NCBI RefSeq assembly: GCF_022809775.1
Contig: NZ_CP094380.1
Location: 2,703,501 to 2,767,500 of the forward strand
Length of the DNA stretch: 64,000 nt
Source: Pseudodesulfovibrio tunisiensis
GTDB lineage: Bacteria > Desulfobacterota > Desulfovibrionia > Desulfovibrionales > Desulfovibrionaceae
Reading direction: 5' to 3'
The notes under the pieces are model-generated. The model made no database searches, was not told the DNA's origin, and saw only the letters and a program-made list of their open reading frames with translations. Below, in pieces: positions 1-64,000 of this stretch; the stretch's first letter is position 1; the number at the start of each line of letters is the position of its first letter. Made by a program: the position numbers and the translations under genes.

Positions 1-1
1 G

Positions 2-82
2 GAGTTGTGGCCCCAGGCCCCATACGAAAACAACGACGAAATGACCAGACTCGCGGCGGACATCGCCGCCATGAGCGGGTAG
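2..82 (+). CDS. C-terminal end of an unidentified protein (partial)
   Basis: An open frame enters from the left edge and stops with TAG at 80-82, giving a 26-residue tail (ends IAAMSG). The stop lies 27 bases before the next gene, which has its own GGAGG ribosome site. Too little is present to name the family. It is called coding because the frame is open from base 2 and stops just before the next gene, as in a co-directional operon. Confidence 0.5.
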   Translation, partial: ELWPQAPYENNDEMTRLAADIAAMSG

Positions 83-109
83 TTTCGCAACCTATCGAGT
101 GGAGGCGTT

Positions 110-397
110 ATGAGCACCCTGACCAAAGCCGGCATTGTGGATTACATCTACGAGCGGACCGAAAGCAACAGGGCCGAGATCAAGGATCTCGTCGAAGACA
201 TCCTGGGCATCATGAAGTCGGCCGTGAAAAAGGACCACGCGCTGCTGATCAGCGGCTTCGGCAAGTTCGAAGCCTATGACAAGGATGCCAGGAAGGGGCG
301 GAACCCGCAGACCAGCCAGTCGATCACCCTGCCGCCGCGCAAGGTGGTCGTGTTCCGGCTCTCCCGCAAGTTCCGCTCCGAACTCAATCAGCGGTAA
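110..397 (+). CDS. IHF/HU family DNA-binding protein (IhfA-like)
   Basis: A 95-residue protein, the normal length for one subunit of the IHF/HU family of DNA-bending nucleoid proteins. The family signature is clear: the segment GFGKFEAYDKDARKGRNPQT (residues about 50-69) forms the DNA-contacting beta arm with the Asn-Pro that intercalates in the minor groove, followed by PRKVVVFRLSRKFR. The PRKVVVFR ending is more like IHF alpha than HU, but subunit identity cannot be fixed by eye. The start ATG has a strong GGAGG seven bases upstream. The gene converges with the SPOR lipoprotein gene and their coding ends overlap by 14 bases. Confidence 0.92.
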   Translation: MSTLTKAGIVDYIYERTESNRAEIKDLVEDILGIMKSAVKKDHALLISGFGKFEAYDKDARKGRNPQTSQSITLPPRKVVVFRLSRKFRSELNQR

Positions 398-1052
398 GCA
401 CGAAGCTGGCGGGAAACTCCGCCTTCAGCTTTTCCATCACTTCCCGGGCGGCATCCCCGTCCGGGAAGATACCTGCTTGCACGCGAAACAGACCGTCATC
501 GGTCTTGACCAGCTTGGAGCCGTCATATCCGTCCTGCAACAGGCGGGCGAGCACCCTGTTCGCGTTGGTCACATCCGAAAACGCTCCGACCTGTACATAA
601 TGGGAAGCCCCTTCCACTGCCGGGGCCGCGTCCTGCGCTTCGGCAATGGCCACGGTCTCTTCGGCCTTGGCTTCTTCGGCTGCGGGAGTGGCCTGTGCCT
701 CGGGTTCTCCGGCTTCGGCCGGAGTCGCTTCGGGCTGGGCTTCCGCTGGTTCGGAAACAGCGGGCCTGGCCTCGGGCAGGTTTTCCTCGCCGAGATCGGC
801 CTCGTGCAGAGGTTCGGCCTGTTCGGCCTGCGCCGGCGCGTCCACGGTATAGTTTTCCTCGATGATGCCCGGCTCTTCGGTCCTGGGCGCGGGCAGAGGG
901 GCCGGCTTCGGAGCCGGAGCGGGTTGTGCCGCATGGGATTCGGCCGGAGTGCGGGCCGGGGGCGCGGACTGGATGTGCTGGCGCATGCAGCCGCTCAGGG
1001 CCATGCATGCGGCCAGAGCCGTCAGGACGCTTGTCAGGGTGATCCGTTTCAT
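384..1052 (-). CDS. SPOR-domain lipoprotein
   Basis: A 222-residue predicted lipoprotein. The chosen ATG at 1052 has GGAG upstream and gives a typical signal peptide ending in the lipobox LSGC at about residue 22; a start 13 codons earlier would bury the signal. Residues about 25-145 are a low-complexity Pro/Ala/Glu-rich linker, and the last 75 residues (from SHYVQVGAF) form a SPOR domain, which in this family binds denuded peptidoglycan at division sites. Probable place: inner leaflet of the outer membrane or the periplasm, reaching the cell wall. Monocistronic; its 3' end overlaps the IHF/HU gene in the antisense direction. Confidence 0.85.
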   Translation of the reverse strand: MKRITLTSVLTALAACMALSGCMRQHIQSAPPARTPAESHAAQPAPAPKPAPLPAPRTEEPGIIEENYTVDAPAQAEQAEPLHEADLGEENLPEARPAVSEPAEAQPEATPAEAGEPEAQATPAAEEAKAEETVAIAEAQDAAPAVEGASHYVQVGAFSDVTNANRVLARLLQDGYDGSKLVKTDDGLFRVQAGIFPDGDAAREVMEKLKAEFPASFVLTAD

Positions 1053-1331
1053 GTCTGCTCCATGCCTTGGGCCGGACAGCGGCATTGCCATGCCTTGCGT
1101 CCGGCGAGTGGTTGTCGGGCCTTCCGCGGGAAATGCGCGCCTGTGCGCCGATTGCTCCGCCCGGCATTCATGCGCAGCCTCGGTGCGGAGTTTTTCCCTT
1201 GGATTCGGCCTGATTCAGATTTACTGGATTTTCTTTGGAATACAACAGGGAACCCGGATTCCGCAAGGCCGGGTTTCCCGGCAATCCGATCCCCCCTTGC
1301 CCGCATGCGCGGATCGGAGTAGGTCCGTCCC

Positions 1332-2687
1332 ATGTCTTTGCCCAGTTTTCCCCATATTCCGTGGTCCGGCGGAAACGGACCGCGCATTCTCGGCATCAAC
1401 CCGTGGATTCACGATTTCGCGGCATTCAATTTCTGGTCGCGTCCGGCCGGACTGCTTTCCTGTCTGGATACCCTGCGCGGCGCGGGCGCGAACGTGGCGC
1501 TCATGGACTGTCTGCATCAGACCTGGGCGGACGAGCCGTGGCCCGACTCCAGACGCTACGGCACCGGGCACTATCCCAAGGAGGAACTGGCCCATCCGGA
1601 GGGTCTGGAACACATTCCCAGACGCTACGGCCGCTACGGACTGGATCAAACGCGGGTGAAGACCGCGCTGGCCGCACTGGATCCAACGCCGGACATGGTG
1701 CTGATCACGTCCATCATGACCTACTGGTATCCGGGGGCGTTCGAGGCCGTGACCATGGCCCGCGAGCTGTGGCCGGGCGTTCCCGTGCTGCTGGGCGGGG
1801 CCTATGCCACGCTCTGTGCGGATCATGCCCGGCAGTTCTCCGGTGCGGACATGGTCATGCAGGGTGCGCTGGAGCGGCCGGACAACTGGTCCCGGCTCTG
1901 GTCCCTGCTGGATCGCGAGGCGCCCCTTCTGCCGCCCGGGGCCGGATTGACGCTGGCACTCGATCTGTACGAGGAACCGAAGTTCGCACCGATTCTCGGT
2001 TCGCGCGGCTGTCCCTTCCACTGTGAATACTGCGCGTCCAACGTGCTGTTTCCGGGCTTTTGTCAGGCCGGGCCGCAATGGGCCGTGCATGCGGTGCGCC
2101 ACGAATATGAACGGGGTGTCCGGGATTTCGCTTTCTACGACGATGCGCTGCTGGTCAATCCCGACAAGTGGCTCTGGCCCCTGCTGGCCGAACTCGGCAA
2201 ACACTGCCCGGACGCGCGGCTGCATACCCCCAATGCCGTGCATATCCGCAGGCTGTCCCCGGAAGTATGCGGACGGTTGCGGGACGCGGGCGTGAAAACC
2301 CTGCGGCTGGGACTGGAGACAACGGATTTCGATTCGCGACGGGACGTGAAGCTCACCCGGCAGGAGTGGGAGGCCGGGGCGCGCAATCTGCTGGATGCGG
2401 GATTTTCGCTGGAAACCGTGGGCGTGTACATTCTGTACGGATTGCCGGGGCAGGACGTGGAACAGGCCGAACGGGCCGTGGAGCACGTCAAATCGTTCGG
2501 ATTCCGGCCGCATCTCGCGTTCTACACGCCCATTCCGGGCAGTCGGCTTTTCGACGAGGCCTGTCGTGTCAGCCCGTATCCGCTTCGGGACGAACCCGTG
2601 TTCCAGAACAATTCGGTCTGGCCGTGCGTGCCCGGCGGGTTCAACTGGAAAGAGGCGGGACGACTCAAGAGCCTTGTCCGTATCTGA
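1332..2687 (+). CDS. B12-binding domain radical SAM protein
   Basis: A 451-residue protein with an N-terminal Rossmann-like cobalamin-binding region (about residues 35-185, including VPVLLGGAYATL) followed by a radical SAM core. The iron-sulfur motif is visible as C227-x3-C231-x2-C234 (CPFHCEYC), and GVYILYGLPGQDVEQAE near residue 365 matches the SAM-binding part of the barrel. Members of this class do methylations, ring contractions or other radical chemistry; the substrate cannot be told. The cobalamin DxHxxG motif is not obvious, so B12 may be bound base-on or not at all. A purine-rich GGAGTAGG precedes the ATG. It is flanked by unrelated, oppositely oriented genes, so context gives no pathway. 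Confidence 0.82.
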   Translation: MSLPSFPHIPWSGGNGPRILGINPWIHDFAAFNFWSRPAGLLSCLDTLRGAGANVALMDCLHQTWADEPWPDSRRYGTGHYPKEELAHPEGLEHIPRRYGRYGLDQTRVKTALAALDPTPDMVLITSIMTYWYPGAFEAVTMARELWPGVPVLLGGAYATLCADHARQFSGADMVMQGALERPDNWSRLWSLLDREAPLLPPGAGLTLALDLYEEPKFAPILGSRGCPFHCEYCASNVLFPGFCQAGPQWAVHAVRHEYERGVRDFAFYDDALLVNPDKWLWPLLAELGKHCPDARLHTPNAVHIRRLSPEVCGRLRDAGVKTLRLGLETTDFDSRRDVKLTRQEWEAGARNLLDAGFSLETVGVYILYGLPGQDVEQAERAVEHVKSFGFRPHLAFYTPIPGSRLFDEACRVSPYPLRDEPVFQNNSVWPCVPGGFNWKEAGRLKSLVRI

Positions 2688-2714
2688 TTGATTCAGACCT
2701 CCTGCAACCGGTTG

Positions 2715-3164
2715 TCATTCCCCGGGATTGATCCGCGCCTTGCCGTCTTCGTAGTACAGGCTGTAGGGATCGTTGCGCACGGCTTTTTCCAGATCCGGGG
2801 TCAGGGGCGTGAAGCTGGTGATGGCTCCGCCGTTGTAGGAAACCGTGACATAGACCTTCTGCCCGGGAATCGGACGGAAATAGATGAATTCCTTGGATCG
2901 CCGCTGCCAGCGTTGATCCAGATCGCGGCAACCGCCCACAAAGGATTTCGGGGTATCCGGGGTGATGGCGTAAATGCGTTTGAAATGCACGTGCTTGAAC
3001 GACCCGTCGCTGTAACAGGTCAGGTTCTGTACTCGTTTGATCACCGCGATGGCCTTGATCTCGGAATGTTCGGCCATGCGGCCAAGCATGTCGTTGTGGC
3101 CGGAGGCCCTGACAAGGGTGGGGACAAGTACCAGCAGGAATATGAATGGGATGGCGCGTTTCAT
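2715..3164 (-). CDS. Small exported protein of unknown function
   Basis: A 149-residue protein beginning with a clear Sec signal peptide (MKRAIPFIFLLVLVPTLVRA, cleavage probably after residue 20). The mature part has no motif I recognise; it contains two cysteines (in LTCYSD and FVGGCRD), which could form a disulfide, and many basic residues. The long open frame extends upstream, but this Met gives the signal peptide and is the best start, although the ribosome site is weak. It stands alone, converging with the radical SAM gene. Confidence 0.65.
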   Translation of the reverse strand: MKRAIPFIFLLVLVPTLVRASGHNDMLGRMAEHSEIKAIAVIKRVQNLTCYSDGSFKHVHFKRIYAITPDTPKSFVGGCRDLDQRWQRRSKEFIYFRPIPGQKVYVTVSYNGGAITSFTPLTPDLEKAVRNDPYSLYYEDGKARINPGE

Positions 3165-3312
3165 TGTGCGAGTCGTCGATGTTTGTTGAGGTCGGAACCG
3201 GAGGCACCCTAGCTCAGGGAAACGGGTTTCGCAACAGGGAAACCGTCGTGGTACGCCACTTTGCACAGGGTTCCGTTTTTGCACGAAATTTTCGATTGCC
3301 CCTTGCACAATG

Positions 3313-3341
3313 TTGATTTTCCGCCCGGCCGAGGCTAGATA
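3313..3341 (+). promoter_or_regulatory. Putative sigma-70 promoter for the DUF3568 lipoprotein gene
   Basis: TTGATT at 3313-3318 and TAGATA at 3336-3341 are separated by 17 bases, a good sigma-70 arrangement, about 20 bases upstream of the ribosome site of the next gene. Prediction from consensus only. Confidence 0.5.
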
Positions 3342-3362
3342 TCCCATCCTACAGGAGGAGTC

Positions 3363-3752
3363 ATGACCCATTTGAAGAAACTGATTGCGGCCCTGTGCGT
3401 GATTGCGACCCTGTCCGGTCTGGCCGGATGCGGCGCGCTGATCGTGGGCGGGGCTTCCGCTGCCGGAACCTATGTCTACATGCACGGCTTTCTCAAGCGC
3501 GACTACCACACCGGCATCGACCTTGCGTTCGATGCCTCCCGCGCCGCATGTCGTGATTTCGGCATTGCCGTCACCGAGATTTCCAAGGACGGCACATCCG
3601 GGGCCATCACCGGAAAATATCGCGATGACACGGTGTGGATCAGAATGAAGCTGGTCGGAGACAATCAGACCGAAATTTCCGTCCGCATCGGCCTGCTCGG
3701 CGACGAAGCCAATTCCCGCAGGCTGCACAACGCCATCGCCCGCAAGCTGTAG
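3363..3752 (+). CDS. DUF3568-type small lipoprotein
   Basis: A 129-residue lipoprotein: signal peptide with lipobox LAGC at about residue 22, then a glycine/alanine stretch (GALIVGGASAAGTYVYMHG) and a small alpha/beta domain. The layout and the phrase GAITGKYRDDTVWIRMK resemble the DUF3568 family of deltaproteobacterial lipoproteins, whose function is not known. A perfect GGAGGAG lies six bases before the ATG, a promoter-like pair lies upstream and a strong terminator follows, so it looks like a well expressed single-gene unit. Confidence 0.75.
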   Translation: MTHLKKLIAALCVIATLSGLAGCGALIVGGASAAGTYVYMHGFLKRDYHTGIDLAFDASRAACRDFGIAVTEISKDGTSGAITGKYRDDTVWIRMKLVGDNQTEISVRIGLLGDEANSRRLHNAIARKL

Positions 3753-3780
3753 CCGACCATTCCGCCCTTGGGCCTTTTCA

Positions 3781-3822
3781 GCCGGTTTTCCGCCAAAATG
3801 TCGCGGAAAACCGGCTTTTTTT
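3781..3822 (+). terminator. Rho-independent terminator
   Basis: A 13-base-pair stem (GCCGGTTTTCCGC paired with GCGGAAAACCGGC) is followed by seven T residues, 28 bases after the stop codon of the DUF3568 gene. Confidence 0.9.
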
Positions 3823-4074
3823 CAGGAGAGACAATCGGGGAAGGCGCGGTGGGCTTGTCCTCTGCAAATGGATAGGACAAGGGGATAAGGGGCCAATTTC
3901 CCCTTCGGGAGCATCGGTGGGAGTGCATCGGGGAGGAATGGAAACAGTCGTTCGATCCGGGCGGCTCAAGGCGCGTCTGAAGGATGCGGCCGTGTTGCGA
4001 TATGACTCTTTTCCACTTTTTCCAGCGCTCCCTTTATGACCATTGGGTGTGATTGACTGGTCTGTTTCTTTGCC

Positions 4075-5148
4075 TCAGCGGTACAGCTTGCGATACCCAG
4101 CAGCCATGCGTTCCAGACGGAATTTCGCCTTGCCCTGATCAAAGGCGTTGCTGCCGAGTTGCCGGGTGCGGACCGGGTCGGCAAGCAGGGAAACTGCCGC
4201 GTTCACGAATGCGTCCGCATTGCCGGGAGGCACGAGCAGGCCGGTTTCGCGGTTGCCGATCTGTTCGGGCACGCCGCCCACGGCATAGGAGAGCACGGGC
4301 AGGGCGCAGGACATGGCCTCCAGAATGATCATGGAGTGGTTGTCCGCGCGCGTGGGGTACAGAAGCACGTCGGCCGCGGCCATGAGCCGGGAAAGCACGC
4401 CCCGTTCCACATAGGGCCAGATCAGGAGGTTGCCCTGCCGTTCCTCGGTGTCTCCGCCCACGGCAAAGGCAAGGGAGCCGGGAACCTGTTTGCTGATGCG
4501 CTGCCAGAGTTCCTGCCATTGCGGGCCGGACTTGTAGGCCGCCTTTTGGCCGCCGTGGGCCACGAACAGGCCGATCCGGGCCGCGGGATGGATGCCGAGT
4601 TCCCTGCGTGCTGCGGATTTGCGGGGAATGTCCTCGGGCCAGGGAATGCCGTTGGGAATCACGGTCACGGGCAGGCCGGTCGCGGACTCGGCCATGTCCG
4701 CCATCCAGCGGGAGGGCGCGGCCAGTACCGGGCGGACCCGGCGGAGCAGGGCCAGCCGTTCGGCTCGCAGTGCGCGCGCTTCGGGAAATCCGTGCGGGCA
4801 GGGATCGACGCACCCATGGGCGAATGCGTCGCAGTTCAGGGGAACGACGCACCCCCCGGAGAGCAGGGAGGCATCGTGCAGGGTGATGACCACCTTGCGT
4901 TTTTCCGGCAGTCCGGCCAGCAGTGCGCTCCAGTCGCTCGTGGCGTGCAGGTGCAGGATGTCGTCCGGGGAGAGACTGGCTCCCACATCCTTTGCCAGCA
5001 TTGCCGGGGGCGCGTCCGGGGATTCCGCGAATTCGCAGGAATAGTGCACGTCCCGATCCAGAGCCTTCAGGGCGCGGCAGAGCAGCCGGGCCACGCGCGA
5101 GGCGCCGCCACGGCGTTCCAGACCGGAATGGATGCGGATCACGGACAT
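4075..5148 (-). CDS. Glycosyltransferase family 4 protein
   Basis: A 357-residue GT-B fold enzyme of the GT4 type, expected to transfer a sugar from a nucleotide donor to a cell-surface glycan or lipid acceptor. The N-terminal acceptor domain starts IRIHSGLERRGGASRVA; the C-terminal donor domain carries VIPNGIPWP and the nucleotide-sugar region ADNHSMIILEAMSCALPVLS (about residues 265-285), where the first Glu of the usual E-x7-E pair is Asn, as in many GT4 relatives. An odd Cys-rich patch (GGCVVPLNCDAFAHGC) lies near residues 98-113. It starts four bases after the stop of the Pat-like gene, so the two are probably one transcript. Confidence 0.85.
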   Translation of the reverse strand: MSVIRIHSGLERRGGASRVARLLCRALKALDRDVHYSCEFAESPDAPPAMLAKDVGASLSPDDILHLHATSDWSALLAGLPEKRKVVITLHDASLLSGGCVVPLNCDAFAHGCVDPCPHGFPEARALRAERLALLRRVRPVLAAPSRWMADMAESATGLPVTVIPNGIPWPEDIPRKSAARRELGIHPAARIGLFVAHGGQKAAYKSGPQWQELWQRISKQVPGSLAFAVGGDTEERQGNLLIWPYVERGVLSRLMAAADVLLYPTRADNHSMIILEAMSCALPVLSYAVGGVPEQIGNRETGLLVPPGNADAFVNAAVSLLADPVRTRQLGSNAFDQGKAKFRLERMAAGYRKLYR

Positions 5149-5151
5149 GGG

Positions 5152-7851
5152 CTAATCCTGATCGAAAGCCAGCATCATGTCCACCAGGTCCTCGTCGTGC
5201 CGGTCCGGGGAGATGGTGAACCCGAACTTGCGCGCCAGCCCCTGCATGGCCTTGTTTTCCAGCATGGTCTGGCCCATGAGCACGGCCGTGCCGCGTTCCC
5301 GGGTGTAGCGGAGGCCCTTTTCGAACAGCAGGCTTCCCAATCCCTCGCCCTTCATGTCCGAACGCACCACGATGGCAAATTCCGCCTCGGAGTTGTCGGG
5401 CCGGGTCGAGGTGCGCATCACCCCCAGTGTTTCGGGGCTGCCGTCCTCGTCCTGTGCCGTGGCTATGAACGCCATTTCCCGGTCGTAGTCGATCTGCGTG
5501 AACCGGGCCAGATCCTTGTGATCGAAGTCCCGGCGTACCACGCCGAAAAAGCGCAGGCGCAAATCCTCGTCCGTGAGTCGCTCCAGAAACACCTTGTGCG
5601 TGTCCTCGTCCTCGGGCCGGATGGGCCGGATCGTGACATGCCGGCCGGACTTGAGGGAAACGCATTCCTCCAGCTCGCGCGGATAGGGCCGGATCGCGAG
5701 CCGTTCCTCGCCGTGCCCATCGAACGGGGCCACCGTGATCTTGCCGCCCAGTGCAAGCACACCCTCGCTGTCCGCATACAGGGGATTCAGATCCACGGAT
5801 TCGATCTGCGGCACGTCGATGAGCATCTGCGAAAGCTGGATCAGGGTCAGGCAGATGTCGTCCACGTCCGCAGGAAGCTGGGTCGGGGTGCCACGCAGCA
5901 GGGAAGCTATGCGGGTGCGGCCCACCAGTTCCCGGGCAAGGCTCATGGAGAGCGGCGGCAGGGTCAGGGCCGAATCCTGAATCATTTCCCGCGCCATGCC
6001 GCCATGGCCGAAATGAATGATTGGGCCGAACACCGGGTCCACGTCCGCAGACATGAACAGTTCGTGCGCACCGGGTCGGCGGCCCATCTTCTGGACCGTG
6101 AAGCCCTCCACATACGCATCGGGCCGTTCCCGGGCCAGACGGGCCAGAATCGAGGCCGCGCCCTCCCACACCCGTTCCGGGGTTTCCAGATCAAGCAGCA
6201 CTCCGCCCACGTCGAAAGGCTGGAGCACCTGCGGAGAGCGCAGTTTCAGGGCCACGGGATATCCGAGCTCGTCCGCCGCGATCACCGCGTCCCTGGCGGA
6301 AACCGCAACCCGGGTTTCCACCACGGGAATGCCGTACGCGGCCAGCACGTCCTTGGCTTCGGGTTCGGTCAGTTCGCTTCTGTTCTCCTCCAATGCTCTG
6401 GTCACGATTTCCCGCGCCCGGGTCGTGTCCGGAAAAAAGTCCGACGGCAGGGAGTCCGGCGTCTCGATGAGCAGCTCCTGGTTGCGCTGGTATTCGGCCA
6501 TGTACAGAAACGCCCGTACCGCATGGGTCGGCGTGTCATAGGTGGGGACGCCCGCCTCGCGGAACACGGCCCGGGAACGCTCTGCCGCGCCCGATCCGAG
6601 CCAGGCCGTGAGCACCATGCGCCGTACCCGTTTCAGGGACTGGGAAACAGCCAGCGCAATGCGTTCGTCCGGCTGGGAAGCCCATGGCACATGCATGACC
6701 AGCACACCGTCCGAGCCCTTGTCCTTGAGCAGGAGCTTGAGCACGTCGCTGTACGCCTTGCCGTCCGCATTGAACGGAATGTCCACGGGATTGTCCCGCG
6801 ACCATGCGGACTTGCCGAGAAGTGCGTCGATGGCCTCCACGGTTTCGTCTTCCAGATCGGCCAGCGTGCCGCCTCCGGCAATGAGTCTGTCCGCCGCCAT
6901 GATGCCCGCGCTGGTGCCGTTGGTCAGAATGGACAGCCGCATGCCGCGCACCGGCTTGGGTTGGGCCAGGGTCTGGGCCGCGTCGAACAGGCCGTCGATG
7001 GCGTCCACGCGCAGCATGCCCGCCCTGCGGAAGGCCACGTCGTAGATGGCGTCGGACAGGGGCAGGTCCCCGGTCTCCAGCAGTTTCATGTGGCCTAGCA
7101 CCGTGTCCAGCGCCTGCCCCGGCCGGATGACCAGCACGGGCTTGTTGCGCGAGGCGGCCCGGGCTGCGGACATGAATTCCCGCGCATCCTTGATGGACTC
7201 CACGTACAGCATGATGGACCGGGTCAGGGGATCGGACCCCAGATAGTCCAGAATGTCGGCAAAGGTCACGTCGATGCGGCTGCCGAGAGCCACCATGTAG
7301 GAAAACCCGATGCCCTTGGCCACGGCCCAATCCAGAACCGTGGCGAACAGGGAGTCCGACTGCGAAATGAATGCGGTCTTGCCCGGGCCGACCGTGGCAT
7401 GGGCCAGTGATGCGTTCAGATGGATGGATGGCACCATGAAGCCCAGACTCTTGGGACCGAGCAAACGAAAATCCGGAGAGTTGGCAATGCCCGCGATGGT
7501 GGTCTTCACGTCCTCGCGCTCGTCCCGGCTCATGCGGGAAAAACCCGATCCCATGAGCACGGCGCAGCGCGTGCCCCGGTCCTTGAGGGAATGGATGATC
7601 TCCGGCACCTCGTCCAGCGGTGAACACACAATGGCCAGATCCGGAGACTTGGGCAGGTGTTTCACGGACTTGTACGTCAGTACCCCGGCAATGGCCTCGG
7701 CCTGTCCGCTGACCGGCATGACCGGGCCCATGAAGCCTCCGGCCATGATGTTGCGCATCACGATGTTGCCAGCGTTGGCCTGATCGTTTGTGGCACCGAT
7801 AACGGCCACGGACTTGGGATTGAACAGATATTCCAGATTGGTGGTGCTCAT
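5152..7851 (-). CDS. Pat/PatZ-type protein acetyltransferase (acyl-CoA synthetase-like with GNAT domain)
   Basis: An 899-residue protein built like bacterial Pat: CoA-binding Rossmann domain (LFNPKSVAVIGATNDQANAG at residues 8-27), succinyl-CoA-ligase-like flavodoxin domains in the middle, an ATP-grasp-like region (about 490-700, with FGPIIHFGHGGM), and a C-terminal GNAT acetyltransferase (about 725-899, starting VTIRPIRPEDED). Proteins with this order acetylate lysines of enzymes such as acetyl-CoA synthetase, or act as ADP-forming acyl-CoA ligases; the GNAT domain favours the first. A Sir2-type deacylase at 61627-62379 could reverse the reaction. The ATG has GAGGG upstream. The GT4 gene follows after three bases. 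Confidence 0.88.
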   Translation of the reverse strand: MSTTNLEYLFNPKSVAVIGATNDQANAGNIVMRNIMAGGFMGPVMPVSGQAEAIAGVLTYKSVKHLPKSPDLAIVCSPLDEVPEIIHSLKDRGTRCAVLMGSGFSRMSRDEREDVKTTIAGIANSPDFRLLGPKSLGFMVPSIHLNASLAHATVGPGKTAFISQSDSLFATVLDWAVAKGIGFSYMVALGSRIDVTFADILDYLGSDPLTRSIMLYVESIKDAREFMSAARAASRNKPVLVIRPGQALDTVLGHMKLLETGDLPLSDAIYDVAFRRAGMLRVDAIDGLFDAAQTLAQPKPVRGMRLSILTNGTSAGIMAADRLIAGGGTLADLEDETVEAIDALLGKSAWSRDNPVDIPFNADGKAYSDVLKLLLKDKGSDGVLVMHVPWASQPDERIALAVSQSLKRVRRMVLTAWLGSGAAERSRAVFREAGVPTYDTPTHAVRAFLYMAEYQRNQELLIETPDSLPSDFFPDTTRAREIVTRALEENRSELTEPEAKDVLAAYGIPVVETRVAVSARDAVIAADELGYPVALKLRSPQVLQPFDVGGVLLDLETPERVWEGAASILARLARERPDAYVEGFTVQKMGRRPGAHELFMSADVDPVFGPIIHFGHGGMAREMIQDSALTLPPLSMSLARELVGRTRIASLLRGTPTQLPADVDDICLTLIQLSQMLIDVPQIESVDLNPLYADSEGVLALGGKITVAPFDGHGEERLAIRPYPRELEECVSLKSGRHVTIRPIRPEDEDTHKVFLERLTDEDLRLRFFGVVRRDFDHKDLARFTQIDYDREMAFIATAQDEDGSPETLGVMRTSTRPDNSEAEFAIVVRSDMKGEGLGSLLFEKGLRYTRERGTAVLMGQTMLENKAMQGLARKFGFTISPDRHDEDLVDMMLAFDQD

Positions 7852-8049
7852 TCGGCCCTCATCGGTTGGAGCGTGTGGACGGCTTGAGTCACGTTACCGC
7901 TTTTTTCCTCCGGGGCCAACTCCCGTTCGATCGACGTCTTGCGGAACATTTTTCAGGAACGGATGTTGTCCCCGCCCCTAAAGAAACATGCATGAACGTC
8001 CGATTTCAGGATATGCGCCGCTGTTGCCGAGCGGCAAAGGAGATTTTCC

Positions 8050-8520
8050 ATGTCCATAGACAGCACTCTCGGGCCGCTGGCCAACCAGTTCAACGGTTCG
8101 CTTCAGGTCGAACCGCAGCCCGGCGAAAAGACCCTGTCCGAATCCGTGCAGGAACAGAAGCAGCCGGATCAGGGCGATCGGATTTCCCTGTCCCTTGAAG
8201 CAAGGGCCCTTGCCGCAGCCGAAAAGGGCGGCGATGCTTCCGCGTCCGCAAGCGGTTCGGAAAGCGGCGATTCCGTGCAGCAGATGATCGATCGACTGAA
8301 AAAGGAGATCGAAAAGCTGGAAAAGGAAATCAAGGAGCTTGAGCAGAGCAGCCTGCCCGAGGATGTCAAGGAAAAGCAGTTGCAGAACAAGCGCGCACAG
8401 CTCATGCAAATGCAGGAGCAGCTCAACAAGGCCATGGAGGAAAAGGCAAAGGGCGAAGGCATGGCCAAGGGCGGCGGCACCCGGGCTGCCGGGTTCGGCA
8501 ATTCCGTGGGGTCCTTCTAG
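8050..8520 (+). CDS. FlxA-like coiled-coil protein
   Basis: A 156-residue soluble protein with a flexible N-terminal half and a strong heptad-repeat coiled coil at about residues 78-140 (MIDRLKKEIEKLEKEIKELE), followed by a Gly-rich tail. Length and coiled coil match FlxA-like proteins, a family named after an E. coli flagellar-regulon gene with no known activity. AAAGGAG precedes the ATG by about nine bases. The stop codon is followed within a few bases by a copy of the dispersed repeat, whose hairpin may serve as its transcript end. Confidence 0.7.
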   Translation: MSIDSTLGPLANQFNGSLQVEPQPGEKTLSESVQEQKQPDQGDRISLSLEARALAAAEKGGDASASASGSESGDSVQQMIDRLKKEIEKLEKEIKELEQSSLPEDVKEKQLQNKRAQLMQMQEQLNKAMEEKAKGEGMAKGGGTRAAGFGNSVGSF

Positions 8521-8523
8521 GAG

Positions 8524-8890
8524 AATGCCTTCGGCGACCCTCCCGGGGGGCCGGGCTCTGCCCGGACCCGCCAAGGAGCAAGGCCCCTTGGATCCCCATT
8601 GTGTCTTGAGAATTGGAAAAGGCCCGATGAATGCTCTGTCGAGACATTCACCGGGCCTTTTCCAATTCTCAAGACGGGGGGCTTCAGGAAAGATATTTGT
8701 TCTTCTCTCTTTGCCTGTTTCCCCCGAGTTCTTTTCTTCGATAGCGAAAACTTTCGCTCTTCCGCAGCTCCCTACGCCGCCAGACGAGCCGGACAAGTTC
8801 CCTCATCCCTTGCAGGCGGCGTAGAACCAAAAGGTTTCGGAGAGTCCAGAGAACCCCTTTTCAAAGGGTTCTCTGGTCGCCGAAGGCATT
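8524..8890 (+). repeat. Dispersed composite repeat, copy 1 (complete, with terminal inverted repeats)
   Basis: A 367-bp intergenic element. It starts and ends with the same 16-base sequence in inverted orientation (AATGCCTTCGGCGACC at 8524-8539, its complement at 8875-8890). Inside are four structures: a GC-rich hairpin near 8550-8565; a long hairpin at 8603-8675 with a perfect 24-bp outer stem; a 10-bp stem CTACGCCGCC at 8772-8781 pairing with 8815-8824; and CCAGAGAACCC at 8846-8856 pairing near 8866-8876. A second complete copy lies at 48544-48897 and a partial inverted copy at 27238-27397. No open frame of note lies inside. Confidence 0.88.
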
Positions 8891-8894
8891 TTCC

Positions 8895-9674
8895 CTACAA
8901 AAGGTCGCCGAGGTGCACGGTGCGGCAGCTGCCGGAGGTGACGCCAAGGAGCAGTCCTGCCAGAAAGCGGAAGGCGGTTTCATTCATGAGCTGATGGTGG
9001 AGCATGATGCCCACGCGGCCTGTTTCGGACGCATTCACGAAATCCTGTTCCAGAGCGTAGCGAGCCTGAACCGGGTCGATTTCCCGCCGGGTGTGCAGGT
9101 CCACGTTCACGGACAGGTCGGGCAGGGACGGCGGGGTGGGAATTTTCTCGTTTTCGCCGGAGGAGCGGGAGACCGCGATATAGCCGAGGTCGGCCAGGGC
9201 CTGTCCGGTTTCCGGGTCGATCCGGTTCCACGGCGGGGTGAAGAAGGGCTGGAAGTCGTCGCCCATGATGGCGGAGAGCTTGTCGCGTCCGGCCTTGATG
9301 TCCGCGATCTTGTCGGCCAGAGGGCGGTCGCTGCCGAATTCGCAGCTCTTGCCATCCTTCTGATGGTTTTCATGTGCCCAGCCGTGCTGATGCCAGCACC
9401 AGAGGTCCCAGTCGCCGGTCCAGCCGCGCAGGGTTTTCCAGCTTTTCTCGTCCAGCCAGGAGGGCACCACGGCCAGACACAGGGGCGCGAAGTATTCGCG
9501 AAAGGTTTCGATCATGCGGTGGCAGTTGTCGTCCGGAACCCCGATGTCGTCGGCGCGGAAGAAGACGACCACGCCGGAAGGCAGGCTCTGGCCCAGGGAC
9601 ATGCCCCAGGCTTCCATGTTGATGGACGGATCGGACCACACAGCGGAAATATTGGGTTTGTTGTTCATAGTCAC
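8895..9674 (-). CDS. Polysaccharide-deacetylase-like protein
   Basis: A 257-259 residue protein with the fold pattern of the NodB/polysaccharide deacetylase group: VVFFRADDIGVPDDN (about residues 35-49) supplies the Asp-Asp pair, WCWHQHGWAH (about 90-99) the His ligands, and FFTPPWNRID (about 145-154) the third motif. These enzymes remove N- or O-acyl groups from glycans using a metal. No signal peptide is visible, so it may act in the cytoplasm. GTG at 9674 and ATG at 9668 are both possible starts; neither has a good ribosome site, and the gene begins two bases after the dapF stop, so translation is probably coupled to dapF. Confidence 0.8.
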   Translation of the reverse strand: MTMNNKPNISAVWSDPSINMEAWGMSLGQSLPSGVVVFFRADDIGVPDDNCHRMIETFREYFAPLCLAVVPSWLDEKSWKTLRGWTGDWDLWCWHQHGWAHENHQKDGKSCEFGSDRPLADKIADIKAGRDKLSAIMGDDFQPFFTPPWNRIDPETGQALADLGYIAVSRSSGENEKIPTPPSLPDLSVNVDLHTRREIDPVQARYALEQDFVNASETGRVGIMLHHQLMNETAFRFLAGLLLGVTSGSCRTVHLGDLL

Positions 9675-9675
9675 T

Positions 9676-10534
9676 TTATGAGCGGGCCAGGCCCAGGGGT
9701 TCGAGGTAGAGTTCGCCTTTGAACGTCAGTTCGGCGGCGCCTTGCAGAAAAACGTTGCCTTGTTCCAGAGATACGGTGAGCACTTCGCCGCCGGTCGTGG
9801 TGAGCCGGGCCGTTTCGTGTGTCAGACCGAGGCGGTTGGCCAGAAACTGGGTGGCCGCCGCGCCCGTGCCGCACGCGTATGTTTCCGCTTCCACGCCGCG
9901 TTCGTAGGTGCGCAGCAGCAGAGGTTTTCTCGTCCACGGCCTGGGCGAAGTTCACATTGGTTCCGGCCGGGGAGAAGTGATCGTGGTAGCGGATTTTCGG
10001 ACCGAGGTCCATAATGTCCACGGCCTGCACGTCGTCCACGAAGATCACGGCATGGGGAACGCCGGTGTCCGCGAAATGTACGGTCAGGGGCTTGCCGTCA
10101 ACGTTCAGGGAGATGTTCGTGTCGATGTCTTTCGGGGGGGTGAGCTGGACCTTGGCCTGTCCTGCGTCCGGGCCGTCCAGTATGACGCGGGCATGAATCG
10201 GGCCTGCGTCGGTGCCGAAAACATGCTGTGCCGGGGCCAGCCCGATGGCATGGGCCAGACGTGCGGCACAGCGCGAGGCATTGCCGCACATTTCGGCGCG
10301 GCTGCCGTCGCTGTTGTAGAAATGCCAGCGGAAGTCGAGGCCGCTGTCCTTGGGCGTCTCTTCCAGAAAGAAGACGCCGTCCGCGTGGATTCCGAAGGCC
10401 CGTGCGCAGAGTTTGCGGGCCCAGAGGCTCATGTCCTCCCGGGGAATTTCGGCCTCGCGGTTGTCGATGACGACGAAGTCGTTGCCGCATCCCTGCATCT
10501 TGTAGAAGGGGATGCTCCTGCCGAATATGCTCAT
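9676..10534 (-). pseudogene. dapF: dapF, diaminopimelate epimerase, interrupted by one frameshift
   Basis: DapF converts LL- to meso-diaminopimelate for lysine and peptidoglycan synthesis. The N-terminal part is intact from ATG 10534 (GGAG upstream): KMQGCGNDFVVIDNRE, and the first catalytic Cys in EMCGNASR. After ANFAQAVDEK-like residues, near 9913-9928, the frame is lost by one base; the next frame continues LLLRTYERG and EAETYACGTGAAA with the second catalytic Cys, and ends at 9676. Removing one base from the AAAA run (TTTT at 9925-9928 on the plus strand) restores a normal protein of about 285 residues. As the enzyme is normally essential, a sequence error or a rare +1 shift is as likely as real loss. 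Confidence 0.85.
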
Positions 10535-10775
10535 GGAGTCACTCCGATGTCTTGCATGCGCCAAAAAGCCGCACGTCCGGGTCCGGCCGTGCGATGGTGA
10601 CGCCCCGTCCACGGAATCCTTGTTGGAAACCGTGCCGTTGTCAAGTTGCACATGCAATTGTGGACCGGGCAGGGGTGGTTTCCTTTGTCCCGGAATCGGA
10701 AAAGAACGCGCTTGACCTGCGGCCTGTTCCGGCTGAAGTTGTGTTTCCATTGCAAGCCATCCAAAAGGAAGAAAC

Positions 10776-12908
10776 GTGACCCAGACGCATATTTCCATGA
10801 TATCCAGGGAACTTTCCCGCCCCGCCGGACAGGTGGGGGCCGTTGTCGACCTGATCCGCGAGGGCGCAACAGTCCCGTTCATCGCGCGCTATCGAAAGGA
10901 AGCCACCGGAGCCATGGACGAAGTGGCCGTGGCTGCCGTGCGCGACAGGCTGGAGCAGCTCGAGGAGCTGGACAAGCGGCGCGCCGCGATTCTTTCCTCG
11001 CTGGAGGAGCGCGGCCTGCTTACCGGCGAGTTGCGCGCTCAGGTGGAAAAGGCCCGGGACAAGGCCGGACTGGAGGACGTGTACCTGCCGTATCGTCCCA
11101 AGCGCCGGACCCGGGCGACCATGGCCCGGGAGCGCGGGCTGGAGCCGTTGGCCGATGCGATCTTTTCCGGTCAGGACAAGGATGCGGGCAGGCTGGCCCG
11201 GGATTTCGTGAATCCGGAAAGGGATGTGCCGGACGTGGCTGCCGCATTGGCCGGAGCGCGGGACATCGTTGCCGAGCGCGTGAGCGAGAATGCAAAGGCC
11301 CGGGCCGCCATGCGCGTGCTGTTCGTCAAGCGCGGTGCGTTCGTGTCCAGAGTTGCCAAGGGCAGGGAAGAGGAGGGCGCGACCTATCGCGACTGGTTCG
11401 ACTGGTCCGAGCCGCTCAGGTCCGTGCCCGGGCATCGGGTGCTGGCCATGTTTCGGGGCGAGCGCGAAGGCATGCTTTCCCTGAGTCTGCGTCCGCCGGT
11501 GGATGAAGCCGTGGGTCTGCTCCAGGGCGGTGTGGTTCGGGGCCGGGGATCGGCTGCCGAACAGGTGGGCATGGCCGTGGAGGACGGGTACAAGCGGCTC
11601 ATGGGCCCTTCACTGGAAAACGAGGTGCGCGCCGAGATCAAGCTCAGGGCTGATGCCGAGGCCATCCGGGTTTTTGCCGCGAATCTCCGGGAACTGCTGC
11701 TGGCCGCGCCGCTCGGGCAGAAGCGGATACTGGCGCTTGATCCGGGCTTTCGAACCGGCGCCAAACTGGCCGTGCTGGATGCGCAGGGCGCGCTGGTGCA
11801 TCACACGACGATTTTTCCCACCGGGTCCAAGGGGCAGCAGGAAAAGGCCGCGTCCACTTTGCGAGACCTGTGCGCAAGATTCCGCGTGGAGGCCGTGGCC
11901 GTGGGCAACGGCACTGCGGGTCGGGAAACCGAGGCCTTTGTGCGCAGTCTGAATCCGGGCGTGCCCGTGGTGCTGGTCAACGAGTCGGGCGCGTCCGTGT
12001 ATTCCGCTTCGGAAGTGGCGCGCCGGGAATTTCCCGACCTTGATCTCACGGTGCGCGGCGCAGTGAGCATCGGCCGTCGCCTCATGGACCCGCTGGCCGA
12101 ACTGGTCAAGATCGAGCCCAAGTCCATTGGCGTGGGGCAGTATCAGCACGACGTGGACCAGACCGCCCTGAAAAAGGCGCTGGACGACGTGGTGTCCACC
12201 TGCGTGAACCGGGTGGGCGTGGACCTGAACACGGCCAGCGCCGAGCTGCTGGCCTACGTGTCCGGTCTCGGCCCGGTTCTGGGCCGGAACATCGTGGCGT
12301 ATCGCGAGGAGAACGGCCCGTTCGCCACGCGCAGACAGTTGCTCAAGGTGCCGAGGCTCGGGCCCAAGGCGTTCGAGCAGTGCGCGGGATTTCTGCGTGT
12401 GCGCGGAAAGAACCCGCTGGACGCGAGCGGCGTGCACCCGGAGCGGTACAAGCTGGTGGAGTGCATGGCCTCGGATGCGGGCTGCACGGTCGCCGAGCTT
12501 GTGGCAGATGCCGATGCCCGGAAGCGGGTGCGGATCGAGGACTATGTTTCGGATGACGTGGGACTGCCCACGCTCAGGGACATCATGGAGGAGCTGGCCC
12601 GGCCCGGCCGCGATCCGCGCGCCGAGTTCAGCGCGTTTTCCTTTGCCGAGAACGTGAACGCGGTCTCCGATCTGGAGGAGGGCATGGTGCTGCCCGGCAT
12701 CGTGACCAATGTGACCCGGTTCGGGGCGTTCGTGGACGTGGGTGTGCATCAGGACGGACTGGTGCACATCAGCCAGCTTGCGGACCGGTATGTTGCCGAC
12801 CCCTCGGAAGTGGTGGCTGCCGGTCGGGAAGTGCGGGTCGAGGTGCTGGACGTGGACCGCAAGCGCAACCGCATCAGCCTGTCCATGAAGGGCGTTCCGC
12901 AGAACTAA
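10776..12908 (+). CDS. tex: Tex-family RNA-binding transcription accessory protein
   Basis: A 710-residue Tex protein. Family parts are in order: N-terminal Tex helical region, YqgF/RNase H-like domain starting at ILALDPGFRTGAKLAVLD (about residues 320-337), helix-hairpin-helix region (VDLNTASAELLAYVSGLG, about 478-495), and a C-terminal S1 RNA-binding domain (GMVLPGIVTNVTRFGAFVDVG, about 640-660). Tex proteins bind nucleic acids and influence transcription and RNA turnover. GTG at 10776 is chosen as start because AAGGAAG lies just upstream; the next ATG (10797) has none. A strong terminator follows 14 bases after the stop. Confidence 0.93.
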   Translation: MTQTHISMISRELSRPAGQVGAVVDLIREGATVPFIARYRKEATGAMDEVAVAAVRDRLEQLEELDKRRAAILSSLEERGLLTGELRAQVEKARDKAGLEDVYLPYRPKRRTRATMARERGLEPLADAIFSGQDKDAGRLARDFVNPERDVPDVAAALAGARDIVAERVSENAKARAAMRVLFVKRGAFVSRVAKGREEEGATYRDWFDWSEPLRSVPGHRVLAMFRGEREGMLSLSLRPPVDEAVGLLQGGVVRGRGSAAEQVGMAVEDGYKRLMGPSLENEVRAEIKLRADAEAIRVFAANLRELLLAAPLGQKRILALDPGFRTGAKLAVLDAQGALVHHTTIFPTGSKGQQEKAASTLRDLCARFRVEAVAVGNGTAGRETEAFVRSLNPGVPVVLVNESGASVYSASEVARREFPDLDLTVRGAVSIGRRLMDPLAELVKIEPKSIGVGQYQHDVDQTALKKALDDVVSTCVNRVGVDLNTASAELLAYVSGLGPVLGRNIVAYREENGPFATRRQLLKVPRLGPKAFEQCAGFLRVRGKNPLDASGVHPERYKLVECMASDAGCTVAELVADADARKRVRIEDYVSDDVGLPTLRDIMEELARPGRDPRAEFSAFSFAENVNAVSDLEEGMVLPGIVTNVTRFGAFVDVGVHQDGLVHISQLADRYVADPSEVVAAGREVRVEVLDVDRKRNRISLSMKGVPQN

Positions 12909-12921
12909 TACATATATGAAG

Positions 12922-12961
12922 GAAAAACCGCCGTCCGTTTTTTTCGGGCGGCGGTTTTTTC
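12922..12961. terminator. Bidirectional rho-independent terminator between tex and cytochrome c553
   Basis: A stem AAAAACCGCCG(T)CCG paired with CGG(G)CGGCGGTTTTTT has T runs on both strands, so it can end both the tex transcript and the oppositely directed cytochrome gene, whose stop is at 12977. Confidence 0.88.
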
Positions 12962-12976
12962 GTGCGTTCGCGTCGG

Positions 12977-13291
12977 CTACAGTGTGCCGATGTACTCGGA
13001 CAGCGCCTTGATCTGTTCCGGGTCCAGCTTCTTGACCTGACGGGCCATGCTTTTCTTTTTCTTGCCGCCGTAGGTCCCGTCCAGATAGCCGTTGAGCTTC
13101 TTTTCGATTTCCGCGGCACTCTGGCCCTTGAGCGCCACGCCGCCGCTGGCTCCCGAGGTCTTGGCCCCGTCCTTGCCGTGACAGTTGCCGCATTTCTTGT
13201 TGTACAAGGTGGCCGTGTCCGCATCCATTGCCAGAGCGGAGGTCACGGCGAAAACGCATATTGCCGCCAGAACAAGACACATCTTTTTCAT
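12977..13291 (-). CDS. Cytochrome c553-like periplasmic monohaem cytochrome c
   Basis: A 104-residue precursor: signal peptide of about 21 residues (MKKMCLVLAAICVFAVTSALA), haem-binding C34-x2-C37-H38, and the downstream KGQSAAEIEKKLNGYLDGTYGGKKK and SMARQVKKLDPEQIKAL, which closely follow the Desulfovibrio cytochrome c553 pattern; the Met of KKSMARQ is the likely sixth haem ligand. In Desulfovibrio this protein carries electrons in the periplasm, for instance from formate dehydrogenase or lactate oxidation to an oxidase. GAGGT lies before the ATG. It is the clearest lineage marker in the window. Confidence 0.92.
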   Translation of the reverse strand: MKKMCLVLAAICVFAVTSALAMDADTATLYNKKCGNCHGKDGAKTSGASGGVALKGQSAAEIEKKLNGYLDGTYGGKKKKSMARQVKKLDPEQIKALSEYIGTL

Positions 13292-13376
13292 CGGATACCT
13301 CGTGATTCGGTTTCGGATAAGAATCCTTCCTGTTTCCAGATTGTCATACGATACCTGCTTTGCGCAAGCCTGTGGG

Positions 13377-15314
13377 TTATTTTTCGACCTTTTCGGCCTG
13401 TTCGGGCAGGGCCTTTGTCCGGCCGTTGATCCGGAACAGGCTGATGGTGCCCTGCAATTCGTCGGAATCACCGGACAGGGTCGAAGCTGCCGAGGCCACC
13501 TTTCTGGCTGTTTCGGCGTTCTGCTGCACGGTCCGCTCCGAGTCCTGCATGGATTTGGCCACAAGGGAGACGCTCCGGTTCTGTTCCTGCGTGGCCGCGG
13601 ATATCTCCTGAATGAGTTCGGCGGTCTCCTGAATGTCCGGGACCATCTGCCTGAGCAGGGACGCGGCCTTCCGGGCAACAGCCACGCTGGACGAGGAGAG
13701 TTCGCTGATGCCTGCCGCTGCCTGACCGCTGCGTTCCGCGAGTTTGCGCACCTCGGCCGCGACCACGGCGAAGCCCTTGCCCGCCTCTCCGGCCCGCGCC
13801 GCCTCGATGGCCGCGTTCAGGGCCAGCAGGTTGGTCTGACGGGCGATGTCCTCGATGATGCCGATCTCCTCGGCGATCCTTTCCATGGCCTCCAGTGTCT
13901 GCTGCACGGCGTAGCCGCCATTTTCCGCATCCGCTGCGGCCTTCTGGGCGATTCCTCTGGTCCTGTCGGCGATTTCCGCTGTCTGGTGGATGCTTCCGGT
14001 CATCTGTTCCATGCTGGAGGAAACCTGTTCCAGTCCGGCTGCCTGCATGCTCGCTCCCTGTGCCAGAGAGTCGCTGGCCGAGGCCAGCGTGGTGCATTCC
14101 CCGGCCATGTGGTCCGAGACTTCCCGTACCTGCCGGATGGTGCCTTGCAGGTTGCGGCTCATGTCCGCCATGGCCGACATGATCAGGCCCATTTCGTCCC
14201 GGCGCTCTTCCACGTGCGATTGTCGCAGGTCGCCTTTCGCGATCCGCGCGGCCATGTCCGTGCATTTTTCGATGGGCTGCTTCACGGAGCGGTTCACCAC
14301 GAGCAGGATGATGGGAATGGGCAGGACGATGACCAGCATCATGACCAGTCCCACTATCCACATCCCGGCCGCGACCATGGCTTCCTGTTTCGCGATGTCC
14401 AGAGCAAGCACAATGGTGCCGATCTTGCGGCCCCGGTAGTCCGGGACCGGGAACGCGCCCAGTCCCTTGCCCTGTTCGATGCTCACGGTTGGGGCTTCCA
14501 TGCCCCTTGCCAGAAGGTCCGTGGCCGCAAGGGCTCTGGTCTCGGTGTTTTCCAGTCCGTATACCAGCACGTATTTTCCGTCCCTGACCGGATTGCTTTC
14601 GGCGTTCCGAAGCTTGGTGGTGATGGGAAGCAGCGAGGCGTCCATGTAGAGCAGGGTCTTCATTTTCCCGTCCTTTTCCATGGACTTGAGAATCTGGTCG
14701 AAGCCGATCAGCACCTCGACCGACCCCAGATGGGTTCCGTCCGGTGCGGTTATCGGAGCCATGCCCCGGATGGTGAATCCGCCCCGGCCCGGCTCAATGC
14801 CCTGCAAGGGCTTCCTGTCCCGGTTCACGTCGATCACGGTCTTGCGGAAGCCGGAAAGGTCGTCGGACACATCCACCCATTTCCCATTGCGTTTGGCCTG
14901 TTTCTCCCGCCACATGCGAACGAGGCTCCGGGCCGTGGGCAGGTGGAAGTGAACCTTGAAATCCGTGCCCATGGCCTCCCTGTAACCCTGCAGCACAGGA
15001 GCAAGGGACTGGCGAAGCATGTCCCGGGCCTCCTGAAGTCTGGGGTCGCTTTCATCATCCATGTTGCCGGTGTTGGCCACGTTGAACGCGGCAACGACTT
15101 CGGGCATCCGGCTGAAGAGCGAGGCCTGTTCCAGTGCATTCTTCGACATCTCGGTCATGGCCTGACGCGTGTCTGCGACACTGCCTTCCATGATCAGGGA
15201 GACAAAGGATTGCTTCAGTTTGTCGAACTGGCTGTTCAAACTGGAAAAGCCGATGCCGATCATGACGATGGCGATCGCCAGCAGCGGGAGGAGTATCTTG
15301 GCTCGAATTCCCAT
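13377..15314 (-). CDS. Methyl-accepting chemotaxis protein with periplasmic sensor domain
   Basis: A 645-residue chemoreceptor. TM1 is at about residues 7-25, a periplasmic double-Cache-like or related ligand domain fills about 30-310, TM2 is around 312-338 ([20 protein letters not shown]), then a HAMP linker and a cytoplasmic signalling domain. The conserved tip ([18 protein letters not shown] then [16 protein letters not shown]) lies at about 490-525, where CheA and CheW bind. The ligand is unknown; a phrase [24 protein letters not shown] in the sensor resembles Cache domains of deltaproteobacterial receptors. AGGAG precedes the ATG by six bases. No CheA/CheW genes are nearby, so it uses a remote chemotaxis cluster. 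Confidence 0.92.
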
Positions 15315-15400
15315 GGCAGACTCCTTTTGGGGCTATGGTCCACGGTTTCCGGAAGGAAAACCGGATTGACAATTATAGGAGGGGGCACACTGCCCGATGG

Positions 15401-16912
15401 CTAGCGGTGCTCGCGGACGCGTTCGGCATCGTTCAGGACATGGTCGAGCAGTTTTCTGGACATGTCGCCATAGACGCGGATCGCCCCGGTATCCAGGGGG
15501 ATGTCCACTCGTTGCATGAGCAGTCGATCTCCGTGGTCGTGGATGTGGGGCATGACCCCGGCAAAGGAGAATCCGAGGTCCTCGCATGCGTCCGCGATCG
15601 CAGGACAGCCCGGGGTAGAGGCGGGCAGGAACGCATAGACCGCGTCCAGCCGCTTGCGTTGGCATTCGCGTGAGGCCTTGGTCAGCTCGGCAACGGTTTC
15701 CGGGCCGATGGAACGGACCACGATGAATGCTGCATTCAGCTCTTCGGGCAGGGGAATGATCAGGACGTCCGAGTGTCCGGACTTCGGAATCCCGTTTGTT
15801 TCTCCAAATGTTCTGGGGAGTTCCAGCCATTCGTGGATTTCCCGGACCATGTCCTGATGCCGTTGCGGAATGTAGACCGTGGCCGGGGTCCGGTCGAATG
15901 CATGGTAGTGGCTCATGACCGACCCTTTTTCCTGTTGCGTCGTGGCCAGTTCCCGGGCCTGAAGTCCGGACGCGGCAATGCCCATGAGCAGATTGCACGG
16001 CCGGGAGCCGAAGTATTCCTGCATGGCCTTCTGGGAAAAGGTGTGCGTGGTGACCGAGCAGTCGAACACGCCTGCGTCTCCGTTGTCCCGGGCCAGTGCG
16101 AACGCGACCTTGGCCATGCTGTTGGACAGTCCGGGGCAGCGATAGCCCGGATCGAGGAACGCAAGGCCGAGTTCCGGCACGCGTACTTCCGGATCGTGAT
16201 ACTTGAGGCCGACATGGCCCACCATGTTGCCACTTTTCGGGTCCACGGCCACGATGGACTTGAATTCTCCGCTGCGCACCTTTTCGGTCAGGGCGTCCGG
16301 ATCGTACAGGAATGCCTCCTGCGTGAATCCGTAGCATCGCCATGCCAGTCGGCAGACTTCGGCCAGCTCCGGGATCGTGGCGGGCCTGATGTCCGCGTTG
16401 CGCACGGTGGGCCGCTGTTTTCGTCTGTCGGGTCGTTTCCGCGGAATCAGTCCCGGCGGAATGCTGCCGTAGGCGAGTTTTTTGGTCAGCCGGGTTTCCT
16501 TGCCCTCGCGTCCGTGCACGAAGAGTTCGACCGAGTCCACGCCCTGATGCATGAGCAGCATGCCTAGACCGGGCTGGTTCATGCCTTCGGGCGTGTCCGG
16601 CGTGTAGCGTTCGGCTCGGCTCAGGTCGAAGGGGATGCCCCTTTCGCGCAGGGAAACCACCAGACTGCCGTCCTGCACGGAAAATTCGAGATGGATGCGC
16701 TCTTCCTGATCCACGGGGCCGGAAAAGTGCTCCACGGCATTGCAGAATGCCTCGTCCACTGCGACCTTGAGTCCGAATCCTGCCTTTGGGGCCAGTCCGA
16801 GCAGGGCCGCAACCTGTTCGGCGCAGGCCACGGCCGAGCGAACCATGAGTTTGCTGACCGGGAGAGTGAGTCTGGCGAGGAAGAGGTGTTCGTGTTCGGA
16901 CGAATGGGGCAC
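15401..16912 (-). CDS. RsbW-like ATPase domain fused to a GNAT-like acetyltransferase domain
   Basis: A 503-residue two-part protein. Residues about 10-150 form a GHKL ATP-binding domain of the anti-sigma RsbW/HATPase_c2 type: AVDEAFCNAVEHF is the N box and GLGMLLMHQGVDSVEL the G box. Residues about 175-330 look like a GNAT domain (IRPATIPELAEVCRLAW; IVAVDPKSGNMVGHVGLKY), followed by a second GNAT-like or unknown region to the end. RsbW proteins phosphorylate or bind anti-anti-sigma factors, so this may be a partner-switch regulator that also acylates a target. No anti-anti-sigma gene is adjacent. Start is GTG 16912, supported by AGGAG eight bases upstream. It lies upstream of the chemoreceptor gene with an 86-base gap. 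Confidence 0.75.
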   Translation of the reverse strand: MPHSSEHEHLFLARLTLPVSKLMVRSAVACAEQVAALLGLAPKAGFGLKVAVDEAFCNAVEHFSGPVDQEERIHLEFSVQDGSLVVSLRERGIPFDLSRAERYTPDTPEGMNQPGLGMLLMHQGVDSVELFVHGREGKETRLTKKLAYGSIPPGLIPRKRPDRRKQRPTVRNADIRPATIPELAEVCRLAWRCYGFTQEAFLYDPDALTEKVRSGEFKSIVAVDPKSGNMVGHVGLKYHDPEVRVPELGLAFLDPGYRCPGLSNSMAKVAFALARDNGDAGVFDCSVTTHTFSQKAMQEYFGSRPCNLLMGIAASGLQARELATTQQEKGSVMSHYHAFDRTPATVYIPQRHQDMVREIHEWLELPRTFGETNGIPKSGHSDVLIIPLPEELNAAFIVVRSIGPETVAELTKASRECQRKRLDAVYAFLPASTPGCPAIADACEDLGFSFAGVMPHIHDHGDRLLMQRVDIPLDTGAIRVYGDMSRKLLDHVLNDAERVREHR

Positions 16913-17125
16913 GGGCGCTTCTCCTTATTCACTACGCTGAAAGTGGGATTTACTGCATGGTATCGCTTCACGTATAGGCTTGCCGCGTTTTGGTCAATGC
17001 CTTGCGCCATCATTGCCTCTCGACACCAGACAAAAGCAAAGTGCAATGAATATTTGCAGTGTTCCCGGTCAGGCTGTACAAGAATCCCTGTATTCGCGTT
17101 CAACATTCATCCGGTGCTGTCTCTC

Positions 17126-18667
17126 ATGCTCGCAAACGTCTCCAGTTCAGCCCTCATGGGCATCGATGCCTTCAAGGTGCAACTCGAAGTGGATTTTTCC
17201 CGGTCCGGCCTGCCCGCCTTCACCATGGTCGGTCTGCCGGACGGCGCAGTGCGCGAGGCCAAGGAACGGGTCTTTTCCGCGCTCCGCAATTCCGGGTACA
17301 AGCTGCCACCCGCACGGGTGACCGTGAATTTGGCCCCGGCCGACGTGCGCAAGGAGGGCTCGGGATATGACCTGCCGCTGGCCGTGGCACTGCTCGGAGC
17401 TGTGGGCATGCTCCCGCCCGAGGCGCTGGAAGGGTGGTTCATGGCCGGGGAATTGTCCCTGACAGGCGAGTGCAAGGGCGTGCCCGGCATGCTGCCTCTG
17501 GCGGTCACGGCCCGGGCCGCGCAGGCAAAGGGGCTGATCGTGGCCCGGGAAAACGCGGCCGAGGCTTCGGTGGTGCAGGGGCTTCAGGTCATCCCGGCGG
17601 ACAATCTCGGTCAGGTGGCGCGTTTTCTGCTCGGCGAGGAGGAAATCAGGCCCGAGCAGGTGGACATCGATACGCTCTGGGCCGAACGCCAGACCTTTCT
17701 GCTGGATTTCGCCGAGGTCAAGGGACAGGAACATGCCAAGCGTGCCATCGAGATCGCTGCGGCCGGCAATCACAACATCCTGTTTCTCGGGCCCCCGGGC
17801 AGTGGCAAGACCATGCTGGCCCAGCGCATTCCCACGGTGCTGCCGCCTCTGGAATTCGACGAGGCCCTTGAGGTAACCAAGATATATTCCGTGGCCGGAC
17901 TGCTGCCCGAGGATCGCGCCCTCATGGTCACTCGGCCGTTCCGCACTCCGCATCACACCATTTCCGACGTGGGCATTGCCGGGGGAGGGCGGTATCCCCG
18001 GCCCGGCGAAGCCTCGCTGGCACACAGGGGCGTGCTGTTTCTGGACGAGATGCCCGAGTTCAAGCGCAATGCCCTTGAGGTGCTGCGCCAGCCTCTCGAA
18101 GATGGTCGGGTGTCCATTTCCCGCTCCATGGTCTCCCTTGCCTATCCAGCGGACTTCATGCTTGTGGCCGCCATGAATCCCTGTCCGTGCGGCTATCTCA
18201 CGGACGTCCGCCATCCCTGCACCTGCACGCCGCTGGCCATCCAGCGGTACCGCACGCGCATTTCCGGTCCGCTCATGGATCGCATCGACCTGCATGTGGA
18301 CGTGCCTGCCGTGCCCTACGAGGATTTGCGCCGCACCGGCCACGGGCTGGATTCCGCCACAATGCGCGAGCACATCCTTGCGGCCCGGGAAATCCAGACC
18401 CGCCGCTATGCCGATCTGCCGTTGCGCACCAATGCGGACCTGACCGGATCATCGCTGGAGCGTTTCTGTCCCATCGGGGACAAGGGCGGTGAATTCCTGC
18501 GTCAGGCCGTGGAATCCCTCGGCCTGTCCGCCCGGGCCTACACCCGGGTTCTGCGCATTGCCCGGACCATCGCGGACCTGGAGCCTGCGGCCGACATCAC
18601 TGTGGACCACCTTGCCGAGGCCGTGATGTACCGCACCATGGACCGTGGCGGCGACCCCGTGGGGTAG
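17126..18667 (+). CDS. YifB/ComM-family magnesium-chelatase-like AAA ATPase
   Basis: A 513-residue protein, the usual size of YifB/ComM. The N-terminal ChlI-like Lon-protease-fold domain (GLPDGAVREAKERVFSALRNSG) is followed by an AAA+ core with Walker A GPPGSGKT at residues 222-229, Walker B GVLFLDEMPEF, and the C-terminal cysteine-rich ATPase lid (MNPCPCGYLTDVRHPCTCTP). ComM acts as a branch-migration helicase in natural transformation; in this lineage the role is only inferred. The open frame runs further upstream, but ATG 17126 fits the family N terminus (MLANVSSSALMGIDA). It is transcribed away from the ATPase-GNAT gene. Confidence 0.92.
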   Translation: MLANVSSSALMGIDAFKVQLEVDFSRSGLPAFTMVGLPDGAVREAKERVFSALRNSGYKLPPARVTVNLAPADVRKEGSGYDLPLAVALLGAVGMLPPEALEGWFMAGELSLTGECKGVPGMLPLAVTARAAQAKGLIVARENAAEASVVQGLQVIPADNLGQVARFLLGEEEIRPEQVDIDTLWAERQTFLLDFAEVKGQEHAKRAIEIAAAGNHNILFLGPPGSGKTMLAQRIPTVLPPLEFDEALEVTKIYSVAGLLPEDRALMVTRPFRTPHHTISDVGIAGGGRYPRPGEASLAHRGVLFLDEMPEFKRNALEVLRQPLEDGRVSISRSMVSLAYPADFMLVAAMNPCPCGYLTDVRHPCTCTPLAIQRYRTRISGPLMDRIDLHVDVPAVPYEDLRRTGHGLDSATMREHILAAREIQTRRYADLPLRTNADLTGSSLERFCPIGDKGGEFLRQAVESLGLSARAYTRVLRIARTIADLEPAADITVDHLAEAVMYRTMDRGGDPVG

Positions 18668-18749
18668 GGCGTTTTTTCCCCTTTCATCGGCAATCCTTTC
18701 ATGGTCTCCAGAATCGGTGTATGGTGGTACCAATCCGAGGAGGCCCGGC

Positions 18750-20072
18750 ATGAAGAAAATCCGGTTGCTGCTGACTCTGGCGGTTCTGTTCCTGTTCCTT
18801 TTTCTGCCCCGGCAATCTCTGGCCGAGGCGGTTTCCGTGCTGGAAGTCGAGATTTCCGGCGCGATATCCCCGGCTTCCGAGGAGCTGCTTCAGGACGCGC
18901 TTGCCGAGTGCCGCGACAAGGGGCACGACCTGCTGCTTGTCCGGCTGGACACGCCCGGCGGCCTCGGCGAGTCCATGCGCAACATGGTCAAGCTCATGCT
19001 CAACGCGCCTGTGCCCGTGGCCGTGTGGGTCGGTCCGCCCGGGGCAAGGGCTGCGTCGGCCGGCGTGTTTCTGGTCGCGGCCTCGGCCGTGGCGGGCATG
19101 GCGCCGCAAACCACGATTGGCGCGGCCTCGCCCGTGGGACTGGGGGGCGAGGAGATCAACAAGACCATGGCCTCCAAGGTGGTCAACGACATGGAGAGCC
19201 TGGTGCGTGGCGTGGCCGAGTCGCACGGCAGGAATGCGGCATGGTATTCGGATGCGGTGCGCCACAGCGTGAGCATCACGGATTCCGAGGCGCTGGAAAA
19301 GAACGTGGTGGAATTCGTGGCCCGGTCCGTGAACGAGTTTCTGGTCAAGGCGGGGGAGAAGGGCATCCTGTTCAAGGGCAATACCCTGACCTTTTCCGAG
19401 GCCGATCTGAGCATGACCCGATTCGTGCCCACGTTTCGGCACGAGTTCCTTTCCTGGCTTCTGCATCCCCAGATCGCGTATCTGCTGCTTCTCGGCGGCA
19501 TGATGGGCCTGTTCATCGAACTGACCCATCCGGGCACGGTCTTCCCCGGGGTGTTCGGCGGACTTTGCCTGCTGCTGGCCCTGTTCGCCCTGTCCGTGCT
19601 ACCTACGAACATCACCGGGCTGCTCCTGATCCTGTTCGGGCTGGTGCTTTTCATTCTGGAGATCAAGATAACCAGTTACGGCATGCTCAGCGTGGCCGCC
19701 GTGGTCTCCCTGTTTCTCGGATCGGTCATCCTGTTTCGGGATGAATACGGCACCATCAGCATTCCCATCTCGTTCATCGTCTGGCCCGTTGCCCTGATCT
19801 CTCTGGTCATGATCCTGCTCGTCACTCTGGTGGTCCGCGCCCAGCGCAGACCGTCGCCCATGCGCGACGATGTGGTCGGTCTGGTCGGGGAAGTGCGTCA
19901 ATGGGAGGGAAATTCCGGTCAGATTTTCGTCAGAGGCGAAATTTGGGCCGCAAAGGGGGCTCTGAGCGATTTTCCCCTTTCCCGCGGGTCAAAGGTCAAG
20001 ATAATCGCAAGAAACGGCCTGAAGCTCGAAATCGTGCCGAAGGCTCAGGAACCCTTGCAGGACAAGGGCTGA
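18750..20072 (+). CDS. NfeD-family membrane-bound ClpP-class serine protease
   Basis: A 440-residue long-form NfeD protein. A signal peptide (about residues 1-25) precedes a ClpP-like protease domain: [14 protein letters not shown], then Ser103 in [16 protein letters not shown] as likely nucleophile and Lys144 (KVVND) as likely general base, as in the archaeal 1510-type proteases. Several transmembrane segments occupy about 255-375, and the C-terminal OB-fold NfeD domain ([19 protein letters not shown] to [16 protein letters not shown]) ends the protein. Long NfeD proteins are always found beside a stomatin-like protein, and that gene follows 16 bases downstream. GGAGG precedes the ATG. Confidence 0.92.
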
Positions 20073-20088
20073 GACAAAGGAGACACCC

Positions 20089-20850
20089 ATGTATTTGCCT
20101 GCTGTCATCATTCTCGGGTTGGTTATCGCCTTTCTGGCGTCCGCGCTGCGTGTTTTGAACGAATATGAACGGGGAGTGATTTTTCGGCTTGGCCGCTGCA
20201 TCGGTCACAAGGGCCCCGGACTCATCATCCTGATTCCGGTCGTCGATCGCATGACCAAGGTCTCGCTCCGCATCCTGACCCTTGATGTGCCGAATCAGGA
20301 TGTCATTACCCGGGACAACGTGAGTGTGAAGGTGAACGCGGTGGTCTATTTCCGCGTGGTGGACCCGGTCAAGGCGATTCTGGAAATCGAGGATTTTTTG
20401 TTCGCGACCTCCCAGCTTGCCCAAACCACCTTGCGTAGCGTATGTGGTGGCGTCGAGCTTGACGAACTCCTGTCCCACCGGGACAAGGTCAACTCCCAGA
20501 TCCAGACCATTCTGGACGAGCACACCGACCCGTGGGGAATCAAGGTGAGCACCGTGGAGGTCAAGTACATCGATCTGCCGCAGGAAATGCAGCGCGCCAT
20601 GGCCAAGCAGGCCGAGGCCGAGCGCGAACGCCGCGCCAAGGTCATTGGAGCGGAAGGGGAGTTTCAGGCCGCATCCAAGCTGACCGAAGCCGCCCAGATC
20701 ATCAGCGCGTACCCCGAAGCCCTGCAGCTCAGATATTTGCAGACCATGCGGGAAATGGCGTCCGAAAGCAGGACCGCCACGGTCATCCCGGTCCCGCTGG
20801 ACCTTCTCAATATCCTGTCCCCGGGCAGGAAGGACACTGAAACAAAATAG
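20089..20850 (+). CDS. Slipin/stomatin-like SPFH-domain membrane protein
   Basis: A 253-residue slipin: one N-terminal membrane segment (about residues 2-22), then the SPFH domain ([58 protein letters not shown]) and a C-terminal Ala/Glu-rich coiled coil ([22 protein letters not shown]). Such proteins form ring oligomers in membrane microdomains and are substrates or partners of the neighbouring NfeD protease. The gene starts 16 bases after nfeD with AAGGAG upstream, and the epimerase gene follows 13 bases after it. Confidence 0.93.
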
Positions 20851-20863
20851 GAAGAACCACGGA

Positions 20864-21871
20864 ATGAAGATTCTTGTCACCGGCGCCGCCGGATTCATCG
20901 GGTTCCATCTGTCCCGGCGTCTTCTGGCGGACGGCCACACGGTTGTCGGCCTCGACATCCTGAACGATTATTACGACGTGAACGTCAAGCTGGCCCGGCT
21001 GGACATCCTCAAGCAGTCCCCGGCCTTCACTTTCGTCAAGATCGATCTGGCCGACGACAAGGCCATGGCCGATCTGTTTGCTGCCGAGAAGTTCACCCAT
21101 GTGGTCAATCTCGCGGCGCAGGCAGGCGTGCGCTACAGCATCGAGAATCCCAAGGCCTACATCGATTCCAACGTGGTCGGTTTTCTCAACGTGCTGGAAG
21201 GGTGCCGTCACAACAAGGTCGAACACCTTGTGTACGCTTCGTCCAGCTCGGTCTACGGCCTGAACACCGAGATGCCCCTGTCTCCGCACAAGGGCGTCGA
21301 CCATCCCATGAGCCTGTATGCGGCCACCAAGAAATCCAACGAGATGATGGCCCACTCCTACAGCAATCTCTACGATCTGCCCACCACGGGCCTGCGCTTC
21401 TTCACGGTCTACGGCCCCTGGGGCAGGCCGGACATGGCGCTTTTCCTGTTCACCAAGAACATCATCGAGGAAAAGCCCATCAACGTGTTCAACTACGGCA
21501 GGATGCGCCGAGACTTCACCTACATCGACGACATCGTGGAAGGGGTGGTGCGCGTGGTTGCCAATACGGCCAAGCCCAACCCGGACTGGGACGGCAACAA
21601 CCCGGACCCGTGCTCCAGCTCGGTGCCGTACAGGGTGTACAACATCGGCAACAACAAGGTGGTCGAGCTTTCCGAATACATCGAGACCATCGAGAAGGTC
21701 GTGGGCAAGAAAGCCATCTACAACTATATGCCCATGCAGCCCGGCGACGTTCCGGCCACCGAGGCCAACGTGGACGATCTGGTGCGCGACGTGGGATTCA
21801 AGCCCGACACCACCATCGAGTACGGCATCACCAAATTCATCGAGTGGTATCGCGACTATTACAAGGCATAG
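20864..21871 (+). CDS. NAD-dependent sugar-nucleotide epimerase (UDP-glucuronate 4-epimerase type)
   Basis: A 335-residue extended short-chain dehydrogenase. The NAD-binding [14 protein letters not shown] is at the N terminus, the catalytic Tyr-x3-Lys is in [11 protein letters not shown] (about residues 149-159), and [12 protein letters not shown] plus [11 protein letters not shown] are typical of UDP-glucuronate 4-epimerases that make UDP-galacturonate for surface polysaccharides. Substrate assignment is by family likeness only. AGGAAG precedes the ATG, and the 13-base gap to the slipin gene suggests read-through, although function is not linked. A terminator follows at 21941. Confidence 0.9.
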
Positions 21872-21940
21872 TCTGTGATCCCGTGTGATCGTTCATGCCG
21901 TGCTCACGGCGTGAGTTGCAGCGGGAAAAGCGAGCAGACA

Positions 21941-21974
21941 ACGGGGATGGTCTCAGGATCGTCCCCGTTTTTTT
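21941..21974 (+). terminator. Rho-independent terminator after the epimerase gene
   Basis: ACGGGGA (21941-21947) pairs with TCCCCGT (21962-21968) and is followed by a run of T. It lies about 70 bases after the stop codon. Confidence 0.75.
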
Positions 21975-22182
21975 GTGCCTGAAACAAGAGAGAAAGGCCG
22001 GGTTTCCCCTTTTCCGACTCAGGAGGAATCAGGGGGGAGGAACGGAGTGACTTTGGGCAGAATTTCGTTGTTCGGGCTGATGCCTCAGCTCTGTTTTTTT
22101 TGCTTCCGTTGACGTGAAAAACGGTTTTGCATCTTGCCAAGATTCTGTTTTCGTTCTACCCACAGGGCAGGCGTACTGCGAT

Positions 22183-22198
22183 TGTTTCACGTGAAACA
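22183..22198. promoter_or_regulatory. parS: parS centromere site 1
   Basis: TGTTTCACGTGAAACA is an exact copy of the palindromic chromosomal parS consensus bound by ParB. It lies about 90 bases upstream of parA. Confidence 0.95.
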
Positions 22199-22219
22199 GT
22201 GATGATCAGATCATGAGAA

Positions 22220-22235
22220 TGTTTCACGTGAAACA
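22220..22235. promoter_or_regulatory. parS: parS centromere site 2
   Basis: A second exact TGTTTCACGTGAAACA, 37 bases from the first and 50 bases before parA. A smaller palindrome ATGATCAGATCAT lies between them at 22202-22214. Being directly in front of parA, ParB binding here could also repress the operon. Confidence 0.95.
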
Positions 22236-22285
22236 GTGATCATCATCCGGTCAACGTTGACGACGAGCAAAGAGAGGGACTTTTC

Positions 22286-23062
22286 GTGGCTAGACGCATT
22301 GTCATTGCCAATCAGAAAGGCGGAGTGGGGAAGACCACCACAGCGGTCAATCTTGCGGCGTCCTTGGCCGTCATGGAGCAGAAGGTGCTTCTGGTGGACT
22401 GCGATCCTCAGGGAAACGCGTCCAGCGGTCTGGGGTTCTATCCTCAGGACCAGCGCGAAAACGTCTACTCCGTGCTGTTCGAACCAAAGAACATTCACAA
22501 GGCCATCTACGAAACCGGCATTCCGTTTCTGCGCATTCTGCCCGGTACTCAGAATCTTGTGGGGGCGGAACTGGAGCTTGTGGACAAGCTGGGCCGGGAA
22601 TACTACCTCAAGGACCTGCTCATGGAGGTGGACGGGGAATTCGATTACATTCTGATCGACTGCCCACCGTCGCTCGGACTGCTCACGGTCAATGCCTTGT
22701 GCGCCGGGAACGAGCTTCTGGTGCCGCTTCAGTGCGAGTATTACGCACTGGAGGGCATTGCGCAGTTGCTTATGACGTACGAACTGGTGCGCAAGCGGCT
22801 CAATCAGGATCTGGACATCCTCGGCGTGGTGCTGACCATGTACGATGCCCGCAACAGGCTTTCCTGGCAGGTCAAGAACGAGGTGCGCAGGGCATTCCCC
22901 CAGCATCTGTTCGAGACCATCATTCCCCGCAACGTACGGCTTTCCGAGGCGCCGAGCTTTGGCAAGCCCGTGATCAATTACGATATAAAATCCAAGGGCG
23001 CGGAAGCCTATCTGGCTCTGGCGCAGGAAGTGGCGAGGAGTCACACCGTGGGCGCGGCATGA
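22286..23062 (+). CDS. parA: ParA/Soj chromosome-partitioning ATPase
   Basis: A 258-residue small ParA of the chromosomal Soj type. The deviant Walker A KGGVGKTT lies at residues 10-17 with the signature Lys, followed by VLLVDCDPQGNASSGLG and IDCPPSLGLLTVNAL. It dimerises on DNA with ATP and moves or anchors ParB-parS complexes. There is no N-terminal DNA-binding extension. GTG 22286 is chosen because it has GAGAGGGA upstream and gives the family start MARRIVIANQKGG. Two parS sites precede it; parB lies 569 bases downstream, separated by an opposite-strand gene. Confidence 0.96.
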   Translation: MARRIVIANQKGGVGKTTTAVNLAASLAVMEQKVLLVDCDPQGNASSGLGFYPQDQRENVYSVLFEPKNIHKAIYETGIPFLRILPGTQNLVGAELELVDKLGREYYLKDLLMEVDGEFDYILIDCPPSLGLLTVNALCAGNELLVPLQCEYYALEGIAQLLMTYELVRKRLNQDLDILGVVLTMYDARNRLSWQVKNEVRRAFPQHLFETIIPRNVRLSEAPSFGKPVINYDIKSKGAEAYLALAQEVARSHTVGAA

Positions 23063-23093
23063 AAAAACGCCTCCCGAAGAAATCGGGAGGCGC
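23062..23093 (-). terminator. Rho-independent terminator for the zinc-ribbon gene
   Basis: CGCCTCCCGA (23068-23077) pairs with TCGGGAGGCG (23083-23092); on the minus strand it is followed by six T residues. The stem begins right after the parA stop, so it may also slow parA transcription. Confidence 0.85.
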
Positions 23094-23110
23094 TTTGCAG
23101 GGCGGGGCGA

Positions 23111-23533
23111 TTAGTAGCGGCCTTCCTTGCCGGCCGTTTTCTCAGCCTGATAGGGCGAGCATTCGGCCTTGATGTAATCCTTGAAATGTTTTTTGACGAT
23201 CTTGGCCTTGCAGGTCTGGCAGGTGAAGGATACCAGTCCGGCCAGATTGGCCGAGGAGAGTCGAAACTTGCGCGGTTCGTCGGCGGACCAGTCCTCGGTC
23301 TGGTTGCCGCAACATTCGCAGGTCACATCCATGTCGACAGGGTAGGGAAAGTCCCAGTACTGCTTGAGCAGCTCCCAGTCGGCAACGGGTTCTGGTTTTT
23401 CCGGCTCGGGCGCGGCGCAGCCGAGTTCCTTGGTGACGTGTTTCTTTACCGTGATCCAGGCCTCGGCGTTCAGCAGGGCTCCGATGAGGTTGCCGTGCTC
23501 GTCAAACAATTCGGTGACATGCTCATTGGACAT
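23111..23533 (-). CDS. Unknown protein with zinc-ribbon-like cysteine pairs, between parA and parB
   Basis: A 140-residue soluble protein I cannot assign. Cysteines C72, C74, C75 (CECCGNQ) and C105, C108 (CQTCK) are spaced as two knuckles of a zinc ribbon, with a further C125 near the end. The N-terminal 35 residues (VTELFDEHGNLIGALLNAEAW) look like a small beta-strand module that resembles the start of some antitoxin-like or transcription-factor proteins, but this is weak. GGAG lies six bases before the ATG. It has its own terminator, and it runs against parA and parB, which is unusual for a par locus. Confidence 0.7.
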   Translation of the reverse strand: MSNEHVTELFDEHGNLIGALLNAEAWITVKKHVTKELGCAAPEPEKPEPVADWELLKQYWDFPYPVDMDVTCECCGNQTEDWSADEPRKFRLSSANLAGLVSFTCQTCKAKIVKKHFKDYIKAECSPYQAEKTAGKEGRY

Positions 23534-23630
23534 GAAAATCTCCGGTTCGGTTGCGTTATACGTATCATCCGTCCGGGTTATAGGCATTCCGGCCCAAGGG
23601 GGCAAGTGCCAAACGCAAGGAGAGTTGCAG

Positions 23631-24560
23631 ATGTCGTTAGGTAACAAGGGATTGGGTCGCGGACTGGACGCACTGCTCGGCGGCGTGCGCGAGGAAGAGG
23701 CCAAGGGAACGGATTCCTCGGAAATCCTCATGGTTCCGGTCTCGAACATCATTCCCAATCCGCACCAGCCCCGGCGAACCTTTGCCCCGGAGGCGCTTGA
23801 GGACCTGGCAGCCTCCATCAGTACGCGCGGCGTGCTCCAGCCCGTGCTGGTCCGGCCTCTCAGGGACGGCAGATATGAACTCGTGGCGGGCGAACGCAGG
23901 CTGCGCGCCTCCAAGCTGGCCAAGCTGACCGAGATTCCCACCCTTGTCAGGGAAATGACCGATCAGGAAAGTCTGGCCATTGCCCTGATCGAGAATCTGC
24001 AGCGCGAGGACCTGAATCCTGTTGAAGAGGCGCTCGGCTACCAGCAGCTGCAGAAACAGTTCGGTCTGAGTCAGGACGAGCTTGCCCGTCAGGTGGGCAA
24101 GAGCCGATCCGCAATTGCCAACTCCCTGCGTCTGCTCAACCTGCCCGAATCGATCCGTACCGCCATTCAGGACAACGAAATTTCCGCAGGCCACGGCAGA
24201 GCGCTGATGATGGTGGCCGAAGCCGAGCCCCAGTCGGAACTGCATCGCCGCATCGTGGAAAACGGATTGACCGTGCGTCAGGCCGAGGCACAGGCCGCGT
24301 TCTGGAAGGAACACCAGCGACTGCCCGGTGCGGAAGAGGTGGGCAAGGCCGGGACCGCGCGTTCCAGGCAGGCCCCCAGACCGCTGCATCCCCGTCTGGA
24401 CGCATTTCAGGGCGCGTTTTCCCAGCAGTTCGGTTTGGAAGGATTGCAGATGAAGATGTCCGGAACGCCGAAAAAGGGCAGGATTACGATTCAGTACAAG
24501 GACGAAGAGACATTGCGGTCCTTTGCCGAGAAATTGGGGATCACATTTTCGGAGGAATAG
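23631..24560 (+). CDS. parB: ParB/Spo0J chromosome-partitioning CTPase
   Basis: A 309-residue ParB. The start GLGRGLDALLGG is the conserved ParA-stimulating N terminus. The CTP-binding region shows NPHQPRRTF (about residue 43) and GRYELVAGERRLRASKLA then IENLQREDLNPVEEALGYQQL, and the helix-turn-helix for parS follows (LSQDELARQVGKSRSAIANSLRLL, about 143-166). The C-terminal dimer domain ends ITIQYKDEETLRSFAEKLGI. AAGGAGAG precedes the ATG. parS sites are about 1.4 kb upstream. Confidence 0.96.
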   Translation: MSLGNKGLGRGLDALLGGVREEEAKGTDSSEILMVPVSNIIPNPHQPRRTFAPEALEDLAASISTRGVLQPVLVRPLRDGRYELVAGERRLRASKLAKLTEIPTLVREMTDQESLAIALIENLQREDLNPVEEALGYQQLQKQFGLSQDELARQVGKSRSAIANSLRLLNLPESIRTAIQDNEISAGHGRALMMVAEAEPQSELHRRIVENGLTVRQAEAQAAFWKEHQRLPGAEEVGKAGTARSRQAPRPLHPRLDAFQGAFSQQFGLEGLQMKMSGTPKKGRITIQYKDEETLRSFAEKLGITFSEE

Positions 24561-24714
24561 GGCGTAGCCCCGCGGAAAACATGTTGCAGTGTTTGCGGTT
24601 CGTGATCCGCTCATGAGAATCCCGACCGGATGCCGGGCGGAAATCCATGTCGGTACAGGTGCTGATCATGTGCCTGAACAAGAAAAAATCTACAGCCAGG
24701 ATAACGAAATAGAT

Positions 24715-25731
24715 ATGCCTCTCAGCAAAATCAGACAAGCGGTCAAGGCGCTGGCCGGACACAGGGTGATGATTGTGGGCGACCTCATGCTTGACCATTA
24801 TCTGATCGGGCAGTGTGATCGCATCTCGCCCGAGGCTCCGGTGCCCGTGGTGCGTGTGCGCGATGAGAACGTGGTGCTCGGCGGAGCCGGAAACGTGGCC
24901 CGGAACATAGCAGCTCTGGGCGGCTCGCCCCTGCTGGTCGCTGCCGTGGGCAATGACCCGGACGGCAAGATACTGCAGGACCTGTGCGTTCGGGCGGACA
25001 TTGCCACCAGACTGATTCGGGAATCGGATCGACCCACCACCAAGAAGACCAGAATCATGGCGCAAAATCAGCAGGTGGTGCGCGTGGATCACGAGCGGTC
25101 CGCCCCCCTCGGGCAGGATTCGCTGGATCAGCTCTTCAACTATCTGCAAGCCGAGATTGCGGAATATCCGGTCGTGATTCTGTCGGACTACGGCAAGGGG
25201 TTCATTTCCCGCGAGTTCATGGATCGGTTCATGGCGCTGGTCGCGGAGACCTCGCCGCGTCCTCTGGTGCTGGTGGATCCCAAGACCGTGAACTACGACC
25301 TGTACACGGGCGTGGACCTGCTCACCCCGAATACCAAGGAAGCCGGAGAGGGCGCGGGCATTCTCGTGGATGGCCGGGCATCCGTGGTGCGTGCCGGGGA
25401 GCTGCTCTTTGATCGGCTGGACTGCCACAACCTGCTCATCACCCTTGGCGGCGACGGCATGGCCCTGTTCGAGGGACGCGACCATGTGTGCCGGATTCCG
25501 ACTTTTGCGCAAAAAGTGTTTGACGTTACTGGTGCCGGGGATACGGTTATTGCAACTGTGGCCCTGGCCCTGTCTGCCGGAAGCGACCTGCTTACCGCCT
25601 GCACCGTGGCCAATTATGCCGCAGGTATCGTGGTGGGGCAGGTCGGTGCCGCCTCCACCTCCCGTTCCGAGTTGCTCGAAGCGGTGAACGAGCTGCCGGA
25701 ACCGAGCATCGAGCAATGGAAAAGCGCTTGA
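24715..25731 (+). CDS. D-glycero-beta-D-manno-heptose-7-phosphate kinase (RfaE1/HldA-type PfkB kinase)
   Basis: A 338-residue PfkB-family kinase. It matches the kinase half of HldE: VMIVGDLMLDHYLIG, DRISPEAPVPVVRV, VVLGGAGNVARNIAALG, and the catalytic GAGDTVIATVALAL (about residues 265-278) with the base Asp. It would phosphorylate heptose-7-phosphate on C1 for LPS core synthesis. The nucleotidyltransferase half of bifunctional HldE is absent, so an hldC/rfaE2 gene is expected elsewhere. The frame opens at 24589, but ATG 24715 fits the family N terminus; its ribosome site is poor, so the start is uncertain. Confidence 0.88.
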   Translation: MPLSKIRQAVKALAGHRVMIVGDLMLDHYLIGQCDRISPEAPVPVVRVRDENVVLGGAGNVARNIAALGGSPLLVAAVGNDPDGKILQDLCVRADIATRLIRESDRPTTKKTRIMAQNQQVVRVDHERSAPLGQDSLDQLFNYLQAEIAEYPVVILSDYGKGFISREFMDRFMALVAETSPRPLVLVDPKTVNYDLYTGVDLLTPNTKEAGEGAGILVDGRASVVRAGELLFDRLDCHNLLITLGGDGMALFEGRDHVCRIPTFAQKVFDVTGAGDTVIATVALALSAGSDLLTACTVANYAAGIVVGQVGAASTSRSELLEAVNELPEPSIEQWKSA

Positions 25732-25847
25732 TGAACACAATTCATTGCAACAGATATCACGCATGAATTCTGCTGTTTGGCTGTTTTCCGCAATGTTCTT
25801 CAATTCATTCTGAGCCAACCGGAGCCCGTGCGTGTCAGGAGGCGTGA

Positions 25848-27164
25848 ATGTCCAGGAAGCCCATTTGCATAGACACGGAAATTCCGAATCTCGGCACGGC
25901 CAAGATTCCCAATCCCATGACGCCTGTACGGTTCACGGATGACAGCAAGCCCATCAAGCTGATGCTGACGTCCGAAGAATTGTCCGAACTGGATGCGGAA
26001 ACGCTTCCTTTGAAAATGGAAAAGGCCGGGCCGCGCGAAAAGCTGTATTTCGACCCGTCCAAGACCAAATGCGCCATCGTCACCTGTGGCGGCCTGTGTC
26101 CCGGCATCAACGACGTGATTCGCGCCGTGGTCATGGAGGCCTTCTATCATTACGGAATCCGCAGCGTGCTCGGCATCCGTTTCGGTCTGAAGGGATTCAT
26201 TGCGGAGCACGGATACAGCGTCAAGGAACTGACTCCCGAGGCCGTGTCCTCGATCCATCAGTTCGGCGGAACCATTCTCGGCTCGTCGCGCGGGCCGCAG
26301 TCGCCCGTGGATATCGTGGACTCCCTCGAACGCATGAACGTGAACGTGCTGTTCATGATCGGCGGCGATGGCACCATGCGCGCCGCTTCCGGAATTGTTG
26401 ACGAAATCTCCAAACGCAACCGCAAGATTTCCGTGATCGGCATCCCCAAGACCATCGACAACGACATCAATTTCGTGTCCCGCTCCTTCGGCTTCGACAC
26501 GGCCGTGGAAAAGGCCACCGAGGCCATCCAGTGCGCACATGTCGAGGCCACGGGCGTCGACTACGGCGTGGGACTGGTCAAGCTCATGGGCCGCGAATCC
26601 GGATTCATTGCAGCACAGGCCACACTGGCGCTTCAGGAAGTCAATTTCGTGCTCGTCCCGGAAAGTCCCTTTGAACTGGAAGGGGAGAACGGGTTTCTCG
26701 CCGCTCTGGAGCGCCGTCTGGACTGCCGTGGGCATGCCCTGATCGTCTGCGCCGAGGGCGCGGGCCAGAATCTCGTGGAGGGAACCCGGGAGCGCGACGC
26801 CTCGGGCAATCCCGTGCTCGCGGACATATGCACCCTGCTCAAGAAGCGCATCAAGCAGCACTTCAAGGACAATGGGCGTGATCTGGTCATGAAGTTCATT
26901 GATCCGAGCTACATCATCCGGTCCGTGCCTGCCAATGCAAATGACCGCATCTACTGCGGATTTCTGGGCCAGAGCGCGGTGCATGCCGCCATGGCCGGGA
27001 AGACCGGCATGGTCGTGTCCCTGCTCAAGTCTTCGCTCGTGCATCTGCCGCTGCCGCTGGTCACGGCCAAGCGCAAGAAGCTCAACCTCTCCTCCGACTA
27101 CTGGCGATCCGTGGTGGAAACAACCGGACAGGCAGGCTATTTCGCTTGCCGGAATGGAAAGTGA
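25848..27164 (+). CDS. ATP-dependent 6-phosphofructokinase (group with PPi-PFK-like length)
   Basis: A 438-residue phosphofructokinase of the long group related to plant and spirochaete enzymes. Motifs: CGGLCPGINDVIRAVV (residues about 80-95), IGGDGTMRAA with GGDGT at 172-176, and PKTIDNDINF at 200-209. Gly in GGDGT, instead of the Asp found in pyrophosphate-dependent enzymes, supports use of ATP. The role is fructose-6-phosphate phosphorylation in glycolysis. GGAGG precedes the ATG by about six bases. An inverted partial copy of the dispersed repeat follows the gene. Confidence 0.9.
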   Translation: MSRKPICIDTEIPNLGTAKIPNPMTPVRFTDDSKPIKLMLTSEELSELDAETLPLKMEKAGPREKLYFDPSKTKCAIVTCGGLCPGINDVIRAVVMEAFYHYGIRSVLGIRFGLKGFIAEHGYSVKELTPEAVSSIHQFGGTILGSSRGPQSPVDIVDSLERMNVNVLFMIGGDGTMRAASGIVDEISKRNRKISVIGIPKTIDNDINFVSRSFGFDTAVEKATEAIQCAHVEATGVDYGVGLVKLMGRESGFIAAQATLALQEVNFVLVPESPFELEGENGFLAALERRLDCRGHALIVCAEGAGQNLVEGTRERDASGNPVLADICTLLKKRIKQHFKDNGRDLVMKFIDPSYIIRSVPANANDRIYCGFLGQSAVHAAMAGKTGMVVSLLKSSLVHLPLPLVTAKRKKLNLSSDYWRSVVETTGQAGYFACRNGK

Positions 27165-27237
27165 TGCTGCCTTTGGCAGCATGGGGAGATGTGGAAAAAT
27201 CATTCAAGGGAAACAACCCAAAAAAGAGAATCCTTTG

Positions 27238-27397
27238 GACCACCTGTTTCGGGAATTGAAAGAGCCCGGAGGCATGTCCCGGCAGGGCATGACTCCGGGC
27301 TCTTTCAATTCCCGAAACGGAATGGGGATCCAAGGGGCCGTGCTCCTTGGCGCGTCCGGGCAGGGCCCGACCCGCCCCCGGGAGGGTCGCCGAAGGC
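27238..27397 (-). repeat. Dispersed repeat, copy 2 (partial, inverted)
   Basis: This copy reads on the minus strand. It has the end sequence GCCTTCGGCGACC (27385-27397 on the plus strand as its complement), the GC-rich block with GGCCCCTTGGATCCCC, and the long hairpin at 27246-27318 with a perfect 25-bp stem. The second half seen in copies 1 and 3 (CTACGCCGCC stem and the other terminal repeat) is missing or too decayed to see; faint likeness continues to about 27195. Confidence 0.85.
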
Positions 27398-27520
27398 CCT
27401 TCAAAGATGAAATTCCGCAAATCTGTCTCTTTACCGGCATTGTGAAACTTGCCATAGTGATTTGTGGAACGAATCCATAATCCGTGGAGTGCCCGTACCT
27501 TCGCTGCAGGAGATGCTCAT

Positions 27521-28591
27521 ATGATGAAAAATTGCAATGGAATGGGAGAACTTCCCAACATCCTGAAGAATTTTGGCATAGATGCGGACCCGGATTGGCT
27601 GGCGATAGTGCTTTTCGTTCGCAACATACTTCGGCAGTTGAGCGTGTATTCGGACGAGAAGAAGGGCGAGATTCAGCGCGAGATGTTTGCCGAATTGGCG
27701 CGCAAGGATTTTTCCCGGGAACATTTCGAGCAGGTGCTGGCCATGCTGGACATGTACCTGATGCAGACCATCGGCACATTGGAGCTGGAAAAGGCACTGG
27801 CCGAGGAAAAGCGTGCCGCGACCCGATTGCTCAATGAGATGAATGAGGTCATCGGGTCCATGCAGGGCGCAAGCGAACGCCAGAATCGCAAGCTGGATGC
27901 GTTCAAGGAACAGACCGTGGACGTGATCGAGGCGGGCGGGGATACGTCGTTTATCGTCTCCAAGGTTCGGGACATGTTTCAGGAACTGATTATTGAATTT
28001 CGCGAGGAATCGCGGGAGCTTCAGGCAAAAGCTCAGATGCTCGAACGCACCGCGAATTTCGATCCGCTGCTCACGGAGCTGCGCAACCGCCGTGCGTTGG
28101 ACGCCTACCTGCACGATTCGGTGCTGTCCCAGCGCAAGCAGCCCGCACCCTTGAGCATGATGCTGATCGACGTGGACCATTTCAAGAACGTGAACGACAC
28201 CCACGGGCATCAGGTCGGGGACGACGTGCTCAAGGCGCTGGCAAGGATCATGGCGACCCATGCCGTGCAGTATCAGGGCTTTTCCGCTCGGTATGGAGGC
28301 GAGGAACTGGTCGTGGTCATGCGCAACATGCCTTTGGACAGGGCCGTGCTCAAGGCCGAGGCCATCCGTGCGGACGTGGAGCACTACGACTTTCGCGTGC
28401 GTTCCGACGGCCAGCTCGGGGAGCGTCCCATCCAGTTCACGGTGAGCATCGGTGTGGCCCAATGGCAGAAGGGGTGGGACAGCAGCGACCTTGTCCGGGC
28501 TGCGGATTCCGCCATGTACACGGCCAAGCGGTCGGGCCGGAATCGGGTCGTCGCCTATGAGAAAGAAAGCAAATCGATAAGTGTCGATTGA
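27521..28591 (+). CDS. Cytoplasmic GGDEF-domain diguanylate cyclase
   Basis: A 356-residue protein without membrane segments. The N-terminal 175 residues are helical and unassigned (coiled-coil likely at about 88-175). The C-terminal GGDEF domain begins near residue 178 with NFDPLLTELRNRRALDAYL, has the Mg-binding DVDHFKNVNDTHGHQVGDD, and the active site variant GGEEL at 259-263, which is compatible with cyclic-di-GMP synthesis. No RxxD inhibitory site precedes it. ATG 27521 has AGGAG and is preferred over an earlier in-frame start at 27464. The gene is followed at 39 bases by a periplasmic-binding-like gene. Confidence 0.87.
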   Translation: MMKNCNGMGELPNILKNFGIDADPDWLAIVLFVRNILRQLSVYSDEKKGEIQREMFAELARKDFSREHFEQVLAMLDMYLMQTIGTLELEKALAEEKRAATRLLNEMNEVIGSMQGASERQNRKLDAFKEQTVDVIEAGGDTSFIVSKVRDMFQELIIEFREESRELQAKAQMLERTANFDPLLTELRNRRALDAYLHDSVLSQRKQPAPLSMMLIDVDHFKNVNDTHGHQVGDDVLKALARIMATHAVQYQGFSARYGGEELVVVMRNMPLDRAVLKAEAIRADVEHYDFRVRSDGQLGERPIQFTVSIGVAQWQKGWDSSDLVRAADSAMYTAKRSGRNRVVAYEKESKSISVD

Positions 28592-28630
28592 CTCTATTCC
28601 ACTGACAGTAAAGGCTGACGATTGGTTCCG

Positions 28631-29782
28631 ATGCATTTTCATTCCCTTGCCTTCCGGATGCGAATCCTCTTGAGTCCCGGATGCTGGGGCCTTGCTTTTT
28701 TCTGTCTGTTCCCAATTCACGCCCTGGCAGGGCAAGGGAATGCGCCGGAGATTGCCGTGCTGCATTCCGGGGCGCTGAATTCGTTCTGGGCCGAAAATCT
28801 GGTACAGGGGCTTGCCCGGGGCATCGGGCCGGGCGCGATCCTGCGCCGGGAGGCTCTGGACGCGGACAGGGGAGAGGACGAGGAGTATTTCGATCTGCAA
28901 CACGATCGGCTCAGGACGACCTGCGCCGCTTGGACACCGGATGCGGTCGTGGCAGACGGAGCTGCCGCATTCTCGTTTCTGGTGCGCCATCGGGACGATC
29001 TGTTTGCAGATGTGCCCGTGGTTTTCTGCAACATGGAAAGACCGTCCGCGGATTGGATGGCATGGTGCGGCGACTGCACGGGCGTGATCGAAAGCCCGGA
29101 CATGGGCGCCGCGCTTCAGGCCGTGGTCGCCATGCTGCCGGAAACGCGACTGATTGCGGTGATCACGGCAGAGACCGTGAAAGGGGCTCGATTGCGTCGG
29201 GAAGCGGCACGGGCCTTTGCCCCCTGGGCCGATCGGATCGAGTTGAGGTTTCCCGGCCATGAACCGGGCCGACGACAGAAACTTTCCGGAGCCGGACTGC
29301 TGGAGATCGTGTCCAGCCTGCCGAGCCGCAGTGCAGTGCTGTATTGCGGCTTTGGCGATCCCGCAACGACCGGGCATGGTGAGCCCATGGTCGGCAAGAT
29401 TGCCCGCGAGTCCAGAGCCCCGATCTTCGCCCTGTTCGGGCATGATTTCGGTCAGGGACCAGCCGGAGGCGTTATCGCGGACGGAATCGGTCAGGGCAGG
29501 GCCGTTGCCGAGGTGGTTCGGCGCATCCTGAACGGCGAACAGGCTTCGGAAATCCCGGTGAACACGGTGCGCCCGCAGCCTGTCTATGATCTTGCCGCGC
29601 TGGCGCGGTACGGACTGGGCAGGGCAAACCTGCCGGCCAACAGCCGAACCGTGAATCCGTTGCCGCTTCCTGAAACGGATGATGACGGGGCAGGCATGAC
29701 ATGGGTGCCGGGGCTTGGTTTGGCCTTTGGCGTGTTCGTGCTGACTCTGACAGCGGTGCGCCGTTTACGCAGGAAATCCTGA
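28631..29782 (+). CDS. Membrane-anchored periplasmic substrate-binding-like protein (ABC_sub_bind type)
   Basis: A 383-residue exported protein. A signal peptide covers about residues 1-36 (cleavage near HALAG). The middle resembles the two-lobed ABC-type uncharacterised substrate-binding sensor fold: PEIAVLHSGALNSFWAENLVQG, PDAVVADGAAAFSFLVRH, VPVVFCNMERP, IADGIGQGRAVAEVVRRILNGE. A transmembrane segment at about 355-373 followed by RRLRRKS anchors it with almost no cytoplasmic tail. In related bacteria this domain is usually joined to a histidine kinase or GGDEF module; here no output domain is attached, but a diguanylate cyclase gene lies immediately upstream. Start between 28631 and 28658 is uncertain. 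Confidence 0.65.
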   Translation: MHFHSLAFRMRILLSPGCWGLAFFCLFPIHALAGQGNAPEIAVLHSGALNSFWAENLVQGLARGIGPGAILRREALDADRGEDEEYFDLQHDRLRTTCAAWTPDAVVADGAAAFSFLVRHRDDLFADVPVVFCNMERPSADWMAWCGDCTGVIESPDMGAALQAVVAMLPETRLIAVITAETVKGARLRREAARAFAPWADRIELRFPGHEPGRRQKLSGAGLLEIVSSLPSRSAVLYCGFGDPATTGHGEPMVGKIARESRAPIFALFGHDFGQGPAGGVIADGIGQGRAVAEVVRRILNGEQASEIPVNTVRPQPVYDLAALARYGLGRANLPANSRTVNPLPLPETDDDGAGMTWVPGLGLAFGVFVLTLTAVRRLRRKS

Positions 29783-29950
29783 TACTTGGAAAATCCCGAT
29801 ACTGCCCGCATGGGCCAGAGCGGCAAGGGCGACCGCAGCCGAGCCCACGACAACCATGTCTGTTGTAGTACGTTGGATATCTTTGTGGGGCGCCGCGAAT
29901 TCGTGGGTTGTGCATGCCGACGTATAGCGGTGGTGGGCAAACCGGATCAT
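29765..29950 (-). CDS. Small putative membrane protein
   Basis: A 61-residue frame with an excellent ribosome site (GCAGGAG six bases before the ATG at 29950), which is the main reason to believe it. The C-terminal part (MVVVGSAAVALAALAHAGSIGIF) is a single hydrophobic segment; the N-terminal half is His/Thr-rich. Its last six codons overlap the end of the preceding gene on the other strand. No family recognised. Confidence 0.45.
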   Translation of the reverse strand: MIRFAHHRYTSACTTHEFAAPHKDIQRTTTDMVVVGSAAVALAALAHAGSIGIFQVSGFPA

Positions 29951-30132
29951 GGTGACTCCTGCAGCAAAAGGGGTTGCAAAGTCGAATCAGCATGCCTGAT
30001 TGCTGTTACGAAACCGAGACGAATGCATGGACCTTGGACAACAAGTTGTTCCTTGGGCGAGGAAGGAATTTTCGGCTTCGTGAGCCGATGCATGGACTGC
30101 CCCTTGGCCAACAGGGTGGGCGGAGTGTCGGC

Positions 30133-30168
30133 AAAACGAAACGGGCCACCTTCTGGCGGCCCGTTTCG
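30133..30168 (-). terminator. Rho-independent terminator for the 30191-30598 gene
   Basis: An 11-bp stem CGAAACGGGCC / GGCCCGTTTCG (30137-30147 and 30158-30168) is followed on the minus strand by TTTTG. It lies 22 bases beyond the stop codon. The rest of the gap 29951-30132 shows nothing else recognisable. Confidence 0.75.
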
Positions 30169-30190
30169 GAAAAGGATGCGGAGTGCGGAG

Positions 30191-30598
30191 CTATTCGTTG
30201 GCGGCGAGCTGGCGGCGGAGCTGTTCCGTGACCTGGGAGCTTTCCTCCTTGCGTTCCGAGGCAAGGGCAAGGGCAAGCAGTTCAAAGAGGTCGTCGGTGT
30301 CGAGTTGCAGGCGCAGGGAGCCGTTCGAGGCGATGCAGGAGTGGTCGTTCATTTGCAATTCATAGGCCCGTCGTTCCCGGGAATGGCCAATGGCGGAGTT
30401 GATGCTGTAGCCGAGGTGCTCGTCTTCGGTCTGATACAGCTTTTCAATGGTCAGCATTCCCGTGGACTCGTCGAAAAACATTTCCTCGCCGATGAGGTGG
30501 CCGGTGATCGGCAGATCATCCCCGAAATCGTTGCGAAGCCTGACCTTCATGATCGGGTCAGTGCCGAACTGACCAGTGTCCGTGCCGTGTTTTCCCAT
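30191..30598 (-). CDS. Unknown soluble protein in a two-gene unit with an HTH protein
   Basis: A 135-residue protein with no recognised family. It reads as beta strands in the first 85 residues (KVRLRNDFGDDLPITGHLIGE) and a helical C-terminal end (DDLFELLALALASERKEESS). It has one Cys and many acidic residues. A perfect AAGGAGG precedes the ATG, and it starts ten bases after the HTH gene stop, so the two are co-transcribed. A terminator closes the unit. Confidence 0.65.
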   Translation of the reverse strand: MGKHGTDTGQFGTDPIMKVRLRNDFGDDLPITGHLIGEEMFFDESTGMLTIEKLYQTEDEHLGYSINSAIGHSRERRAYELQMNDHSCIASNGSLRLQLDTDDLFELLALALASERKEESSQVTEQLRRQLAANE

Positions 30599-30608
30599 CC
30601 TCGCCTCC

Positions 30609-30863
30609 TTACTCCATAGGCAGTTTGTACTGCCGAGGGTCTTTGTCCCGTTTTTTCCGGCCGGGACTCGACTCCCGCAAACCCCGCTCGATATATTCCA
30701 TCAGGGCGGACTCGGGCACGCGCCACTGGGTGCCGATCTTGATCGCCCCGATGCTTCCCTCGGACACGAGCCGATAGGCCGTGCGCGGATGTACGCGCAA
30801 CAGGTCGGCGACCTCCCGCACGGTCAGCAGTTTCGGCGTCCTGGAAGTGTCGTGTTTGTCCAT
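30609..30863 (-). CDS. Excisionase-type helix-turn-helix DNA-binding protein
   Basis: An 84-residue protein with the MerR/excisionase-like winged HTH: LLTVREVADLLRVHPRTAYRLVSEG at about residues 12-36, followed by GAIKIGTQWRVPESALMEYI. Small proteins of this class control plasmid, prophage and accessory genes or act as recombination directionality factors. No integrase gene is nearby, so a transcription role is more likely. The C-terminal 20 residues are basic. There is no clear ribosome site; a promoter-like pair lies about 30 bases upstream, so the transcript leader is short. Confidence 0.8.
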   Translation of the reverse strand: MDKHDTSRTPKLLTVREVADLLRVHPRTAYRLVSEGSIGAIKIGTQWRVPESALMEYIERGLRESSPGRKKRDKDPRQYKLPME

Positions 30864-30894
30864 AATGCCACAGTCCGACTATTCTGATTCATCC

Positions 30895-30922
30895 ATTGTC
30901 ACAGGGTGTCATGAATTGTCAA
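30895..30922 (-). promoter_or_regulatory. Putative promoter for the HTH two-gene unit
   Basis: On the minus strand TTGACA (30917-30922) and GACAAT (30895-30900) are 16 bases apart. Several TGTCA/TGACA words overlap the spacer (30897-30922), which might be an autoregulatory operator. Prediction only. Confidence 0.45.
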
Positions 30923-30980
30923 CAGAATGCATTGTGGCGCATTGAAATCTAGATATACTCTACAAAATGCAAAAGATTTA

Positions 30981-31016
30981 ACATCCCGGACGGCTGTGGA
31001 AACCGTCCGAGGATGT
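30981..31016. other. Strong hairpin without T run in the gap between the HTH and GT39 genes
   Basis: ACATCC(C)GGACGG and CCGTCC(GA)GGATGT pair around a nine-base loop. Neither strand has a T run just after it, so it is not an ordinary terminator; it lies about 37 bases beyond the end of the GT39 gene and may stabilise its transcript end. Confidence 0.5.
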
Positions 31017-31052
31017 ACCATGTTCGGGGCTGAAAAATAATAGGGGGAATTC

Positions 31053-32687
31053 CTAATATCGTCCCGGATGCTCGGGCCAGTATCCTGTATAGCCATAGCA
31101 CAGGTACAGGGTGAACTTTCTGGCCGGGCGGCCATTGTACGTGGTGGTTATGTACATGGGTTCCGAAATCTTGCGGAACATTTTGGCCACTTCGGGATGC
31201 GAGCCGGTGTGGTGCTTGCGCACGAAGACCGCGTCCCAGCCCTTCCTGTCCTGCGGACCGGGCCACAGGTCGTACTGATTCATGCGGCGGTCATCGATCC
31301 ACGCGCAATAGGCGCGCTTCTGGCCGGGCACGTAGAAGGACAGTTCCGCGGTCATGTCGTACAGGTCGCTGAAGAAGAAGACCTTGGACGGGTCCTTGAA
31401 TTTGGTTTCCGCCAGCTCGCCCACGGTGTCGCCGAGTTCCTGCCAGCCCTTGAGCCGGTGCGTGATGTTCAGGCTGTCCGGCAGGGGCAGGACGTGGTAG
31501 CTGAACGCCAGCGTCAGGATGATCAGACTGGCCCAGGTGAAGCCGCCTGCCCATTTCCGGGCCTTGCTGCGCGATGCGGCCATGTAGCGCGTCAGGGTGA
31601 AGGCGGCCAGAATGGCCCCGGCAACATAGGAGACCGTGGTCCAGTTGGGCATGACCTTGGCGTGGAAGCTCCAGGCCAGAAAGAAGAGCCACATGGGCCA
31701 GAAGAACACGGACAGGATGATGGCCTGCCGCTTGTCGGGCTGGCTTTCGTTGTGGGAGCTGCGGTTGCTGCGGAAGTCCAGCGCCTGCCGCACGGCCGGT
31801 ACGCCCGCGATGAAGGCGAAGACCAGCCACCATGGCAGCGCCAGACCGAGCTGGGACCCGAAGTATTCCGGGAACCGGTCGAACCGGATGAGTTGGGCCG
31901 CCTGCTTGCCCTTGACCCCGATCAGGTAGAACACGTGCTTGTAGCCCACGAAGTCGTTCTGCATGTTCCAGATCAGGGTGGGCAGGAAGCCGATGATCAC
32001 GCCTGCGGTCAATGCCAGCAGCAGCCGTCGCCAGTAGCGTTGTGGCAGCAGTTGGCTCACGCTCATGATCAGGGCCGAGACCACGGCCAGTCCTGCGAAG
32101 CCGAGCATGGTGTACTTGGCCAGTATGCCGAGACCGAAGCTCGCGGCCATGACCACGAAGGGCACGGTCCGGGGCTGGCCCGGCCCGTGGAATATGGATT
32201 CTCTGGGCAGGGCGGACTGGTACAGGCTGAACAGGCACACGGTCCAGAAGAACACGAACGAGTTGTCCGTGGTCATGAGCAGGCCCAGCGCCACGAACAG
32301 GGGCATGGTGTTGAAGATCAGCAGGGTTGCCGCGGCCACCACGGGTTTGCGCCAGTACTTGGCGATGCAGTAGAACAGCACGCACTGGGTCATGACCGAC
32401 CCGATGATGGAGCCGAACCGCACCCCGAGTTCGGTATTGCCGAACACCGAAGTCCATGTCTTGATGATCAGGGCGATGAGCGGGCCCTTGGAATAGTAGG
32501 TGAGCTGGAGGTTTCGGGTCCAGTCCCAGTACTGGGCCTCGTCCTGCACCAGATTGAGCTGGCCGGACGCCACGAACGCGATCCGGGCCAGAGTCGGCAG
32601 GACAATGAGGCACAGCGCCCAGAGCGCCGGGTGTTTTTCGATGCTTTTCAATATGCTGGACACAACGGCTCCGTTGGCCCGGACCAT
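31053..32687 (-). CDS. GT39/ArnT-like membrane glycosyltransferase
   Basis: A 544-residue polytopic protein of the PMT/ArnT class (about ten or more transmembrane segments), which moves a sugar from an undecaprenyl-phosphate carrier to lipid A, protein or another acceptor on the periplasmic side. The catalytic acidic motif in the first periplasmic loop is visible as VQDEAQYWDW (about residues 46-55), followed by the GPLIALIIKTW helix. The C-terminal periplasmic part is hydrophilic with several Tyr and Arg. It starts nine bases after the methyltransferase stop, so the two are one operon. Acceptor and sugar are not shown by sequence; see the note on the deacetylase and GT2 genes nearby. Confidence 0.88.
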   Translation of the reverse strand: MVRANGAVVSSILKSIEKHPALWALCLIVLPTLARIAFVASGQLNLVQDEAQYWDWTRNLQLTYYSKGPLIALIIKTWTSVFGNTELGVRFGSIIGSVMTQCVLFYCIAKYWRKPVVAAATLLIFNTMPLFVALGLLMTTDNSFVFFWTVCLFSLYQSALPRESIFHGPGQPRTVPFVVMAASFGLGILAKYTMLGFAGLAVVSALIMSVSQLLPQRYWRRLLLALTAGVIIGFLPTLIWNMQNDFVGYKHVFYLIGVKGKQAAQLIRFDRFPEYFGSQLGLALPWWLVFAFIAGVPAVRQALDFRSNRSSHNESQPDKRQAIILSVFFWPMWLFFLAWSFHAKVMPNWTTVSYVAGAILAAFTLTRYMAASRSKARKWAGGFTWASLIILTLAFSYHVLPLPDSLNITHRLKGWQELGDTVGELAETKFKDPSKVFFFSDLYDMTAELSFYVPGQKRAYCAWIDDRRMNQYDLWPGPQDRKGWDAVFVRKHHTGSHPEVAKMFRKISEPMYITTTYNGRPARKFTLYLCYGYTGYWPEHPGRY

Positions 32688-32696
32688 GCCGGGCGG

Positions 32697-33473
32697 CTAC
32701 AGGGTCTTGCGCGCGGAAACGATCACGTCCTTGCCTATGAAAAGTGGCTTGGATGTCAGGATGTCCGCGATTTTCGTGTTGTAGGCGATGTTGTCGGGCT
32801 TGGTTTTCTCATGCTCCTGCGCATGCTTCTTGTAGTTGAGCAGGTAGAAGCGTGTGGTCAGACGGATCAGGGGACGCAGTGCAAGCAGCAGCTTGTCCGT
32901 TGCCTGATAAAAGGAAGAAGATACCTCGCCCGGTTCGAATCCGAACTTGCGTAGAAAATAGTCCATTTCCGGATACCCGATCAGATTGACGTGTCCTTCG
33001 CCGAACGGCACGTCCAGGTTGATGGGAGACTGCATGCCCCGGTAGAATCCGGTCAGCACGTGGTAGAAGCGCGAACGGATGTGCAGCCTGTTGGGAAAGG
33101 TGAGCACCAGAGTGCCCCCGGGCCTGAGGAGGCGGTTGAACTCCCGCAGGGTGTGCGGCACGGATTCCACGTGTTCGATGACCTCCCGGCAGATGATCGC
33201 GTTGAACGATGCGTCTGGCAGGGGGATGTCCTTGTTCAAATCCACCTCGATTTCCTTTAGCCCGGGAAAGTTGAGGCGGTGATAATTGGAGATGGTCACA
33301 TCATGGCCGGTATCCTGAAGTTCCCGGGAAAGAATGGCGCTCCCTGCGCTGGCTTCGAATATTCGAGCCGGAGTAGGGGGGAGCATTCCCTTGATGATGT
33401 CGTCCTTTCGTACATCCCGAGGGTGCTTGCGGACGGTTTCACCGCTGATGATGATGTTGACGTGTCGGCTCAT
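32697..33473 (-). CDS. Class I SAM-dependent methyltransferase
   Basis: A 258-residue methyltransferase. The SAM-binding motif I is modified (RIFEASAGSAILSRELQDTG), the acidic end of strand 2 and LPDASFNAIICREVIEHVESVP match motif II/III, and RLLRPGGTLVLTFPN is the post-motif typical of the Methyltransf_11 group. The C-terminal 100 residues are a family-specific extension with a basic, possibly membrane-associated helix (LRPLIRLTTRFYLLNYKKHA). ATG 33473 is chosen over GTG 33485 because AAGGTGG lies eight bases before it. Likely acts on a lipid or glycan acceptor, judged from the GT39 gene downstream. Confidence 0.82.
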   Translation of the reverse strand: MSRHVNIIISGETVRKHPRDVRKDDIIKGMLPPTPARIFEASAGSAILSRELQDTGHDVTISNYHRLNFPGLKEIEVDLNKDIPLPDASFNAIICREVIEHVESVPHTLREFNRLLRPGGTLVLTFPNRLHIRSRFYHVLTGFYRGMQSPINLDVPFGEGHVNLIGYPEMDYFLRKFGFEPGEVSSSFYQATDKLLLALRPLIRLTTRFYLLNYKKHAQEHEKTKPDNIAYNTKIADILTSKPLFIGKDVIVSARKTL

Positions 33474-33548
33474 GAGATGGTCCACCTTTGTTTTTTGCGC
33501 TGAATGCTTCTACCCATGCTCGTCGGGATTGGCAACCCGGGCGTGGGG

Positions 33549-34019
33549 TTACTCGACGACGTCGGTCAGCACCAGGGCCGGGTCCGCGAGGTCGGCCTCC
33601 AGATGCTCGGTCATCTGGCGGATGATGCGCCGGAAATACCGGATGTCGTTGATGGACAGTCCCTTGTTGACCACGGATCGCAGGTCGGCCCTGCCCGTGT
33701 CCACGGCCGGATGCAGGTCGCGGGCCTTGCCCGTAAGCCATATAAGGGATATGCGTCGGTCCTCGCGATTCGGCTCCCGGGTGATAAGCCCGTCCCGTTC
33801 CATGCGTTTGAGCGTATTGGACAGGGTGGCCTGTTCCACGTCCACGAGCTCGCGAAGTCGGGTCTGCGTCAGGCCGTCCCGCTGCCAGAGAAAGTGGAGC
33901 ACCGAGAGATATCCCGGTCGGATGCCGTGGGGTGCCAGCCGGTTTGCCACACTGTGGACATAGAGCCGGTGCAGACGGCCCAGTTCCGCAAAAAATGAAG
34001 TATTGTCTTTGAATTCCAT
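33549..34019 (-). CDS. MarR-family transcriptional regulator
   Basis: A 156-residue MarR protein. The winged HTH is visible as LTQTRLRELVDVEQATLSNTLKRMERDGLI and the wing REPNREDRRISLIWLT (about residues 50-98). These dimeric repressors respond to small molecules or oxidants and usually control neighbouring or divergent genes. It is divergent from the ChbG-like deacetylase gene (125-base gap) and upstream of the methyltransferase-GT39 pair, so it is the best candidate regulator of this envelope locus. ATG 34019 is chosen; a start 11 codons earlier is possible. Confidence 0.88.
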   Translation of the reverse strand: MEFKDNTSFFAELGRLHRLYVHSVANRLAPHGIRPGYLSVLHFLWQRDGLTQTRLRELVDVEQATLSNTLKRMERDGLITREPNREDRRISLIWLTGKARDLHPAVDTGRADLRSVVNKGLSINDIRYFRRIIRQMTEHLEADLADPALVLTDVVE

Positions 34020-34144
34020 GATGATGGTATAAACGTATAGCTTGCTGTTCATTGGATGGATAGCAGGCTGTGCTTTGTCCGGCAAGAGGAATCTTGCCGG
34101 ATTCCGCAATTGCGGGGCTGTCGAAATCAGCGTAGCAGGAAGCC

Positions 34145-34981
34145 ATGAAAGTCATAGTCAACGTGGACGACGCCGGGCTGCACCCGGCAGTGCGGCGCGG
34201 CATAGAAACCCTGTCCGAGGCGGGCATAGTCACCTCGGCAACGGTCATGGCCAATGGTCCGGATCTGGACGAGGCCCTGAAGCTGAAGGGCGTGGGACTC
34301 GGCGTGCATCTCAATATCCTGCGCGGCAGGCCAGTGAGCCCGTGGCAGGAAGTGCATACATTGGTGGACCGCAGTACCGGATTGTTTCTCGGTGACTACA
34401 CCACGCTTTTCACCCGTTTCCTTGCCGGAAGGATCGACATGGAGCAGGTGGAGCTGGAATGGGGGCGTCAGGTGGACCGCATCCTCAAGGCCGGGGTGGT
34501 GCCCACGCACGTGGACAGCGAAAAGCACATCCATGCCTGGCCCGCCATGACAGCGGCCGCCGGACGCGTGGCCAGACGCTACGGTATCGGCTGGATGCGT
34601 CGACCCGTGGAATGTGCCGGCCTGACCCGTCTGGACAAGGGCGGAATCCGCACCAAGTTTCTCCGGCTGTGCAGCCTGTTTCAACGCAGACCCCAAGGCA
34701 TGGCATGGCCCGATTCCATCTGGGGCATAGCGGATCAGGGCGCGAACCTGACCCCGGACCGGTTTCGCAAGGCCATGGCCGGACGCAGGTTTGACATCGT
34801 GGAGATTTGCTGCCATCCCGGCCTGTCCCTGCCCGGCGATCCGCCCATTTCCCCGGATTACGGAGCCATGCGCGTTGCCTCCCAGTGGCAGGACGAACTC
34901 GAGGCCCTGAGTGACCCGGAATGGCTGGCAATGTTCCGCGACATTGGCGCGGAGCTTGTCCATTTCGGCCACCTGCGCTAA
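34145..34981 (+). CDS. ChbG/YdjC-family carbohydrate deacetylase (NaxD-like)
   Basis: A 278-residue metal-dependent deacetylase. The family N terminus VIVNVDDAGL carries the Asp pair D8-D9, GLGVHLNILRG (about residues 57-67) a metal His, and THVDSEKHIHAWPAM (about 119-133) the remaining His ligands; VEICCHPG is the C-terminal motif. Family members remove acetyl from N-acetyl sugars: ChbG acts on chitobiose, while NaxD acts on undecaprenyl-phosphate N-acetylgalactosamine in lipid A modification. The nearby GT39 and GT2 genes favour the lipid-linked role. AGGAAG precedes the ATG. Its stop codon's last base is also the first base of a tandem repeat array. Confidence 0.85.
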   Translation: MKVIVNVDDAGLHPAVRRGIETLSEAGIVTSATVMANGPDLDEALKLKGVGLGVHLNILRGRPVSPWQEVHTLVDRSTGLFLGDYTTLFTRFLAGRIDMEQVELEWGRQVDRILKAGVVPTHVDSEKHIHAWPAMTAAAGRVARRYGIGWMRRPVECAGLTRLDKGGIRTKFLRLCSLFQRRPQGMAWPDSIWGIADQGANLTPDRFRKAMAGRRFDIVEICCHPGLSLPGDPPISPDYGAMRVASQWQDELEALSDPEWLAMFRDIGAELVHFGHLR

Positions 34982-35394
34982 CAGACTGCTGAAAACGGCC
35001 CGATTGCGGCGTTGCTGCGATTCGGGCAATCCCTCGCGTATGGAAGAATACGCGTCGGGCCTGCCCGCATCTTGCGCCTTGCACTCGAACCGTTTTGAGC
35101 AGTCTGTACGGAGCTGAAAACGGCCCGATTGCGGCGTTGCTGCGATTCGGGCAATCCCTCGCGTATGGAAGAATACGCGTCGGGTCTGCCCGCATCTTGC
35201 GCCTTGCACTCGAACCGTTTTGAGCCGTCTGTACGGAGCTGAAAACGGCCCGATTGCGGCGTTGCTGCGATTCGGGCAACCCCTCGCGCATGGAAGAATG
35301 CGTGTCGGGCCTGCCCGCACCCTGCGTCGTGTACTCGAACCGTTTTGAGTAGTCTGTACGGAGCTGAAAACGGCCCGATTGCGGCGTTGCTGCG
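34981..35394 (+). repeat. Tandem array of 125-bp palindromic repeat units (three full, one partial)
   Basis: Units begin at GAAAACGG positions 34991, 35116, 35241 and 35366, exactly 125 bases apart. The first unit is bounded by inverted repeats of 18 bases with one mismatch (ACAGACTGCTGAAAACGG at 34981-34998 and its complement at 35090-35107). Units are joined by the eight-base linker ACGGAGCT. Inner hairpins include CGCGTAT/ATACGCG. Copies differ at only a few positions, the third most. The fourth is cut after about 29 bases, 50 bases before an IS element. Confidence 0.92.
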
Positions 35395-35444
35395 GGGGGC
35401 ACCGGGCTTGCCTTGGGCGGCAGACGGCCTATAGTATTATGTAA

Positions 35445-36153
35445 GGGGCTGTACCAGATAACTCCGTTGGGGTATCGGTATGGCAATGCGAAAGAGCCGT
35501 TTAGATCGCAAGAAGCAGCTCCGTTTGATTGAGCATTTTGTAGCTGGGACAACAGCACGATGTGCCGCTGATCTGGTCGGTGTGAACTTCAAAACGGCTG
35601 CGTACTATTTTCACCGGCTTCGTGAAATTATAGCCGAAGAAGAGTCCAGCGAAGGAATGGCTTTCGGCGAATTTGAAGTTGATGAAAGCTATTTCGGCGG
35701 CAGACGAAAGGGCAAACGTGGTCGTGGGGCCGCAGGGAAAGTGCCGGTGTTCGGAATTCTTAAAAGAGGCGGGAAGGTATACACACAGGTGATTCCCGAC
35801 GCCAAGGGCAAAACGTTGATGCCGATTATCCAAGAGAAGATTCAGCCCGACAGCGTCGTTTACTCAGATTGCTGGTACGGCTACAATGTCCTTGATGTGT
35901 CCGAGTTCAAGCACTTCAGGATCAACCATTCCAAGCTGTTCGCCGACAGCCAGAATCACATCAATGGGATTGAGAACTTTTGGAACCAGGCCAAGCGTCA
36001 CATGAGAAAATTCAACGGCATTCCGACCAAGCATTTCCATCTCTTTTTGAAGGAATGCGAGTGGCGTTTTAACAACAGCAATCCGCGAAGCCAACTTAAA
36101 CAGTTGAGACAGTGGGTTAAGAAGCATATGGGCTAGTTATCTGGTACAGCCCC
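35445..36153 (+). mobile_element. IS1595-family insertion sequence (ISXO2-like group), complete
   Basis: A 709-bp element with 19-base perfect terminal inverted repeats (GGGGCTGTACCAGATAACT at 35445-35463, complement at 36135-36153) and an eight-base target duplication TTATGTAA at 35437-35444 and 36154-36161. Eight-base duplications and short ends of this type are usual for IS1595. It contains one intact transposase gene, and the perfect ends and duplication indicate a recent insertion. Confidence 0.95.
35480..36136 (+). CDS. IS1595-family transposase (DDE superfamily)
   Basis: A 218-residue ISXO2-like transposase. Order: N-terminal helix-turn-helix (LRLIEHFVAGTTARCAADLVG), then the catalytic DDE-type core with FGEFEVDESYFGGRRKGK (first Asp, residues about 62-79), VYSDCWYGYN (second Asp, about 127-136), and NHINGIENFWNQAKR (acidic third residue, about 158-172). 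The reading frame is intact. Base composition is more AT-rich than the surrounding genes, consistent with recent arrival. Confidence 0.95.
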   Translation: MAMRKSRLDRKKQLRLIEHFVAGTTARCAADLVGVNFKTAAYYFHRLREIIAEEESSEGMAFGEFEVDESYFGGRRKGKRGRGAAGKVPVFGILKRGGKVYTQVIPDAKGKTLMPIIQEKIQPDSVVYSDCWYGYNVLDVSEFKHFRINHSKLFADSQNHINGIENFWNQAKRHMRKFNGIPTKHFHLFLKECEWRFNNSNPRSQLKQLRQWVKKHMG

Positions 36154-36205
36154 TTATGTAATACCTTTCGATGACGTTGCGTCATCCATTTTGACGGAGA
36201 TTCAG

Positions 36206-37186
36206 GTGAGCAGCCATAAGAATATCGAAGTGAGCATCGTCACCCCGATGCACAACGAGGAACTCTGCATCCGCGAGTTCCACAGCCGTGTTTCCGCAAC
36301 CCTGCGCAAGGAAGGGTGGAGCCACGAGATCGTGCTGGTCAATGACGGGTCCACGGACCGCACCGGGAGCATCATCCGGGAGCTGAGCGCCGAGGATCCG
36401 AATCTGGTGGGCGTGTTCCTGTCCCGCAACCGGGGCCAGTGCAACGCCATCTATGCCGGAATCCAGCACAGCCGGGGCCGGTACGTGGTGATCATGGATG
36501 GTGACCTTCAGCACAGGCCCGAGGAGATTCCCGCGCTCGTGAACAAGATGCGCGAGGGGTACGACATGGTCTCGGGCATGCGCCAGAAGCGTTCCGAAAG
36601 CAAGTGGCTGCGTCTGGTGCCCAGCCGGATTGCCAACTGGATGATCCGCAAGGCCAGCGGCTGCGAGATTCACGACATGGGCGGCTTTTCCTGCATTGAC
36701 GGGGACATGGCTCGCTCCATGCACCTGCGCGAGGGCCATCACCGGTTTCTGCCCGCCATCATCTACCGCATGGGCGGAGCCGTGGCCGAGGTGCCCACGT
36801 CCGCGCCGCCGCGTTTTGCGGGCCGGAGCCACTACGGCATCAGCCGCAGCATCGACGTGCTGTTCGACATCGTGAGCCTGTGGTTCCAGAATTCCTTCAA
36901 GCAGCGGCCCGTGTACCTGTTCGGCCGCATCAGTCTGGCCCTGTTCCTGTTCGCGTCCGCGCTCATGGTTTGGGTACTGTTCGAAAAGGTGTTTCTGGGC
37001 GTGCACATGGGGACCCGACCTCCGTTCATGGGGGCCATCCTGCTGTATCTGGCCTCTCTCGGCTTCATGTCCACCGGATTCATTCTCGAGGCCATAGGCG
37101 ATACTCTGGATTCCGTGCTTCAGGCCAAGCCCTATGCCGTACGCGAGGTGGTCCGAGGTGGAGAAAAGCAGGAAACGAACGGCTGA
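36206..37186 (+). CDS. GT2 family glycosyltransferase (polyprenyl-phosphate glycosyltransferase type)
   Basis: A 326-residue GT-A enzyme of the DPM1/ArnC/FlmF sort. The donor site shows VSIVTPMHNEELCIREF and VLVNDGSTDRTGSIIREL, and YVVIMDGDLQHRPEEIPAL is the DxD-type metal site near residue 95. Two C-terminal transmembrane helices (about residues 232-250 and 266-290) anchor it in the membrane. Such enzymes make undecaprenyl-phosphate sugars used by GT39 transferases. GTG 36206 is preferred to TTG 36191 because GGAG lies seven bases upstream. The IS and tandem repeats separate it from the deacetylase gene on the same strand. Confidence 0.9.
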   Translation: MSSHKNIEVSIVTPMHNEELCIREFHSRVSATLRKEGWSHEIVLVNDGSTDRTGSIIRELSAEDPNLVGVFLSRNRGQCNAIYAGIQHSRGRYVVIMDGDLQHRPEEIPALVNKMREGYDMVSGMRQKRSESKWLRLVPSRIANWMIRKASGCEIHDMGGFSCIDGDMARSMHLREGHHRFLPAIIYRMGGAVAEVPTSAPPRFAGRSHYGISRSIDVLFDIVSLWFQNSFKQRPVYLFGRISLALFLFASALMVWVLFEKVFLGVHMGTRPPFMGAILLYLASLGFMSTGFILEAIGDTLDSVLQAKPYAVREVVRGGEKQETNG

Positions 37187-37211
37187 TCCGTGCGAAAAAT
37201 GATGATTTTCG

Positions 37212-37238
37212 ACAGGCGGCCCAGGGGCCGCCTGTTTA
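37212..37238 (+). terminator. Probable terminator after the GT2 gene
   Basis: ACAGGCGGCC pairs with GGCCGCCTGT around a four-base loop; the T run is only TTT, so strength is uncertain. Confidence 0.5.
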
Positions 37239-37301
37239 GCTTGTACCGACTTTTCAGCCCGTAGCCCGCGTCATGACGCCGGGCTGCAAGAGGAAAACGA
37301 T

Positions 37302-38720
37302 ATGTTCGTCAAACGTTGGAGCGCGCCCGGTGGATACAGGGAAGCGCTCGCCATCGGTCTGCCTCTGGTGGTCAGCATGGCCTCGCACATGGTCATGACC
37401 ACCACGGACCGGATATTTCTGGGCAACTATTCCATGGATGCCCTTGCCGCGGCCTTGCCCGCCGGAGTCATGAACTTCCTGTTCGTGTCCTTTTTTCTCG
37501 GCGTGGTGGAATACGCTGCCGTGTTCGTGGCCCAGTACACCGGGGCCGGACGGCCGGAGCGTGTGGGCGCGTCCCTGTGGCAGGCCCTGTGGTTCTGCCT
37601 GCCCGCCTATCTGATACTCATTCTGTTCGGCCTGAATTCCCACATCCTGTTCGAGCTGGTGGGCCATGCCTCGGAGGTGCGCGAGCTGGAGGAGGTCTAC
37701 TACTCCATTCTCTGCTACGGCGGTGGCCCGTATCTGATCGGTGTGGCTCTGGCCTGCTTCTTTTCCGGCCGGGGCATGACCAAGCCCGTGATGCTCGTGA
37801 ATCTGGGAGGCGCGATACTGAATGTGCCGCTGGATTACTGTCTGATCAACGGGGTTGGCCCGTTTCCGGAGCTTGGCATCCGGGGCGCGGGCATTGCCAC
37901 GGTCGGCGGTTTCGTGTTTTCGGCCCTGTGCTTTGCCCTGCTCGTGTTCCGCAAACGGAACGAAAAGACGTTCAAGGTCTGGTCCGGCTGGCGGTTTGAT
38001 CCTGAGCTGTTCCGCCGTTTTCTGCGTTTCGGTCTGCCCGGCGGCGTCCAGTTTTTTCTGGACATGTTCGCAGTCTCGTTCTTCGTGTTCATGGTCGGTC
38101 GCATCGGCACCGTGGAGCTGGCCGCATCCAACATCGGCATGACGCTGGACAACGTGGCCTATCTGCCCATGGTGGGCATGTCCATTGCCGTGAGCGTGAT
38201 GGTGGGGCAGGCCATGGGCAAGAAGTCCCCGGAGAGCGCGGCCTATGCCACCACCAGCGTCCTGCACATCGCCTGGGTGTACATGGGCGGAGTGGGCGTG
38301 CTGCTGCTCGTGTTTCCGGATTTCTTCATTGAGATATTCCGCACCCGCGGCATGAGCGACGCGGAATTCGCGCCCATTCTGGAACTGGGCAGGGTGCTGC
38401 TGCGCTACGTGGCCGGATTCACCCTGCTGGACGCGGTCTGCATCATTCATGCGGGCGCACTCAAGGGCGCGGGCGATACCCGGTTCATCATGTGGTCCAT
38501 CGGCCTGTCCTCGATCTTCGGCATGGTCCTGCCCCTGACTCTGCTCTACATGGCCGGATATCACAGCGTGCATGTGCCCTGGGCCTGCCTGTACGCCTAT
38601 GTGGTCCTGCTCATGTGCGTGCTGCGCTATCGGTACGTCAAGGGACCGTGGCGCAGGATGCAGGTCATCGAGGATGAACCGTCCGTGCCCGGGGAACGCA
38701 TTGACACGGCGCGACCGTAG
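37302..38720 (+). CDS. MATE-family efflux transporter
   Basis: A 472-residue membrane protein with twelve predicted helices and the MATE signature in each half (GLPLVVSMASHMVMTTTDRIFLGNYSMDALAAALPAG near the N terminus; the second half begins near FGLPGGVQFFLDMF, about residue 245). MATE proteins export drugs, metabolites or lipid-linked molecules with Na or H gradients. AAGAGG lies near the ATG. It is followed closely by the larE gene, with only 14 bases between, but no functional link is known. Confidence 0.9.
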   Translation: MFVKRWSAPGGYREALAIGLPLVVSMASHMVMTTTDRIFLGNYSMDALAAALPAGVMNFLFVSFFLGVVEYAAVFVAQYTGAGRPERVGASLWQALWFCLPAYLILILFGLNSHILFELVGHASEVRELEEVYYSILCYGGGPYLIGVALACFFSGRGMTKPVMLVNLGGAILNVPLDYCLINGVGPFPELGIRGAGIATVGGFVFSALCFALLVFRKRNEKTFKVWSGWRFDPELFRRFLRFGLPGGVQFFLDMFAVSFFVFMVGRIGTVELAASNIGMTLDNVAYLPMVGMSIAVSVMVGQAMGKKSPESAAYATTSVLHIAWVYMGGVGVLLLVFPDFFIEIFRTRGMSDAEFAPILELGRVLLRYVAGFTLLDAVCIIHAGALKGAGDTRFIMWSIGLSSIFGMVLPLTLLYMAGYHSVHVPWACLYAYVVLLMCVLRYRYVKGPWRRMQVIEDEPSVPGERIDTARP

Positions 38721-38734
38721 GCTACCATGTCCCC

Positions 38735-39493
38735 ATGGCATTGCGTGCGTTGCAGGAATATCTGGTTCGGCTCGGCAAGGAGCATGATCGCGTCCTGATC
38801 GCCTTTTCCGGCGGGGTGGACAGTTCCGCGGTGGCCTGCGTCGCGCATCGGGCGCTGCCGGGCCGCGCTCGGGCCGTGACCGCGAATACCGGATTCCAGT
38901 CCGCGTCATCGCTGGAACAGGCCCGGGACATTGCCGCAGGCATCGGGATTCCGCATCAGGAGGTGCGCCTTGATCTGCTGGCGGACCCGGCCATTGCCGC
39001 GAATGGCCCGGATCGCTGCTATCTGTGCAAGCGTGCCGTGTTTGCCTCGATTCGCTCGCTGGGCGATCATGCGGCGATCGTGGACGGCACCAATGCGGAC
39101 GACGATCCGGCCCGGCCCGGCAGGCGGGCGCTCCGTGAGCTTGGCGTACTGTCGCCGCTGGAGTCGTGCGGACTGTCCAAGGACATGGTTCGCGACGTGG
39201 CAAAGGAACTGAAGTTGCCCAATCATGATGCACCGTCCGACAGTTGTCTGGCCACGCGCATTCCCGTGAACATCCGGTTGTCGCGACGCGCTCTGGATCA
39301 GGTGGAATGCATGGAGAAAACCGTGAAGAATCTGGGCGTTACCCGGGTCAGGGCGCGGTGTGATGATCTGGTGACCACCGTGGAATTTCCGGCGCGGGAA
39401 TCCCGCATCATGCAGAAAAACGGGGATATGGTTCGAAGCGAGGCCCGAAGGCTCGGGTTTGCGGACTGTCGCTTCAGGGAGTGGGACGCATGA
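38735..39493 (+). CDS. larE: LarE, ATP-dependent sulfur transferase for nickel-pincer cofactor
   Basis: A 252-residue PP-loop enzyme. SGGVDSS at residues 25-31 binds ATP. C95 and C98 (DRCYLCKR) plus C171 (PSDSCLATRIP) form the three-cysteine arrangement of LarE enzymes that hold an iron-sulfur cluster as the sulfur carrier, unlike the single-Cys Lactobacillus type that sacrifices its own cysteine. LarE converts the carboxylates of the pyridinium precursor to thiocarboxylates. Its TGA overlaps the larB ATG (ATGA), so the genes are translationally coupled. Confidence 0.93.
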   Translation: MALRALQEYLVRLGKEHDRVLIAFSGGVDSSAVACVAHRALPGRARAVTANTGFQSASSLEQARDIAAGIGIPHQEVRLDLLADPAIAANGPDRCYLCKRAVFASIRSLGDHAAIVDGTNADDDPARPGRRALRELGVLSPLESCGLSKDMVRDVAKELKLPNHDAPSDSCLATRIPVNIRLSRRALDQVECMEKTVKNLGVTRVRARCDDLVTTVEFPARESRIMQKNGDMVRSEARRLGFADCRFREWDA

Positions 39494-40242
39494 GCATGGA
39501 CGCATTGCTGGACGAGCTGCTGTCCGGTCGGATGGATCGGGAGGATTTCAAGCGGCAGGTGCTGGACCACGCGTTTCTGGACGCAGGGTGCGCCCGGCTC
39601 GACGTGCATCGGCAGAAGCGCACGGGCGGGCCCGAGGTCGTGTACTGCGAATCCAAGTCTCCGGAGCAGGTCGCTGAAATATTTGATGTTCTGGATCGGG
39701 AAAACGGCGCGGTGCTGGGCACTCGGGCCACCCCGGCCCATGCCGAGGCCGTGCGGACCGTGCTCAAGGACGTGGAATACGACCCGGTGTCCCGGCTGCT
39801 GCAAAAGGGCGGGGCCAGCAGACGATCCGGCCGCATCGTGGTGGTGAGCGCGGGCACGTCCGATGCGCCCGTGGCCGAGGAGGCTGCGCAAACAGCGGAA
39901 TTCCTCGGGTCGAACGTGGAACGGCATTACGATTGCGGCGTTGCCGGCATCCATCGGCTGTTTTCCGTGGCCGGTTCGTTTTGCGGAGCCGGTGCGGTCA
40001 TTGCCGTGGCGGGCATGGAAGGCGCGCTGCCTTCGGTGGTGGGCGGCCTGTCCGAGCCCCCGGTCATTGCCGTGCCCACCAGCGTGGGCTACGGCGCGAA
40101 TTTCGGGGGACTTGCCGCGTTGCTGGCCATGATGAATGCGTGCGCACCCGGCATCGGCGTGGTCAACATCGACAACGGCTTCGGAGCCGGGTTCCTCGCC
40201 CACAAGATCAATGCCCGCACCTTGGCCCCGGGCCGGGAATGA
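39490..40242 (+). CDS. larB: LarB, pyridinium-3,5-biscarboxylate mononucleotide synthase
   Basis: A 250-residue LarB. The C-terminal two thirds are the PurE-like fold: VVVSAGTSDAPVAEEAAQTAE at about residues 118-138, then GMEGALPSVVGGL and VPTSVGYGANFGG. The N-terminal part (ELLSGRMDREDFKRQVLDH) is the typical LarB extension. It carboxylates and hydrolyses nicotinic acid adenine dinucleotide, the first step of the nickel-pincer cofactor. The ATG overlaps the larE stop. Confidence 0.93.
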   Translation: MSMDALLDELLSGRMDREDFKRQVLDHAFLDAGCARLDVHRQKRTGGPEVVYCESKSPEQVAEIFDVLDRENGAVLGTRATPAHAEAVRTVLKDVEYDPVSRLLQKGGASRRSGRIVVVSAGTSDAPVAEEAAQTAEFLGSNVERHYDCGVAGIHRLFSVAGSFCGAGAVIAVAGMEGALPSVVGGLSEPPVIAVPTSVGYGANFGGLAALLAMMNACAPGIGVVNIDNGFGAGFLAHKINARTLAPGRE

Positions 40243-40305
40243 CGTATACCCGTCGGGTGAATCGACCGTGCAACGCGACAGCATGCCTGAGTATCGGAGT
40301 TTTGC

Positions 40306-41082
40306 TTGAAGTACCTGTATCTTGATTGTTCCACGGGCGTGAGCGGGGACATGCTCCTTGCCTCCATGGCCCATGCCCTTGAGGAACTGGACGGCCCGGG
40401 CGCGGGATTCGATTTCCTGCAATCCGAACTGGCCCGTCTCGGACTGGACGGGTTTCATCTGGAGTTTTCCTGCAAATCCGTAAGTCATATCAGCACCCGT
40501 CACGTGGACGTGGTGCAGACAAAAGACCAGCCATTGCGCACGCTTTCGGACCTGCAACGCATCATTGAGGCCAGCGAGCTGCCCGAACGCGCCGCGTCCC
40601 GGTCGCTCGAAGCGGTCGAACTGCTGGCCCGCGCCGAGGCCAAGGTGCACGGCGTGGACGTGGACCGGATTCATTTTCACGAGATCGGGGCTGTGGATAC
40701 CATTGCGGATATTTGCGGATCAATGGTTCTGGCCGAGGCGCTGGGCGTGGATCGGATCGTGTGTTCGCCCGTGGATCTGGGCAGCGGATTCGTGCAGATC
40801 GCGCATGGCACTTTGCCTGTTCCTGCACCGGCTTGCGCCGAGCTTGCCACGGGGCTGGCCGTGTTTGCCACTCCCTGCGGCATGGAGCGGGCCACGCCCA
40901 CGGGACTGGCCGTCTTGCGGACCCTTGCGGATGAATGCGGCTCCCTGCCGCTGGGCACGGTTCGGGCCGTGGGCTACGGCTCGGGCGGGCGCTCCTGCGA
41001 CGAGCAGCCCACCTATGTGCGGGCATTCGTTCTGGAGTCGGTTGCTGTTCAGCCCATGGTCAGGGAGCATGCGCATGGCTGA
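40306..41082 (+). CDS. larC: LarC N-terminal half only (nickel insertion protein, LarC1-like)
   Basis: A 258-residue protein matching the first half of LarC: YLDCSTGVSGDMLLASMAHAL at the start, VDRIHFHEIGAVDTIADICG (about residues 120-139), the His-rich metal region, and PTGLAVLRTLA. Full LarC is about 400 residues, with a C-terminal LarC2 domain that binds CTP and completes nickel insertion. Here the frame stops and the next gene, in another frame, encodes an unrelated DUF3431 protein, so LarC2 is missing locally. In Lactobacillus the two parts are joined by a -1 ribosomal shift, but no LarC2 sequence exists downstream. TTG 40306 is the start, backed by GGAG seven bases before it. Confidence 0.88.
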   Translation: MKYLYLDCSTGVSGDMLLASMAHALEELDGPGAGFDFLQSELARLGLDGFHLEFSCKSVSHISTRHVDVVQTKDQPLRTLSDLQRIIEASELPERAASRSLEAVELLARAEAKVHGVDVDRIHFHEIGAVDTIADICGSMVLAEALGVDRIVCSPVDLGSGFVQIAHGTLPVPAPACAELATGLAVFATPCGMERATPTGLAVLRTLADECGSLPLGTVRAVGYGSGGRSCDEQPTYVRAFVLESVAVQPMVREHAHG

Positions 41083-41752
41083 TGATGTTCGCGTGATCGT
41101 GGCCAGATATCGAGAGGATGTGTCCTGGCTCCGGGAGCTGGGATATCCCTTCCTGATCTACGACAAGAGCGACGACCCCTTTCCCGGGGCAGTGCCGCTG
41201 CCGAACATCGGCCGCGAGGCCCACACCTATCTCACCCACATCGTCCGGGAATACGACACCCTTGCCCCTGTCACCGCGTTCGTGCAGGGCGACCCTTTTG
41301 ATCATCTGTCGGATCACGGTCGCGCCACTGTGGATGATCTGCGAAGGATCATTGCGGATGTTGCGGATCGGGGCACCCCGTTCAAGGGGCTGGCCTGGTT
41401 CCGACTGAAGTGCGACGGTCTGGGCAGACCGCACGATCTGCGCAAGCCCGAAAACCGGGGACGCTGGGCCGGGTGGGGCAGGGATATTCCGGTCGCGGAA
41501 ATCTTCGGACATCTTTTTCAGGCCGAACCGCCCGTCCAATTCATTGCCCGGGCCGCCACCGGCAATTTCTGCGTGACCCGCGAGCGCATCCGCACCCGTC
41601 CCCGGGCCTTTTACGAGTACGCGCTTTCCCTTGTGCTGGCCGATCCGCAGGACGAGAACAATACCGGGCACGCCTTTGAACGGCTCTGGCAACTGATCTT
41701 CAACGGCAACGCGGCATGGAACCGGGACAGGTATCCCGGAACGGAGGCGTGA
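41075..41752 (+). CDS. DUF3431 domain protein
   Basis: A 225-residue protein of the DUF3431 family, known from fungi and bacteria but of no proven function; relatives are often near glycan genes. Typical phrases: VIVARYREDVSWLRELGYPF at the N terminus, LPNIGREAHTYLTHIVREYD (about residues 43-62) and TAFVQGDPFDHLSDH. ATG 41075 (GGGAG seven bases upstream) overlaps the larC end by eight bases, so translation is coupled. Confidence 0.8.
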   Translation: MADDVRVIVARYREDVSWLRELGYPFLIYDKSDDPFPGAVPLPNIGREAHTYLTHIVREYDTLAPVTAFVQGDPFDHLSDHGRATVDDLRRIIADVADRGTPFKGLAWFRLKCDGLGRPHDLRKPENRGRWAGWGRDIPVAEIFGHLFQAEPPVQFIARAATGNFCVTRERIRTRPRAFYEYALSLVLADPQDENNTGHAFERLWQLIFNGNAAWNRDRYPGTEA

Positions 41753-42972
41753 TGCTGATCCCCCTGAATTTGCGCATTGCGGTGTCGTCCCTTGCCGCGC
41801 ACAAGCTCAGGGCCGTACTGGCCATGCTCGGCGTGTTTCTGGGCGCATTGGCCTTTACCGGGGTGCAGCATGTTTCCGGCATGATGGTGCGCAACGCCGA
41901 GATCGAGGCGGAAAAGCTCGGGCCGAATCTGTATGCCGTGGTGGCCGGAAGCAGCCGATTCTCCAAGCACGGCGGCATCCGGTTCAGGGGCATGGTCCGA
42001 ACCTTCACCCTGGCCGATGCCCGGGCCCTGATTGCGGGCGTGCCGTCCGTGATCGACGGAACTCCGTTTCACTGGGGCGAGATGCCCGTGCGCGGCAATG
42101 GAGCCGCCACCACGGCCATGATTGTGGCCACCTATCCGAACTATCAGGATATCCGCAGTTTTCGCCCGGACATGGGCCGTTTTTTCACGGAGGAAGAGGT
42201 GCGGGAGCGGGCCAAGGTCTGCGTGCTGGGCCGGGAGATCGCCACCCGGCTGTTCACCCATCCGGAAAGCGCCCTTGGGCAGATGGTGTATGTGTATCGC
42301 GCGGGATTTCGCGTTGTCGGGATCATGGAGGCCAAGGGCAGGGACGTGTCCGGCCAGAATCAGGACGAGACCTTTTTTCTGCCTCTGAGCACGTACATGC
42401 GCCGGGCCAGCAATCAGGACTGGATCAGCGGGGTGTTTCTGCGTCTTGCCCGGGACGCCACGCTTGCCATGGTGGAGGACTCGGCGCGGGACATCATGCG
42501 CCGACGGCACAACATCCGGGGCGATGACGAGGATTTCAGCCTCATGTCCGCCAGAGACGCCATCCAGTTGCAGCAGCAGGCTCTGGACCTGATGCAGACG
42601 CTGGGCGGCATCACCTCGGGCGTGTCCTTTGCCGTGGGCGGGTTGGGCATCCTGTCCATCATGATTCTCGTTGTGCGCTCCCGGCGGGTGGAGATCGGAG
42701 TGCGTCGGGCCGTGGGCGGCAGGCGGCGCGACATCGTGCGCCAGTTCCTGTTCGAATCCGCGCTCATGGCCGGGACCGGCGGTGCGCTCGGCGTGCTGAT
42801 CACGGTCGTTCTGGTGTTTGCCCTGTCCTCGCTGGCCGGGTTGCCGCTGGTGCTCCTGCCCGCAAGTCTGCTCGGCACCCTTGCCGGATCGTTCGTCCTT
42901 GGCGTGGCTGCCGGGGCCTATCCCGCATGGCAGGCCGCGCGGATTCAGATTTTGGACGTGCTCAAGGTGTAG
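41752..42972 (+). CDS. MacB/FtsX-like ABC transporter permease
   Basis: A 406-residue permease with one N-terminal helix (about residues 10-35), a large periplasmic MacB-type core domain, and three C-terminal helices (about 285-310, 335-360, 370-390) forming the FtsX domain (VGGLGILSIMILVVRSRRVEIGVRRAVGG). Such permeases work with an ATPase to export lipoproteins, lipids or peptides. No ATPase gene is next to it, which is unusual. The ATG overlaps the upstream stop by one base and has GGAGG. Confidence 0.85.
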   Translation: MLIPLNLRIAVSSLAAHKLRAVLAMLGVFLGALAFTGVQHVSGMMVRNAEIEAEKLGPNLYAVVAGSSRFSKHGGIRFRGMVRTFTLADARALIAGVPSVIDGTPFHWGEMPVRGNGAATTAMIVATYPNYQDIRSFRPDMGRFFTEEEVRERAKVCVLGREIATRLFTHPESALGQMVYVYRAGFRVVGIMEAKGRDVSGQNQDETFFLPLSTYMRRASNQDWISGVFLRLARDATLAMVEDSARDIMRRRHNIRGDDEDFSLMSARDAIQLQQQALDLMQTLGGITSGVSFAVGGLGILSIMILVVRSRRVEIGVRRAVGGRRRDIVRQFLFESALMAGTGGALGVLITVVLVFALSSLAGLPLVLLPASLLGTLAGSFVLGVAAGAYPAWQAARIQILDVLKV

Positions 42973-43028
42973 CTCGCAGCGATTTTCATCAATGGCGTGT
43001 CAGGTGTTTTGCAAAAGGAGAACAGGGC

Positions 43029-43811
43029 ATGACGGGATTTCGATTTCTGGTGAACGACGCATCCGCCTCCGGCGATTTCTACGCGCTTCTGCCGGGCGCG
43101 GTCGTGGAGCGCGACGGCAATGGCGTTTCCGTGATCCTGCCCGGCGGTTTCGGTTTTCGGCTCGAATCCGGGCAGGGGATGACTCTGGCGGGTGTGGCCC
43201 TGCGGTTCTTTTGCGCGGAAATCGACATCCTTGCTGAACGGTTGGCAGAGGCGGGCATTGTGTCCGTGCGGTCCGGGGACTGTCTGGAATTCCACGGCTT
43301 GGACAGCGAGACCCTGTGCGCCGTGGACTGCGGCGTGGATTTTCGGCGCGTGCGGCTGGTCGTGTACGACTTCGACGGTGTCATGACCGACAACCGTGTG
43401 TTCGTGGCTCAGGACGGCACCGAATCCGTGGCCGCGAACCGCAGCGACGGGCTGGGCGTGGGCATGATCCGCAGGCTCGGGCTGGAGCAGGTCATCCTGA
43501 GCACCGAGCCCAATCCCGTGGTGCGCGCCCGGGCCGAAAAGCTCGGCCTCGAAGTGTCGCACGACGTGCGTGACAAGGCCGAGGCCCTGCGAACCATGGC
43601 CGAGACCCGGAACATCACCCCGGGCGAGGTGCTGTACGTGGGCAACGATGTCAACGATCTTGCGGCCATGCAGCTTGCCGGAGTGCGCGTGGCCCCTGCG
43701 GATGCCTATCCGCGGATTCTCGCGCTGGCGCATCACGTGACCCGGGCCAGAGGCGGACACGGCGTCGTGCGCGAACTCGCCGACCTTCTGAACCGTTTTT
43801 TCGCAAAGTAG
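43029..43811 (+). CDS. HAD-superfamily phosphatase (KdsC-like) with N-terminal extension
   Basis: A 260-residue protein whose C-terminal 155 residues are a KdsC/YrbI-type HAD phosphatase: VVYDFDGVMTDNRVFV carries the nucleophile and acid D114/D116, followed by SDGLGVGMIRRLGLEQVILST and GEVLYVGNDVNDLAAM. KdsC removes phosphate from Kdo-8-phosphate, and related domains follow CMP-sialate synthases. The first 105 residues are extra and unassigned. AAGGAG precedes the ATG. Substrate is not fixed; a sugar phosphate for surface glycans is likely. Confidence 0.8.
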   Translation: MTGFRFLVNDASASGDFYALLPGAVVERDGNGVSVILPGGFGFRLESGQGMTLAGVALRFFCAEIDILAERLAEAGIVSVRSGDCLEFHGLDSETLCAVDCGVDFRRVRLVVYDFDGVMTDNRVFVAQDGTESVAANRSDGLGVGMIRRLGLEQVILSTEPNPVVRARAEKLGLEVSHDVRDKAEALRTMAETRNITPGEVLYVGNDVNDLAAMQLAGVRVAPADAYPRILALAHHVTRARGGHGVVRELADLLNRFFAK

Positions 43812-43899
43812 CGGTGCCATCTGGACATTCAGCCGATTTTCAGCCAACTATCAGTAAAGGTTTCCGCATACTGCGCGAAGCCCAACGCATGGAGAGGGC

Positions 43900-45327
43900 A
43901 TGGCTGGACGGCATTTCGAGAGCGTGTGCATCTTCCACATCCTTGACGGGCTTCGGGACGGTCTGTCCCATTTCTCCCAGCCCAGCCGGGTGGCGCTGAT
44001 CTACTGCACCGAGCACGGCGGCGCGCCGCGCATCTACGATCCGCAGGACCTGCTGCGCGGCCATGAACCGAAACTCCGCGATTTCTATCTCTATTCCGCA
44101 CGATGGCGTGGTGTGCCCATTGATTCCCCGGAAGTGGTCTTTCTGGATCAGGACCACTACAACCGTCTGGACATGGCCGGGGTCGTGGCCTATGGCGCGC
44201 GCACCCGCAGCGTGGCCTATCAGGTCTGGTTTACCGAGGAGCACCCGGACATGTGTTCGCTGGGACCGACGAAACGGTGGATGGAATACGCTGTCCGGCT
44301 CTTTTCCCAGAACTACGAGACCGAGGACGTGACCAACATCGACGCGGCCGGGTACATGCTTCAGCATTGCGCGGTGCATGCCGTGCGCGACTATCTTGTG
44401 GATGAACGCAGTCGTCTCGGCTGGCTTGATACCCAGATCAGGGTCTATCCCTTTCTGGACGCGGTCCTTGGCATTTCCGCCACCCGGGAGGAAGGGGCGT
44501 GGCCGCGCGGGCGCATGGTCGTGGTGGAACCGAACCAGCTCGATCAGGTGCGGTTCATCTGCCGATTCCCGGACTACGAGCGGCCGCAGATGGCGGACCA
44601 CAAGCATGTGCGCAAGCTGCTTCAGGCCGTGGAGCGGTCCGGCAGGGTGCTTGTCTCGGACGGGCGGACCGTCATGGGCATTGCCATCGGTCCCATGCCC
44701 GGCGCGTATCTTGCGGCCCAGTTCAGCGGCATGCACGGGTTCCTGTGGCTCAAGGACGAGATGGTGTGCAGCTTTTCCGACGGCAGCTTCAATTCCTCGA
44801 ATCGCCGTGCCAATCTGGTGCAGGTCGAGGAACAGCTTCTGGAAACCGACATGAGTCTGGAAGATCAGCATTCGCTCATGCAGATCGCCACCATGCTCGT
44901 GAACCGGGTGCGCGACCTGCGCCACGGCTGTGCTCTGGTGCTGGACCTGCATCGGGAGCCGCTCAACATGGCCGGGCAGCATTTCGAGACCCCGCTCAAT
45001 CTCACGGATTCCGGGCAGCTCAAGCTGGCCTGTTCACTCGCCAAGGTGGACGGCGCCCTGCACATCGGCCGGGATCTGAAGCTGCACGGGTTCGGGTGTC
45101 TCATGGATGGCCGTTCCGTGCCCGGGGAAAATCGGGCCAGAGGCGCGCGCTTCAATTCCGCGCTGCGCTTCACGGCCGAGCACGAGGACATCCTCGTGGT
45201 GGTGGTTTCCTCGGATCGGCCCGTGTCCCTCATCAGGAACGGGGTGGAACTCACGGCCCAGTGCCGGTTCGAGCATATCCGGGGGTGTCCCACGCCGCCG
45301 CTTCTGGCCGAGTGGATCATGGGCTGA
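43900..45327 (+). CDS. DisA_N-like putative diadenylate cyclase
   Basis: A 475-residue protein. The C-terminal region matches the DAC (DisA nucleotide-binding) fold: DGALHIGRDLKLHGFGCL with the DGA motif at residues 384-386, and RGARFNSALRFT at about 414-425 where the canonical RHR-type motif GTRHRAA would lie. That segment has Phe and Asn in place of His and Arg, as in some distant family members, so activity is uncertain. The first 340 residues have no known domain. If active, it would make cyclic-di-AMP from two ATP. A small membrane protein and an HD-GYP-like gene follow. Confidence 0.72.
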   Translation: MAGRHFESVCIFHILDGLRDGLSHFSQPSRVALIYCTEHGGAPRIYDPQDLLRGHEPKLRDFYLYSARWRGVPIDSPEVVFLDQDHYNRLDMAGVVAYGARTRSVAYQVWFTEEHPDMCSLGPTKRWMEYAVRLFSQNYETEDVTNIDAAGYMLQHCAVHAVRDYLVDERSRLGWLDTQIRVYPFLDAVLGISATREEGAWPRGRMVVVEPNQLDQVRFICRFPDYERPQMADHKHVRKLLQAVERSGRVLVSDGRTVMGIAIGPMPGAYLAAQFSGMHGFLWLKDEMVCSFSDGSFNSSNRRANLVQVEEQLLETDMSLEDQHSLMQIATMLVNRVRDLRHGCALVLDLHREPLNMAGQHFETPLNLTDSGQLKLACSLAKVDGALHIGRDLKLHGFGCLMDGRSVPGENRARGARFNSALRFTAEHEDILVVVVSSDRPVSLIRNGVELTAQCRFEHIRGCPTPPLLAEWIMG

Positions 45328-45363
45328 CCTGTTGCGGTCAATTGGTGTCTCAGCGAGTTCTTC

Positions 45364-45594
45364 ATGCATTCCGACTTCTGGCTTTCCGATCCCGTGTTCT
45401 GGCTTCTGGCCCTGCCTGCAGTGGCGGCCTCCGGGCTGCTTGTGCAAATGATTCTGAGCCTTTTTTCCTGTTGCGGGACCTTTCGGCTGCAAGGGCGGAC
45501 CATTGCCCTGAAGTGGTGGATGATCCCGGTGGCAGCGGTTTCGGCAGGCGTTTTGTGGTTGGTTGCGGTGCTGTATGTCTGGCTCTGGCGGTAA
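45364..45594 (+). CDS. Small two-helix membrane protein
   Basis: A 76-residue frame with two hydrophobic segments (about residues 11-34 and 50-73) separated by a short cytoplasmic or periplasmic loop containing CCGTFRLQGRT. It starts 36 bases after the DisA_N-like gene with a weak GCGAG and is followed by the HD-GYP gene. No family recognised; coding status rests on position, hydrophobic pattern and length. Confidence 0.55.
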   Translation: MHSDFWLSDPVFWLLALPAVAASGLLVQMILSLFSCCGTFRLQGRTIALKWWMIPVAAVSAGVLWLVAVLYVWLWR

Positions 45595-45678
45595 AAATGT
45601 TCGACATCATGGCACGGCAGGTATAGTCTGGGCGGAAAATCTGCCCGCACAACGTCTCAGCCATATCGGAATGCAATT

Positions 45679-46716
45679 ATGATTTTCATGCCAGCCGACC
45701 TCGACCTGCCCGAGGAATCGCTTTGTCCGGACGAGCCCAATACCGAAGAGTACAATCAGGTCGATCCCTGCACTCTGGACTGTTTCCCGGACCACAGCTA
45801 TCCCGTGGACCTGTACCGCTGGCGCGAGAGTGCGGGCACTCTCAGCCCGATCTATCGCTGCGGCGCCGAGGTGCACACGCGGCTCAGGGGAACCCTGTAC
45901 GCTCTCAGCGAGGCCGGAAAGCTGTTCTTCTCGCGCAATCAGATCAGGGCATACACCGAATGCCTGTCCCGCAATCTGGATGCGGCTCTGGATGATCCCA
46001 ACCTGACATGGAACGAAAAGTCCCACGTGCTCATCGAGAGTCTGGGCCAGCGGCAGCAGGCCATGTTCCAGCAGCCCATGCCGCAGGAGCTGGACAACCT
46101 TGACCGCATTGTGGAGACCCTGTGTCTCTATCTGATCGAGGACTCGACCCGGATGCGCAGGGTGGTGCACCATGTGCATTGCACGCCTTTGGCAGCCCGG
46201 CAGCGGCTGAATGCCGCGCTCATGGCTCTGGCCATTTTTCTGGAATGCGAGGGCGAGCCCGTGCCGCTGGAACGCATGCATCCGGTCGGACTGGGATTTT
46301 TTCTTTTCGATATCGGCATGAGCCGGGTTTCCCGCATGCTGTCCGACAAGAAGTCCATGCAGCTCGTTCCCAGCGAACAGCGGAGGGTACAGGAGCACCC
46401 CCTTGCCGGATTCGAAATCGCGGGGAGACTCAATCTTGTCAATCCGGAGATCGTGGAGCCCATCATTCAGCACCATGAGCGGCTGAATGGCACTGGCTAC
46501 CCGAATCGGCTCAGGGATCGGCAGATCGGCAAGCTGGGCCGCATCGCCGGGGTTGCGGATTCCTATGTGGCCATGATCACGGACCGGCCGCATTGCCCGG
46601 CGCGTCCGCCCCTGCATGCTGCGGCGGAAATCCTCAAGCAGGACAAGGTCTATGACCAGTCCGTGGCCCGGAAACTGGTCCGGTTGCTCAATGCGGTCCC
46701 CTCGGTCGCAAGCTGA
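45679..46716 (+). CDS. Degenerate HD-GYP-like domain protein
   Basis: A 345-residue soluble protein. From about residue 160 it follows the HD-GYP fold: HPLAGFEI at 240-247, HHERLNGTGYPNRL at 265-278, then IAGVADSYVAMITDRPH. The first metal motif, normally HD-x-GK, reads FLFDIGM at about 208-214, so its His is replaced by Phe (F210) while the Asp remains. Such variants may bind nucleotides or have altered metal use. The first 150 residues are unassigned. It may act on a cyclic dinucleotide, given the DAC-like gene upstream. Confidence 0.75.
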   Translation: MIFMPADLDLPEESLCPDEPNTEEYNQVDPCTLDCFPDHSYPVDLYRWRESAGTLSPIYRCGAEVHTRLRGTLYALSEAGKLFFSRNQIRAYTECLSRNLDAALDDPNLTWNEKSHVLIESLGQRQQAMFQQPMPQELDNLDRIVETLCLYLIEDSTRMRRVVHHVHCTPLAARQRLNAALMALAIFLECEGEPVPLERMHPVGLGFFLFDIGMSRVSRMLSDKKSMQLVPSEQRRVQEHPLAGFEIAGRLNLVNPEIVEPIIQHHERLNGTGYPNRLRDRQIGKLGRIAGVADSYVAMITDRPHCPARPPLHAAAEILKQDKVYDQSVARKLVRLLNAVPSVAS

Positions 46717-47150
46717 GGTGACGCAAACGTGATGATCGTAATTTAATCCATTTAATTCATGTGATTACTTCGTGAGGGGCGTGATCTCTGATCACGATTG
46801 TGCCGACCGGCATCGGATATTGATGCCGCGAAGTATCCGGCAGTGCCGTTTTTTTCAATGCTGACAAGGGATTTCGGCGTTTTTTCACTTGATTTTTCCC
46901 CAAAGCGTCAATAGGGAATGTCCCTCCCTTTTCCTGCCTGTTTCGCCCGTTCCGGGCTTGTGGCGGGAAAAGGGGTTATGATTTTCCGGGTCCGGGATTG
47001 TCCCGGACTCTGCGGCTCTCCGGTTCAGCGAGGGGCGGGTGGTCCGTCCCTCCTGCCGGTCTTGCGTCGCAGGTCTCGCACTGGCGTCCGGGGCGGGTTT
47101 CATGTATTCTGCCATGCACTGAAACACGTCAAAAAAACGGATGGCCGCAT
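46717..47150. other. Intergenic region of 434 bp with AT-rich patch and weak terminator
   Basis: The first 60 bases are AT-rich with repeated ATTTAATCC/ATTTAATTC words. A hairpin CGGCATC/GATGCCG lies at 46808-46828, and a short stem with seven T residues at 46838-46855 may end the HD-GYP transcript. The remaining 290 bases hold no gene that I can support; a promoter for the U32 gene may lie near 47060-47110. Confidence 0.5.
46838..46855 (+). terminator. Weak terminator candidate
   Basis: CGGC-AGT-GCCG followed by TTTTTTT. The four-pair stem is short, but the larger hairpin just before it may help. Confidence 0.4.
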
Positions 47151-48539
47151 ATGCCCGATTCTCCTCGATTCGCTCCCGAACTGCTTGCTCCCGCCGGGGA
47201 CATGGAAAAACTGGAAACCGCCATCCTGTATGGTGCGGATGCCGTGTATCTGGGCGGCGGCGCTCTGAACCTGCGCGCCGGGGCCGGGGGCTTCACCCGC
47301 GACGAGCTGTTTCAGGCCGTTGAACGTGCCCATGCTGCCGGAGTGAAGATATATTTCACCCTGAACGTGTATCCGCGCGAGGACATGATTCCGCAGGTGC
47401 GCGAGTACATGGACCTGCTGGCCGAGCTGCGGCCCGACGGCGTGATTGCGGCCGATCCCGGCGTGATCGCCATGCTGCGTTCCCATCTGCCGGATATGCC
47501 CGTGCACGTCAGCACGCAGGCCAACACTTCCAACAGCGAAACCGTGCGCTTCTGGGCCTCGATAGGCGCGCGGCGCGTGAACGTGGCCCGCGAGCTGCGG
47601 TCGCAGGAGCTCATGCAGATGCTCGCCATCTGCCGCCGCGAGATCACGGACATGGAAGTCGAGGTGTTCGTGCACGGCGCCATGTGCATGGCCGTGTCCG
47701 GACGCTGCTATCTGTCCGCAATGCTCAATGACAGGCCCGGCAATCTCGGTCAGTGCTCCCATCCCTGCCGCTACGAATACCGGCCCAAGGCCATCCTGCT
47801 CGAAGAGCGCACCCGGCCCGGCGAAGACCTCTGGGTCATTCAGGAGTACGGCAAGGACACGGAACCCGCATCCGAATTCACCTTTGACGAGCCGTCCGAC
47901 GAATTCACCTTCGAGACCCCGCAGGAGACCCCGGCCGACCCGGCCCTGTCCATTGCGCAGGATCATGGCGGCTGGACCAAGTTCTTTGCTGCCGAGGACC
48001 TGTGTCTGCTACATTATCTGGAGTGGTTTTCCCGCATGCGCGTGGCTTCCATCAAGATCGAGGGCCGCACCAAGAGTTCCTCCTATCTCGCGCAGGTCGT
48101 GGACGCCTATCGGACCGCTCTGAACGACATTCGCAGCAACGAGTTTCGCGCGGAAAAGTATCTGCCCGAGCTCGTCAATGCCGCTTCCCGGCCCCTGACC
48201 ACCGGCTTTTTCGATCCGGACAGGCGCGGGGCCATTGCCCTGCCGCCGGACGAGTCCGAAAAACGGCCGGTGCTGGCCCGAATTCTGAAAAACGCAGGCC
48301 CGGGCCGCTGGCTGGTCCAGATCAAGGCGCGCTGGAATGCGGCAAAGGACATTGAAGCCATTCTTCCCGGTCTCAACCGGCCGCGCATCACGCCCGAAGG
48401 CTATGCCCTTGAAAATGACGAGGGCGAAGGGGTGACCGTGTCCCATCCCGGCCAGAAAGCCGTGCTCGTCTGTGATCTCCCCGGACTCGCGCCCGGCATG
48501 TTTCTGAGAGCTGCGTGGGATTTGGACGATCTGGAATAG
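47151..48539 (+). CDS. U32-family peptidase-like protein (TrhP/RlhA group)
   Basis: A 462-residue U32 protein. It starts with the family TIM-barrel phrase [28 protein letters not shown] and contains [36 protein letters not shown], whose cysteines form the iron-sulfur or metal site in tRNA/rRNA hydroxylation members (TrhP, RlhA). Function is therefore more likely RNA modification than proteolysis. An acidic insert (about residues 235-275) interrupts the core. The ATG has no good ribosome site. The stop is followed within four bases by a dispersed repeat. Confidence 0.88.
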   Translation: [462 protein letters not shown]

Positions 48540-48543
48540 GAGG

Positions 48544-48897
48544 GCCTTCGGCGACCCTCCCGGGGGGCTGGGCTCTGCCCAGACCCGCCAAGGAGCAAGG
48601 CCCCTTGGATCCCCATATGTTTCGGGAATTTGAAGAGGCCGGATACATGCCCTGTCGGGACATGCATCCGGTCTCTTCAAATTCTCGAAACGGGTGGTCC
48701 GGTGGTGAAAGAAGTTTTCTTGTCCGTTCGTTTCCCCTGAGTTCTGTCTTTCGACAGGGCAAGGTGGGCAGTCTGCAACCAACTACGCCGCCAACGAGCC
48801 GGACAAGTTCCTTCATCCCTCACTGGCGGCGTAGAACCGGAAAGTTTCGGAGAGTCCAGAGAACCTCTTTTCAAAGGGTTCTCTGGTCGCCGAAGGC
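48544..48897 (+). repeat. Dispersed composite repeat, copy 3 (complete)
   Basis: A 354-bp element with 13-base terminal inverted repeats (GCCTTCGGCGACC at 48544-48556, complement at 48885-48897). The inner parts match copy 1 in order: GC-rich block with AAGGCCCCTTGGATCCCC, long hairpin at 48619-48691 (25-bp arms with two G-T pairs), CTACGCCGCC stem at 48783-48792 with 48825-48834, and the CAGAGAACC hairpin at the end. Like copy 1 it starts immediately after a stop codon. Confidence 0.88.
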
Positions 48898-48900
48898 ATC

Positions 48901-48942
48901 AACGAAGAAAGGCCGTCCCTTGAGGGACGGCTTTTCTTCGTT
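48901..48942. terminator. Bidirectional terminator, mainly for aspS
   Basis: A 20-bp stem (48901-48920 with 48923-48942, one G-T pair) contains GCCGTCCCT/AGGGACGGC with AAAG and TTTTC flanks. It lies 19 bases beyond the aspS stop. Confidence 0.8.
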
Positions 48943-48960
48943 GATATTGTTGGAAGCGGG

Positions 48961-50787
48961 TTAGGCTTCTTCCTTTTTCTTTTCGCGCAGTCGGATGCCG
49001 AGGTCGCGCAGCTGGGCATTGGAGACTTCGCCGGGCGCTTCGGTCATGAGGCAGGTTGCCTTCTGGGTCTTGGGGAAGGCGATGACGTCGCGGATGGACT
49101 TGGCGCCGGTCAGGAGCATGACGAGCCGGTCCAGACCGAAGGCGATGCCGCCGTGCGGGGGCGCGCCGAACTTGAGCGCATCCATGAGGAAACCGAATTT
49201 TTCGCGGGCTTCCTGATCATCGATGCCAAGGGCGGCAAACATTTTTTCCTGCTGTTCCGGAGTATGGATGCGGATGGAGCCGCCGCCGACCTCGTTGCCG
49301 TTGATGACGAGGTCGTAGGCACGGGCAAGCGCTTCACCGGGATTGGAATCCAGAGTGTCGAGCTGGCCGGGCTGTGCCGAAGTGAAGGGATGGTGGCGGG
49401 CCACCCAGCGTTTGGCTTCGGGATCCCATTCGAGCAGCGGGAAGTCCGTGATCCACAGGGCCGCGTATTGGGAGTGGTCGATGAGCTCGAAGCGTTCGCC
49501 GAGCTTGACGCGCAGATAGCCGAGTGCGGTGTTGGCGATGTCTGCGGGACCGGCCTGAAAGAACAGGATGTCGCCGGGCTGGATTTGGGTCAGCTCGGCG
49601 AGCCTGGTCTTTTCCTCGTCGGAGAAGAACTTGACGATGGGCGACTGCCATTCGCCGTTTTCCTTGACCTTGATCCAGGCAAGGCCCTTGGAGCCGTAGA
49701 TTTCCACGTACTTGGTGAAGTCGTCGATTTCCTTGCGGGAGAGCACGCCGCCACCGGGCACGCGCAGCACCTTGACGAGTTCGGCATTGGCAAAGACCTT
49801 GAAGCCGCCGCCGCGGAAGATGTCCGTGGCTTCCTGAAGCTTGAGGTCGAAGCGCACGTCGGGCTTGTCCAGACCATAGTCGCGGATGGCCTCGGCAAAG
49901 GTCATGCGGGGCAGGGTCTCGGGCAGCTCCACGCCGATGGTTTCGCGGAACATGGTCTTGACCAGTCCTTCGGCCATGTCCTGAATCTGGGCTTCATCGG
50001 TGAAGCTCATCTCGATGTCGATCTGGGTGAATTCGGGCTGCCTGTCGGCGCGCAGGTCCTCGTCGCGGAAGCATTTCACGATCTGGAAATAGCGATCCAT
50101 GCCCGAGACCATGAGCATCTGCTTGAAGAGCTGCGGGGACTGGGGCAGGGCGTAGAACTGGCCCTGATTCACGCGGCTGGGCACGAGAAAGTCGCGTGCG
50201 CCTTCGGGCGTGGACTTGGTCAGCACCGGGGTCTCGATCTCGAGGAAGCCCAGATTGTCGAGAAAGCGGCGTGCGGACTGGGCAGCCTTGTTGCGGATGA
50301 TGAAATTCTTGGCAAGGGACGGACGGCGCAGGTCCAGAAAACGGTACTTGAGGCGCAGGTTCTCGCCGACTTCCACGCGGTCCTCGATGGAGAACGGCGG
50401 GGTTTCCGAGGTGTTGAGAAGCTTGTATTCGTCGACCACGACCTCGATTTCGCCGGTGACCATGTTGGAATTGGCCATGCCCTCGGGCCGGGCGCGCACT
50501 TCGCCCTTGATGGCGAGCACGTATTCGGTGCGCAGGGCGTGGGCGCGTTCATGCACGTCGTGATTGCGCTCCGGGCTGAACACCACCTGAGTGAGGCCCT
50601 CGCGGTCGCGCATGTCGATGAAGATCAGGCCGCCGTGGTCGCGCCGGAACTGAACCCAGCCCATGAGGCAGACCGTTTCGCCGATGTTGGCCGCGGTCAA
50701 CTGGTTGTTGGTGTGGGTCCTGCGCCAGCCGCCAAGGTCCTCGATCACCCTGTATTCTTCGTAATCCCGCTCTTCGATGTCAGACAT
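48961..50787 (-). CDS. aspS: Aspartyl-tRNA synthetase
   Basis: A 608-residue class II bacterial-type AspRS. N-terminal OB-fold anticodon domain (GETVCLMGWVQFRRDHGGLIFIDMRDR), motif 2 region FRDEDLRADRQPEFTQIDIEMSF (about residues 215-240), the bacterial GAD insertion (about 290-400), and motif 3 GIAFGLDRLVMLLTG (about 555-570). GGAGAG is six bases before the ATG. It lies 73 bases after hisS on the same strand, and both probably share a transcript. Confidence 0.96.
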   Translation of the reverse strand: MSDIEERDYEEYRVIEDLGGWRRTHTNNQLTAANIGETVCLMGWVQFRRDHGGLIFIDMRDREGLTQVVFSPERNHDVHERAHALRTEYVLAIKGEVRARPEGMANSNMVTGEIEVVVDEYKLLNTSETPPFSIEDRVEVGENLRLKYRFLDLRRPSLAKNFIIRNKAAQSARRFLDNLGFLEIETPVLTKSTPEGARDFLVPSRVNQGQFYALPQSPQLFKQMLMVSGMDRYFQIVKCFRDEDLRADRQPEFTQIDIEMSFTDEAQIQDMAEGLVKTMFRETIGVELPETLPRMTFAEAIRDYGLDKPDVRFDLKLQEATDIFRGGGFKVFANAELVKVLRVPGGGVLSRKEIDDFTKYVEIYGSKGLAWIKVKENGEWQSPIVKFFSDEEKTRLAELTQIQPGDILFFQAGPADIANTALGYLRVKLGERFELIDHSQYAALWITDFPLLEWDPEAKRWVARHHPFTSAQPGQLDTLDSNPGEALARAYDLVINGNEVGGGSIRIHTPEQQEKMFAALGIDDQEAREKFGFLMDALKFGAPPHGGIAFGLDRLVMLLTGAKSIRDVIAFPKTQKATCLMTEAPGEVSNAQLRDLGIRLREKKKEEA

Positions 50788-50860
50788 GTTCTCTCCGTCT
50801 CTCGATATTTTCCAAAAGGGCCGGTTTTCGGCTCCCGGGAAGTCGTTGTGGTTGCGTCGT

Positions 50861-52102
50861 CTAGAACTGGTTCAGGTAGGCGTCGCGGGTCATGGTTTCC
50901 TGCCCGCCTTCCCCGGCCATGTCCTTGACGGTCACGGTCTTGTTGTCGAATTCGTCGCCGCCGATGATCAGGCAGGTCCTTGCCCCGGACTTGTTGGCAG
51001 CACGCATCCGGCTCTTCATGGAGCCGCCTGCGTAGCTGACCTCGCCGCGCAGGCCCTTGTCCCGGAGCTGCTGGGCGAACAGCATGGCGTCATTGGCTGC
51101 GCGGTTGTCCACCACGGCCAGATAGAAGTCGGGTTGCTGAAGCTGTTTTTCCTCCAGCAGCAGGGCCAGACGCTCCATGCCGCAGGCAAAGCCCGTGGCT
51201 GCGCAGTCCGGTCCGCCAAGGGACTTGATCAGGCCGTCGTAGCGACCGCCGCCGGCCACTGCGGTCTGGGACCCGATGTCGTGGCTGGTGACCTCGAATG
51301 TGGTGCGTACGTAGTAGTCCAGACCGCGCACCAGCCGGGGATTCAACGTGTAGGCAGCGCCTGCGTCGTCCAGAATGGCCCGGACGTCCGCAAAGTGCGC
51401 CTTGCACTCCTCGCACAGATGGTCGGTGATGGAGGGCGCGTCCTGCACCAGCTCCTTGCAGGTGGGCACCTTGCAGTCCAGCACGCGCAGGGGATTGGTC
51501 TCCATGCGACGCTGGCAGTCCTCGCAGAAATTTTCCTTGTCCTTGGACTTGTAGTAGTCCACCAGCGCCTGTTTGTAGGCCGGGCGGCAATCGTGGCAGC
51601 CAAGGGAGTTCAGCTCGATTTCCAGCTTTTCCAAACCAATGGAATTCAGAAAGCTCTTGAGCATGAGGATGAGTTCGGCATCGGCCTGCGGTTCGGGCGC
51701 ACCGAAGAGTTCCGCATTGAGCTGATGGAACTGGCGCTGGCGGCCCTTCTGGGGACGCTCGTACCGGAACATGGGACCAAAGGAGAAGAACTTGGAAATC
51801 CTGCCCGGCTGATGGGTCTTGGACTCCACGAACGCGCGCACCACACCGGCGGTGGCTTCGGGGCGCATGGTCAGGGAACGGCCCTTGCGGTCGGGAAAGG
51901 TGAACATCTCCTTGCCCACCACATCCGTGTCTTCGCCGATGGATTTCTGGAAAAGTTCGGTTTTTTCCAGAATGGGCGTGCGCAGCTCGCCGAATCCGTA
52001 GCGGGTGAAAATGTCCCGGGCCTGGGCTTCCAAAAAGGAGAACTTGGCGGCTTCTTCCGGGAAAAGATCAACAAAACCTTTGATTTTCTGAATGTTGGCC
52101 AT
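50861..52102 (-). CDS. hisS: Histidyl-tRNA synthetase
   Basis: A 413-residue class II HisRS. The sequence begins IQKIKGFVDLFPEEAAKF, motif 2 is at MRPEATAGVVRAFVE and the histidine-specific loops are GLDYYVRTTFEV and GGGRYDGLI (about residues 255-290); motif 3 is GFACGMERLALLL. The C-terminal anticodon domain ends with the usual alpha/beta fold. Its cysteine-rich insert (CHDCRPAYKQ, CEDCQRR, CKELV, CEECK, about 165-215) is the zinc-like ribbon seen in some bacterial HisRS. Confidence 0.96.
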   Translation of the reverse strand: MANIQKIKGFVDLFPEEAAKFSFLEAQARDIFTRYGFGELRTPILEKTELFQKSIGEDTDVVGKEMFTFPDRKGRSLTMRPEATAGVVRAFVESKTHQPGRISKFFSFGPMFRYERPQKGRQRQFHQLNAELFGAPEPQADAELILMLKSFLNSIGLEKLEIELNSLGCHDCRPAYKQALVDYYKSKDKENFCEDCQRRMETNPLRVLDCKVPTCKELVQDAPSITDHLCEECKAHFADVRAILDDAGAAYTLNPRLVRGLDYYVRTTFEVTSHDIGSQTAVAGGGRYDGLIKSLGGPDCAATGFACGMERLALLLEEKQLQQPDFYLAVVDNRAANDAMLFAQQLRDKGLRGEVSYAGGSMKSRMRAANKSGARTCLIIGGDEFDNKTVTVKDMAGEGGQETMTRDAYLNQF

Positions 52103-52278
52103 GATTTGTTCAAAATCCTATAAATAGCGTTGAGCTGGAATCGACTGTGGTTAGACCATCCTGCCCGGATTGTCAAAACAAGCCTGCGTCCGATCCCGCG
52201 CCGGGCAAGGATTTGCGGTTGTTGTGAACAGAGGGAAAAAACTCGTGACCGGGCATCGGTTCATGCGTTTTTGCCGCA

Positions 52279-52317
52279 GAAAAGCGGCCCGGACGCGTTG
52301 CTGCGCATCCGGGCCGC
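52279..52317 (-). terminator. Rho-independent terminator for the three-gene operon
   Basis: GCGGCCCGGA (52284-52293) pairs with TCCGGGCCGC (52308-52317); on the minus strand it is followed by TTTTCTG. It lies about 30 bases beyond the 52346 stop. Confidence 0.8.
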
Positions 52318-52345
52318 GTGTTCATGGAAATGGCGTTTCAGGCAA

Positions 52346-53170
52346 TCATGGTTCGATTTTTACGGCAAAGTTGAATTTCCTGCTCCACTTCAGAGCCAGT
52401 TCGGTCGCCTTGGTCGGATTCACGGTGCTTGCCTGCGCATGCATCGCGGTCAGGGCCTTTTGAGCGTTGATCACCACGGGATCGTCAGCCCCGGGCTGAA
52501 CTGCCGTGGCCCGTGTCACGGTGCGGAACTGGCGGTTCAGGAACAGGAGCTTGATTTCCAGTGCATAGAGCTTGAGCTTCGGATCATCGGCCTCGGCAAT
52601 GGCCTGATCGATCTCGGCAAGCCTGCGCTCGTTCAGCAGGCTCATGATCGTGGTGCGGGCCTTGTCCAGTTCGGCCTGCGAGCCGGATTCCATGCCTTTG
52701 AACACAGGCAGGGTTTCGTCCAGCGTCACGAGCGAGGGCAGCAGGTCCAGCAGAATCCGGTCCCGCTTGATGAGTGCCTCCGGGGTGCGGCTCGCCTCGT
52801 CGCACACGGCAATGGCCTGATCATGCAACCCCAGCTTCCAGCAGGTCAGGGCCTTGAGAGTCAGAGCCGTGCCGTAGAGCCGGTTCTGTTTCAGCGTCCT
52901 GGTTTCCTTGTCCCCCATGCTTTCCAGACTGGCCAGTGCGCTGGCGTACAGGGCGCGGGAATTGTTGTCCGCTGTCACGGCTTGCGTCAGGTCGCCGCTG
53001 TCCGCAATCACGTTCGGATCATGGAATGCGGCCCGGTCCAGAGCGGATGCCTCGTTGAACGCGTCCTGTGCCTGCCGAAGCTGGCTGATGCCTGCGCAAC
53101 CCGCGAGCAGGATCGTGATCGCAAGGACGGCGACAAGGCGGACAGGGGTGCATGCGTGTCGATGCTGCAT
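52346..53170 (-). CDS. Lipoprotein of unknown function, third gene of an unrecognised operon
   Basis: A 274-residue predicted lipoprotein: MQHRHACTPVRLVAVLAITILLAGC has the lipobox LAGC at about residue 24. The rest is almost all alpha-helical, with tetratricopeptide-like amphipathic helices (SRALYASALASLESMG; LYGTALTLKALTCWKLGLHD). ATG 53170 is chosen because GGAGG lies seven bases upstream; the ATG at 53176 overlaps the upstream stop but is too close to GGAGG. No family recognised; context suggests it works with the two genes before it. Confidence 0.75.
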   Translation of the reverse strand: MQHRHACTPVRLVAVLAITILLAGCAGISQLRQAQDAFNEASALDRAAFHDPNVIADSGDLTQAVTADNNSRALYASALASLESMGDKETRTLKQNRLYGTALTLKALTCWKLGLHDQAIAVCDEASRTPEALIKRDRILLDLLPSLVTLDETLPVFKGMESGSQAELDKARTTIMSLLNERRLAEIDQAIAEADDPKLKLYALEIKLLFLNRQFRTVTRATAVQPGADDPVVINAQKALTAMHAQASTVNPTKATELALKWSRKFNFAVKIEP

Positions 53171-53172
53171 GA

Positions 53173-55017
53173 TCATGCCTCCAGTGCGGGCCTGATGCCC
53201 AGCCGTTCGCGAGCCACGGTCCGGAGTACGTCCAGATCAAGGGCGCGGCCCGATTTGATTTCCGTGGCAAGGTCTTTCGCAATGCTGCGGAGCGTGCTCA
53301 CGGCCTGTTCATCGGAGCTGGATTCGGCCAGTTCCTCGAACAGGACCGAAATGATGGCGGTCAGGGTCTCATCCCGGCACAACTGCCATTTCACCTTGGG
53401 ATCGGCCTTGAACAGGGTGTGGACCACCGCGTCAATGGCTGCCCCGGCCACGGTCCTGACTTCGTCATGATAGTCGATGCCGTGCAGAAGTTCCCTTTGC
53501 AACGCCACTCCCTTGACCACGTCGGCCAGAATTACGGCGGCAGTGTCCCCGGAAATGGTCACGTCCTGCCGCTTGAAACAGGTCACGGTCTCGGCCAGCG
53601 CGCGTTTCAGGGCCGTGTTCAGGTACTGGTTGTCGTCCGTGATCCAGCCCGGGTTGGCATTGACCTCGTCGAACACGGTTTCCATGACGAACAGCAGGTC
53701 TTCCCGGGTGAAGTCCGGGTGCCACGGGGCAGACCCGTCCGGTGCGGAGAGCGCGGACAGGGTGGCCGTGGCCGCAGTCATCAGCAGATTGGTTTCGGGC
53801 CGGGCCGGAGCCTGCGGCCAGAGCAGGTTCAGGTTGTCCCCGGTTTTTTCCAGAATGAGCCGGGTCACTTCCGGCACCATGTCCGGGGCGAGCAGGGACT
53901 GTTTTTTCACCAGCTCGGAGGAAACGGACGACAGGATGGCGTTGACCCCGGCCTGATTCGTGTTCGTGACCAGACGCGGGTGCCTCGCTACCACGTCCAG
54001 CGCAGTGCGCAGCAGCCGTTCGGTTCCGGCCCGGGCAAATATCGGGTCCAGACTCACGCTTTCGCCTTGCAGCATGAGTTCCAGTACGCCGTTGCCCACC
54101 TCGGTCACCAGCTCCTGACTGGCCACGCCCTGTACCCCGAGGAATCGGCCCGGGTCGGACAGGGCGGTCGAGCCTGCCGCGTCCAGCACGCCCCGGAACA
54201 CGAGTTCGCTCCATTCGCCCAGATCGGTGCGTTTGTCGCGTTTCTGGGTGGCGGTCAGGCTGGAATCCTCGGCAATGGCTTCGGACCGCTCGGTGACCAG
54301 TTCGGCCAGTCTGCCAGCGGTCGCGCCCACCAGTTCCCGGGTGTTGGCCCCGCCGCAGAATGCATCCGGGTGCAGGGATGCGGTTTCCAGAGCCACGGCA
54401 AAGAGCCGGGCCGGAAGTTCCTCCATACTGCCGCGCGCAAAGTCCACGCTGTCCAGTCCGGTGACCAGCGCATGCAGGGCGCGGCCCGTGGAGGATCGGG
54501 TGTCGAACAGGCCGGGTTCAAGCAGGGCGTAGTCCACCCCGATTTCCACAAGGGTTCCGGCCATGCGCTGGAATGGCGTGGCAGCGGAAAGTCCGGCTTC
54601 CCAGCCCGAGACCGAGGCCAGTGCAACAAGGTCGTCCCGCGACATGCCGGAGCGATTGGGCGGGAACGTGTCGCGTTCGTGGATTTCGATCAGGCCAAGG
54701 GCCTCGCGGGCAAGGGCAGGCAGCTTTTCCGCCTCTTCGGGATGCGCGTCCATGTGGGCCGGGCCGGTCGCAGTGCGAAGCCATGACAGGGCCAGCCACG
54801 ACCGGGGCGCGACAGGGCCGTTTCCCTCGACGAACTGCCGTCCCTGCTCGGAACGGAAGAACGCGAACGCCTCGTTGCGGCTCAGGGTGGCGTCGTCGCC
54901 GGGCAGGGGCAGGATCAGGTCGCGGTTGCGGGTCATGTCCACATACGCGGTATGTGCTTCCTGTCCCAGACGTGCGGCCCCCCGAATGGCGAACAGGATC
55001 AGGGTTGCGGTGTCCAT
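53173..55017 (-). CDS. Large helical protein of unknown function, second gene of the operon
   Basis: A 614-residue protein with no signal peptide or recognised domain. It is rich in Ala, Leu, Asp and Thr and reads as continuous helices, suggesting a solenoid or scaffold. Its N-terminal MDTATLILFAIRGAARLGQEA could be a membrane-touching helix. GGAGGG lies six bases before the ATG. Its stop codon overlaps the next gene's start region, and it starts 13 bases after the small membrane protein gene, so all three are one unit. Confidence 0.75.
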   Translation of the reverse strand: MDTATLILFAIRGAARLGQEAHTAYVDMTRNRDLILPLPGDDATLSRNEAFAFFRSEQGRQFVEGNGPVAPRSWLALSWLRTATGPAHMDAHPEEAEKLPALAREALGLIEIHERDTFPPNRSGMSRDDLVALASVSGWEAGLSAATPFQRMAGTLVEIGVDYALLEPGLFDTRSSTGRALHALVTGLDSVDFARGSMEELPARLFAVALETASLHPDAFCGGANTRELVGATAGRLAELVTERSEAIAEDSSLTATQKRDKRTDLGEWSELVFRGVLDAAGSTALSDPGRFLGVQGVASQELVTEVGNGVLELMLQGESVSLDPIFARAGTERLLRTALDVVARHPRLVTNTNQAGVNAILSSVSSELVKKQSLLAPDMVPEVTRLILEKTGDNLNLLWPQAPARPETNLLMTAATATLSALSAPDGSAPWHPDFTREDLLFVMETVFDEVNANPGWITDDNQYLNTALKRALAETVTCFKRQDVTISGDTAAVILADVVKGVALQRELLHGIDYHDEVRTVAGAAIDAVVHTLFKADPKVKWQLCRDETLTAIISVLFEELAESSSDEQAVSTLRSIAKDLATEIKSGRALDLDVLRTVARERLGIRPALEA

Positions 55018-55030
55018 GAAGTTCCCTCCG

Positions 55031-55537
55031 TTACTTCTTTGCGGCCTGTTGCGCCTTGAGTGCCGCCTGAAGATGATCGGCGCGCTGCTGCACTGCATTG
55101 GGGTCGCGCATCTTCAATTTGGTGAACAGGGTGTTGATGCCGCCGCTGCCGCCGGCCAGAAGCAGGGCCGAGAGCATGCAGTCCACGTTTGTGTTCACCG
55201 GATGCCCCGTGCCGAACAGCTCGGTGATGATCCGGGAAAAGAGGTGCAGTTCTCCGTTTCTGCAAAGAAAGAAGATGGTGATCACCATGATCGGGGTTTT
55301 CCACCCCTTGTCGTGGAACCGTTCCAGAAAGAATTTCCAGTTGAAGATCGTGGTGAAGGCCATTTCCAGCACCGTGGCCAGAACAAAGACCTTGATCAGG
55401 ATGTCCGCAGCAGCGCCCAGAGCGTCCGGGCTGGTGGCCGTGGTTTTGGTGCTTTCCTCGGCCAGCGCGATTCCGGCTGTTGCCAGAAGAGTGAACAGGG
55501 GGGCGAGACCGAGACAGGCTCGACGTATGCGGGACAT
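55031..55537 (-). CDS. Small multi-pass membrane protein, first gene of the operon
   Basis: A 168-residue protein. A signal-peptide-like start (about residues 1-26, ending ALAEES) precedes hydrophobic segments at about 44-66, 75-92 and 116-134, and a basic, Gln/Ala-rich C terminus. The loop between the last two segments contains CRNGELHLFSRI. No family recognised. AAGGAGG precedes the ATG. It leads the operon, and a gap of 221 bases separates it from the divergent RND operon. Confidence 0.72.
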   Translation of the reverse strand: MSRIRRACLGLAPLFTLLATAGIALAEESTKTTATSPDALGAAADILIKVFVLATVLEMAFTTIFNWKFFLERFHDKGWKTPIMVITIFFLCRNGELHLFSRIITELFGTGHPVNTNVDCMLSALLLAGGSGGINTLFTKLKMRDPNAVQQRADHLQAALKAQQAAKK

Positions 55538-55758
55538 GGCGTCCTCCTTGCCCCGGCTCGGGGCGAATGAAGTGATGAACAGAGGAACAATACAGCAAGT
55601 CGGTATCGAATCAAAGATTGTTTTTTCGTGTTGTTGATACGGCCGGGAGAACTCCGCAAATCCGTCAATCCTCTTTTCATCCCGCGCAGGACAAGGTAAC
55701 GTCAGGGGAAGCAGTGTGTTGCAACGATGTGTTTCAAATGCAAACAGGGATGTCCGTA

Positions 55759-56883
55759 ATGCATGTTCGGTCGGCTTGTTGTTGTCTGTTGTTGATTGCC
55801 GCGTTGACGGCCTGCTCCGGGAATGGTCCGGAGGCCGTGAAGGGCGAAGGCCGGACCTACGCGCCCGAGGAAACCGTGGAAACCCGGCTGGTTCGGTTGC
55901 CACGCTGGCACGAGGCCGTGGGTACGGTGCAGGCCAAGACCGACACCCGGGTGGAGGCGCAGGTCACGGGCCGGGTGCTCAAGGTGCTGGTTCGCCCCGG
56001 GGATCGGGTTGCCAAGGGCGATCCGCTTGTGGAGCTGGACAGCCGCGCTCTGGAATCCCGGCTGGAACGCGCACGTCAGGCCCTTGCCTCGGCCGGAAGT
56101 GCGCTGGGACAGGCGCGGGACGGACTTGCCTCGGCCAGGGCCACGGCAACCAAGGCCGAATCCACGTACAAGCGCATGCGCCGTCTGCATGAGCAGAAGG
56201 TGGTCACTGCCGAGGAAATGGAACAGGCGGAAACCGCCCATGCTCAGGCCAGAGCCGCGCTGGGACAGGCCGGGGACGGCGTGACCGGGGCGCAGGCCCG
56301 CGTGGCCGAGGCCTCCGAACTGGTGCAGCAGGCGGAAATCGATCTGGGATATGCCACGATCCGCGCTCAGGAAAACGGCGAAGTGGCCCGGCGCGAGGCC
56401 GAACCCGGCGATCTGGCGTTTCCGGGCAAGCCTCTGCTGGTGTTGCAGACCGGCGGTTCCCTGCGGCTGGAAGCCATGGTGCGCGAAGGGCTGATCGCCC
56501 GGGTGCGCATCGGCGATACCCTGCCCGTGATCGTGTCCGCGCTGGAGGGCGAAGGGGACCTGCGCGGCATGGTGGAGGAGATCGAACCCCTTGCCGATCC
56601 CGTGACCCGATCCTTTCTGGTCAAGGTCGGCCTGCCGCCGGCTCCGGGGCTGTATCCCGGCATGTTCGGCAGACTCATGGTTCCGGTGGGCGAGACCGAG
56701 GCCGTGCTTGTGCCGGACCGGGCCGTGACCCGCGTGGGCCAGCTTGAGACCGTGATGATCAGGACCGAATCGGGCTGGCGGAACGCCTACGTGCGCACCG
56801 GCGAGCGTCACGGCGACGACATCGAGGTGTTGTCCGGCCTGTCCGGCGGCGAAACCCTTGGCGTGGGCGGAGGGCGGTCATGA
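55759..56883 (+). CDS. RND efflux periplasmic adaptor (HlyD/AcrA-like lipoprotein)
   Basis: A 374-residue membrane-fusion protein. The lipobox LTAC at about residue 20 makes it a lipoprotein. The lipoyl halves flank a long coiled coil (LESRLERARQALASAGSALG to AEASELVQQAEIDL), followed by a beta-barrel (TLPVIVSALEGEGDLRGMVEEIEPLADPVTRSFLVKV). It bridges the inner-membrane pump with an outer-membrane channel. AGGGA precedes ATG 55759, which is preferred over nearby upstream Mets. Its stop overlaps the pump gene start (ATGA). No TolC gene follows. Confidence 0.9.
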   Translation: MHVRSACCCLLLIAALTACSGNGPEAVKGEGRTYAPEETVETRLVRLPRWHEAVGTVQAKTDTRVEAQVTGRVLKVLVRPGDRVAKGDPLVELDSRALESRLERARQALASAGSALGQARDGLASARATATKAESTYKRMRRLHEQKVVTAEEMEQAETAHAQARAALGQAGDGVTGAQARVAEASELVQQAEIDLGYATIRAQENGEVARREAEPGDLAFPGKPLLVLQTGGSLRLEAMVREGLIARVRIGDTLPVIVSALEGEGDLRGMVEEIEPLADPVTRSFLVKVGLPPAPGLYPGMFGRLMVPVGETEAVLVPDRAVTRVGQLETVMIRTESGWRNAYVRTGERHGDDIEVLSGLSGGETLGVGGGRS

Positions 56884-59800
56884 CCGGCGAATCCGATCGC
56901 CCGCGCGGCGTGATTCCGTCCATTGTCCGCTATTTCCTGACCTCGCGCATGTCCGTTGTGCTGGCCCTTGCCTCGCTGATTCTGGGCGTGGCATCGGTGC
57001 TGCTCACGCCGCGCGAGGAGGAACCGCAGATCGTGGTGCCCATGGCCGACGTGGTGGTGCAGGTGCCGGGCGCGTCCGCCGAGGAGGTGGAAAAACTCGT
57101 GACCGCGCCGCTGGAACGGCTGCTCTGGCAGATCGATGGCGTGGAATACGTGTATTCCATTTCCCGCAAGGATTCCGCGGCCGCCACGGTGCGGTTCTTC
57201 GTGGGGGAGGATCGCGAGGATTCCCTGATCAAGCTGCACAACACCATCCTCAAGAACGCGGACATGGCTCCGGGCATTGTCTCGGGCTGGGGCGTGAAGC
57301 CCGTGGAGATCGACGACGTGCCCATCGTGGTCGTGACCCTGTACGCGGATCATGGCTACGAGGACCAGTATGACGATCATGCGTTGCGGCGCATGGCCGA
57401 GGAATTGTTTCACAGGCTGGCCGAGACCGAGGACGTGTCGCGGGTGAGCCTGCATTCGGGCCGAAGCCGCGAGGTGCGCGTGACCATCCGCCCGGACCGC
57501 ATGGCCGGGTTCAATGTCTCGCCTCGTGAAGTGGCTGCCGCGCTTCGGGGCGCGGACCGCTCCCTGCCTGCCGGAACCTTCGTGAACCGGGATCGGGAGA
57601 CCCGCGTGGTGAGTCAGTCCTTCCTGCTTTCGGCCAGTGATGCCGCCGACCTTGTGGTGGGCGTGTTCGAGGGCAGGCCCGTGTATCTGCGGGACGTGGC
57701 CGACGTGATCGACGGTCCGGAGGAGCCGGACAACTATTCCCGGATATCCTTTTCCGATGCGTATCTGTCCGCGCTGGGCAGGGAGGATGCGCAGCCGTCG
57801 CGGCCTGCCGTGACACTGGCCGTGTCCAAGAAGAAGGGCACCAATGCGGTTGCGGTTGCCGACGCCGTGCTGGAGCGGCTGGAACGGCTCCGGGCCGAGG
57901 TTCTGCCTGCGGGCGTGGGCATGGAAGTGATCCGCAACAACGGCGAGACCGCACAGGCCAAGGTGAACGAGCTGCTCACGTCCCTGACCCTTGCCGTGGT
58001 CACGGTGGTGGCGCTGCTCGCCTTTGCCCTTGGCTGGCGCGAGGCCCTTGTCGTGGCGCTGGCCGTGCCCATGAGCTTTTCCCTGGCCCTGTTTGCCAAC
58101 CTGCTGCTCGGATATACCATCAATCGCGTGACCCTGTTCGCGCTGATCCTGTCCCTCGGGCTGGTGGTGGACGATCCCATCACCAACGTGGACAACATCC
58201 AGCGGCACATTCTCATGGGCCGCAAGAGACCGCTGGATGCGACGCTGGACGCGGTGCGCGAGGTGCTGCCGCCCGTGATCATGTCCACGCTGGCAATCAT
58301 CGTGTCGTTCACGCCCCTGTTCTTCATCACGGGCATGATGGGGCCGTACATGGCGCCCATGGCCGCGAACGTGCCTCTGACCGTGACCTTTTCCACGCTG
58401 GCCGCGCTGACCGTGGTGCCATGGATGGCGTATCTGCTGCTGAAGAACCGCGCCCCGAGCGCACAGGTAGCCGCATCCCGGGTCGAGACTCCGCAGGCCA
58501 GTCCGCGTCTGCTCGCCGTGTATTCGGCCCTGATTTCCCCGTTTCTGGGCGCGCCGCGCAACCGCAGGCTGCTTCTGGGCGGCATCGTGCTCGGACTGGT
58601 CGGTTGCGGTCTGCTCGTGGTGTTCCGGCTGGTGCCACTCAAGATGCTGCCGTTTGATAACAGGAATGAACTGCAACTCGTGGTGGACATGCCCGAGGGT
58701 ACGTCGCTGGAACGTACGGACCGGGTGGTACGCGACTTCGAGGCGTATCTGCGCACCGTGCCCGAGGTCACGAGCGTGGTGACCTATGCGGGCGATCCCT
58801 CGCCCATGGATTTCAACGGCATGGTCCGTCACTATTTCTGGCGTACGCAGTCGAATCTGGCGGACATCCGCATCGGGTTTCCGGACAAGTCGGACCGGGC
58901 GGAGCAGAGCCATGCCATCGGCCTGCGCATGCGGCGCGATCTGCAGGCCATTGCCGACCGTCATGGCGCCGTGGTCAAGGTGGTGGAGACCCCGCCCGGA
59001 CCGCCCGTGATGGCAACGCTCACGGCCGAGGTGTACGGCTCGCCCGGGCTGGCTCACGAAGTGCTGCTGGCCGGGGCAGAGCATCTGGCCGGGCTCATGC
59101 GGGAGCAGCATGGCGTGGTGGACGTGGACGTGTCTGCCGAGGCCCCGCGCATGATGGTGGATTTCGTGCTGGACAAGGAAAAGGCGGCCCTGCACGGGGT
59201 GTCGGCCTCGGACGTGGTGGACGCGCTGCGCATGGCCCTGTCCGGGGACGTGGTGGCGCACGTGCACCAGCCGCATGAACGCCAGCCCCTGCCAGTGCGC
59301 GTGATTCTGCCCGAATCCCTGCGCACCGGGCCGGATTCGCTGGGCGAACTGCGCATGAAGACTCCGACCGGGAGCATGGTACCACTGGCCGAATTGGGCG
59401 AGTTCGTGGAGCGGGTCGAGGACCAGCCCATCCAGCACAAGAACCTGAAGCGCGTGGCCTACGTGTTTGCCGAGACCGCGGGAATCCCGCCGGGCGAGGC
59501 CGTGCTCGACCTGCAATCCCGGCTTCGGGACGATCCCATGCCCCCGGGCGTGTCCGTGGACTGGGCCGGGGAAGGGGAGTGGAAAATCACGCTGGACGTG
59601 TTCCGCGACCTCGGTCTGGCCAATGCTGCGGCCCTGCTCGGCATTTTCGTTCTGCTGGTGGCGGAGACCGGCTCGTTTCTGCTGCCGCTGCTGATCATGT
59701 CCGCAGTGCCCTTGACCGTACTCGGCATCCTGCCCGGGTTCTGGCTGCTCAACGTGGTGGCCGGGACCGAGGTCGGCGGGTATGCCGATCCCGTGTTCTT

Positions 59801-60161
59801 CACGGCCACCAGCATGATCGGCATGATCGCGCTGGGCGGCATCGTGATCCGCAATTCCGTGGTGCTCATCGACTTCATCCGCAAGACCATGGCGCAGGGG
59901 ACTCCGCTGCGCGAGGCCATCACCCTGTCCGGGGCCGTGCGGCTGCGACCCATCGTGCTCACGGCCCTGACAACCGCGCTCGGCGCATGGCCCATCACGC
60001 TGGACCCGATCTTTTCCGGGCTGGCATGGGCGCTCATCTTCGGGCTGGTCGCCTCCACGGCCTTTACCCTGATCGTGGTGCCGTGCGGGTATTACGCACT
60101 CTTCGGCAGCAGGAATGCGGAAAGGGAGAGCGGGGACAGGGAGGCTGCGGAAGGGCAATAG
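56880..60161 (+). CDS. RND efflux transporter permease (AcrB/HAE1-like)
   Basis: A 1093-residue proton-driven exporter with twelve membrane helices and two large periplasmic loops. Conserved motif in TM4 is LGLVVDDPITNVDNIQRH, where the Asp-Asp pair relays protons, and FTPLFFITGMMGPYMAPMA follows. Loop 1 begins near VQVPGASAEEVEKLVTAPLE. Length and motifs fit drug- or solvent-type HAE exporters more than heavy-metal CusA, which would show methionine pairs. It forms a tripartite pump with the upstream adaptor. A terminator is not obvious. Confidence 0.94.
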   Translation: MTGESDRPRGVIPSIVRYFLTSRMSVVLALASLILGVASVLLTPREEEPQIVVPMADVVVQVPGASAEEVEKLVTAPLERLLWQIDGVEYVYSISRKDSAAATVRFFVGEDREDSLIKLHNTILKNADMAPGIVSGWGVKPVEIDDVPIVVVTLYADHGYEDQYDDHALRRMAEELFHRLAETEDVSRVSLHSGRSREVRVTIRPDRMAGFNVSPREVAAALRGADRSLPAGTFVNRDRETRVVSQSFLLSASDAADLVVGVFEGRPVYLRDVADVIDGPEEPDNYSRISFSDAYLSALGREDAQPSRPAVTLAVSKKKGTNAVAVADAVLERLERLRAEVLPAGVGMEVIRNNGETAQAKVNELLTSLTLAVVTVVALLAFALGWREALVVALAVPMSFSLALFANLLLGYTINRVTLFALILSLGLVVDDPITNVDNIQRHILMGRKRPLDATLDAVREVLPPVIMSTLAIIVSFTPLFFITGMMGPYMAPMAANVPLTVTFSTLAALTVVPWMAYLLLKNRAPSAQVAASRVETPQASPRLLAVYSALISPFLGAPRNRRLLLGGIVLGLVGCGLLVVFRLVPLKMLPFDNRNELQLVVDMPEGTSLERTDRVVRDFEAYLRTVPEVTSVVTYAGDPSPMDFNGMVRHYFWRTQSNLADIRIGFPDKSDRAEQSHAIGLRMRRDLQAIADRHGAVVKVVETPPGPPVMATLTAEVYGSPGLAHEVLLAGAEHLAGLMREQHGVVDVDVSAEAPRMMVDFVLDKEKAALHGVSASDVVDALRMALSGDVVAHVHQPHERQPLPVRVILPESLRTGPDSLGELRMKTPTGSMVPLAELGEFVERVEDQPIQHKNLKRVAYVFAETAGIPPGEAVLDLQSRLRDDPMPPGVSVDWAGEGEWKITLDVFRDLGLANAAALLGIFVLLVAETGSFLLPLLIMSAVPLTVLGILPGFWLLNVVAGTEVGGYADPVFFTATSMIGMIALGGIVIRNSVVLIDFIRKTMAQGTPLREAITLSGAVRLRPIVLTALTTALGAWPITLDPIFSGLAWALIFGLVASTAFTLIVVPCGYYALFGSRNAERESGDREAAEGQ

Positions 60162-60236
60162 CCGTTCACCGCGCAGGGAACGCCTTTCCCCGGAATTATC
60201 CTTGCGCGTGGGCGCGCATCATCGGACAGGGGGAGC

Positions 60237-61040
60237 ATGAGCGACTCGTCGGCAACATCGGCAGGCCCTGTTCTGCTGCTTTCCACCGGAAGCCTGTTTC
60301 ATCTTCCGCTGCCCTCCATCGCGTCCATGGCTCGGGAAGCGGGATTCGCCGGGCTGGAACTGATCGTGAATTCTCCGGATCTGGCTCCGGGGCCGGAGCT
60401 GGATCGCGTGTCCGGCATCTGTCCGGTGCGCAGCCTGCACGCGCCGTTCCGCAACTGGACCCGATGGGGCGGGATGCTCAATTCGTGGAAGGCCACCACG
60501 AACATTGCCAATTCACTGGACTGTGCCACCCACGTGACCATGCATCCGCCCGGTTCGCGGCTGTCCGCGCTGGTGCAGAACCGCTGGTTTGCCAAGGCGC
60601 ATGACCTGCCTCTGTTGCTGGATGCCAAGGGCAGGGTGGAGTTTTCGCTGGAAAACATGCCGTGGGCCGAGGCTTCGCCCTTTGCCCGCGACCCGCTGGA
60701 ACGGCTCATGGATCAGTGCCGGGACAAGAACGTGGGTCTGACCTTCGACGTGTGTCACATGGGCGTGTCCGGTCGGGACGTGCTTGCGGCGCTGGACAAG
60801 GTGCCGCAAGGCCTGCTGTTCAACGTGCACTACTCGGACGCCAAGGGGTATCAGGAACATCTCACGCCCGGGGCCGGCAGTCTGCCTCTGGCCGATTTTC
60901 TGGCCCGGCTCGCGCAGCGCGGGTATCAGCGGTATCTGACGCTGGAGCTGGAGCCTGCCGCGTTTCCGGATTCCGTGGAGGATTCGGTACGGCTTCTGGA
61001 CCGGCTGCGGCGCGGGATTCTGGCCGGACTGGGCGGCTGA
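60237..61040 (+). CDS. Sugar phosphate isomerase/epimerase-like TIM-barrel protein
   Basis: A 267-residue protein of the xylose-isomerase-like TIM-barrel superfamily. The pattern includes FAGLELIVNSPDL, VRSLHAPFRNW, FSLENMPWAEAS (about residues 138-149), VGLTFDVCHMGVSGRDVLAAL and LLFNVHYSDAKGYQEHL, where His and Glu/Asp residues should bind a metal. Members range from sugar isomerases to endonuclease IV and inosose enzymes, so the substrate is open. GGGGGAG lies directly before the ATG. Confidence 0.82.
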   Translation: MSDSSATSAGPVLLLSTGSLFHLPLPSIASMAREAGFAGLELIVNSPDLAPGPELDRVSGICPVRSLHAPFRNWTRWGGMLNSWKATTNIANSLDCATHVTMHPPGSRLSALVQNRWFAKAHDLPLLLDAKGRVEFSLENMPWAEASPFARDPLERLMDQCRDKNVGLTFDVCHMGVSGRDVLAALDKVPQGLLFNVHYSDAKGYQEHLTPGAGSLPLADFLARLAQRGYQRYLTLELEPAAFPDSVEDSVRLLDRLRRGILAGLGG

Positions 61041-61106
61041 ATACGGGCGTTTCCCTTGCTTCGGCGTGAAAAAAGCCTATCATTCAGGGAAACCACAGGA
61101 GATGTC

Positions 61107-61535
61107 ATGACCACCCAGCATATTGTCTGCCCTTCCTGCAACGCCGTGAACCGCGTGGCGCAGGGCAGGGAGCCCGAGGCCACCTGCGGCAAGTGCGGTT
61201 CCCTGCTGTTCCAGCCTTCCCCCCTGTCCCTGACTCGGGATTCCTTTGACAGACAGGTGGGCCGTTCCGACGTGCCCGTGCTTGTGGATTTCTTTTCCCC
61301 GACCTGCGGTCCGTGCCAGATGATGGCGCCGCAGTTTGGCGAGGCCGCAGCCTATCTGTATCCGCGAATGCGACTGGCCAAGGTGGACACCTCGCAGGAG
61401 CAGGCGCTTGCCGCGCGGTTTTCCATCCGGTCCGTGCCCACCCTGATCCTGTTCCGGGGCGGCCGGGAAGTGGCTCGCCAGTCCGGGGCCATGTCGGCCG
61501 GGGATATTGCGGCCTGGGCCGGACAACATGCATAG
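61107..61535 (+). CDS. trxC: Thioredoxin-2-like protein (TrxC)
   Basis: A 142-residue thioredoxin with the N-terminal zinc finger that defines TrxC: C8, C11, C27 and C30. The active site is C67-G-P-C70 in DFFSPTCGPCQMM, and SIRSVPTLILFRGGREV contains the cis-Pro loop. It reduces disulfides in the cytoplasm and is often linked to oxidative stress defence. AGGAGATG precedes the start. It lies 67 bases after the isomerase-like gene. Confidence 0.93.
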   Translation: MTTQHIVCPSCNAVNRVAQGREPEATCGKCGSLLFQPSPLSLTRDSFDRQVGRSDVPVLVDFFSPTCGPCQMMAPQFGEAAAYLYPRMRLAKVDTSQEQALAARFSIRSVPTLILFRGGREVARQSGAMSAGDIAAWAGQHA

Positions 61536-61626
61536 AGGTGGAATCGTCGCGATCTCAACAGCCCGTTTTGAAATGGAAAGTGGATGATCGGAAAGTTTCC
61601 GACACCACATTATTCGGAGAAGGAAC

Positions 61627-62379
61627 ATGTCCAATGACGCCTTGAAAAACGCGGCCCGGATTCTTGGACAGGCCCGGCTGGCCATAGCCTTTACCGGGGC
61701 CGGAATTTCCGTGGAATCCGGCATCCCCCCGTTTCGGGGACCGGGTGGCATCTGGTCCAGATACGATCCGGAAAAGTTCGAGAAGAACTATTTCCGACAA
61801 CATCCCGAAGAAGTGTGGCCCCTGCTCAGGAAGATATTCTTCGACGAGCTGGCCCGGGCCGAGCCGAATCCCGCGCATCAGGCACTGGCATTGCTGGAGG
61901 ACATGGGCAGACTTGCGGCAGTGATCACCCAGAACATAGACGGCCTGCATCAGGCCGCCGGGTCGCGCACCGTGTACGAGTATCACGGGTCCACGCGTCG
62001 CATGCAGTGCATGGACTGCCGCATGTTCTTCGATTCCGCGTCCATTTCGCTGGAAACCCTGCCTCCGCCGTGCCCGAACTGCGGCGGGCTGCTCAAGCCG
62101 GATTTCGTGTTCTTTTCCGAGGCCATCCCCTTTGACGTGCACACCGAGGCCACCAGGCTGGCCAAAAAGGCGGACGTGTGCCTTGTGGTGGGCACGTGCG
62201 GCGAGGTCATGCCTGCGGGACGCATCCCCCGGGTTGCCGCCAATGCCGGGGCCACGGTCATCGAGATCAACGTGCAGGAAACCGGGTACACGCGCGGCAC
62301 CACCGACATCTTTCTTCAGGGCAAGGCCGGGACCATGCTGCCCATGCTCGTGGAAGAGGTGGTCGGACGGCACGCCTGA
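61627..62379 (+). CDS. Sir2-family NAD-dependent protein deacylase
   Basis: A 250-residue sirtuin. Motifs: AFTGAGISVESGIPPFRG (residues 21-38) for NAD, TQNIDGLHQAAG (about 101-112), the catalytic His120 in EYHGST, and zinc cysteines C128, C131, C149, C152. It deacylates lysines, producing O-acyl-ADP-ribose. The desuccinylase Tyr-x2-Arg pair of CobB is not seen. It may counter the Pat-like enzyme at 5152-7851. GGAGAAGGA lies before the ATG. Confidence 0.92.
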   Translation: MSNDALKNAARILGQARLAIAFTGAGISVESGIPPFRGPGGIWSRYDPEKFEKNYFRQHPEEVWPLLRKIFFDELARAEPNPAHQALALLEDMGRLAAVITQNIDGLHQAAGSRTVYEYHGSTRRMQCMDCRMFFDSASISLETLPPPCPNCGGLLKPDFVFFSEAIPFDVHTEATRLAKKADVCLVVGTCGEVMPAGRIPRVAANAGATVIEINVQETGYTRGTTDIFLQGKAGTMLPMLVEEVVGRHA

Positions 62380-62398
62380 CGCGTCTGCTTGGAACGCA

Positions 62399-62444
62399 AA
62401 AGAAAAGCCGCCTGCCGTGGATGTACGACAGGCGGCTTTTCGTG
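62399..62444. terminator. Bidirectional terminator between the Sir2 and response-regulator genes
   Basis: AAAAGCCGCCTG (62403-62414) pairs with CAGGCGGCTTTT (62429-62440); both sides have A/T tails so it can stop transcripts from either direction. Confidence 0.88.
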
Positions 62445-62456
62445 GTTGCGAGGCGG

Positions 62457-63122
62457 TCAGATGGTCCAGGTGTCCAGATCGATCAGGCCGAGCCGGGCCG
62501 CGTAGCGGATGAGTTCGAACGTGGATTGCAGCCCGAGCTTGCGCATCAGGTTGGAACGATGGTTTTCCACGGTCTTGGGACTGATGAACAGGGCCCCGGC
62601 AATCTCCTTGGTGGACATGCCTTCGGCCAGCATGCGCATGATCTCCTGCTCCCGGGGCGTGAGGCTGGAATAGGTGTCCTCGGGCGAGGCCTCGGGATTC
62701 TGTCTGTTCTGAAGGAGTTTGAATACCACCTCCTGAGACAGGGCGTTGTCCAGAAAGAGTTCGTTGGCCGCGACCGTGTCCAGCCCGCGCAGGAGCTGGG
62801 ATGCGGCGGATTCCTTGACCATGTAGCCGGAAGCACCGGACCGGAACGCCTCCACGATGTAGTCGGCCTCGGAGTGCATGCTGATGATGATGAATCTTCC
62901 TGCCGGAAGCACGTCCCTGAGTTCCCGGATCATCTGGATGCCGTTTTTGCCGGGCATGGAAATGTCCACCAGCACGATGTCCGGCCTGTGTTCCCGGGCC
63001 TGGGCCACTCCCTCTCTGCCGTTGCCTGCCTCGGCCACCACGCGGTAGCGCGGGTCGCGGCTGATGATGGTCTTGAGACCCTCCCGGAACAGGGGGTGGT
63101 CATCCACGATCATGATATCCAT
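62457..63122 (-). CDS. NarL/FixJ-family response regulator
   Basis: A 221-residue response regulator. The receiver has the acidic pair in MIVDDHPLF, the phosphorylation Asp53 in IVLVDISMPGKNG, Thr/Ser and Lys residues in the usual places, and the LuxR-type HTH at about 155-215 (LTPREQEIMRMLAEGMSTKEIAGALFISPKTVENHRSNLMRKLG has the standard recognition helix). It is phosphorylated by the adjacent histidine kinase, whose gene begins upstream on the same strand and ends one base away from this ATG. Confidence 0.95.
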   Translation of the reverse strand: MDIMIVDDHPLFREGLKTIISRDPRYRVVAEAGNGREGVAQAREHRPDIVLVDISMPGKNGIQMIRELRDVLPAGRFIIISMHSEADYIVEAFRSGASGYMVKESAASQLLRGLDTVAANELFLDNALSQEVVFKLLQNRQNPEASPEDTYSSLTPREQEIMRMLAEGMSTKEIAGALFISPKTVENHRSNLMRKLGLQSTFELIRYAARLGLIDLDTWTI

Positions 63123-63123
63123 G

Positions 63124-64000
63124 TCAGGGCTGCCTCCTCGGATGTTCGTACGGAATTCGGAATGCGATCTTGGTGCCCGCGCCCTGCCGGGAGCGGATGT
63201 TCATGGTGCCGCCCAGCAGTCGGGCGCGTTCTTCCATGCTCTTGAGGCCCATGTGGTGTTCCTCGGCCGCGTCAGCCATGCGTTGCTTCACGTCGAATCC
63301 CCGGCCGTCATCCTCCACCCGGATCAGAATGTCCGGATGGCTGCCCAGCACGCGCACCTTGACCCGGTTCGCGTCCGAGTGCTTGACCGCATTGTTCAGG
63401 GATTCCTGTATCATCCTGAATACATTGATCTCCGTGTCGGAATCCAATCTGATCTTGTCAACCCCGGCAGCGGAAAAGTCAACCCGCAGGCCGTACTTTT
63501 CCTCCACGTCGTTGCAATGCCGGGAAATCGCCCGGGACAGGCCGAGCTGGTCCAGGGACGGGGGGCGCAGGCCATAGGCAATGTGGCGCACCGAGGAAAC
63601 CGACTGGCGCATCACGTTTGCAATGGCCGCTCCGCGCTGCCGAACCTCATCGGGAATGTCGTCGTACCCGTCGAACAGGGTGGCCATGCCGATGACCATG
63701 GAGGACAGGTCCTGCGCCACGTTGTCGTGCAGGTCGCGGGAAATGCGCTGGCGTTCGTTTTCCTGAATGCGCAGGAGCTGCTGGGTCAGGGAAAGAATCT
63801 GGGCTTCGGCCTGCCTGCGTTCCGCAATCTCGTCGCGCAGATGGGCGTTGGCCGCGTCCAGCTCGGCAGTGCGGTCGCACACGCGCTGCTCGGTTTCGGC
63901 GTGGGCGCGTCGGAGTTCCTCTTCCAGCTCCTTGTGTTCGGTCACGTCCGTCACGATCTTGAGCAGGGCCGGGCGGTCTTCCCAGACAATGGGCTTGACC
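63124..64000 (-). CDS. NarX/DegS-type sensor histidine kinase (partial, continues beyond window)
   Basis: The C-terminal 290 or so residues are present, and the open frame continues past 64000, so the start is missing. A short PAS-like end (about the first 20 residues, ending LLKIVTDVTEHKELEEEL) leads into a coiled coil, then the HisKA_3 dimerisation domain with the phospho-acceptor His in ERQRISRDLHDNVAQDL, and an ATP-binding domain with the N box in MIQESLNNAVKHSDAN and the G box MGLKSMEERARLLGG. A PAS sensor and perhaps membrane segments should precede it. Its stop is one base from the response-regulator start. Confidence 0.93.
   Translation of the reverse strand, partial: VKPIVWEDRPALLKIVTDVTEHKELEEELRRAHAETEQRVCDRTAELDAANAHLRDEIAERRQAEAQILSLTQQLLRIQENERQRISRDLHDNVAQDLSSMVIGMATLFDGYDDIPDEVRQRGAAIANVMRQSVSSVRHIAYGLRPPSLDQLGLSRAISRHCNDVEEKYGLRVDFSAAGVDKIRLDSDTEINVFRMIQESLNNAVKHSDANRVKVRVLGSHPDILIRVEDDGRGFDVKQRMADAAEEHHMGLKSMEERARLLGGTMNIRSRQGAGTKIAFRIPYEHPRRQP

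Follow-up and report, generated by a model that had tools for sequence, protein, structure and literature searches.

A long hairpin within a dispersed element

Three long hairpins in a 64,000-nucleotide stretch of the genome of Pseudodesulfovibrio tunisiensis, probably a sulfate reducer (contig NZ_CP094380.1, positions 2,703,501 to 2,767,500; hereafter the window) raise the question of how a stem stays paired while the sequence of its arms differs from one copy to the next. An initial annotation, made from the letters alone, had taken these paired changes to mean that the structure and not the sequence is kept, and had proposed a selected RNA or DNA structure, such as a non-coding RNA, a hairpin recognised by a transposase, or a transcript end. 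The three hairpins are present where it had placed them (Table 1) and fold as it described, with energies of −55.1, −60.6, and −53.2 kcal/mol and z-scores of −13.1, −11.4, and −11.1 (200 shuffles each, none of them equally stable). The hairpin at 8603–8675 shows 24 perfect outer pairs followed by one A-C mismatch, that at 27246–27318 (minus strand) shows 26 perfect outer pairs, and that at 48619–48691 shows 26 outer pairs, two of them G-T. On the 3' side, all three carry a single unpaired A located three pairs beneath the loop, a feature absent from the initial annotation, and they have TGTC or TGCC in the loop, in agreement with the loop core initially annotated. In contrast, the inner CCC/GGG pairs that had been assigned to all of them were found in two hairpins only, with CTC/GAG at 8603–8675, itself a paired change.

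The hairpins belong to a larger element, of which the window contains two full copies and one left-half copy. Its parts are, in order, a left module that holds small GC-rich hairpins, then the long hairpin, a stretch rich in pyrimidines, the conserved CTACGCCGCC..GGCGGCGTAG hairpin, and a right module that includes a terminal hairpin. No right module was found at the left-half copy. In some copies elsewhere, the second mini-hairpin reads CAAGGGGA..TCCCCTTG or CGAGG..CCTCG, and in relatives the terminal hairpin of the right module is also found solitary and in tandem.

Table 1. Parts and copies of the element in the window.
Feature	Position	Strand	Basis or remark
Full element copy, 361 bp	8527..8887	+	Between two convergent genes; BLAST, pattern matches, alignment, gene calls
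Left closing arm GCCTTCGGCGACC	8527..8539	+	Inverted counterpart at 8875–8887
Left-module mini-hairpin 1, CCGGGC tct GCCCGG	8551..8565	+	Sequence; one covarying pair (CG 22, UA 9)
Left-module mini-hairpin 2, CCAAGG .. CCTTGG	8571..8591	+	Sequence, element alignment
Base of the long hairpin: CCCC and unpaired ATTGT, opposite GGGG beyond the stem	8594..8602	+	Hairpin alignment, pair counts
Long hairpin, 73 nt: 24-bp perfect outer stem, then mismatch, tip	8603..8675	+	Folding, alignment
Tip AATG CTC TGTC GAG A CATT, extrahelical A at 8644	8630..8648	+	Low column entropy
Hairpin CTACGCCGCC .. GGCGGCGTAG	8772..8824	+	Sequence conserved, nearly invariant among copies
Right-module terminal hairpin CCAGAGAACCC .. 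GGGTTCTCTGG	8846..8876	+	Several subtypes across copies
Right closing arm GGTCGCCGAAGGC	8875..8887	+	Pattern match
Second full copy	48544..48897	+	Flanked by convergent peptidase U32 and class II tRNA-synthetase genes
Long hairpin of the second full copy	48619..48691	+	Folding
Left-half copy: left module and long hairpin	27246..27397	−	BLAST, arm patterns
Long hairpin of the left-half copy	27246..27318	−	Folding

Copies in the genome and in the genus

BLAST searches combined with arm patterns detected 56 left-module matches in the P. tunisiensis genome, a single contig of 3.61 Mb. A covariance model (R1) built from 52 hairpins revealed 124 matches, on both strands because the hairpin is palindromic, corresponding to 63 distinct loci; R1 scored 150 of 2350 first-look candidates, and weak copies may be missing from the 63. 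These loci comprise the 52 of the alignment, the already known L111, and ten new ones, eight of them strong, with near-perfect stems of new sequence, one divergent (2861674), and one weak (1696058).

The hairpin alignment (52 rows, 50 of them distinct) leaves aside four of the 56 left-module matches, which lack the tip pattern (L105, L110, L111, and one side of the composite L113), and the whole-element alignment draws on 35 copies of the 41 whose two ends were found (all except L040, L052, L057, L089, L093, and L106).

DNA of the element was found only within the same genus, in 22 of the 41 genomes searched, P. tunisiensis included, and the 47 matching stretches of named genomes for a 23-letter motif of the right module were all from Pseudodesulfovibrio. 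R1 itself gave matches in three of 30 other genomes (G009, G015, and, weakly, G010). A search of phage and plasmid collections detected no similar DNA, and a phage or plasmid origin was rejected on that ground; no description of the repeat was found among the open-licence papers listed.

Several loci showed composite arrangements. L113 consists of two left modules face to face in a 345-bp composite without a right module. In L040, L093, and L104, the loop of the right-module terminal hairpin holds a nested insert of about 75 bp, starting with ACAAATC(C/A)GCAGGACAGCG and with hairpins of its own, thus a second small repeat within the first; the right end of L052 has a similar extra length. Among the relatives, three right modules follow each other at one site in L061, L063, and L084 (genomes G011 and G007), and another type of long hairpin, with purine-rich and pyrimidine-rich arms (for instance, CTGGGGGAAGGGGAGG..CCTCCCCTTCCCCCAG), lies near elements in L062, L065, L077, L082, L215, and L235.

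Paired stems and a conserved tip

Across the 50 distinct copies, standard pairs fill 96.4% of the cells, compared to 79.6% in shuffles; changes on both sides were observed at 29 of 37 pairs, and double-change cells number 307 versus 83 in shuffles. Wobbles occupy 13 of 1850 cells. None of 500 shuffles reached any of the five pairing measures, a test that related sequences can exceed without structure, and moving the partner by a single column lowered pairing to 46–52%. All 31 outer pairs are Watson–Crick in 12 of the 50 copies, the rest having at least one mismatch. Seventeen held-out and other-species hairpins contributed, in their best-scoring stretches (a trimming that favours pairs) and with L310 omitted from the total, 571 pairs, of which 554 are Watson–Crick, seven G-T, seven A-C, and three of other kinds; pairing is almost perfect in the held-out copies and also in other-species hairpins with unrelated stems. 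In the whole-element consensus, the closing arms showed no covariation. The paired change first noticed in three copies, with pairing retained, therefore extends well beyond them, and the shuffles, the held-out copies, the other species, and the conservation of the tip strongly support that shape more than sequence is kept in the long hairpin.

The tip itself varies little (column entropy of 0.31 bits, versus 0.9 in the outer stem). It is composed of a mini-stem of 3 bp, a loop of 3–4 nt, and, on its 3' side, a single extrahelical base, and was recognised in 47 of the 50 distinct P. tunisiensis hairpins, the exceptions being L096, L098, and the second copy at L101. In these 47 and in ten hairpins from other species, the latter selected for the bulge (two from G004, five from G009, and one each from G008, G015, and G017), the first and third pairs of the mini-stem are C-G in 57 of 57 cases, the middle pair may be CG, UA, AU, or GC, the loop starts with T and ends with C, and the extrahelical base is A in 53 (43 of 47 own, 10 of 10 chosen from other species). 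Considering all 27 distinct long hairpins at the relatives' loci, a bulge gave the best fit in 12, ten of which had this tip bulge. In the set of held-out and other-species hairpins, one of the seven from G009 and one of the two from G015 fitted best with no bulge.

The tip motif is thus present in six species, P. tunisiensis and those of G004, G008, G009, G015, and G017. In G004, in G008, and at most loci of G009 and G015, the tip hairpin directly follows a similar left module, with stems of unrelated sequence; in other relatives, long hairpins of a different type occupy that place, some of them containing A- and T-tracts. A tip conserved to this degree provides a defined bait for the putative partner of the hairpin.

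Types of change in the stem

That both arms change together touches on an old question, whether such changes need two mutations, slow to arise and passing through an unfavourable intermediate, or a single copying event. Change types were counted along a minimum spanning tree of the 50 distinct copies, which revealed 129 switches from one Watson–Crick pair to another, 67 of them AU-GC and 62 of transversion type, and eight further two-sided changes outside Watson–Crick pairs. One-sided states amounted to 22 A-C, 12 G-T, 13 transversion mismatches, and one of another kind, and in the unpaired neighbouring columns transitions numbered 223 and transversions 109, counted over the 24 of 34 tree edges that have no more than 25 differences. 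The transversion type made up a larger share of double changes than of single ones (P = 0.003). Where two copies differed at only one pair position, both sides had changed in 9 of 13 cases, one kind being the L096 inversion described below.

Counted by site-type, mismatches showed no strand preference (seven G-T versus 12 A-C, P = 0.36). Counted by cell on the plus strand, A-C prevails over G-T (38 versus 9, P = 2 × 10−5), an excess that, were the copies independent, would be compatible with an RNA from the minus strand; it was not read as evidence of one because a few sites inherited in common account for most of the A-C cells.

The 74-nt hairpin of L096 is the exact reverse complement of that of L034 (no differences, against seven when compared uninverted), inside flanks that are not inverted. 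This in-place inversion could be the footprint of template switching or of recombination between the arms, so the case that the initial annotation had named against itself, arms copied from each other, was found in part. Inversions of the tip are limited to this clear case and an unclear one (L098) among the 52 own copies. Additionally, one arm pair is mismatched in L037, L044, and L048 and matched in either direction in L034, L039, and L045 and in L042, a pattern that recombination between copies could also produce. Homogenised arms and inverted spacers or loops are known effects of template switching (PMC8794818, PMC8604942). In PMC8794818, Monttinen and Loytynoja take loop inversion together with compensatory change as the strongest support for it, a combination very rare in their data, and, as its proponents, regard its role in maintaining short RNA stems in general as less clear and the evidence for it as circumstantial.

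The scarcity of wobbles, the lack of strand preference by site, the double changes of transversion type, and the inversion in L096 point to pairing kept at the DNA level, in part by template switching, and not to a one-strand RNA. Pairing maintained in the DNA, or needed in the two transcripts alike, is more likely than pairing for a single RNA. With about 60 copies in one genome, a stem widely turned over, few wobbles, and an exact inversion, the question of two mutations or one copying event becomes testable in culturable bacteria.

Location of the copies

Neighbouring genes were identified with a codon-usage caller trained on the window and on sampled stretches of this GC-rich genome. The 56 matches lie at 36 convergent, 15 tandem, and one divergent junction, with four unclassified (L113, with its two left modules, counts twice in this and in the gene-end tally); convergent junctions thus account for 36 of the 52 classified copies versus 28 of 167 in the background, where frames of at least 100 codons were required (at least 60 for the copies) and where the window with its own copies is included. 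Sixty-three gene ends lie within 80 nt of a copy, 46 of them within 20 nt, two at 29–30 nt, and 15 at 44–71 nt; most of these 15 (one locus counted twice) have, by eye, a hairpin with a T-rich tail before the element. The stop codon of the adjacent gene was TAG at 46 of the 63 ends, compared to 76 of 179 in the background sample.

Relatives were compared by eye at one orthologous gene end, over 18 loci, those not judged including L139, L140, L144, L146, and L151. A related cassette or a long hairpin was found in four of 12 relatives (G002, G007, G010, and G018) and none in the other eight. The gene beyond this end often differs among relatives.

DnaA C-terminal domains were detected at 2.570 and 0.206 Mb, and the former was taken as the likely origin because the skew of the sampled stretches switches sign nearby. 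Copies that are not independent of each other, found with a first query that lay near the origin, were seen to cluster around it, with only one of the 63 (at 0.631 Mb) in the opposite region (0.113–1.283 Mb, 1.17 Mb), where 20.4 would be expected (P = 6 × 10−10), and, with the same two limits, their divergence from the nearest copy rises with distance from the origin (rho = 0.58, P = 3 × 10−4, 35 full-length copies). Convergent junctions are equally common opposite the origin (10 of 46) and elsewhere (14 of 71).

Signals of transcript ends and of transposition

No Rfam family matched the window at the gathering score; eleven weak matches, with E-values up to 1 and all below that score, included several miRNA families. 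Between 8400 and 9000, a simple scan detected no intrinsic terminator, a weak result given an average of 1.3 in shuffles, and no promoter-like site was found there. Of the 58 own hairpins, 7 have a T-rich tract (five T in six) on both strands, three more on one strand, and 48 on neither; by side, it lies on the 3' arm in 7 of 58 and on the opposite strand in 10 of 58. L305 carries six T behind its GC-rich part. In the relatives, the long hairpins L066, L085, L201, L206, and L216, near similar modules, combine one arm that holds an A-tract with an opposite arm that holds a T-tract, resembling two-way terminators.

Regarding transposition, a direct repeat of 3 bp, and none longer, flanks 2 of the 41 copies with both ends, and a plain transposon insertion was rejected for this lack of target duplication. 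The closing stem reaches no further into the neighbouring sequence than it does when flanks are swapped. The Y1/RAYT transposase, represented by PF01797 as the sole family searched, was found neither in the P. tunisiensis genome nor in G004, G008, G009, and G015, and one match of 48 positions appeared in G017, so that RAYT/IS200 was rejected for the own genome. The idea of a hairpin recognised by a transposase may still hold for some other enzyme, its obvious candidate being the one absent here.

What keeps the hairpin paired

The explanation that we favour, and to which we give about an even chance of being right, is a dispersed intergenic repeat of the REP/BIME kind, whose core, the long hairpin, would be recognised through its tip as a folded strand, and which would spread as DNA. 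The strand would be read by its mini-stem, its loop from U to C, and the extrahelical A, which would mark the strand, presumably by a protein, and copies would move with the help of a putative nuclease or recombinase. They would have spread mostly over the origin-proximal two thirds of the chromosome and would survive mainly behind gene ends, where they would be tolerated, while pairing at the DNA level would be kept by template switching from arm to arm, which makes both arms match in one step, together with selection on foldability. The presence and absence of related cassettes among relatives at the one orthologous gene end, as judged by eye, argues for this reading, as do the 63 loci in one genome, the many double changes with few wobbles, the in-place inversion, the arm pairs found both mismatched and matched, the conserved tip on variable stems, and the rise of divergence with distance from the origin. 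Against it stand the lack of target-site duplications and of a transposase partner (within PF01797), as well as a fit to the stop codons on both sides that is tighter than passive insertion needs; the location would equally suit a function at 3' ends, and recombination between copies, which are mosaics, may also create or mix arms. A bolder version, which we consider unlikely, is a new mobile element of folded DNA, with a site defined by its fold (a perfect stem of free sequence and the extrahelical A), a putative nuclease or recombinase other than Y1/RAYT, turnover by template switching, and an inherited shape. If true, the genus would hold a natural record of a hairpin evolving through double mutations in single steps.

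The main rival of the repeat explanation, with which it is not mutually exclusive, is a two-way RNA element at 3' ends, in which the hairpin folds in both convergent transcripts and ends or protects them. Since what pairs as G-U in one of these RNAs becomes a mismatched A-C in its counterpart, Watson–Crick pairs alone would be kept. The excess of convergent junctions with a single divergent one, the closeness of most gene ends, the minority of hairpins with T-rich tracts, and the relatives with an A-tract/T-tract hairpin near a similar module are all consistent with it, and the authors of PMC3409199 suggested strong terminators for GC-rich structures at coding-region junctions in strain ND132. 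However, most hairpins lack a T-rich tract on either strand, the simple scan found no terminator around the first copy, weak as that result is, the more distant elements mostly lie behind another T-rich-tailed hairpin, and a plain terminator could do without a conserved tip and its extrahelical A. Moreover, PMC5381666 describes the two-way terminators of Bacillus cereus as more conserved than others, whereas the stems here turn over freely, and on balance we hold a two-way 3'-end role to be possible and somewhat improbable. A structured non-coding RNA made from one strand would account for the strong covariation, the conserved loop, and a whole-element consensus with many hairpins. It is nevertheless rejected as the main reading and appears very improbable, since wobbles are scarce, mismatches show no strand preference by site, and G-T and A-C are equally frequent in the held-out and other-species copies, in addition to the Rfam and promoter results; with nearly half of the switches of transversion type and no terminator detected between 8400 and 9000, the selected RNA initially proposed finds no support as it was worded. 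Finally, mutation alone could have kept the arms of a dead, functionless repeat alike through template switching, as the in-place inversion, the frequency of two-sided changes between close copies, and the transversion-rich double changes would suggest. We find this quite doubtful because the sequence and the bulge of the tip are conserved in six species despite the turnover of the stem, this architecture is found repeatedly behind the same left module, and template switching alone would often erase the bulge or invert the tip, of which one clear and one unclear case were seen.

Comparison with known systems

In the RAYT model, the REP hairpin is read as a folded strand. The element described here resembles REP and BIME repeats in being palindromic, dispersed over 63 loci mostly between genes, and, by eye, built of mosaic modules. 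It differs in having no cognate PF01797 gene in its genome, and in a stem of free sequence within a base of CCCC-AT(N)-stem-GGGG and without a tag of the GTAG type. Bacterial MITEs include Correia/NEMIS, RUP, and ERIC; like them, the element is dispersed and non-autonomous, with inverted ends (the closing arms of 13 bp) and inner hairpins, but it lacks target-site duplications, its closing arms do not covary, and its inner hairpin varies in sequence yet stays paired. In integron attC sites and in the end hairpins of IS200/IS605, the fold of one DNA strand outweighs its sequence and an extrahelical base marks the strand. The likeness to these lies in the fold and in its extrahelical base; the Y1 nuclease was not found in this genome. 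D. desulfuricans strain ND132, which also bears on this comparison, was later placed in Pseudodesulfovibrio.

Size also sets the element apart from REP sequences, which measure 20–40 bp according to PMC3733652, compared to 361 bp for the element and 73 nt for its hairpin. With the two-way intrinsic terminators of PMC5381666, it shares the location, the compensatory changes in the stem, and, in the minority noted above, the T-rich tract on both strands, which most of its hairpins lack. AU-GC switches make up 79% of the total in the B. cereus terminators, and among those whose path was resolved, 89.5% went through GU. In the element, they account for 67 of 129, and A-C states are no rarer than G-T ones (in the statistical comparison, 226 and 60 were derived from 79% of 286 column pairs, and the P-value is indicative only). 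A further parallel in position comes from ND132, where the excerpt of PMC3409199 mentions GC-rich "intractable" structures at junctions of two coding regions, treated as an obstacle to sequencing, and describes no repeat family, covariation, or tip motif. By that description alone, they are alike in stability and in their position at junctions; if they did belong to the same family, this would explain the difficulty in sequencing them.
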